Source: Acidobacteriota bacterium
GTDB lineage: Bacteria > Acidobacteriota > Blastocatellia > Pyrinomonadales > Pyrinomonadaceae
Length of the DNA stretch: 34,935 bases
Assembly (NCBI GenBank): GCA_020200235.1
Contig: JAIVJC010000150.1
Coordinates: 1-34,935, forward strand
Direction: 5' to 3'
The notes beneath the pieces were generated by a model. It was not told the origin of the DNA. It worked only from the letters and a program-made list of their open reading frames with translations, and ran no database searches. Both the position numbers and the translations under genes were made by a program. Position 1 is the stretch's first letter. Each line of letters starts with the position of its first letter. This document shows, one piece after another, positions 1 to 34,935 of the stretch.

Positions 1-423
1 CCCCTGCTGGTGGGCGGCGCGCGCGAGCGCCTCGACGAAGAGCGCGGCGAGCGGCTTCATCTCGCCCGACGGGACGGCGATCTCTCTGGCGAGTTCCGCG
101 TCCTCCCTGACGAGCGCGAAGCCGCGCTGTCGCGTCCCCTCGACCTCAGAGAGATACTCTTCGACGAGCGCCGGGGTCGAGAGCGTTTCCGGCAGCGTCC
201 ACTCGAACGGGTCGTCCCACAGCGACGCGGTGATGCCGCCGAAAGTCTGTTCGACGCCGGCCGCCGAGCGCAGCAGGTGCTCGCCGCACGAGGAGACGAG
301 GAGCCCGCCCGACTCGCTCGGCTGCCAGTAGAGCTGATCCGGCGGCACGGCGCGCGCGAGCGCGACCGAGCGCTCGTGGAGTTTGACGAATTGCGCGTCG
401 AGCGCCGAGATGAGGGGATTCAT
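1..423 (-). CDS. DinB-like family protein, 3' end truncated by window edge
   Basis: Manual reverse-strand translation from ATG at 423: MNPLISALDAQFVKLHERSVALARAVPPDQLYWQPSESGGLLVSSCGEHLLRSAAGVEQTFGG...; open to position 1. DinB-like pattern, including the N-terminal helix and a trailing AAHQQG. Confidence 0.65.
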   Translation of the reverse strand, partial: MNPLISALDAQFVKLHERSVALARAVPPDQLYWQPSESGGLLVSSCGEHLLRSAAGVEQTFGGITASLWDDPFEWTLPETLSTPALVEEYLSEVEGTRQRGFALVREDAELAREIAVPSGEMKPLAALFVEALARAAHQQG

Positions 424-429
424 TGTCGA

Positions 430-503
430 GTCGGAACCGCCTGCGGTAGCGGGCGGGTCTTGCAGTCCAATACAACCCGCCCGCTACCGCAGGCGGTTCC
501 GAC
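430..503. repeat. 29-bp perfect inverted repeat with 16-nt loop
   Basis: gtcggaaccgcctgcggtagcgggcgggt (430-458) / acccgcccgctaccgcaggcggttccgac (475-503); exact reverse complements. Confidence 0.95.
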
Positions 504-563
504 CTGCCGCAACTTCTCAAGAGGGCCGTTAACTAATCTCAGCGTCATTGAATCAACGAGCCG

Positions 564-914
564 TTACTTGGTGCGCCGGTCAGACTCTTCGATGACGGTG
601 CCGAAGCTGCGCCCGCCGAAGTTGACGCCGGAGAAGACGCGGCCCTTCGCGCCGACGCGCGCGCCGCGCCGGGGGGCGCTGCCGCGCCGGGAGATGACCC
701 AGATTTCGCCCGTCCCGTCGTCGAGCTTGTACGCCCCGCCGAGCAGCGGCACGCCGTAGCTGTCCTCGACGGTCCCGCCGATGTTGACGGTCTTGTCGTA
801 GTAGCGATCCGGGTTGTCGAGAATCTTGCCGATGTTCGTGCGTTCGCAGGCGGCGAAGAGCAGGACACTCGCTAAAGCGACCGCCGTGAAAACCAGTGTG
901 CGACGTGAGCGCAT
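564..914 (-). CDS. Small predicted lipoprotein with OB-fold-like domain
   Basis: MRSRRTLVFTAVALASVLLFAAC lipobox; NPDRYYDKTVNIGGTVEDSYGVPLLGGAYKLDDGTGEIWVISRRG resembles OB-fold/tRNA_anti-like small lipoproteins. Confidence 0.7.
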   Translation of the reverse strand: MRSRRTLVFTAVALASVLLFAACERTNIGKILDNPDRYYDKTVNIGGTVEDSYGVPLLGGAYKLDDGTGEIWVISRRGSAPRRGARVGAKGRVFSGVNFGGRSFGTVIEESDRRTK

Positions 915-962
915 TTTCTCTCTCCTCCTTGAAGAACCGACGTTGTTAGGGGAGAGTGAGAC

Positions 963-1044
963 GAACGATGAAGTAGGTACGATGAATGATGAACTGAAGG
1001 CAATGCTTTTACTTCATCGTTCAACGTTCCTACTTCATCATTGC
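963..1044. repeat. Heptad-phased imperfect inverted repeat (ACGATGA/ATGATGA-type arms)
   Basis: acgatga agtaggt acgatga atgatga actgaag ... acttcat cgttcaa cgttcct acttcat cattgct; gaacgatgaagta (963-975) is the exact reverse complement of tacttcatcgttc (1010-1022). Confidence 0.85.
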
Positions 1045-1046
1045 TC

Positions 1047-2552
1047 TTAGTTGCCGAACCAGCCGATAGGTTTGCCGGAAAGATCGACCCAGACGCTCTT
1101 GACCTGCGTGTAGAGGTCGAGGGCGTGGCGACCCATCTCGCGCCCGTAGCCCGACTGCTTGTAGCCTCCGAAGGGCGAGGCGGCGTTGAACATGTTGAAG
1201 GTGTTAATCCAGATGACGCCCGCGTGAACTTGCTTGGCGAAGCGATGCGCGCGCGTGATGTCGCGCGTCCAGATGCCGGCCGAGAGGCCGTAGATGGTGT
1301 CGTTCGCCTGCCGGACGAGATCGTCCTCGTCCTTGAAGGTGATGACGGAGGTGACGGGTCCGAAAATCTCCTCCTGCGCGACGCGCATCGAGTTCTTCAC
1401 CTCGCTGAAGATCGTCGGCTGGAAGAAGAAGCCCTTCTGGAACTTCTCTTCGAGCTGCGGCGAGCACCCGCCGGCGAAGACGGTCGCGCCCTCTTCGGTC
1501 GCGATGTCGCAGTAGCCCTTGATGCGCGCGAGTTGTTCCTCGGAGACCTGCGGACCCATCTGCGTCGCCGCGTTCGTCGGATCGCCCACGACGATCTTCT
1601 CGGCGCGAGCCTTGAAGCGGTCGAGGAACTCGTCCTTCACGCGCTCGTCGAGGAAGATGCGCGAGCCCGCGCAGCAGACCTGCCCCTGGTTGAAGAAGAT
1701 GCCCATCATCGCGCCGCTCACAGCCTGCTCGATGTCGGCGTCGGCGAAGACGATGTTCGGCGCCTTGCCGCCGAGCTCCAGCGAGACCTTCGTCAGGTTG
1801 TCGGCGGCCGCGTGCGCGATCATCTTGCCGACCTCGGTCGAGCCGGTGAAGGCGACCTTGTCGATGCCCTTGTGCGCGGCGAGCGCCGCGCCAGCCGTCT
1901 CGCCGAAGCCGGGGACGATGTTGACGACCCCTTCGGGGAAGCCGGCCTCCTGAATCAGCTTCGCGAGTTCGAGGATGGTGACGGGCGTCTGCTCGGCGGG
2001 CTTCAACACGACCGTGTTTCCGGCGGCGAGAGCGGGCGCGAGCTTCCAGGCAGCCATCAGCAGAGGGAAGTTCCACGGGATGATCTGACCGCAGACGCCG
2101 ACGGGCTCGCGCAGCGTGTAGTTGAACATCTGACCGGGCACGGGGATCGTCTCGCCCTCGATCTTCGTCGCCCACCCGGCGAAGTACTCGAAGTTCTCCA
2201 CGACCGAAGGGATGTCGATGTACTGCGACTCGCGGATCGGCTTGCCGTTGTCGGCGGTCTCCAGGGCGGCGAGCTCCTTCGTCTTCGACTCGACGAGCTG
2301 CGACAGTTTGTAGAGCATTCGCCCGCGGTCGCGCGCGGAGATTGTCGACCACTTGCCCTCGAAGGCGCGGCGCGCGGCTTGAACAGCCTTGTCGATGTCA
2401 GCCTTGTCGGCTTCGGCGACCTCGGCGAGCGTCTCGCCCGTCGCGGGGTTCGGCGTCGTGAATGTCTTGCCCGACTCGGCGTCCACGAACTTGCCGTCGA
2501 TGAAGAGTTGATAGTGGCGAGGCGTCTCGGACGGTGCTTGCGCTGACGACAT
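1047..2552 (-). CDS. NAD(P)-dependent aldehyde dehydrogenase
   Basis: 501 aa; PWNFPLLMAAWKLAPALAAGN, FTGSTEVGK, LELGGKAPN and NQGQVCCAGSR catalytic-Cys motifs of the ALDH superfamily. Confidence 0.95.
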   Translation of the reverse strand: MSSAQAPSETPRHYQLFIDGKFVDAESGKTFTTPNPATGETLAEVAEADKADIDKAVQAARRAFEGKWSTISARDRGRMLYKLSQLVESKTKELAALETADNGKPIRESQYIDIPSVVENFEYFAGWATKIEGETIPVPGQMFNYTLREPVGVCGQIIPWNFPLLMAAWKLAPALAAGNTVVLKPAEQTPVTILELAKLIQEAGFPEGVVNIVPGFGETAGAALAAHKGIDKVAFTGSTEVGKMIAHAAADNLTKVSLELGGKAPNIVFADADIEQAVSGAMMGIFFNQGQVCCAGSRIFLDERVKDEFLDRFKARAEKIVVGDPTNAATQMGPQVSEEQLARIKGYCDIATEEGATVFAGGCSPQLEEKFQKGFFFQPTIFSEVKNSMRVAQEEIFGPVTSVITFKDEDDLVRQANDTIYGLSAGIWTRDITRAHRFAKQVHAGVIWINTFNMFNAASPFGGYKQSGYGREMGRHALDLYTQVKSVWVDLSGKPIGWFGN

Positions 2553-2652
2553 GAGAGTTACTCCTTAGACTTTTTTTCCGTAATTACGCGCGGGTATTGT
2601 CGGCTCTCGGTGTAAACACCGGGATGAATTTAGCACCAACGGGCGGCGAAGT

Positions 2653-3864
2653 CTAAATGGTAGCCTTCTCGTTTCCTCCGACCGCGCCCCCGCCCTGCGT
2701 GCGCGGCTTCTGCTTGCCCTCGTCCGCCGCGTAGTCGAGATCGCGGTCGCCCGTCACCTCATCCCAGTCGTAGCCGAGGTGGCGCGCGAACCTGTAGAGC
2801 GGCTCCTCCCACTCCTCGCGGTTGGCGCGGTACTCCTCCCAGCCCGCCTCGCGGTCGCGCTTCGTCGCGATGCCCGCCTCGCCCAACTGCCGCAGCGTCT
2901 GCACGAAGCGCGCCTCCCAGCGCCGCGACTCCTCGAACTTCGCCGCGCTACTCTTGCGCTTGTCGGCGTCGAGCGAGAGCGACCGGACGAACTCGCCGAG
3001 CACGTGGCGCGCGCTCGCCTCGAGCGTGCGCACCTCGGGGTGGCGGCACAGCTCTGGGTACGCCTCCTCGTCGATGCAGGAGCGGATGACGGCGCAGGTT
3101 TCGAGCCCGATGAAGAGGACGCGGGGCAGGCTCTTGTAGACCTCGACCGTGTGGAAGTAGTGGAGGATCGGGTGCTCGATGTGCGACTCGAGGAGCGCCT
3201 GCAAGTCGCGCGCGGCGGTGCGCAACACGCCCTCCAAGCCGACGAACTTGTCGATGACGAAGTGGTGCGCGACGAAGCCCGCGACGTTCGCGCCCTCGCC
3301 CGCCTGGTGGTAGAAGCTGAGCGCGACGGCGCGCTTCTGCCGGAGCGCGCTGTAAACCGTGAGCAGGTACGTCACCGTCATCGAGATCAGCGAGACGCCC
3401 GCGGCGGACTCGCTCACCGCGAGGATGCGCATCGCGCGCGTCTGCGGCGTGATGTCTCCGAACCCGGCTGTGGTCAGCGTCATGCCGCTGAAGTAGATCG
3501 CGTCCCAGAAGCTCGGCTCCCCGAAGTTCTCGCTGACGCGGAAGAGCGCCGGGATGCGCGGGTAGTAGATGAGCCCGAAGCCGAAGGTGAGGAAGACGAG
3601 GTAGACGACGATGAGCGACGGCAGCAGGAGGGGCCCGATCAGGTTGAGGATGCGGTGGCGGCGCGTGCGCGAGACGCGGCGCGCGATCGTGATGCCGACG
3701 CGCCACGCGCTGCGGTTCAGCGTGTCGCCAAGTGGCCCGACGCGCGGGCGATCGTCGAGGATCGTCAGGTAAACGTCCGCGCCGACGAGCAGCAGCAGCA
3801 GCACGCCCGAGATCGTGAACGCGAGCGTCATGCTCGTCAACGGCAGATGGTTTATGAAACCCAT
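2653..3864 (-). CDS. Two-TM ion channel (Ion_trans_2/K+ channel-like) with long cytosolic C-terminus
   Basis: Two hydrophobic TMs flanking a pore loop, SFWDAIYFSGMTLTTAGFGDITPQTR. ORF is open to 3924; start chosen at MGFINHLPL. Confidence 0.8.
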   Translation of the reverse strand: MGFINHLPLTSMTLAFTISGVLLLLLVGADVYLTILDDRPRVGPLGDTLNRSAWRVGITIARRVSRTRRHRILNLIGPLLLPSLIVVYLVFLTFGFGLIYYPRIPALFRVSENFGEPSFWDAIYFSGMTLTTAGFGDITPQTRAMRILAVSESAAGVSLISMTVTYLLTVYSALRQKRAVALSFYHQAGEGANVAGFVAHHFVIDKFVGLEGVLRTAARDLQALLESHIEHPILHYFHTVEVYKSLPRVLFIGLETCAVIRSCIDEEAYPELCRHPEVRTLEASARHVLGEFVRSLSLDADKRKSSAAKFEESRRWEARFVQTLRQLGEAGIATKRDREAGWEEYRANREEWEEPLYRFARHLGYDWDEVTGDRDLDYAADEGKQKPRTQGGGAVGGNEKATI

Positions 3865-3943
3865 ACCTCGAAGACAGACTAAAGCCGGAGCCGGAAGCGC
3901 GAAAGCGACCGGCGTCCGGCTCAATCCCGCCCGCGCGACAGCA

Positions 3944-6856
3944 CTATTTGGGCTGCGCGATCAACTGCCGCAGGACGAACGGCAGGATGCCGCCGTGGCG
4001 GTAGTACTCGATCTCGATCGGCGTGTCGATGCGCAGCGTCACGGGCACCTCTTCCATCTCGCTCTTCGTGCGGTGGACGTGCAGCGTGATCTCCTGCCGC
4101 GGCTTGATCTCGGCGTTCTCCAAGTCGACGAGGCAGAAAGTCTCCGTGCCCTTGAGCCCGAGCGTCTGCGCGTTCGTCCCCTCCTTGAACTGGAGGGGCA
4201 GTACGCCCATGCCGACGAGGTTCGAGCGGTGGATGCGCTCGAAGCTCTGCGCGATGACGGCGCGCACGCCCAGGAGCCTCGTCCCCTTCGCCGCCCAGTC
4301 GCGCGAAGAGCCCGTGCCGTACTCCTGACCCGCGATGACGATGAGGGGGACGCCCGCCGACTGGTACTGCACAGAGGCGTCGTAGATACTCATCTTCTCG
4401 TTGACGGGTTGCAGGCAGGTGACGCCGCCCTCCGTGCCCGGCACCATCTGGTTCTTGATGCGGACGTTGGCGAACGTGCCGCGCACCATCACCTGGTGGT
4501 TGCCGCGCCGCGAGCCGTAGGAGTTGAAGTCCTCCACGTCGATGCCGCGCAGGCGCAGGTAAATCCCCGCGGGCGACGTGGGCTTGATCGCGCCCGCGGG
4601 GCTGATGTGATCGGTCGTCACGGAGTCGCCGAAGATGGCGAGCGGGCGCGCCTGTTTAACGTCCGCGAACCTGCCGGGCTCCATGCTGAAGCGCTCGAAG
4701 TAGGGCGGCTCCTGGATGTAGGTCGAGAGCTGATCCCACTCGTAGACCTCGCCCGCCACGCTCGAGATGTCGTTCCACAGGGGGTTCTGCCCGGCGAAGT
4801 CGCCGTAGAGCTGGCGGTAAGTTTCCGGATCGGTCGCCGCCCCCAACTGCGCGCCGATCTCTTCGAGCGTGGGCCACACGTCGCGCAGAAACACGTCGCC
4901 GTCCTTGCCCCGACCGATGGGCTCCTTCGTCAGGTCGATGGTGACGCGGCCGGCGAGCGCGAAGGCGACGACGAGCGGCGGCGACATCAGGAAGTTCGCG
5001 CGGATCGACTGGTGGACGCGAGCCTCGAAGTTGCGGTTGCCCGACAGCACGCTCGCCGTGACGAGATCGTGATCCTGTATCTCCGCCTCGATGCGCGGGT
5101 CGAGCGGGCCCGAGTTGCCGATGCAGGTCGTGCAGCCGTAGCCGACGAGGTTGAAGCCCAACTGGTTCAGGTACGGCTGTAGCCCCGTCTTCTCGAGATA
5201 CTCTGTGACGACGCGCGAGCCGGGCGCGAGCGAGGCTTTGACGGCGGGGCGCGGCTTCAAGCCGCGCTCGACCGCCTTTTTCGCGAGCAGTCCGGCGGCG
5301 ATCATCACGCTCGGGTTCGAGGTGTTCGTGCAGGACGTGATCGCGGCGATGAGCACGTCGCCGTGTCCGAGATCGATGTCGGCGCGCGGGAACTCGTCCG
5401 GGCGGATCTCCTCGATGCGAGAAGGCGTCGGGCGGTTGTTCATCATCTCGATCTCGGTGATCGTGCTCGTGTTGATCTGGCTCTGCGAGCCGAGCCCGCC
5501 GACCGTCTCCGCCGCCATCACCTCGGGCGCCGACTCCGTCTCCTGCGCGCCGCCGCCCTTGACCGAGGGAAGATCGGTGTCGTGGATGCTGTCGAGCCCG
5601 ATGCCGACCTCGAAGCGCTGGTCGATCTCTTCCCTGCTCTTCGCGTAGCCGTTCTCGCCGACGGGCTTCTGCAACAGCTCGGTGAAAGACTCTTTCAGGT
5701 CCTGAAGCCTGATCCGATCCTGCGGGCGCTTGGGTCCGGCGACGCTCGGCTCGATGCTCGCGAGATCGAGATCGACCACCTTGCTGTAATCGCACTCGCC
5801 CGCGCGCGGGATGCCGAAGAGCCCCTGCGCCTGGAGGTACGCGCGGTAGGCGTTGACGTGCTCCTCGCTCCTGCCGGTGGCGAGCAGGTACTCGCAGCAC
5901 TTCTCGTCCGCCGGGAAGAAGCCCATCGTCGCGCCGTACTCGGGAGCCATGTTCGCGATGGTCGCGCGATCCGTCAGGTGCAGACTCGCCGCGCCCTCGC
6001 CGTGGAACTCGACGAACTTGCCGACCACCCGCTCGTGCCGCAGCATCTCGGTGACGCGCAGGACGAGATCGGTCGCCGTCACGCCGTCGCGCACGCTGCC
6101 GACGAGGTTGACGCTGATCACGTCCGGCGTCAGGAAGTAGACGGGCTGACCGAGCATCGCCGCCTCCGCCTCGATGCCGCCGACGCCCCAGGCGACGATG
6201 CCGAGCCCGTTGATCATCGTCGTGTGCGAGTCGGTGCCGACGAGCGTGTCAGGGTAGTAGACGCCGTCGCGCTCCGTCACTCCGTGCGCGAGGTGTTCGA
6301 GGTTGACCTGGTGGACGATGCCGACGCCGGGCGGCACGACGTTGAAGCTCTGGAACGCCTGCATGCCCCACTTGAGGAACTGGTAGCGCGAGCGGTTGCG
6401 CTTGAACTCCATCTCCATGTTGCGCATCAGCGCGTCGTTGCTCGACCAGAAATCGACCTGCACGGAGTGGTCGATGACGAGATCGACCGGCACGAGCGGC
6501 TCGATGATCTTCGGCGCGCGCCCCATGCGCTGCACCGCCGAGCGCATCGCCGCGAGATCGACCAGCAGAGGCACGCCCGTGAAGTCCTGCAAGAGCACGC
6601 GCGCCACGTAGAACGGGACTTCCTCGGTGCGCTCCGCCGTGGGCTGCCAGTTCGCCACCCCGCGCACGTCCGACTCTTCGACGACCTTGCCGTCGAAGTT
6701 GCGCAAGACCGATTCGAGGACGATGCGGACGCTCACGGGGAGCCGGGAGACCGCGCCGACGCCCTCGCGTTCGAGCTGCGGCAGCGAGTAGAACTTGCCC
6801 GTGCGGCCGCGACCGGCGTCGAATTCCTGGAGCGTGTTGAAGAGGTTATGAGTCAT
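3944..6856 (-). CDS. acnA: Aconitate hydratase (AcnA-type)
   Basis: [57 protein letters not shown] and [14 protein letters not shown] motifs. ORF opens at 7003 but [15 protein letters not shown] at 6856 is the likely start. Confidence 0.96.
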
Positions 6857-7073
6857 CGGAAGTTTTATGATTGGCGCGCGCGAAGGGGGCGCGCTCTCAG
6901 CGTGCGGCGCGAGCCGTGGCACACGGCTTCGGCGTCCAATATGTTTTAGGTTTACGGGTGAACAAGTAAGTTTAAGTTTACGAGCCGGGTCGTGAATCGT
7001 CAAGGAAGTGGTCTGTCGGCGAGCCGCGCGGGAGTCGTGTGGCGTCGCTTCGCGCGATTTGTTATAGTTCGGG

Positions 7074-7190
7074 CAATCAGCAATCAGCCGTCAGCAAACA
7101 GCCCGAGCCGAGCGCGCAAGTTTTGTCGGCGACGTTGTTGCCCCGCTTCGATCATTCCGGCTCACTGCTGATTGCCGAACGCTGACTGCT
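7074..7190. repeat. Heptad-phased imperfect inverted repeat (ATCAGCA-type arms)
   Basis: Left: c aatcagc aatcagc cgtcagc aaacagc (7074-7102); right: ctcactgctgattgccgaacgctgactgct (7161-7190). Confidence 0.75.
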
Positions 7191-7207
7191 TACCGAGGAG
7201 ACGAGCG

Positions 7208-7606
7208 ATGCCCAAGAAGAATCCGGAGGACTTCGAGTACCTCAGCAACGATCCCAACTTCGTGCCCGACCCGGAGATCGAGAAGTTCATGGAGGAGGAG
7301 ATCGCGCGCGCGCCGAAAGACCCGGAGCTGCTGGCGCACCGCCTGCGCGAGAACACCGCCGCCTCGCCCGCCGACTCCGGCGGCGACCCGGACGCGACGT
7401 GGGAGGACGTGAACGACAGCGGCGAGGAGTCGGTCGCGGGCGACAACCAGACGCCGGATCAGTCGCTCGTCGAAGAGAACGCGCGCGCCATCGGCGTCTC
7501 CTTCGAGGACAACGAGGAGCTGGAGTTCATCGACAAGATCGACCGCCGCGACCGCGACCGCTTCGAACTCGATCCGCGCTCGAAGACCGAGGACGACTCG
7601 ATCTAA
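7208..7606 (+). CDS. Small acidic conserved-looking protein of unknown function
   Basis: MPKKNPEDFEYLSNDPNFVPDPEIEKFMEEEIARAPKDPELLAHRLREN...; RBS-like gaggag upstream. The TTG start at 7172 lies in the upstream repeat and is rejected. Confidence 0.7.
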   Translation: MPKKNPEDFEYLSNDPNFVPDPEIEKFMEEEIARAPKDPELLAHRLRENTAASPADSGGDPDATWEDVNDSGEESVAGDNQTPDQSLVEENARAIGVSFEDNEELEFIDKIDRRDRDRFELDPRSKTEDDSI

Positions 7607-7655
7607 CACGCGGCTTGACGCCATCCTCAGCCGCGTGAGCGGCGCAAGAGCTTGG

Positions 7656-7827
7656 CCCACGGCGCGAGCCCTGGGTCGTCGGGTAAGGTAAAGGGCGAGA
7701 GCCCCTGAAAGGGGCGAAAGATTTCTGAGTGAGAATCTTTCGCCCCTTTCAGGGGCTCTCTTCGTCTTCCCGTCGTGAGTCCCACGGCTCGCGCCGTGGG
7801 CTAAACTCTACCGCCCACTTCGTGGGC
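7656..7827. repeat. Composite nested palindrome: outer 20-bp IR, inner 27-bp perfect IR, and an adjacent small hairpin
   Basis: cccacggcgcgagccctggg (7656-7675) / cccacggctcgcgccgtggg (7781-7800), 1 mismatch; gagagcccctgaaaggggcgaaagatt (7697-7723) / aatctttcgcccctttcaggggctctc (7734-7760), perfect; gcccacttcgtgggc (7813-7827). Confidence 0.92.
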
Positions 7828-7878
7828 TCTGTCGCGTCGCGACTGAAAACGTCGACTTTCCGCCTTCTACTCCCCGCT

Positions 7879-8544
7879 CTACTTGAAGTTGGCACGCGGC
7901 GCGAGCGTCACGCTCTTGACGAGGACTTTGTCGGCGGGTCGCTCCGTGCCTTCGAGGACGGGTGCGTTGCTGATGATGTCGGCGTTATTCATCCCCTCGA
8001 TGACGCGACCGAAGACGGTGTAGCGGTTGCCCGGCTGCTCGAACGCGGGCTGGCGCTTGAGCGTGATGAAGAACTGGCAGTTGGCGGAGTTGATGTCGGC
8101 TCCCTTGCGCGCCGCCCCGACGATGCCGCGCTCGTAAGGGAGATCGCTGAACTCGGCGGGCACGTTCGGGCGCGGGGAATCGCCCGCGCCGTCGTTCGCC
8201 GGGTCGGCGTCCTTCGAGTTCGGGTCGCCGCCCTGGATGATGCCGAGGTTCGGGTCGATGCGGTGGATGGTCGTGCCGTTGTAGAAGCCCTCGCTGGCGA
8301 GCTGCTTGAAGCGCTCGACCATCTTCGGCGCGAGGTTCGGGTAGAGCTCGATGACGATGCGACCGTAATCCGTCTCGACGACCGCCGCCTGGCTGTCGGC
8401 TACGGGCTTCACGCCCTTCTTCACGTCCGCCTCGCCCGAGTCCTTCGCCGCGTCGTCGCCCCCCCACTTCCCGCAAGACGCCGCCGAGAGCGCGAGCACG
8501 ACGCACAACAGCACCGGCAAAAAAATATTCTTCCCACGATTCAT
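7879..8544 (-). CDS. Peptidyl-prolyl cis-trans isomerase, cyclophilin type, predicted lipoprotein
   Basis: VVETDYGRIVIELYPNLAPKMVERFKQLASEGFYNGTTIHRI...IIQGGDP...NSANCQFFITLKRQPAF...YTVFGRVIEGM; lipobox LSAASC. Start chosen at MNRGKNIFL. Confidence 0.93.
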   Translation of the reverse strand: MNRGKNIFLPVLLCVVLALSAASCGKWGGDDAAKDSGEADVKKGVKPVADSQAAVVETDYGRIVIELYPNLAPKMVERFKQLASEGFYNGTTIHRIDPNLGIIQGGDPNSKDADPANDGAGDSPRPNVPAEFSDLPYERGIVGAARKGADINSANCQFFITLKRQPAFEQPGNRYTVFGRVIEGMNNADIISNAPVLEGTERPADKVLVKSVTLAPRANFK

Positions 8545-8638
8545 CGAGTCAGTTTCCCTCTCATCTTTTTTGAAAGCCGTATGACGCAGCAAAGTTTGTA
8601 CGTGGAAACGCGCGCGATTTCAAGGGCGCGCGCCGCGC

Positions 8639-9088
8639 TCAGAAGAGTTTCCGGCTGTCGAGCAGGAGCGTGACGGGTCCGTCGTTGACCAGCTCGACCT
8701 CCATCATCTTGCGAAAACTCCCCGTCTCGACCGGCAGCCCCGCGCGGCGCGCCTCCGCCACGAAGAACTCGTACAGCCCTTGCGCCGCCTCGGGCGGGGC
8801 GGCTTCGATCCACGAGGGTCTGCGCCCGCGCCTCGCGTCGCCGTAGAGCGTGAACTGCGAGACGACGAGCAGCGCGCCGCCCCCTTCGACGACCGAGACG
8901 TTCATCCGCCCCTCCGCGTCGTCGAAGACGCGCAGGTTGGCGATCTTCTCGACGAGGTAGCGCGCGTCCGGCTCCGCGTCGTCGCGCGCCACGCCCAGCA
9001 GCACGACGAGCCCCGCGCCGATCTCCCCGACCGTCTCGCCCCCGACCCTCACGCTCGCGCGCGTCACGCGCTGCAACACGGCTCGCAT
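8639..9088 (-). CDS. dtd: D-aminoacyl-tRNA deacylase
   Basis: [50 protein letters not shown] and [11 protein letters not shown] motifs. Confidence 0.96.
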
Positions 9089-9090
9089 CT

Positions 9091-9723
9091 TTAGAAGGGG
9101 AGTTTGACGAAGAGGAAGAATCCGTTGAGCATGAGCACGGACGCGACCGCCCCGGCGGCGACGGCGCCCGTGACGACCGCGCGCGAGTTGGCGAGGATGG
9201 CGACGGAGGCGAGGACGATGGCGATCTGGAAGAGCGCCTCGGCGAAGTCGAAGTTCGGGTCTTGCCGCTGCGCGCGCTCGCGCTGCGCCGCGAAGTCCTG
9301 CGCGCGCGCGGAGAGCTCCTTCTTGCCCTCGCCCTTGAGCGGGTTGTCGGGCTCGTTCTTGTCTGGCTCGCTCTCGTAGCGCGCGGCGGTCTCGCGGTAC
9401 GTCTTGATCTTCTCTTCGATGCCCTGCCGCACCTCGGGCTTGAGCGAGTCGCCGTGCATCGCGAGCTCGCTCTCGAGCTCGTCGGCGGCGAGCCTGTAGC
9501 CCGTCTGCCGGATGTTCTTCGCCTGGTAGAAAGACCAGGTGTCGCTCGCCTGGATGTTGTTGTTGAACATGTCCTCGGCGACGTTACCGCCGCCCAAAGA
9601 AGTGATCGCCAGCAGCATCGCCATGAACGCGATCAGCAGCGCCACGCGCGAGCGGAAACGCTCGTTCGCCGCGCCCGCCTCCCCGACCTCCGCGATGTGA
9701 TCCGCCGCGTCGCTCGCTTCCAT
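9091..9723 (-). CDS. DUF4337-like membrane protein
   Basis: [56 protein letters not shown]-terminal TM, coiled coil, C-terminal TMs. Confidence 0.75.
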
Positions 9724-9781
9724 CGTCTAGCTTTCCTTCCTGGTGTAGCCGACCCTTAACATGCCGGTCGCGCGACGCTCA

Positions 9782-10610
9782 TTACTGCAACACGAAGTTG
9801 AATCTGATCGTGCCTGAAACCCTGACGGGCACGCCATCAAGCAACGTCGGTGTAAACTTCCATTTCTTCGCTGATTGGACGCTCGCTTCCTGGAGGGCGC
9901 GGGGACCGCACACAGGTTCGGCTTCGATCACTTTGCCCGTCTCGTCGACGACTACGCGCACAAGCACCGTCCCCTGCACGCGCCCCTGCCGCGCCAACGG
10001 CGGGTAACCGGGTTGGGGTCTGACAACTGCGCTCCGGCATTTTCGCCGCGATGTCGAGCAGGCGTCTGAAAGTCGCGTCCCTCCTGGCTGAGTCGCGCGT
10101 GACCAAGTAGACGTACCCGAGCCCCACGAGCGTGCGCGTCAACAGCCTGTGCCCCGCCGCGAGGGTCTTCTCCCGACTCGACAGGGCGCGCTCAAGTTGC
10201 TCCCTCGCCTTCCCGTAGTCGCCCCTTTTGAAGTAGATGCCCGCCACGTCCTCGCGCGTCTGGCTCGTCAGCGCGTCGTGCGCGGCGAGCCGCTTTTCGA
10301 AGATCGCGAGAGCGCGCTCGTAGGCTTCGAGGGCGCGGTCTGCCTTGCCGAGGGCGCTGAGGACGCCGCCTAAGTTGCTGAGCGCCGCGCCGAGCGGGGC
10401 GTCCTCCAGACCGGGCGCCTTCTCCCTGAGCGCCACGGCGCGTTCCGCGAGTGGCAGAGCCTCCGCGTATTTCTCTGCCTTGAAGAGCTCGACGACCTCG
10501 CGGCTCAGCCGCGCCGCTTCGGCGACTTCCGCGCCCGCCTGTCCGGCGACTCGCGGGTACGTCGCACCGTTAAGCAGCAGGATGATCAGTGCGGCGACGA
10601 CGTACTTCAT
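9782..10610 (-). pseudogene. TPR + TonB C-terminal-domain protein, apparently frameshifted
   Basis: The 9837-10610 frame has a signal peptide and TPRs (GAALSNLGGVLSALGKADRALEAYERAL...), then turns to low-complexity sequence. A second frame encodes VVRPQPGYPPLARQGRVQGTVLVRVVVDETGKVIEAEPVCGPRALQEASVQSAKKWKFTPTLLDGVPVRVSGTIRFNFVLQ (TonB_C), ending at 9782. Confidence 0.75.
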
Positions 10611-10634
10611 GGCTCCACACCTCCCAGCCGCCGC

Positions 10635-11354
10635 CTATTTTTTCGGCGGGCGGCTCGGTCTGACCTCGACGCGGCTCGGCAGGCTCCGCTCGTCGTGGCG
10701 CAGCAGATCGATGACGACGCGCGCGATGTCGGAGGGTTGCAACTGCCAGCCCTTCGACTCGTCGGGCGTGTCGCCGCCGAAGGCGGTGTTGACCGAGCCG
10801 GGCATCACGTAGCTGACCTTGATGCCGTCCTGGCGCACCTCCTGCATCAGCGCCTCGCTGAACCCGTTGAGGGCGAACTTCGAGGCGTTGTAGGCTGCCA
10901 TCTCCGGGTGCGGGTTCGCGCCCGCGAGCGACGAGATGTTGATGACGTAGCCGCCGCCGCGCTCTTTCATCAGAGGGATCGCCTCGCGGCAGCAGTAGAA
11001 GACGCCGAACAGGTTCGTCTCGAGCACCGCGCGGAAGTCTTCGGGCGAGGTCTCATCGACGCGACCGAACTTGCCCACCCCCGCGTTGTTCACCAGCACG
11101 TCCACGCCGCCGAACTCCGCGACCGCGTGCGCGAACAAAGCGCGCACCGACTCGTAATCGCGCACGTCGCAGACCGCTCCCGTCACACGCGCGTCGCCCG
11201 CGTCGCCCAACTCGTCGACCGCCCGCTTGATCTCGTCAACGTCCCTCGCGCTGACGCAGACGTTCATGCCCTCGCGCACGAGCGCCTCCGCGATGGCGCG
11301 ACCGATGCCCTTCGTGCTGCCCGTAACGACGGCGCTCTTACCATTGATCTCCAT
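10635..11354 (-). CDS. Short-chain dehydrogenase/reductase
   Basis: VTGSTKGIGRAIAEALV, NNAGVGKFG, ISSLAG and YNASKFALNGF motifs. Confidence 0.93.
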   Translation of the reverse strand: MEINGKSAVVTGSTKGIGRAIAEALVREGMNVCVSARDVDEIKRAVDELGDAGDARVTGAVCDVRDYESVRALFAHAVAEFGGVDVLVNNAGVGKFGRVDETSPEDFRAVLETNLFGVFYCCREAIPLMKERGGGYVINISSLAGANPHPEMAAYNASKFALNGFSEALMQEVRQDGIKVSYVMPGSVNTAFGGDTPDESKGWQLQPSDIARVVIDLLRHDERSLPSRVEVRPSRPPKK

Positions 11355-11364
11355 CGGTGATCGC

Positions 11365-12840
11365 TCAGCCCTTCAGTTTTTTCAGCAGCGTCTCGTTGAC
11401 CAGCTTCGGGTTCGCCTTGCCCTGCGACGCCTTCATCACCTGACCGACGAAGAAGCCGAGCAGCGACTCTTTGCCCGCGCGATACTGTTCGAGCTGCTTC
11501 GGGTTCGCGGCGACGACCTCTGAGACGATCCTCTCGATCTCGCCCGCGTCCGAGACCTGCGCGAGCCCCTGCTCTTCGACGATCGCCGAGGCAGTCTTGC
11601 CCGTCCTGAACATTTCGACCAGCACGTCCTTCGCCTGCTTGCCGCTGATCTTGCCCCCGTCGACGAGGCGCACGAGCGCGCCCAGCTCCTCGGGCGCGAC
11701 CGGCGACTCCTCAGCCCCGCGCCCCGCGGCTTCGAGTTCGCGCAGCACCTCAGACCTGATCCAGTTCGACGCCGCGCGCGCGTTTTCCGAAGCCTTCGCC
11801 GCGCGCTCGAAGTAGTCGGCGAGCGCGCGCCCCGAGGTGAGCTGCGAGGCGTCCGGGTAGGAGAGACCGTACTCGTCCATGAAGCGCGCGCGGCGGGCTT
11901 CGGGAAGCTCCGGCATCTCGGCGCGCACGCGCTCGGCGAAACCTTCGGGCAGGACGAGCGGCGGCAGGTCCGGCTCGGGGAAGTAGCGGTAGTCGTGCGC
12001 CTCCTCCTTCGAGCGCATGACGCGCGTCTCGCCGAGGTGATCGTCCCACAGCCGCGTCTCCTGCGAGACGCGCCCGCCCGACTCGATCAACTCGATCTGC
12101 CGCTCGATCTCGAACTCGATAGCCTTCTGCATGAAGCGCACCGAGTTCAGGTTCTTCAGCTCGACCTTCGTGCCGAAGCCCTCGCCCGTGCGGCGCACCG
12201 AGACGTTCGCCTCGCAGCGCAGGTTCCCCTTCTCCATGTCGGCTTCCGACGCCCCGACCCATTGCAGCGCGCGGCGGACGTGGTTGACGTAGTCGTAAGC
12301 CTCCCACGACGTGCGGAAGTCGGGCTCGGTGACGATCTCGGCGAGCGGCGTGCCCGCGCGGTTGAGGTCGACGTAGGAGAAGCGATCCGTCTCGGGCAGC
12401 CCCTCGTGGACGTTCTTCCCGGCGTCCTCCTCGAGGTGCAGCCGCAGGATGCGGACCTTCATCGGCTTCCACTCGCGCGCGTGCCCCGACTCGTCGCGCA
12501 CAGAGGTCATCATCTCGAGCTCGCCGCGCTCCGAGAACGGTTGGTCGTACTGAGAGATCTGGTAGCCCTTCGGGAGATCGGGATAGAAATAGTTTTTGCG
12601 CGCGAAGACGGAGCGCCCGTTGAGTTCGAGCCCCAGCGCGAGCGCGGCGCGCGCGCCGAGTTCGACCGCGCGCCAGTTGAGCACGGGGAGCGCGCCCGGC
12701 AGCCCCAGGCAGACGGGGCAGGTGTTGGAGTTCGGCTCGTCGCCGAAGCGCGTCGAGCAGCCGCAGAAGATTTTCGACTCCGTGCTGAGCTGCGCGTGAA
12801 TCTCCAGCCCGATGACTACTTCCCAGCCTTCTTTGATCAT
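11365..12840 (-). CDS. gatB: Asp-tRNA(Asn)/Glu-tRNA(Gln) amidotransferase subunit B
   Basis: VVIGLEIHAQLSTESKIFCGCSTRFGDEPNSNTCPVCLGLPGALPVLN and C-terminal FFVGQVMKASQGKANPKLVNETLLKKL. Confidence 0.97.
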   Translation of the reverse strand: MIKEGWEVVIGLEIHAQLSTESKIFCGCSTRFGDEPNSNTCPVCLGLPGALPVLNWRAVELGARAALALGLELNGRSVFARKNYFYPDLPKGYQISQYDQPFSERGELEMMTSVRDESGHAREWKPMKVRILRLHLEEDAGKNVHEGLPETDRFSYVDLNRAGTPLAEIVTEPDFRTSWEAYDYVNHVRRALQWVGASEADMEKGNLRCEANVSVRRTGEGFGTKVELKNLNSVRFMQKAIEFEIERQIELIESGGRVSQETRLWDDHLGETRVMRSKEEAHDYRYFPEPDLPPLVLPEGFAERVRAEMPELPEARRARFMDEYGLSYPDASQLTSGRALADYFERAAKASENARAASNWIRSEVLRELEAAGRGAEESPVAPEELGALVRLVDGGKISGKQAKDVLVEMFRTGKTASAIVEEQGLAQVSDAGEIERIVSEVVAANPKQLEQYRAGKESLLGFFVGQVMKASQGKANPKLVNETLLKKLKG

Positions 12841-12846
12841 TAGTCC

Positions 12847-12940
12847 TTTGTCAGTCGTCAGTTGTCAGTCGCTGAATTCGTCCCGGTCGTTTGCCCTTCA
12901 TTTGTTAATGACGGACAACTGACCACTGACTACTGACAGC
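12847..12940. repeat. Heptad-phased imperfect inverted repeat (GTCAGTY-type arms)
   Basis: ttgtcagtcgtcagttgtcagtc (left) versus gacggacaactgaccactgactactgacagc (right); 7-nt spacing of the TCAGT/ACTGA cores. Confidence 0.8.
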
Positions 12941-13174
12941 TTTTGGGTTCGACAAAGTCGCGTTTGCGCCGAGTATAGCACCCGCTTCGAGCCTCGGCGA
13001 AACCGACCCGCCGGGGGTAAAATCGTGCGCCGCGCGCCGCGAAGTGTTATACAATCCACCCGGTTTCACTTCCATGTCCGTAGTTCTAGGGCGGCTGCGA
13101 CTACCCCGCGCGTGCGGGAGTTTGCCGCGCACCTGATTCCAAACCTTTTCTCCCTAAGGAGGCTACTCGGTAAC

Positions 13175-13597
13175 ATGGCAAAAACAATTGCAACCGTCAT
13201 CGGCGTCGCGTTCCTGCTCGTCGGGATCGTCGGCTTCGTCGCACCCGGCGTCGGCGGCTTCCATCTGAGCTTCGCGCACAACCTGATCCACATCGTCTCC
13301 GGCGCGCTCGCCCTCTATTTCGGTCTCGCCGGATCACTCGCGGCGGCGCGCACGTTCGACATCGTCTTCGGCGTAGTTTACGGTCTACTCGGCGTGTGCG
13401 GCTTCCTCCTGGGCAAACCGGGCACGCCCGGCATGCCCGGCATGGCGGCTGATGACCGCCTCTTCAAGGTGCTGCCGAGAACTCTCGAACTCGGGACGAG
13501 CGACCACCTGTTCCACATCGTCCTCGGCATCATCTTCGTCGCCGCCGGACTGATGACCAAAGCCATGGTCACGGACAACGACAGGGATCGCGCCTAG
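13175..13597 (+). CDS. DUF4383-like small membrane protein
   Basis: MAKTIATVIGVAFLLVGIVGFVAPGVGGFHLSFAHNLIHIVSGALALYFGLAG...; 4 predicted TMs; RBS-like aaggagg upstream. Confidence 0.8.
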   Translation: MAKTIATVIGVAFLLVGIVGFVAPGVGGFHLSFAHNLIHIVSGALALYFGLAGSLAAARTFDIVFGVVYGLLGVCGFLLGKPGTPGMPGMAADDRLFKVLPRTLELGTSDHLFHIVLGIIFVAAGLMTKAMVTDNDRDRA

Positions 13598-13635
13598 GCT
13601 TCTGCCGACCCGTCTGGTCGGCTCGCGGGAATTTT

Positions 13636-13703
13636 CAGGGTCACGTCGGCGAACGGGCGTCACACGCCCACAGCGTTCACCGCCGCGACCCTGTTTTTCT
13701 TTC
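13636..13703 (+). terminator. Rho-independent terminator-like hairpin with T-tract
   Basis: cagggtcacgtcggcgaacg...cgttcaccgccgcgaccctg followed by tttttctttc, 39 nt after the stop of the DUF4383 gene; apical gggcgt/acgccc. Confidence 0.75.
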
Positions 13704-13823
13704 GTCGCTTTGCCGCCCGTCGGCTCGGCGGGGTAAGATGCCGGTTCGTTCACCCGCGCGCGAGTCTTGCATGAGGTTCGCAAGACCCGCGCGCTAAATT
13801 TTTCTGCGGAGCGTTCTGAAGCG

Positions 13824-14769
13824 ATGATCAAGACCGTGGAGTGGACCGACGAGGGCGTGCGCATGATCGATCAGCGCTTGATGCCGACCTAGGAGAAGTA
13901 CCTGACGCTGCGCTCGTGCGAGGAGGTGGCGGACGCGATCAAGCAGATACTTCGACTACATGTGCGACGTGATGGCGGCGACGCGCCCGACCGCCGTCAA
14001 CCTCTTCTGGGGCATCGAGCGGATGCGCGAGCGCTTCCGCCGCGCCTGCGCCGAGACCTCGGACGTCGAATCGATCAAGCTCAGCCTCGTCGAAGAGGCG
14101 AAGAAGATTCACGACGACGACATCGCCTCGAACCGCGCGCTGGGCCGCTTCGGCGGCGAGCTGATCCCCGACGGCTCGACCGTGCTCACGCACTGCAACG
14201 CGGGCGCGCTCGCCACCGCGGGCGACTACGGCACGGCGCTCGGCGTCATCCGCGGCGCGCGCGACGCCGGCAAGCGCATCGCCGTCATCGCCGACGAGAC
14301 GCGCCCGTTCCTGCAGGGAGCGCGCCTCACCGCGTGGGAGCTGGCGAAGGACGAAATCCCCGTCACGGTCATCACCGACAACATGGCGGGGCACGTGATG
14401 AAGCAGGGGAAGGTTGACGCGGTGGTCGTCGGGGCGGATCGCATCGCGGCGAACGGCGACACGGCGAACAAGATCGGCACCTACATGGTCGCCGTGCTCG
14501 CCCGCCAGCACGACATCCCCTTCTACGTCGCCGCGCCCGTCTCGACCGTCGATCTCAACATCGCCGAGGGCTCGCAAATCCCCATCGAGGAGCGCGACGC
14601 ACGCGAGGTCACGCACCTGCGCGAGCAGCAGCTCACGCCCACGGGAGTCCCCGCCCACAACCCCGCCTTCGACGTGACGCCGAACGAGATGATCGCCGCG
14701 ATCATCACCGACAAGGGCGTGGCGCGTCAGCCCTACACAACCAGCCTCAAAAAACTCGTGACGGGTTGA
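13824..14769 (+). pseudogene. mtnA: S-methyl-5-thioribose-1-phosphate isomerase, disrupted by nonsense codon and internal deletion
   Basis: [39 protein letters not shown], then a jump to another frame at [24 protein letters not shown]. The RGAPAIG-type segment is missing; [11 protein letters not shown] and [21 protein letters not shown] are retained. Confidence 0.88.
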
Positions 14770-14790
14770 CCGTAACGGGTGACAGGGAAA

Positions 14791-14872
14791 AGTAATGAGT
14801 GATGAGTGATGAGTGATGAGTACGAATTGCTTTCACTCACTACTCATCACTCATCACTCATCACTCATCACT
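14791..14872. repeat. Heptad (GTGATGA)n inverted repeat, 32-bp arms with 1 mismatch, 18-nt loop
   Basis: agtaatgagtgatgagtgatgagtgatgagta (14791-14822) / tactcatcactcatcactcatcactcatcact (14841-14872). Weaker flanking complementarity: cgtaacgggtgac with ccacccgtcacgg. Confidence 0.95.
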
Positions 14873-14885
14873 TTCTCGCCACCCG

Positions 14886-15848
14886 TCACGGCTGTTGAGC
14901 GAAGCGGCTCTGCTCCCACCAGTCGATCGTCTTCTGCAAACCCTCTTCCATCCCGACCCTCGGCTCGTAGCCGAGGAGGTCGCGCGCGCGCGTGATGTCG
15001 GCGAGGCTGTGGCGCACGTCGCCCGCGCGGGGCTCGCGGTAGTCGGTCCCCACGCCCGTCCGACCCGTGATCCCTTTCAGGATCGACAACAGCTCGTTGA
15101 GCGAGGTCTGCCGGCCGTTGGCGACGTTGATGACGTGCCCGACGGCGCGCGCGCTCTCCGCGGCGAGCAGGTTCGCCTCGACGGCGTTGGCGACGTAGGT
15201 GAAGTCGCGCGTCTGCTCGCCGTCGCCGTAGATGACGGGCGTCGTGCCGCCGGCGAGCGCGGCGATGAAGCGCGAGATGACGCCGGAGTATTGCGAAGAG
15301 GGGTCTTGCCGCGGACCGAAGATGTTGAAGTAGCGCAGCGCCACGGTTTCGAGCCCGTAGGCGCGGGAGAAGACCTGGCAGTAGTACTCGCCGACGAGTT
15401 TGGCGGCGGCGTAAGGGCTCAAGGGATCGGGCGGCATCGTCTCGACCTTCGGCAGCGTCGGCTGATCGCCGTAAGCCGAGGAGGACGCGGCGTAGACGAG
15501 GCGGCGCACGCCCGCGTCGCGCGCGGCGAGCAGCAGCGAGAACGTCCCCTCGACGCAGGCGTCGTGCGTTTCGCGCGGGTTCTCGACCGAGCGCGGCACC
15601 GAGGGGATCGCCGCCTCGTGGAAGACCAGCTCGACGCCTTCGAGCGCGCGCCTGAGCGCGTCGGCGTCGTTCAAGCTCCCGCGCACGAAATCGACGCCGC
15701 CCCCGACCTCCTCCAGGTTCTCCAAATGCCCGGTGGAGAGATCGTCGATGACGCGCACGCGCGCGCCGCGCGAGGCGAGCGCCGCCGCGATGTGCGAGCC
15801 GATGAACCCGGCTCCGCCGGTGACGAGTGCGATTCCTGAGAGAGCCAT
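14886..15848 (-). CDS. NAD-dependent nucleotide-sugar epimerase (GalE/WbpP-like)
   Basis: MALSGIALVTGGAGFIGSHIAAALASRGARVRVIDDLSTG, YAASSSAYGD, SPYAAAKLVGEYYC, RYFNIFGPRQDP. The N-terminal extension of the ORF to 15908 is repeat-derived. Confidence 0.93.
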   Translation of the reverse strand: MALSGIALVTGGAGFIGSHIAAALASRGARVRVIDDLSTGHLENLEEVGGGVDFVRGSLNDADALRRALEGVELVFHEAAIPSVPRSVENPRETHDACVEGTFSLLLAARDAGVRRLVYAASSSAYGDQPTLPKVETMPPDPLSPYAAAKLVGEYYCQVFSRAYGLETVALRYFNIFGPRQDPSSQYSGVISRFIAALAGGTTPVIYGDGEQTRDFTYVANAVEANLLAAESARAVGHVINVANGRQTSLNELLSILKGITGRTGVGTDYREPRAGDVRHSLADITRARDLLGYEPRVGMEEGLQKTIDWWEQSRFAQQP

Positions 15849-15851
15849 AAG

Positions 15852-15930
15852 GTGATGAGTGATGAGTGATGAGTGATGGGTGGATGAGTCAGGGTTGTTA
15901 CTCATCACCCATCACTCATCACTCATCACT
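15852..15930. repeat. Heptad (GTGATGA)n inverted repeat, 31-bp arms with one bulge, 10-nt loop
   Basis: ...agtgatgagtgatgagtgatgggtggatgagt (left, ends 15889) / actcatcacccatcactcatcactcatcact (15900-15930). Confidence 0.95.
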
Positions 15931-15935
15931 TTAGT

Positions 15936-17231
15936 TTATCTGCCCACGCCGACGTACTCGAAGCCGAGACGGCGCATGTCTTCGGGCTCGTAGATGTTGC
16001 GCAGGTCGGCGACCCTCGGCGTGCGCATCAGGCCCCGCACCCGCTCCATGTTGAGCGCGCGGAACTGGTTCCACTCGGTGACGAAGACGAGCAGGTCTGC
16101 GCCCTCGACCGCCTCGTACTCGTCCGCCGCGTACTCGATCTCGGGGAGCAGGGGGCGCGCCGCCTCCGCCGCCACCGGATCGTAAGCCCGCACGCGCGCC
16201 CCGCGCCCGACGAGGGCGCGCACGATGTCGATCGAAGGCGCGTCGCGCATGTCGTCCGTCTCCGGCTTGAAGGAGAGACCGAGCACGGCGATCGTCTTGC
16301 CCGCCGGCTCGGGCAAAAGCCCTTCGAGCTTCTCGACCATCCGCACGCGCTGGCGGCGGTTGACCTCGATGACCGCCTCGACGATGAGCGAGTCGGTCTC
16401 GAACTCGCGCGCCACGGAGACGAGGGCGCGCGTGTCTTTGGGGAAGCAGGAGCCGCCGTAGCCGGGTCCGGGGTGCAGGAACTTGCGCCCGATGCGGTTG
16501 TCCATGCCGATGGCGCGCGCCACGTCGTGCACGTCGCAGCCGATCCGGTCGCAGAGGTTCGCGATCTCGTTGATGAAGGAAATCTTGGTGGCGAGGAAGG
16601 CGTTGGCGGCGTACTTCGTCAGTTCCGCCGCCTCGACGGACGTGATGACGAAGGGCGTCTCGATCAGGAAGAGCGGGCGGTAGAGATCGCGCATGATGGC
16701 GACCGCCTCCTCGTCGCGGCTGCCGATGACGACGCGGTCGGGGCGCATGAAGTCGTCGATCGCCGCGCCCTCGCGCAGGAACTCCGGGTTCGAGACGATG
16801 CCGAATTTCGCGCCCGGTCTCTCTTCCGAGACGAGGCGGCGCAGGCGCTCGCCCGTGCCGACGGGGACGGTCGACTTCGTCACGAGCACCTTGTAGCCGT
16901 TCAGGTGCGAGGCGATCTGGCGGGCGGCTTCCTCGACGTGGCTCAGATCGGCTGAGCCGTCCTCGCGCGGCGGCGTGCCGACGGCGAGGAAGATGACGAG
17001 CGCCTGCTCGACGGCGGTCTTGAGGTCGGTCGTGAAGGAGAGTCGCCCGGCTTGTGAGTTCTTCGCGACGAGCTGATCGAGACCGGGCTCGTAGATGGGC
17101 AACTTCCCTTCGCGCAGGTCGCCGATCTTCCGCTCGTCAACGTCGACGCAGGTGACGTTGACGCCGAACTCGGCGAAACAAGCACCCGTGACTAACCCGA
17201 CGTAGCCCGACCCGATGACTGCGATGTGCAT
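15936..17231 (-). CDS. ugd: UDP-glucose 6-dehydrogenase
   Basis: MHIAVIGSGYVGLVTGACFAEFGVNVTCVDVDERKI, GPGYGGSCFPKDTRAL (catalytic Cys), GLSFKPETDDMRDAPS. Confidence 0.96.
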   Translation of the reverse strand: MHIAVIGSGYVGLVTGACFAEFGVNVTCVDVDERKIGDLREGKLPIYEPGLDQLVAKNSQAGRLSFTTDLKTAVEQALVIFLAVGTPPREDGSADLSHVEEAARQIASHLNGYKVLVTKSTVPVGTGERLRRLVSEERPGAKFGIVSNPEFLREGAAIDDFMRPDRVVIGSRDEEAVAIMRDLYRPLFLIETPFVITSVEAAELTKYAANAFLATKISFINEIANLCDRIGCDVHDVARAIGMDNRIGRKFLHPGPGYGGSCFPKDTRALVSVAREFETDSLIVEAVIEVNRRQRVRMVEKLEGLLPEPAGKTIAVLGLSFKPETDDMRDAPSIDIVRALVGRGARVRAYDPVAAEAARPLLPEIEYAADEYEAVEGADLLVFVTEWNQFRALNMERVRGLMRTPRVADLRNIYEPEDMRRLGFEYVGVGR

Positions 17232-17284
17232 TAACTGAGGGTGAGCCCTGCGCGACAGAGCCGGGCTCGTGTGGACAAAATTAT

Positions 17285-17320
17285 GCGGGTCACGCGGCGG
17301 TTTAATTCCGCGTGACCCGC
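17285..17320. repeat. 13-bp perfect hairpin, loop 10 nt
   Basis: gcgggtcacgcgg (17285-17297) / ccgcgtgacccgc (17308-17320). Confidence 0.9.
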
Positions 17321-17399
17321 AAGTGGATGTTCCCGTCTACGTGCGCGGGCTGCCGCGCAAGAGCCGGAGGGACTTCGCCCTCATCCGCCGTGGGAATGC

Positions 17400-18113
17400 T
17401 TACCTCGACGGGCTGATGACGATCGGGTTGCCGCCGAAGTTGAACTCGTTGCTGTCCCTCGCGGCGATGATCGCCGCCGCGATCGCGCCGCCGATCCCGA
17501 GCAGCAGCAGGGCGAGGGCGCCGCCGCTGAGCGATCCGAAATGGGTGCTGCGCGTCAGGCGCGTGCAGCGCGTGCCGGGCTGGGCGGTGCCGGCGGTGTC
17601 CTGGCTGCCCGCGGCGATCTGCTTGACGGAGTTGCCGGCGCGCAGTTCGACGCGACCCGACTGGGTGGCGACCACAGTGTTACCGCACTCCACGTCGACG
17701 ACGTAGACGTTCGGCACGGCGTTATCCGCGACCGCGTTCCCGTCCTTCGTCATGACGCTCGAAGTCACGCCCGAAGAGGTGGAGAAGCGAACCTTTCCAG
17801 AGTCGAGCGTGCCGGAGACGCCGTTGTCCGTGAAGCTGAGCTTCAGGCTGGAATTAGGCATCACTTCGACGCGACCGAGCTTGCCGAGGCTGACGACGGC
17901 GCTGGAATTCTGCGCGGTGGTGATGGTGCTGTCGGAAAAGACCGTCGCGCCGGAAATCGCACTGGCTCCGTTGACGGAGACCTCGCCGACCACTGACAGC
18001 TCGCCCGAGGGCTTCTGCTGCGCGGCAAGACCCACCATCGAGTAAGTGCAAACGATGGCAACCGCCAAGCAAGTCGTGACGACCGAGCGGCTCCAGTTTC
18101 TGCTGTTCATCAT
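17400..18113 (-). CDS. Exported FecR-like domain protein with C-terminal TM
   Basis: Signal peptide; GATVFSDSTITTAQNSSAVVSLGKLGRVEVMPNSSLKLSF and SGKVRFSTSSGVTSSVMTKDGNAVADNA...VATQSGRVELRAG; C-terminal ALALLLLGIGGAIAAAIIA. RBS gggagga before MMNSRNW. Confidence 0.7.
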   Translation of the reverse strand: MMNSRNWSRSVVTTCLAVAIVCTYSMVGLAAQQKPSGELSVVGEVSVNGASAISGATVFSDSTITTAQNSSAVVSLGKLGRVEVMPNSSLKLSFTDNGVSGTLDSGKVRFSTSSGVTSSVMTKDGNAVADNAVPNVYVVDVECGNTVVATQSGRVELRAGNSVKQIAAGSQDTAGTAQPGTRCTRLTRSTHFGSLSGGALALLLLGIGGAIAAAIIAARDSNEFNFGGNPIVISPSR

Positions 18114-18399
18114 TCTCCTCCCGTAGACTGAAACAAAATTGTAGAGAGCGCGCCGCAAGTCTCCTTGGGACTCAGCAGGAGACGAGTTCAGTTTCCTCGC
18201 ATAACCCGCCTCAAACTCTAGTTGCGCCCATGAAAGATTCCAATAAAGCAGGTCAGCGAGCCTCTGTGGGCTGCTACGACCTCGTGTTTTTACACGAATC
18301 GACGCCCCATGTCAACAGTCATTTGACTGATATCATAGCCTTTTTTGGCTTTACGGAGGGCGTGTCGGTACGAGATCGGACGCCCCGGCGCGGCTCTTG

Positions 18400-19626
18400 T
18401 CAAGCCCGCCGCTCGAAAAGGTAGGCGCTGTCGAAGAGCCGCCCCTTGCCGCCGTCGGGGGCGGCGGCGAATTGCCTGCGGCGCACCTCGCCGCGGCTCG
18501 AGACCGACCCGCTCCAGATCGCAGCCCCGGCGAACTCGCCCTTCTTGTTAAGGGCGTAGAAGTTCACGTCGATCTCTTTGAGCCGCCCCAAGTCGTTGCC
18601 GTAGCGCGCCGCGATGAGCTTGAGGGCGTCGAGACACGCCTGTTCGGGCGACGCCCCGCGCTTCATGTACTCGACGACGGTGCGCGCGCCGTTGATGTAG
18701 ATGACCTCCTCGCCGCGCCCCGTCGAGCCCGCCGCGCCGACCTCGTTGTCGACGTAGAGACCGCAGCCGATGAGCGGCGAGTCGCCGACTCTACCCGGTA
18801 TTTTCCAGGCGAGCCCGCTCGTCGTCGTCACGCCGCTGATGTCGAAAGCGTTGTCGAGGGCGATGCAGTTGATCGTCCCCGTCGGGGGCTTGCGCGCCAC
18901 CTCGTCAGCCCACGCGAGCAGATCGTCGCGCCGCTCGAAGTTGCCGCCCGCGTAACTTTCGGCGAGCAGGAAACTCGGCCGGCTGCGCTCGAGCGCGATC
19001 CGCCTCTGCCCGGCGGGCGAGGCGGGCGCGGGCGTGTAGGGGCTCGGGCCCCACTTGTCCGTCGGCGACATCGTCTCCCTCCAGCGCAGCCAGGCGATGC
19101 GCGACTCTTCCGTCAGAAGGTTCTCGTTCTCGAAGCCCATCGAGGTGGCGAAGTCGCGCGCCCCCTGCCCGACGATGAGGATGTGATCGGTGTGCTCCAT
19201 CACCGCCTTCGCGACCTTCGAAGGGGTCTTGACGCCGCGCAGTGACGCGACCGCGCCCGCGCGGCGCGTGGGTCCGTGCATCACGCTCGCGTCCAGCTCC
19301 ACGTCGCCGCGCTCGTTCGGCAACCCGGCGTAGCCGACCGAGTTGTCTTTCGGGTCGAGCTCGACGATGTTGACGCCCGCGACGACGGCGTCGAGCGTGT
19401 CGCCGCCCGCCTGCATCACCTCGACCGCCTTCGTCACGGCGGCGACGCCGTTCGCGCTCGAGACGGCGAGCGGCGGCTTCGAGGCGCGACCCTGCGAGGA
19501 GCCGCCGCGCGCGGGCTGCGACCCGGCGGCGAGGGCTTCGAGGTTCAGAGGCGTGACGACGGCGGCTGCCGTGACGCCCGCCGCGGCGCGACCGAGAAAC
19601 TTCCGGCGGCTCTTATTCATCTTCAT
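18400..19626 (-). CDS. Tat-exported N4-(beta-N-acetylglucosaminyl)-L-asparaginase / isoaspartyl peptidase family
   Basis: SRRKFLGRAAAGVTAAAVV Tat signal; DISGVTTTSGLAWKIPGRVGDSPLIGCGLYVDNEVGAAGSTGRGEEVI (Ntn nucleophile region). Confidence 0.92.
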   Translation of the reverse strand: MKMNKSRRKFLGRAAAGVTAAAVVTPLNLEALAAGSQPARGGSSQGRASKPPLAVSSANGVAAVTKAVEVMQAGGDTLDAVVAGVNIVELDPKDNSVGYAGLPNERGDVELDASVMHGPTRRAGAVASLRGVKTPSKVAKAVMEHTDHILIVGQGARDFATSMGFENENLLTEESRIAWLRWRETMSPTDKWGPSPYTPAPASPAGQRRIALERSRPSFLLAESYAGGNFERRDDLLAWADEVARKPPTGTINCIALDNAFDISGVTTTSGLAWKIPGRVGDSPLIGCGLYVDNEVGAAGSTGRGEEVIYINGARTVVEYMKRGASPEQACLDALKLIAARYGNDLGRLKEIDVNFYALNKKGEFAGAAIWSGSVSSRGEVRRRQFAAAPDGGKGRLFDSAYLFERRA

Positions 19627-19822
19627 GGGCTCAAGACCTCATCCGCGCCGATGCGGTCGCGGAGGCTGGAAGCAGGACGTGACGGTTAATGTGCGCGCAT
19701 CCTAGCAGATGGGAGGCGCGTGCTCAACAGCTTTTTTGATCGAGTGTCGCGCGCGGCTGTTCATGCTTGGCGCGCATCGTAAGTCGGCGCAGGCTGTGTC
19801 GGCTTGTGCGCTGGCGGAAAGA

Positions 19823-20191
19823 TCAACCCGCGCCCCCGGCAGTCTCTTCAGCGGACTTCGTCGTCTGCTCCTCGTAAAACTCCCGCGCGCGCTCCGCGAG
19901 TTGCGCCCCGACGGTGACGCGGTACGGGTGCTTGGCGACGAAGGGCGGGACGCGGCTGACGCGGGCGCCGAGCGACTCGAACGCGGCGACCGCAGCCTCG
20001 TCGCTCAACTCCTCGACTCCCAAATCTTCCGCCGCGCGTCGCAATGCCCCGCGCAGGCGATCCAGCGGCAGCTCGCGCCCGGCGAGGGCGAGCCCGCGCG
20101 CCTGAAACTCGCCGAGCGCGTAGAGCGCGAGCCGTTCGGCGTCCGCCGCGCCTTCAACCTTCTTCCGGTCGAAAAGTTTTGTCTGCTCCAT
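19823..20191 (-). CDS. Hypothetical protein
   Basis: 122-aa ORF, MEQTKLFDRKKVEGAADAERLALYALGEFQARG...; coherent composition, no recognised family. Confidence 0.5.
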   Translation of the reverse strand: MEQTKLFDRKKVEGAADAERLALYALGEFQARGLALAGRELPLDRLRGALRRAAEDLGVEELSDEAAVAAFESLGARVSRVPPFVAKHPYRVTVGAQLAERAREFYEEQTTKSAEETAGGAG

Positions 20192-20281
20192 CGGGGCGAT
20201 TGCTTAGCGGGATCGGGCTCGCGAGAGTTCGTCGGCGCGGGCGCCGCGCGCGACCGCAAGTGGCTCACGAACTAAGTATGT

Positions 20282-20869
20282 TCACGGAGGGCTGACGCGG
20301 CGCGGTCGCGTCGCCGCCTCGCCCTGCGCCTTCGTCCCCGCGGGCTGTGGGTTGCTCGCGCCCGCCCTCTGCGCTTCCGCTTTCTTGATCAGCTCCGCCT
20401 GCTCGTAGATGTCGAGCCGCGCGAAGAGGTAGAAAGGCTCGTTCGCGCGGACGGTGCCGAGGAAGCGGAACGTGTTGTTCAGCACTTCGCCGACGCGGAA
20501 GGTGGCGGGGCTGGGCGGCGTCTCGAAGAGCGTGCCCAGTTCGTCGCGCGCGACGGCGTATAACTCCGGCACGTAGTCGTTGTGCGACGTGCGCGCGATC
20601 TGGATCGCCATGCGCCGGAGCGCGTCGATGCGGTTCGAGTTGCGCCGGACGTAGGCGGCGCTCACCTCGCGGCGGCTCTCCCGCGCGTCCGTCACCTCCT
20701 GCTCGGCGTTCAAATAGCCGAGGTAGGCGCTGACGACCGGACCGAACTCACGCTCGCCACGGGCGCCCGCCCCCTGCGTCCTCGCCGGCGGCGCGAAGCA
20801 CAGCGACAGCGCGCAGACTATTAACAGCCGCGCCGCTCGGTGATGAAGTTTAACGGTCTCTTCGCGCAT
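20282..20869 (-). CDS. Hypothetical exported protein
   Basis: MREETVKLHHRAARLLIVCALSLCFAPPARTQG signal peptide; ORF extends upstream to 21106 with implausible sequence. Confidence 0.6.
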   Translation of the reverse strand: MREETVKLHHRAARLLIVCALSLCFAPPARTQGAGARGEREFGPVVSAYLGYLNAEQEVTDARESRREVSAAYVRRNSNRIDALRRMAIQIARTSHNDYVPELYAVARDELGTLFETPPSPATFRVGEVLNNTFRFLGTVRANEPFYLFARLDIYEQAELIKKAEAQRAGASNPQPAGTKAQGEAATRPRRVSPP

Positions 20870-21161
20870 GGCTCTACGCAGTTGAACGGGCGAGTTCGCC
20901 GGTCGCGTCCTGATGGGGGTGAAATCTTTTCGGGGGCGGCAGAAAGTGTACCACAGCCCGCGGCTCGACTCGGAAGCGCGATCGGCGCGTGACGAACGAG
21001 CCCCGCGTGTGACAAAAAGCCCCGCCCCGCAGGAGCCCCATCCGTGCGAACGCGCCGCCTCGGGCGCGGGCGCGAAATTGCGCCCCGCCTCGAAGCGGTG
21101 ATACATTTTCGACGCGCCACCAAAAACTTTAACCCGACTCGCGACAGCCTCGGTTCACCCG

Positions 21162-22445
21162 ATGACGGTCAACGACAACACAGGCGGCACGGGCGACGCC
21201 CCGAAGGCGGGCGAACGCGTCGCGCTCGGCGTGACGGGCGGCATCGCCGCTTACAAAGCCGCCGAGGTGCTGCGCGGCTTGCAGCGCGCGGGCTGCCGCG
21301 TGCGCGTCGCGATGACCGTGCACGCGACGAAACTGATCGCGCCGCTGACCTTCCGCGCCCTCTCCGGCGAGCACGTCGTCGTCGACGACTACGCGCCCGA
21401 CAACCCAGACCCCATCGCGCACATCACCTTCGCGCAGACGGTCGATCTCTTCCTCGTCGCGCCCGCCACCGCAGACATCATCGCCAAGTTCGCGACCGGC
21501 GTCGCCGACGACTTCGTCTCGACCACTTACCTCGCCTGCGACGCGCCCGTCCTCGTCGCGCCCGCGATGAACACGACGATGTGGGAGCACCCGGCGACGC
21601 GGCGCAACATCGAGACGTTGCGCGCCGACGGCGTCCGCATCATCGAGCCGGACGCGGGCGAGATGGCTTGCGGCACCATCGGGCCCGGACGCCTCAGCGC
21701 GCCCGAACGCATCGTCGCCGCCGCCCTCGAAATTTTGCGCGGCGGGGCGGCCCGAGGTGTGCGCGATCTCGCGGGCGAGCGAATCCTGATCACGGCGGGC
21801 GCGACGCGCGAGGAGATCGATCCCGTCCGCTTCATCTCGAACCGTTCGTCGGGTCGGATGGGCTTCGCGCTCGCCGAGGCTGCGCGCGAGCGCGGCGCCG
21901 AGGTGACGATCGTCGCCGGCGTCACGAGTGCGCCAAAACCTCCGGGCGTCCGTGTCGTCGAAGCCGTCTCCGCCGAAGCGATGATGAGAGCCGCGGCGAC
22001 CGAGTTTCAGAGCGCCACGGTCTTCATCGGCGCGGCTGCCGTCGCCGACTACCGCCCCGCCGGGCGCTCCGCCCAGAAGATTAAAAAGTCGGACGCCGCG
22101 CTCACGCTCGAACTCGTGCGCACGCCCGACATCCTCGCGACGGTCTCCGCGGCGCGCCAGCCCGGTCAGCTCGTCGTCGGCTTCGCCGCCGAGAGCGAGA
22201 ACGTGATCGAGCACGCACGCCGCAAGCTGCACGACAAACATCTCGACGCCATCGTCGCCAACGACATCACGCGCGACGGCGCGGGCTTCGACGCCGAGAC
22301 GAACGCCGTCACGATCATCACGGCGGATCGCGCGGAGCCGGTCGAGCTGCCGCTCATGTCCAAGCTCGAAGCCGCGCACAAAATTCTCGACGAGGTGGTT
22401 CGCCTGCGCGGCGGGCGCGCCGGGAAGTCCGCGCGCGCGAAGTGA
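21162..22445 (+). CDS. coaBC: Bifunctional phosphopantothenoylcysteine decarboxylase / phosphopantothenate-cysteine ligase
   Basis: ALGVTGGIAAYKAAEVLRGL, APAMNTTMWEHPATRRN, ITAGATREEIDPVRFISNRSSGRMGFALAEAA, AAAVADYRP motifs. Confidence 0.96.
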   Translation: MTVNDNTGGTGDAPKAGERVALGVTGGIAAYKAAEVLRGLQRAGCRVRVAMTVHATKLIAPLTFRALSGEHVVVDDYAPDNPDPIAHITFAQTVDLFLVAPATADIIAKFATGVADDFVSTTYLACDAPVLVAPAMNTTMWEHPATRRNIETLRADGVRIIEPDAGEMACGTIGPGRLSAPERIVAAALEILRGGAARGVRDLAGERILITAGATREEIDPVRFISNRSSGRMGFALAEAARERGAEVTIVAGVTSAPKPPGVRVVEAVSAEAMMRAAATEFQSATVFIGAAAVADYRPAGRSAQKIKKSDAALTLELVRTPDILATVSAARQPGQLVVGFAAESENVIEHARRKLHDKHLDAIVANDITRDGAGFDAETNAVTIITADRAEPVELPLMSKLEAAHKILDEVVRLRGGRAGKSARAK

Positions 22446-22469
22446 ATCGCGCGTCGCGCGTGAATTTTT

Positions 22470-23498
22470 ATGACAGACGACGCAAGCCGTGCGGAGTTTT
22501 TATCGCTCGTCGAGGGGCTGGGCGATCAGCTCTCGTACCTGCGCGAGCTGGGCGTCGAGGGCATCGAGGCTGGCGACTTCGCGGCGACGCCGATCCGGGC
22601 GGCGGACGAAGAGAACGCGCCGGAGAGAAAGTCACCGGCAGCCGCGCCGCCCGCGTCGGACTCCCGCGCGCTTCGTCGCAACGCCGAGGCGGAGTCGAGA
22701 CGGCCGCCGGTCGAATCGAGGGGTGCGCCGCCCACGCCGACGGCGCGCGTCGAACCGTCGCATCCGCCCGCGCGCCGCGAGCCCACGAACGTCTTGTACC
22801 AGACCGCCACGGAGCAGAAAGACATGGCGACACGAAAACCCGTACGCAAGCCCTCCGCGAACCCGCCCGCGCCGCGCGAGACGCTCTTCGGCGAGATCAC
22901 CCCGCAGGACGAGCTCTCGCTGCCGCGCCCCGGCGAGACGCTCGAATCGATCCGCGAGGACATCGGCGACTGCATGCGCTGCCCGCTCTGCTGCGAGGCG
23001 CGCCACACCATCGTCCACAGCGAGGGCAACCCGAAGGCGCGCCTGATGTTCGTCGGCGAGGCGCCCGGCGCCGACGAGGACGCGTCGGGGCGACCCTTCG
23101 TCGGTCGCGCCGGTCAACTCCTGAACAAGATCATCGAAGCCATCGGCTTGAAGCGTGAAGACGTCTTCATCGGTAACGTCAACCGCTGCCGCCCGCTGAA
23201 CAACCGCACGCCGACGACAGCCGAGGCGGCGACGTGCAAGCCATTCCTCTTGCGCGAGATCGCCATCGTGCGCCCCGAGGTGATCGTCGTCTTGGGCAAC
23301 ACGGCGATGAGAAATTTGCTCGACACGAAGGAAGGCATCACGAAGGCGCGCGGCAAGTTTCAGGACTACAAGGGCGTCAAGGTGATGCCGACCTTCCACC
23401 CGGCCTACCTGCTGCGCGACCCTTCGAAGAAGCGCGAGACGTGGGAGGACATGAAGCTCATCCGCGACTACCTCGCCAAGTCGAAGCCGGAGAGGTGA
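22470..23498 (+). CDS. Uracil-DNA glycosylase, family 4 (Fe-S), with long low-complexity N-terminal extension
   Basis: CMRCPLCCEARHTIVHSEGNPKARLMFVGEAPGADEDASGRPFVGRAGQLL; NRCRPLNNRTPTTAEAATCKPFL; TFHPAYLLRDPSKKRETWEDMK. Confidence 0.93.
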   Translation: MTDDASRAEFLSLVEGLGDQLSYLRELGVEGIEAGDFAATPIRAADEENAPERKSPAAAPPASDSRALRRNAEAESRRPPVESRGAPPTPTARVEPSHPPARREPTNVLYQTATEQKDMATRKPVRKPSANPPAPRETLFGEITPQDELSLPRPGETLESIREDIGDCMRCPLCCEARHTIVHSEGNPKARLMFVGEAPGADEDASGRPFVGRAGQLLNKIIEAIGLKREDVFIGNVNRCRPLNNRTPTTAEAATCKPFLLREIAIVRPEVIVVLGNTAMRNLLDTKEGITKARGKFQDYKGVKVMPTFHPAYLLRDPSKKRETWEDMKLIRDYLAKSKPER

Positions 23499-23517
23499 GC
23501 GAAACTTCTAGAACGTC

Positions 23518-24108
23518 ATGGCAGAGCTTTCACTCTTCGGCGACGACCCGCCGCCCTCGGACGAGACGGTCGAGGAGATCAACGCCGAGCTGTTGCGGCG
23601 GGCGAAGCAGCTGCCGCAGTACCGCGAGCGCGTCTTCATCTTCGGCGAGGGGCGGGAGGGCGCGCGCGTCGCCGTCGTCGGCGAGTCGCCGGGTCCGCCC
23701 GACATCGACTCGGGCAAGCCCTTCATGGGACCCGCCGGGCAGATGCTCGAACGCATCCTCGCTTCGATCGGTCTGCGCCGCGCCGACTGCTACCTCACCA
23801 ACGCCGTCAAGATGATCTCGACGGGCGACGAGATCACGCCCGAAGTGCTCTCGCTGTTTACGCCCTACCTGCACCGCGAGCTGGCGGCAGTCAACCCGCG
23901 CGTCGTCATCTCCTTCGGCAACACGCCGACGCGCGCGCTGCTCCGCACCAGGCAGCCCATCTCGAAACTCCGCGGCGAGTTCCACGCCTACCACTGCGCG
24001 CAACTGATGCCCACCTTCAACCCCGCCTACCTTTTACGCGACCCTTCCAAGAAACGCGAGGTCTGGGAGGACATGAAAAAAGTGCGTAGTTACCTCTCCT
24101 CGCTTTGA
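23518..24108 (+). CDS. Divergent uracil-DNA-glycosylase-superfamily protein without Fe-S cysteines
   Basis: VAVVGESPGPPDIDSGKPFMGPAGQMLERILASIGLRRADCYLTNAVKMISTGDEITPEVLSLFTPYL...TFNPAYLLRDPSKKREVWEDMKKVRSYL. Confidence 0.9.
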   Translation: MAELSLFGDDPPPSDETVEEINAELLRRAKQLPQYRERVFIFGEGREGARVAVVGESPGPPDIDSGKPFMGPAGQMLERILASIGLRRADCYLTNAVKMISTGDEITPEVLSLFTPYLHRELAAVNPRVVISFGNTPTRALLRTRQPISKLRGEFHAYHCAQLMPTFNPAYLLRDPSKKREVWEDMKKVRSYLSSL

Positions 24109-24337
24109 GCCGTGAGCGCCGGAGAGACATCCCGGCGGGTTAAATCGCCTTCGCGCGGCGCGCTTCGACAAAAATAATTTCTTTATTCTTGAAATGGAAT
24201 ACAATCTGCGCCCATTATGAGTGAACGGTCTTGAGCATCAAGTCAGCCTCTGGCGGAGCGCCATATGGCTTCACGTTGGGCGCGCTCCGCTGCCGCGGGG
24301 CTGGCATTACCACCACCCTACCTCAAGGAGAAAAGCG

Positions 24338-24619
24338 ATGGCTTGCGGCTACACGAGAAGCGAAATCGAGAAGATAGTTGTAGGTGTTTACCGGGGCGTG
24401 CTGAACGACCCGACTCTAACGAAATCCAGCCGTTTCGGTATCGGCAACGAAATTCCCATCGATAAGTTCGCGAAACGCCTCTTCGTCTTCCCCATCAAGA
24501 ATAGCGTGGACAGAATCCCCGACTGCATCGTTAAGAAGCTGACGCCGAGCAAGTGCGAGAAAGCTAAGATAATCAACGACGTGATAGACGCGCTCTGCGC
24601 CGAGTTTAAGATCACCTAG
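24338..24619 (+). CDS. Small hypothetical protein, weakly ACP-like
   Basis: RBS aaggag; MACGYTRSEIEKIVVGVYRGVLNDPTLTKSSRFGIGNEIPIDKFAKRLFVFPIKNSVDRIPDCIVKKLTPSKCEKAKIINDVIDALCAEFKIT. Confidence 0.6.
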   Translation: MACGYTRSEIEKIVVGVYRGVLNDPTLTKSSRFGIGNEIPIDKFAKRLFVFPIKNSVDRIPDCIVKKLTPSKCEKAKIINDVIDALCAEFKIT

Positions 24620-24765
24620 GCTGTCGGAATTCCGCTCATCAGTGTCGGCATCGTCATCCACGTAGGTCGATGCTCAAGTCCCGGCGCGCCGCCGCCTACT
24701 CGCCCCACCGCGGCATACTGTTCTGCCCAGGGGCTTCTGTTTTCCACTAAGGAGACAAAGAAAGT

Positions 24766-26340
24766 ATGAAGCCGTCACTCTCGTCTTTCGCCATCTCGTC
24801 TCTGCTCCTCCTACTGATAGTGTCGCCCGCCGCCGCGCGACAGGAGGTCGCCGCCTTTGTCGCCACGAACTCGCCGGCGATGAAAGCCCGCGCCGCTACG
24901 CCCACGAAAGCGGAAGAGGTGCGCTCCCAGATCAGAACCCTGAAGCGGCGGCGCGACGCGCTGCGGATGTATCTCTCGACGATCTCGCCCGACTTGCCAG
25001 ATGCCTCCGTCACGCGCCGCTCGATTTCAGAGTTGGAAGCCAAGATAGAGAGTCTGTCTTTGCCTCAAGACGGGGCGTCGTCCGGCGCGGCGGTCGGGTT
25101 CGCTGAGAACACACGGTCAGGAGACGCCAGCATCCCCGGCGCGCTCGCCCAGGGCACACCTGAATTCTTCCTCTCGCGCCCTGTGGATAGGAAGTCCGAC
25201 GAGTCGGTGCAGCCGACGCTCGCGTGGACCGAAGATCGGAATGGCAAGGCGACGAAATACATCGTCGAGGTCGCCACCGATCCAACGCGGAAGCCCGACG
25301 GGACTTTCGTCAATCCCGTCTTCACGAAGGAAGTTGACCCCAAGGGTGTCGCCGGGCAGAGCATCACGCTCGGCGAGGACGAAAAGCTACAGCCCGGCGT
25401 CACCTACTTCTGGCACGTGCTCGCACGCTATGCGCCGGGGGGCGGAGGAGCCAACCTCCTCCAGCCCGCGAGAAGGGGGAGGGACAAGAACGATTTGAGC
25501 CCGGAGCCGCGGACGTTCCACACCGTCTTCAATATCTTCGCGCGGCTGGAGAACAAGGGCTTCACCCTCCAAAGGACGGTCGCCGGCGACGACGCGACCG
25601 AGGGCGCGCAGTTCTCTTTTCTCCGCAGCTTCAACAAGGGCACGGTCTATTCCACAACCTTTGCCTTGATCCACAATCATGACTTCCCCCTGCAATCGAC
25701 TTGGGCGTTCTCGTCACAATTCTCGGTCGAGGGCGCGCTCACCAGCGACGAGTCCGAGTCCGAAGACGCGTGGCGTTTCCGCGGCGGCTTGATTATGGAT
25801 CACGGTGGGAAGTCACTTGAGAGTCTCCGCGGCTTTTACCTCTCGCTGGCGGCGAAGATGGAGGCAGACCAGGATTTCGAGACCAAGAAGCTCGCCTTCG
25901 AGGGGCTGTTCGTCCCGACCATCGCGTCGCTGAACATGGGCGCGACGAGCAACTCGGACGCATCGAAGAGCGTCCAGTTCAGGTGGCGTCCGTACTTCGG
26001 GATTGACGCGGGACACACCTTCCGGCGCGGCGACTCGAGCGAGACGGAGAGCACGATCCTCCGCCTCGCGCCGCGCGTCCGCCCCGTGCTCTACCTGAAC
26101 TTCCTGCGGAACGCCCTCGGCATCAAGAGCACGTACCTCTACGCCGACAACACCTTCTATTACCTGCCCCTGGAGAATACGAAGCGGAGACACAACTTCT
26201 TCGTCTCCGGCTTTAACTTCGACGTTTCGCCGAACTTTGGCTTCGGACTGACCTATAAGAACGGCGAGTCGGCACCCAAATTCAAGCGCGTCAACACCCT
26301 CGGCGGCGTGCTCACGGTGCGCTTCGGCAAGGAGGAGTAG
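24766..26340 (+). CDS. Exported protein with coiled coil, Fn3-like segment and beta-strand-rich (barrel-like) C-terminus
   Basis: Signal peptide MKPSLSSFAISSLLLLLIVSPAAA; PTLAWTEDRNGKATKYIVEVATDP...GVTYFWHVLARY (Fn3-like); alternating strands to ...GGVLTVRFGKEE. Confidence 0.65.
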   Translation: MKPSLSSFAISSLLLLLIVSPAAARQEVAAFVATNSPAMKARAATPTKAEEVRSQIRTLKRRRDALRMYLSTISPDLPDASVTRRSISELEAKIESLSLPQDGASSGAAVGFAENTRSGDASIPGALAQGTPEFFLSRPVDRKSDESVQPTLAWTEDRNGKATKYIVEVATDPTRKPDGTFVNPVFTKEVDPKGVAGQSITLGEDEKLQPGVTYFWHVLARYAPGGGGANLLQPARRGRDKNDLSPEPRTFHTVFNIFARLENKGFTLQRTVAGDDATEGAQFSFLRSFNKGTVYSTTFALIHNHDFPLQSTWAFSSQFSVEGALTSDESESEDAWRFRGGLIMDHGGKSLESLRGFYLSLAAKMEADQDFETKKLAFEGLFVPTIASLNMGATSNSDASKSVQFRWRPYFGIDAGHTFRRGDSSETESTILRLAPRVRPVLYLNFLRNALGIKSTYLYADNTFYYLPLENTKRRHNFFVSGFNFDVSPNFGFGLTYKNGESAPKFKRVNTLGGVLTVRFGKEE

Positions 26341-26479
26341 CGCGGACGCGTCGGGGCGATCACGCAGGGATTGCACGCCGCGTGTGACGATCCGATTCGA
26401 CGACAACAGTCGGGGCGGGGTCTGCTCGAAGAGCACCAGACCAGGCGGCTTTTAGAGGCGAGCCGCATTTAGTTTATCC

Positions 26480-26503
26480 CGAAAGCAGTCGCGCCTGCTT
26501 TCG
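26480..26503. repeat. 9-bp perfect hairpin upstream of priA
   Basis: cgaaagcag (26480-26488) tcgcgc ctgctttcg (26495-26503). Confidence 0.85.
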
Positions 26504-26549
26504 CCCGCAGAGCTTCAACTTCTACGCGACACGGGTTAACCTTCTCGCC

Positions 26550-29072
26550 GTGCAAAGCTCCGCCTCCTCAGTGAATCAGGTCATTCGCGACGCCCACGAA
26601 TCCCCGCCCGTGCTCTACGCCGAGGTCGCAGTCCCCTTGCGAGTGCAGGGGACGTTCACGTACCGGCTGCCCGAAGCCCTGCGCGAAGAGGCACGTGTCG
26701 GCTCGCGTCTGCTCGTCCCGTTCGGCCGGCAGTTGATCACGGGCTACGTCGTCGCGCTGCACGAGGAGCTTGACGCGGCGGTCGAAGTCGCCGACGCGGA
26801 GATCAAGGACGCCGAAGAGCTGCTCGACGCAGAGCCGCTCTTCACGCCGGATGTGTTGGAGATCACACGCTGGATCGCGGACTACTACGCCGCGCCGTGG
26901 GGCGAGGTCTTGAAAGCCGCGCTGCCCGCGGGTCTGAACGCGACGGTCGAGCGCGTGCTCTCGATCACGGCGGAGGGGCGCGACGAGCTGGCGCGTCTGC
27001 CCGCGCGCAGAGCCGCGGCGGCGAAGACGCAGGCTCTGCGCCTGCTCGCCGAAGGGTCGGAGCTGCCGCTGCGCCGGCTCGCGCAGGAGTTCGGTCAGGC
27101 GCGCGCACTCTCGCTCACGCGGCAGCTGGAGCGGGCGGGCTGGCTCACGGTCGTCCAGCGCCAGCGCAGCGCGCAGGCGCGAGCCAAGCGGCGCAAAGCC
27201 GTCAGGCTTTTACCCGTCGAGCGGCACGAGAACGGCGCGGCGCGCGCGCTGACGGAGGCGCAGAGCCGCGTCGTCGAAACCCTGATCGCGCGCGGCGGTG
27301 AGCTGCTCTTCTCCGAGCTGCTCGACGCGGCTCAGGCGGGCGCGTCCACCGTGCAGACGCTCGAACGACGCGGCGTCGTCGAGATCATCGTCCGCGACGT
27401 GCGGCGCGATCCGCTCGCGCGCGCCGTGCTGCCCCCGGATCAGAAGTTGACGCCCACCGGGGAGCAGCGCGCGGCGCTCGACGAGATCGAGGCTGGGATC
27501 GCCGAACGCGCCTACCGCGCTTTTCTGCTGCACGGCGTGACGGGGAGCGGCAAGACCGAGATTTACATCCGCGCCATGCGCGCCGCGCTCGAACAGGGTA
27601 GAGCCGCGATGATGCTCGTCCCCGAGATCGCGCTCACGCCCGTCTTCTCGCGGCGGCTCCGCGCCCACTTCGGCGACGAGGTCGCCATCTTCCATTCGTC
27701 CCTGACCACGGGCGAGCGGTTCGACGAGTGGAGCCGCATCAAGCGGGGCGAAGCGCGCGTCGTCATCGGCACCCGCTCGGCGGTCTTCGCGCCCGTCCGC
27801 GACCTCGGCGTGATCGTCGTCGACGAGGAGCACGAGTCTTCTTACAGGCAGCAGGAGTCGCCCTACTACCACGGGCGCGACACCGCCGTGATGCGCGCGC
27901 ACCGCGAGCGCGCCGTCGTCGTCCTCGGCTCCGCCACGCCCTCGCTCGAATCGTTCCACAACGCGCGCGCCGGAAAATACCGCTACCTCCAGCTCTCGAA
28001 GCGCATCGCCGACCGCGCGATGGCGCGCGCCGAGATCGTGGACATGCGCGAGGTCTTCGCGCGCGAGGGCAAGCAGGTGGCGCTCTCGGAAGACTTGTTG
28101 CGCGCCATCGGCGAGACGCACGCGCGCGGCGAGCAGTCGATAGTTCTCTTGAACCGGCGCGGCTACTCGGCCTTCGTCCTCTGCCGCTCGTGCGGCGAGC
28201 GCATGCAGTGCCCGAACTGCGACGTGACGCTCACCTTCCACCAGCGCGAGCGCAGCCTCGTCTGCCACTACTGCGACTTCCGGCAGCGACCGCCGACGCA
28301 GTGCCCGGCGTGCAAGGGTCAATACATTTTTTACGTCGGGGAGGGCACGGAGCAGATCGAGGAGTTGATCCGGGGGAAGTTCCCTTCCATGCGGATCGCG
28401 CGGCTCGACCGCGACACGACCTCGCGGCGCCACACCTACGAGGAGGCGATCCTGCGCTTCGCCGCGGGCGAGCTGGACATGCTCGTCGGCACGCAGATGA
28501 TCGCGAAGGGGCACGACTTCCCGAACGTCACGCTCGTCGGCGTCGTCTCCGTGGACGCGGGACTCGCGATGCCCGACTTCCGCGCGTCCGAGCGCACGTT
28601 CCAGCTCATCACGCAGGTCGCGGGTCGCGCGGGTAGAGGCGACCGCGCCGGGCGCGTCATCATCCAGACCTACCACCCGCAGCACTACGCCCTGCGCCAC
28701 GCTTGCGCGCAGGACTACGACGGGTTCTACGACGAGGAGATCCGCTACCGCAAGAACCTGAGCTATCCGCCCTTCGTCTCGCTCGCCGCGCTGCTGGTGC
28801 GAGGGAGCGAGCTGGGGCGCACGCTCGCGACCGCCGAGACGTTGAAGGACGCGCTCGACGGGGCGAACGCGGATCGCTCCTGCCGCGTGCTCGGTCCCGC
28901 GCCCGCGCCGCTCGCGCGTCTGCGCGGCGAGCACCGCATCCAGATACTCCTGAAGTCGCGGAGCCGCCCGCGACTGCGTAACGTCCTCGACCTCGCGCTC
29001 GCCGACGCAGCCGCGCGCGGCTGCGATCTGCACGCCGTCAACGTCGAGATCGATCCCGTGAATTTGATGTGA
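26550..29072 (+). CDS. priA: Primosomal protein N' (replication restart helicase PriA)
   Basis: LLHGVTGSGKTEIYIRAM, VDEEHESSYRQQESPYYHGRD, zinc-binding CRSCGERMQCPNCDVTLTFHQRERSLVCHYCDFRQRPPTQCPAC, GTEQIEELI. GTG start. Confidence 0.96.
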   Translation: MQSSASSVNQVIRDAHESPPVLYAEVAVPLRVQGTFTYRLPEALREEARVGSRLLVPFGRQLITGYVVALHEELDAAVEVADAEIKDAEELLDAEPLFTPDVLEITRWIADYYAAPWGEVLKAALPAGLNATVERVLSITAEGRDELARLPARRAAAAKTQALRLLAEGSELPLRRLAQEFGQARALSLTRQLERAGWLTVVQRQRSAQARAKRRKAVRLLPVERHENGAARALTEAQSRVVETLIARGGELLFSELLDAAQAGASTVQTLERRGVVEIIVRDVRRDPLARAVLPPDQKLTPTGEQRAALDEIEAGIAERAYRAFLLHGVTGSGKTEIYIRAMRAALEQGRAAMMLVPEIALTPVFSRRLRAHFGDEVAIFHSSLTTGERFDEWSRIKRGEARVVIGTRSAVFAPVRDLGVIVVDEEHESSYRQQESPYYHGRDTAVMRAHRERAVVVLGSATPSLESFHNARAGKYRYLQLSKRIADRAMARAEIVDMREVFAREGKQVALSEDLLRAIGETHARGEQSIVLLNRRGYSAFVLCRSCGERMQCPNCDVTLTFHQRERSLVCHYCDFRQRPPTQCPACKGQYIFYVGEGTEQIEELIRGKFPSMRIARLDRDTTSRRHTYEEAILRFAAGELDMLVGTQMIAKGHDFPNVTLVGVVSVDAGLAMPDFRASERTFQLITQVAGRAGRGDRAGRVIIQTYHPQHYALRHACAQDYDGFYDEEIRYRKNLSYPPFVSLAALLVRGSELGRTLATAETLKDALDGANADRSCRVLGPAPAPLARLRGEHRIQILLKSRSRPRLRNVLDLALADAAARGCDLHAVNVEIDPVNLM

Positions 29073-29093
29073 ACCGCACCCTACAAAAACCCT

Positions 29094-29978
29094 ATGAGAC
29101 TTTCAGAGCTTGCAAAACGGACGGGCGCGACGGTCGAGCCGGCAGATGCCGCCGACGTGGAGATCGAAGGTGCCGCCGGTCTCGACGAAGCCGGGGCGGG
29201 ACACGTCACCTTCCTCTCGAACCCGCGCTACACGCCGCGCGTGCAGACGACGCGCGCCTCCGCGATCTACCTCGCCGAGGGCGTCGAAGCGGGCAGGGAG
29301 ATCGCCGTCCTGCGTGCGCGCGATCCCTACCTCGCCTACACGCGCGCGCTGCGCGTGTTCCACCCCGAGCCCGAGGTCGAGCCCTTCGTGCACCCGTCGG
29401 CGGTGATCGACGAGACGGCGCGCGTTCACGAGTCGGCTCGCGTCGGCGCGTGCGTGGTCGTCGGCAGGGGCGCCGTCGTCGGCGCGGGCGTTCACCTGCA
29501 CCCGAACGTGACGATCTACGACGGGGTCGAGGTCGGCGAGGACTCCGTCATCCACTCCGGCGTCGCGCTGCGCGAGGGCACGCGCGTCGGCGCGCGCGTG
29601 CGCATCCACAACAACGCCGTCATCGGCTCCGACGGGTTTGGCTACGCGAAGGACGAGGAGAGGCGCTGGCTGAAGATTCCGCAGGCGGGGCGGGTCGTCG
29701 TCGAAGACGACGTGGAGATCGGCGCGGGCACGACGATTGATTGCGCGTCGGTCGGCGAGACGCGCATCCGGCGCGGCGCGAAGATCGACAACCTCGTGCA
29801 GATCGGTCACTCGTGCACGGTCGGCGAGGACGCGCTCGTGTGCGCGCAGGTCGGCTTGGCGGGCAGCTCGCACGTCGGCAACCGCGTGATCCTCGCGGGA
29901 CAGGCGGGCGTCGCCGGGCACCTGAGTGTCCTTCACTTCATCGTTCATCGTTCATACTTCATCGTTTGCTTTACGTGA
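29094..29978 (+). pseudogene. lpxD: UDP-3-O-acylglucosamine N-acyltransferase, C-terminally truncated
   Basis: MRLSELAKRTGATVEPADAADVEIEGAAGLDEAGAGHVTFLSNPRY...; LbH repeats; catalytic-His region IDNLVQIGHSCTVGED. After AGQAGVAGHLSV it ends with the repeat-derived tail LHFIVHRSYFIVCFT*. Confidence 0.85.
29931..29970. repeat. Single-arm heptad array (TTCATCG type)
   Basis: cttcact tcatcgt tcatcgt tcatact tcatcgt ttgcttt; no opposite arm found nearby. Confidence 0.85.
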
Positions 29979-30720
29979 CAGCGCCGCCGTCGATGATGAC
30001 GACCTCGCCGTTCATGAAGCTGTTGCGGTCGGAGACCATAAAGGCGGCGTACTCTGCCAGCTCCTCGGGTCGCCCCATGCGCCCCTTCGAGACCCAGAAC
30101 TCGTGCATCTGTAAGAGGCGCTCGGGCAGCGTGTGCGCGAGGTCCGTGTCGAAGATTCCGGCGGCGATGGCGTTGACCGAGATGCCGAAGTTCGCCGCCT
30201 CGCGCGACAGGCACTTGGTGAAGCCGATCATCGCCGCCTTCGACGTGGCGTAGTGGACCGAGGTGGGGAGCGCGCGGATCGCGCCGACCGAGGTGATGTT
30301 GAGGATCGAGCCTTTGCGCTGGCGGATCATCTGCCGGTAGATGGGCTTCGTGACGGCGAAGAGGCTGCCGACGTTCGTCTCGATCACCTCGTCCCACGAG
30401 CGGTCGGTCGTCGTCGCGAAGTTGTCGCCGCGGTTGATCGCCGCGTTGTTGACGAGCACGTCCACGCCGCCCCACTCCTCGACGAGCTGGCGCGTCAGCT
30501 TCTTCATCCCGACGCGATCCGTGACGGAGACTTTGAACGGGTGCGCGCGACGCTGGTGCGCGCGCACTTTTCCGGCGACCTCCTCGGCGAGATCGTCGCG
30601 CGACTGGTAGCTGAACGCCACGTCCGCGCCCTCGCGTGCGAAGACCTCGCACATCGCCGCGCCCAAGCCCCGCGTCCCGCCGGAGATGAACGCGCGCTTA
30701 CCTTCCAGCAGCAGACTCAA
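29971..30720 (-). CDS. Short-chain dehydrogenase/reductase (FabG-like)
   Basis: AFISGGTRGLGAAMCEVFAREGADVAFSYQS, NNAAINRGDNF, YATSKAAMIGFTKCLSREAA, NSFMNGEVVIIDGGAVT. Confidence 0.94.
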   Translation of the reverse strand: MSLLLEGKRAFISGGTRGLGAAMCEVFAREGADVAFSYQSRDDLAEEVAGKVRAHQRRAHPFKVSVTDRVGMKKLTRQLVEEWGGVDVLVNNAAINRGDNFATTTDRSWDEVIETNVGSLFAVTKPIYRQMIRQRKGSILNITSVGAIRALPTSVHYATSKAAMIGFTKCLSREAANFGISVNAIAAGIFDTDLAHTLPERLLQMHEFWVSKGRMGRPEELAEYAAFMVSDRNSFMNGEVVIIDGGAVT

Positions 30721-30847
30721 ATCGGTCGCATCTCCAAAAAAGCCCGCTGCGTGCTTGGAGACGAGCGGGCGGGTTGTCTTGAATGGCTAGATTAAAACTT
30801 GAACCGCCCTCGCCCGTCAACTTCACGCTGCGTGGCGCGCGCGAGAT

Positions 30848-32047
<1,200 letters not shown>

Positions 32048-32094
32048 GGTTAATTTCCGGGAGATATTTTAGCCTGCCTCACAAAACCAGCCGC

Positions 32095-32168
32095 TTAGGC
32101 ATTCACTGTCACGCCGTCAGCCATCGCTTCCTCGCGCTCCAACATCTTGCGTGCCTTCTTCATCTCAC
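32095..32168 (-). pseudogene. Remnant duplicate of the C-terminal end of the neighbouring radical SAM gene
   Basis: Minus-strand EMKKARKMLEREEAMADGVTVNA* aligns without gaps to the end of the 32644-33807 product, EMKKARKTLEREEAKADGLAVKA*. Confidence 0.85.
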
Positions 32169-32174
32169 CGCCAA

Positions 32175-32405
32175 CTAAAGAAGCTGGCGAAACTCTTCGA
32201 CATCGACGCCCGCATCTCGCAGGATACTACGGAGTGTTCCGGGCGGCAGCGTCTTGCCGGAATGCACCGGGATGGTCACTCGTCTCTGATCCGAGTCGCG
32301 CCGCAAGTGGACGTGACTTCCCTTCTGTCTCCGCTTTTCAAATCCCGCACGCTCAAGCGCGCGGATAACTTCGCGACCCTCGACCCGCGGAAGTTTCTCA
32401 CTCAT
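32175..32405 (-). CDS. hicA: HicA-family toxin
   Basis: GREVIRALERAGFEKRRQKGSHVHLRRDSDQRRVTIPVHSGKTLPPGTLRSILRDAGV. Confidence 0.93.
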   Translation of the reverse strand: MSEKLPRVEGREVIRALERAGFEKRRQKGSHVHLRRDSDQRRVTIPVHSGKTLPPGTLRSILRDAGVDVEEFRQLL

Positions 32406-32635
32406 GCCGCGTTCGGGATGGATAGTCTCGTGATGAAGAACGGTTCCGGCTCGTCCGGCACAGTCTCACCGTCTTCGCGCAGGCTCTCGATGTGAAGCGC
32501 CGTCGCCTCGGCGATGTTGGCGCGGGCTTCGTCCACGGTCGCGCCGAACGAGTGGCAGCCGGGCAAGGCGGGCACGAACGCATGAAACCCTTCCTCGTCC
32601 GGCTCGATCACAACAGTGAATTTGTAGTCAGTCAT
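32402..32635 (-). CDS. hicB: HicB-family antitoxin
   Basis: YKFTVVIEPDEEGFHAFVPALPGCHSFGATVDEARANIAEATALHIESLREDGETVP; ATGA overlap with hicA. Confidence 0.92.
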   Translation of the reverse strand: MTDYKFTVVIEPDEEGFHAFVPALPGCHSFGATVDEARANIAEATALHIESLREDGETVPDEPEPFFITRLSIPNAA

Positions 32636-32643
32636 AAGTCAAT

Positions 32644-33807
32644 TTAAGCCTTGACCGCCAGACCGTCAGCCTTCGCTTCCTCGCGCTCCAGAGTCTTGCG
32701 CGCTTTCTTCATCTCGCGCTCCAGACGCTTGATCTTGACGAGGTGCGTCGGGTTGAAAGGAAGCGACGGATAGTAGCTGTTCGACTCGTGCGTGCAGAAG
32801 CACCCGGCGGCCGCCTTCTGGCGGCGCGCCTGCATGGCGGGCGAGAGCCAGAGCTTCTGGAAGTCCCAGTCGAAGTCGCGGAGGTTCCCCACGGCGTCGA
32901 GGTTCTCGCACGAGGAGACCGTGCCCTCGTCGTAGATGACCGCCCCGGCCGTGCCCGCGTAGCAGGTCATCTGCGCCTTCTGCTCTTCCTGCGTCTTGGC
33001 GATCAGCCCGTGCATGTAGATGTCTATTGCCGCTTTGAAGTAGCCGGCGTCGCCGCCGTAGTTGTTCTTAATCGCCGCGTGGCGCGAGTCGTCGTCGATC
33101 ATGGCGGCGAGTCGCGCGTAGCGCGAGTGGTCGATGTCCAGCTCGACCGGATCGGCTGAAGGCGGGCGGATGTAGTTGAAGTTGACCTTGTCGGGCTTCA
33201 AGTCGTACTTCAGAAAGTCGTACCACTCGAAGATCGTGTCCTGGTTCGTGTTCATGAAGCAGGTGCAGGTCTGGATGTCGAGGCGCGGGTACTCGCGCTT
33301 GATCTGCTGGAGCTGGCGCGCCGTGTCAATCGCGATGTCCCACGAGCCGGGCTTCTGCCTGATCTTCTCGTGCTGATCCTTCAAGCCGTCGATGCCGAGC
33401 GCGACCGCGACGTTTAAGTTCGGGCACTCCTGGAGTATGCGCGTCACGTCCGGGATGATGCGCTTCTGAATCTGCCCGTTCGACATCAGGTAGACGGATT
33501 CGAGCTTGTTGTTCTCGTAGAAGGCGCGGACGATCTCGGGCAAATCCTTGCGCGTGAACGGCTCGCCGCCCGCGAGGATGAGGACGCCGAGGTTTCCGCC
33601 CATCGTCTCCGAGATGCGCTGAACCTCATGCGTCTTCATCTGCAACTTCTTGCGCGGGCGGTCGTCCAGCTCCTCCGTGAAGAAGCAGTGCGTGCAGCGC
33701 ATGTCGCAGACCGAGGTGACGAGGATGTTCAAGAGCACCGGCGCGAACGGCTGCTTAGTCGCCAGCTTCCAGTAGCGTTTCAGTAGCTCTTTCGTCGTGA
33801 AATCCAT
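32644..33807 (-). CDS. Radical SAM protein with C-terminal Cys-rich (SPASM-like) region
   Basis: VTSVCDMRCTHCFF (CxxxCxxC), LILAGGEPFTRKDL, C-terminal CENLDAVGNLRDFDWDFQKLWLS...GCFCTHE. Confidence 0.92.
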   Translation of the reverse strand: MDFTTKELLKRYWKLATKQPFAPVLLNILVTSVCDMRCTHCFFTEELDDRPRKKLQMKTHEVQRISETMGGNLGVLILAGGEPFTRKDLPEIVRAFYENNKLESVYLMSNGQIQKRIIPDVTRILQECPNLNVAVALGIDGLKDQHEKIRQKPGSWDIAIDTARQLQQIKREYPRLDIQTCTCFMNTNQDTIFEWYDFLKYDLKPDKVNFNYIRPPSADPVELDIDHSRYARLAAMIDDDSRHAAIKNNYGGDAGYFKAAIDIYMHGLIAKTQEEQKAQMTCYAGTAGAVIYDEGTVSSCENLDAVGNLRDFDWDFQKLWLSPAMQARRQKAAAGCFCTHESNSYYPSLPFNPTHLVKIKRLEREMKKARKTLEREEAKADGLAVKA

Positions 33808-33968
33808 GATTGCCTTTCGAACAAGAAGCGCGGCGCGACCACTAAACTCTCCGCCGCTCGCGTCGCGAACCGCGACGACTCAAACTTTAACAGATGCGCG
33901 CTTTCGCCGCACGTTTCAGCGCGCCGCCGGGCGACTCCCCCGCCCCGCGGCGCGCTCATCCTTTGATG

Positions 33969-34935
33969 CTAGTTCCCGTTCTCGCGGTCGCCGCGAACTC
34001 GGATGCCGAGCGCGCGCATGCGCCGGTAGAGGTGGCTGCGGTCGATGCCCATCAGCTCCGAGGCGCGCGTGACGTTGCCTTCGGCTTCCGCCAGCTTCTG
34101 CCGGATGAACTCGCGCTGGTGCGCCTCGCTCGCCTCCTTGAACGACGAGAATTTCGTCGGCACGGGGGCGGGCTCCTCGCCGCCGAGCGTCGGCAGATCG
34201 ACATCCGAAACCTTCTGCTTCGCGTGCATGATCACCACGCGCTCGATGGTGTTCCTCAGCTCCCGCACGTTCCCCGCCCAGGTGTAGTTTTGCAGCGCCT
34301 CCAGAGCCTCCAGCTCGAACCTCTTGCGCGACTTCCCGTAGGCGCGCGAGAACTTTTCGTTGAAGTGCTCGACTAAGAGCGGCACGTCTTCCAGCCGGTC
34401 GCGCAAGGGTGGGACTTCGAACGGGATGACGTTCAGGCGGTAGAAGAGATCGGGTCGGAAGCTGCCGCGCTCGATCTCCACATCGAGACGCTTGTTCGTC
34501 GCGGCGATAACGCGCACGTCAACTTTGACCTGCTCGTTCGAGCCGACGGGCGAGAACCTCTGCTCTTCGAGCACGCGCAAGACCTTCGCCTGCACGCGCT
34601 GGCTCATGTCGCCGACCTCGTCGAGGAAGAGCGTCGCGCCGTCAGCCAGCTCGAACTTGCCGCGCTTCGCCGAGGTCGCGCCCGTGAACGCGCCGCGGAC
34701 GTGACCCAGCAGCTCCGACTCGATCAGCTCCTCGGGGATCGCCGCGCAGTTCACCTCGACGAACGGCGCGCCCGCCCTGCGCGACTGCGCGTGGATCGCT
34801 CGCGCGACCAGCTCCTTGCCCGTCCCCGACTCGCCGTAGATCAGGACGCGCCCGTCGGTCGGCGCGACCGCGGCGATCTGCTTGCGCAGCGCGCGCATCG
34901 CCACCGACTCGCCGATCATCTGGTACTCCTCGCCC
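33969..34935 (-). CDS. Sigma-54-dependent transcriptional activator (NtrC-type AAA+ and Fis HTH), N-terminus outside window
   Basis: GESGTGKELVARAIHAQSRR Walker A, ESELLGHVRGAFTGAT, GATLFLDEVGDM Walker B, C-terminal VTRASELMGIDRSHLYRRMRALGI. Reading frame is open to the window end. Confidence 0.96.
   Translation of the reverse strand, partial: GEEYQMIGESVAMRALRKQIAAVAPTDGRVLIYGESGTGKELVARAIHAQSRRAGAPFVEVNCAAIPEELIESELLGHVRGAFTGATSAKRGKFELADGATLFLDEVGDMSQRVQAKVLRVLEEQRFSPVGSNEQVKVDVRVIAATNKRLDVEIERGSFRPDLFYRLNVIPFEVPPLRDRLEDVPLLVEHFNEKFSRAYGKSRKRFELEALEALQNYTWAGNVRELRNTIERVVIMHAKQKVSDVDLPTLGGEEPAPVPTKFSSFKEASEAHQREFIRQKLAEAEGNVTRASELMGIDRSHLYRRMRALGIRVRGDRENGN

What the first reader, a model, noticed from the sequence alone, without database searches (positions are those of the whole stretch)
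29925..29978. lpxD is truncated exactly at a heptad-repeat array
The LpxD reading frame is conserved through AGQAGVAGHLSV, then becomes LHFIVHRSYFIVCFT*, the translation of TTCATCG-type heptads. The expected last stretch (end of the LbH domain and C-terminal helices, estimated around 60 aa) is missing. The convergent SDR gene retains a normal C-terminus (IIDGGAVT*). Only one arm of the element is present, unlike the other loci. This suggests repeat-mediated deletion or element insertion that removed the gene end, or an assembly misjoin at a repeat.
Basis: partly seen in the sequence, partly recalled or inferred. Interest (0 to 1): 0.68.

Follow-up and report, generated by a model that had tools for sequence, protein, structure and literature searches.

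The report
Gene end lost at repeat hairpin
A second copy of the lipid-A gene lpxD in a soil acidobacterium has lost its last fifth where it meets half of a small hairpin element built from 7-base repeats; such hairpins occur hundreds of times in this genome, and the same arms flank small 'four-helix-bundle' genes, which suggests an undescribed family of miniature elements.

Summary
lpxD (29094-29978) is normal to codon 279, then runs into one arm of a TTCATCG hairpin. 75 of 76 fully readable homologs continue to at least 332 aa. The missing tail is nowhere else in the 87.6%-complete assembly; a full-length lpxD lies beside lpxA on contig C64. In the same genus, and in another genus of the family, a complete hairpin sits between full-length lpxD and the same convergent SDR gene. 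So a local deletion of about 210-270 bp, from lpxD into the hairpin loop, fits best. A misjoin between repeat copies fits poorly, but a local assembly error cannot be excluded without reads: three related contigs also end at this spot.

The hairpin belongs to a large class: 49 two-armed heptad hairpins in 395 kb, in several heptad families. In 16 related genomes, 27 of 28 PF05635 (four-helix-bundle, 23S IVP) genes lie between inverted arms, mostly heptads. All five such genes here do, each with a different heptad; one has the lpxD heptad. RAYT-type Y1 transposase genes do not (0 of 18 have heptad flanks). I propose that the hairpins are ORF-less relatives of these elements. The link is shown; mobility is inferred.

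The parts
29094..29978 (+). priA-linked second lpxD, truncated: 279 LpxD codons plus 15 codons read from the repeat; stop overlaps the SDR end
29930..29931 (.). deletion junction: end of codon V279 (GTC) / start of CTTCAC, the inner end of the hairpin's right arm
   Evidence: sequence; alignment with relatives; loop list
29931..29967 (+). surviving right arm of a GATGAAC/TTCATCG hairpin; left arm and loop missing
   Evidence: TRF 29937-29966; canonical two-armed copies; no partner arm
29971..30720 (-). convergent SDR (FabG-like) gene, complete; same neighbour in relatives
26550..29072 (+). priA, immediately upstream of this lpxD
963..1040 (.). complete two-armed hairpin of the same GATGAAC/TTCATCG family
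   Evidence: z -8.5
12849..12938 (.). two-armed hairpin, GTCAGTT/AACTGAC family
14788..14875 (.). two-armed hairpin, GATGAGT/ACTCATC family; absent at the same place in G001 and G019
   Evidence: z -11.3
15849..15932 (.). two-armed hairpin, GATGAGT/ACTCATC family
   Evidence: z -10.8

Best explanation
The array is the right half of an intergenic heptad hairpin that once stood complete between lpxD and the convergent SDR gene. A single deletion of about 210-270 bp, probably by replication slippage at the hairpin, ran from just after lpxD codon 279 into the hairpin loop and removed the end of lpxD, its stop codon, the left arm and most of the loop. The frame now runs 15 codons into the remaining arm and stops. 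The product keeps the uridine-binding domain, the catalytic His region and most of the left-handed helix, but lacks the last coil and the C-terminal ACP-recognition helices, so it is probably inactive; the full-length LpxD beside lpxA makes the loss tolerable. The hairpin itself is an ORF-less member of a class whose ORF-bearing members carry a PF05635 four-helix-bundle gene between the same arms. Shown: truncation, one arm, ancestral order, absence of the tail, full-length paralog, PF05635 association. Inferred: the slippage mechanism, loss of LpxD activity, and mobility.
For: No homolog ends here: 75 of 76 with a readable stop run to 332 aa or more. In G001 (same genus) the SDR is followed by a complete TTCATCC hairpin and then the lpxD tail; in G019 the order lpxD - TTCATCA arms - SDR lies on one contig, with 212 bp from the codon-279 position to the right arm. 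The tail is not in G000 (best E 1.08). Full-length lpxD (365 aa, profile 1-323 of 325) is on C64 after lpxA and before lpxB and an lptD-like gene. The remnant starts exactly at the canonical inner end of the right arm (CTTCAC|TTCATCG). Hairpin-stimulated slippage deletions are established (PMC4134008). The last 60 residues of LpxD hold the ACP-recognition region (alignment to E. coli chain 4ihg residues 12-288 of 348; PMC6820557).
Against: The assembly is a MAG and reads were not available. The remaining frame is intact, and the window branch has 20 amino-acid changes against 22 on the G001 branch, so there is no sign of decay: the deletion must be recent, tolerated, or not real. Three related contigs (G001:C376, MAG45 L157, G004:C301) end within 25 nt after codon 279 or at codon 272, so the place is hard to assemble or polymorphic. 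Microhomology at the junction is at most a few bases. No closely related strain with the intact locus was found.
Confidence: 0.65

Rival explanations
1. Local assembly error: the cell has full-length lpxD, and the assembler collapsed or chimerised the hairpin region, or mixed strains.
For: MAG of 258 contigs; three related contigs end at or within 25 nt of the same spot; no sign of relaxed selection in the remaining lpxD; strong hairpins are hard to sequence and assemble.
Against: A misjoin between repeat copies would leave repeat sequence on both sides, but lpxD runs cleanly to codon 279 and joins mid-hairpin; the two neighbours are the ancestral ones; the missing tail is not on any other contig; other genes ending at hairpins that could be checked are complete (BirA, glycerate kinase).
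Confidence: 0.25
2. Insertion: a one-armed element inserted into lpxD and displaced its end.
For: Such hairpins are numerous and their occupancy differs between genera (14788 absent in G001 and G019).
Against: A hairpin already stands between lpxD and SDR in G001 and G019; an insertion would leave the old lpxD tail between the array and the SDR, and it is gone; one-armed arrays are the exception.
Confidence: 0.05
3. The truncated protein is a working, specialised LpxD that no longer needs the C-terminal helices.
For: Open frame, normal rate of change, catalytic region kept.
Against: The C-terminal region is present in all other readable homologs but one and is the ACP-recognition region (PMC6820557).
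Confidence: 0.05

Closest known systems
REPINs / REP elements with RAYT transposases (PMC3116915)
   Same: High-copy intergenic hairpins, inverted arms, several families per genome, each family associated with one gene copy; thought to be non-autonomous mobile DNA.
   Different: Arms are tandem heptads; the associated gene is PF05635, not a Y1 transposase. 0 of 18 Y1_Tnp loci in the same genomes have period-7 flanks.
23S rRNA intervening sequences (IVS) with S23p/IVP ORF, e.g. Coxiella (PMC4990558)
   Same: Stem formed by inverted ends, PF05635-family ORF inside; Coxiella's IVS even has tandem heptamers (GACAGAT) before the ORF.
   Different: These lie between protein genes, are mostly ORF-less and occur in hundreds of copies.
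Heptanucleotide tandem repeats (TAACTGA of Beggiatoaceae and cyanobacteria; PMC4679880)
   Same: Abundant intergenic heptads with stop codons in three frames on one strand.
   Different: Those are direct repeats upstream of start codons, with one inverted case; here two inverted arms form a hairpin that abuts gene ends.
Avd of diversity-generating retroelements
   Same: Homologous four-helix-bundle fold (PMC10053308).
   Different: No reverse transcriptase (RVT_1) detected in G000.

Membership tests
LpxD (TIGR01853) | score above the curated cut-off | tested here: met
   305.7 bits, cut-off 242.5
LpxD (TIGR01853) | full-length profile coverage including the C-terminal ACP-recognition region | tested here: not met
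   profile 2-275 of 325; present in 75 of 76 homologs
REPIN / REP | high-copy intergenic hairpin with inverted arms | tested here: met
   49 in 395 kb; fold z about -8.5 to -11.3; the lpxD copy has lost one arm
REPIN / REP | same arms beside a RAYT (Y1_Tnp) gene | tested here: not met
   0 of 18 Y1_Tnp loci with period-7 flanks
REPIN / REP | GTAG/CGTC tetranucleotide tag of REP superfamilies | not tested
   -
23S IVS / IVP element | PF05635 ORF between inverted arms | tested here: met
   For the class: 27/28 in related genomes vs 14/111 shifted controls, 5/5 in G000, 16/22 in more distant genomes vs 1/88. Not for the lpxD copy, which has no ORF
23S IVS / IVP element | location in 23S rRNA | tested here: not met
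   elements lie between protein genes
23S IVS / IVP element | excision by RNase III | not testable with these tools
   needs RNA
DGR Avd | reverse transcriptase in the genome | tested here: not met
   no RVT_1 match in G000
Heptanucleotide direct repeats (TAACTGA type) | direct, not inverted, arrays upstream of start codons | tested here: not met
   79 of 92 arrays have an inverted partner arm; elements abut gene ends, mostly in tandem or convergent gaps

The most novel reading that the evidence does not exclude
Heptad-armed hairpins and PF05635 four-helix-bundle genes are one class of mobile element spread over several phyla: members with the ORF in the loop act on ORF-less hairpins with the same heptad, in the way RAYTs are thought to act on REPINs, and 23S rRNA intervening sequences are rRNA-resident members. 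The lpxD deletion is collateral damage of such a hairpin.
Probability: 0.5. Interest if true: 0.85.

Novelty: new variant of a known kind. Interest (0 to 1): 0.6.

Why it matters
The deletion alone is a small, probably recent gene loss buffered by a paralog. The element behind it matters more: PF05635 proteins are common, have no known function outside diversity-generating retroelements, and have been known mainly from rRNA intervening sequences. If they belong with heptad hairpins, both the role of these proteins and the origin of heptad repeats become testable, and 23S intervening sequences gain a family.

Tried and rejected
Search for the missing lpxD tail elsewhere: none. Natural shorter homologs: none except L214, 249 aa, not looked into. 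Other genes cut at elements: two with good family models are complete, several had no informative model, so truncation is not a general habit. RAYT origin of the hairpins: rejected for the heptad class. DGR function of the PF05635 genes: no reverse transcriptase in G000. Clean empty-site comparison for target duplications: flanks in G001 and G019 too diverged. Correlation of PF05635 number with hairpin density over 15 genomes: only Spearman 0.42, p 0.12; presence/absence is clearer. In G010 the match between PF05635 arm heptads and loose hairpins is weak. Searches failed for input reasons.

Full report
Setting. The window is the whole of contig C84 of a 4.08-Mb, 258-contig metagenome-assembled genome, 87.6% complete. 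Named relatives are Pyrinomonadaceae (Acidobacteriota, group 4), including Pyrinomonas methylaliphatogenes K22; family membership of the window is inferred from these.

Observation. The lpxD frame at 29094-29978 scores well above the LpxD cut-off but stops at profile position 275 of 325. Homology ends at codon 279 (GTC, 29928-29930). The next base starts CTTCACTTCATCGTTCATCGTTCATACTTCATCGTTT (29931-29967), which the frame reads as LHFIVHRSYFIVCFT before TGA. The convergent SDR gene is complete. The double heptad is not chance.

Is the short end natural? Of 78 homologs read in frame, two run off a contig, one (L214) stops at 249, and 75 reach 332 aa or more, with the conserved block GDDAVLTAKSATSHDVPAGK..SGIPAFDN..WLR.TAAFRRLGEM in the near relatives. 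A search with that tail found it in the same-genus genome G001 but nowhere in G000.

Ancestral state. In G001 the order read from the SDR is SDR stop, a complete two-armed TTCATCC hairpin, then the lpxD tail, whose stop codon TGA lies in the hairpin arm. In G019, a different genus, lpxD, TTCATCA arms and the SDR lie on one contig; 212 bp separate the codon-279 position from the right arm. Ten relatives have lpxD and SDR on one contig, 17 to 1565 bp apart. The window therefore keeps the two neighbours and the SDR-side arm and lacks what lay between: about 200 bp of lpxD, the left arm and most of the loop.

The remnant is a precise half. Two-armed copies in G000 read AACGATGAAGTATGAACGATGAACGATGAAGTGAAG - loop of about 10 bases - CTTCACTTCATCGTTCATCGTTCATACTTCATCGTT. 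The window copy starts exactly at the inner CTTCAC. Complete copies fold with z-scores of about -8.5 to -11.3 as single-stranded DNA; the remnant gives -1.3. Slippage at hairpins is known to give such deletions (PMC4134008); this step is inferred. Shared bases at the junction are at most a few.

Consequence. The lost part corresponds to roughly the last 60 residues of E. coli LpxD, which hold the C-terminal helices that bind ACP (PMC6820557). A full-length LpxD of 365 aa stands after lpxA and before lpxB and an lptD-like gene on C64. Most relatives have both copies; some lack the priA-linked one. Loss of this copy is therefore plausible. However, the rest of the frame is intact and shows no faster change than in G001 (20 against 22 amino-acid changes), so the event is recent, tolerated, or an assembly error. 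Contigs of G001, MAG45 and G004 end within 25 nt after codon 279 or at codon 272. That is why I keep an artefact at about one in four.

The element class. In 395 kb of G000 there are 61 period-7 arrays against 0 to 6 for periods 5, 6 and 8-11; 79 of 92 arrays at a looser threshold have an inverted partner within 160 bp. They form 49 hairpins, about one per 8 kb, in families such as GATGAAC, GGATGAA, GATGAGT, AACTGAC/AACGGAC, GGAATGC, GTGACAG and TTAGCTA, mostly flush with gene ends. The sample leans towards contigs known to hold TTCATCG. Genome-wide, TTCATCGTTCATCGTTCATC at up to 3 mismatches gives 588 matches in G000 and none for the reversed control; these overlap within arrays and are not element counts. 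At orthologous gaps, other genera hold hairpins of other heptad families: 963-1040 is GATGAAC here, GGAATGC in G001 and GTGACAG in G019.

Link to PF05635. One long-loop hairpin (C200:42825-43265) encloses a four-helix-bundle protein of the 23S IVP family. Searching that family in relatives, 27 of 28 genes were flanked by inverted arms (14 of 111 shifted controls) and 21 of 28 by a period-7 array (4 of 111); 20 of 20 further genes from the class had inverted arms. In genomes reached through more distant loci, whose record titles name other phyla and other Acidobacteria, the figure was 16 of 22 against 1 of 88. All five genes of G000 are flanked, each by a different heptad; C256:31104-31400 has the GATGAAC/TTCATCG arms of the lpxD remnant and is a TIGR02436 four-helix-bundle protein, with a solved relative 2RLD. 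The five heptads of G000 occur at 12, 0, 6, 19 and 3 places in the sample, against a mean of 0.7 for heptads of other genomes' genes (25 of 29 zero; rank test p 0.0004); the count of 12 includes the C200 element itself. Hairpins number 89 in 1314 kb of genomes with the gene and 1 in 280 kb of five genomes without it; genomes are related, so this is supportive only. Y1 transposase genes of the same genomes have inverted flanks of another kind but no heptads (0 of 18). Coxiella's 23S intervening sequence also has heptamers before its S23p ORF (PMC4990558). I found no paper describing this link in the library searched, which holds open-access papers only.

Verdict. Ordinary part: a probably real local deletion at a hairpin, tolerated because of a paralog. 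Unusual part: the hairpin belongs to a heptad-armed class tied to PF05635 genes. Association is shown; movement, and which part acts on which, is not.

Noticed in passing
L261 (G000:C256:30600-31900): PF05635 four-helix-bundle gene between GATGAAC/TTCATCG arms, the same family as the lpxD remnant; its start codon lies inside the left arm.
   Followed up: yes
L102 (G000:C200:42825-43265), L260, L262, L236: Four further PF05635 genes of the genome, each between arms of a different heptad.
   Followed up: yes
window 963-1040, 12849-12938, 14788-14875 and orthologous gaps in L122, L124, L126, L123: The same intergenic gaps hold hairpins of different heptad families in different genera, or none.
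   Followed up: partly
L004/L150 (G001:C376), L157 (MAG45), L012 (G004:C301): Three related contigs end within 25 nt after lpxD codon 279 or at codon 272: assembly difficulty or a polymorphism at this place.
   Followed up: no
L238, L241, L243, L259; L281, L300, L303: Some PF05635 genes have inverted arms with other spacing (GAGTCTGGC-like, apparently 9 bases; 8-base units in other genomes).
   Followed up: no
L042 2246-2365: In G001 the lpxD stop codon is supplied by the hairpin arm; one strand of GATGAAC arrays carries TGA in all three frames.
   Followed up: partly
window 7073-7190: GCAATCA/TGATTGC arms some 80 bp apart: an imperfect long-loop hairpin near the aconitase gene; G001 has a different palindrome there.
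   Followed up: no
L372, L375 (G000 C186, C133): Two RAYT-like Y1 transposase genes; C186 is flanked by GCCCACGGC..GCCGTGGGC palindromes, a separate REP system.
   Followed up: partly
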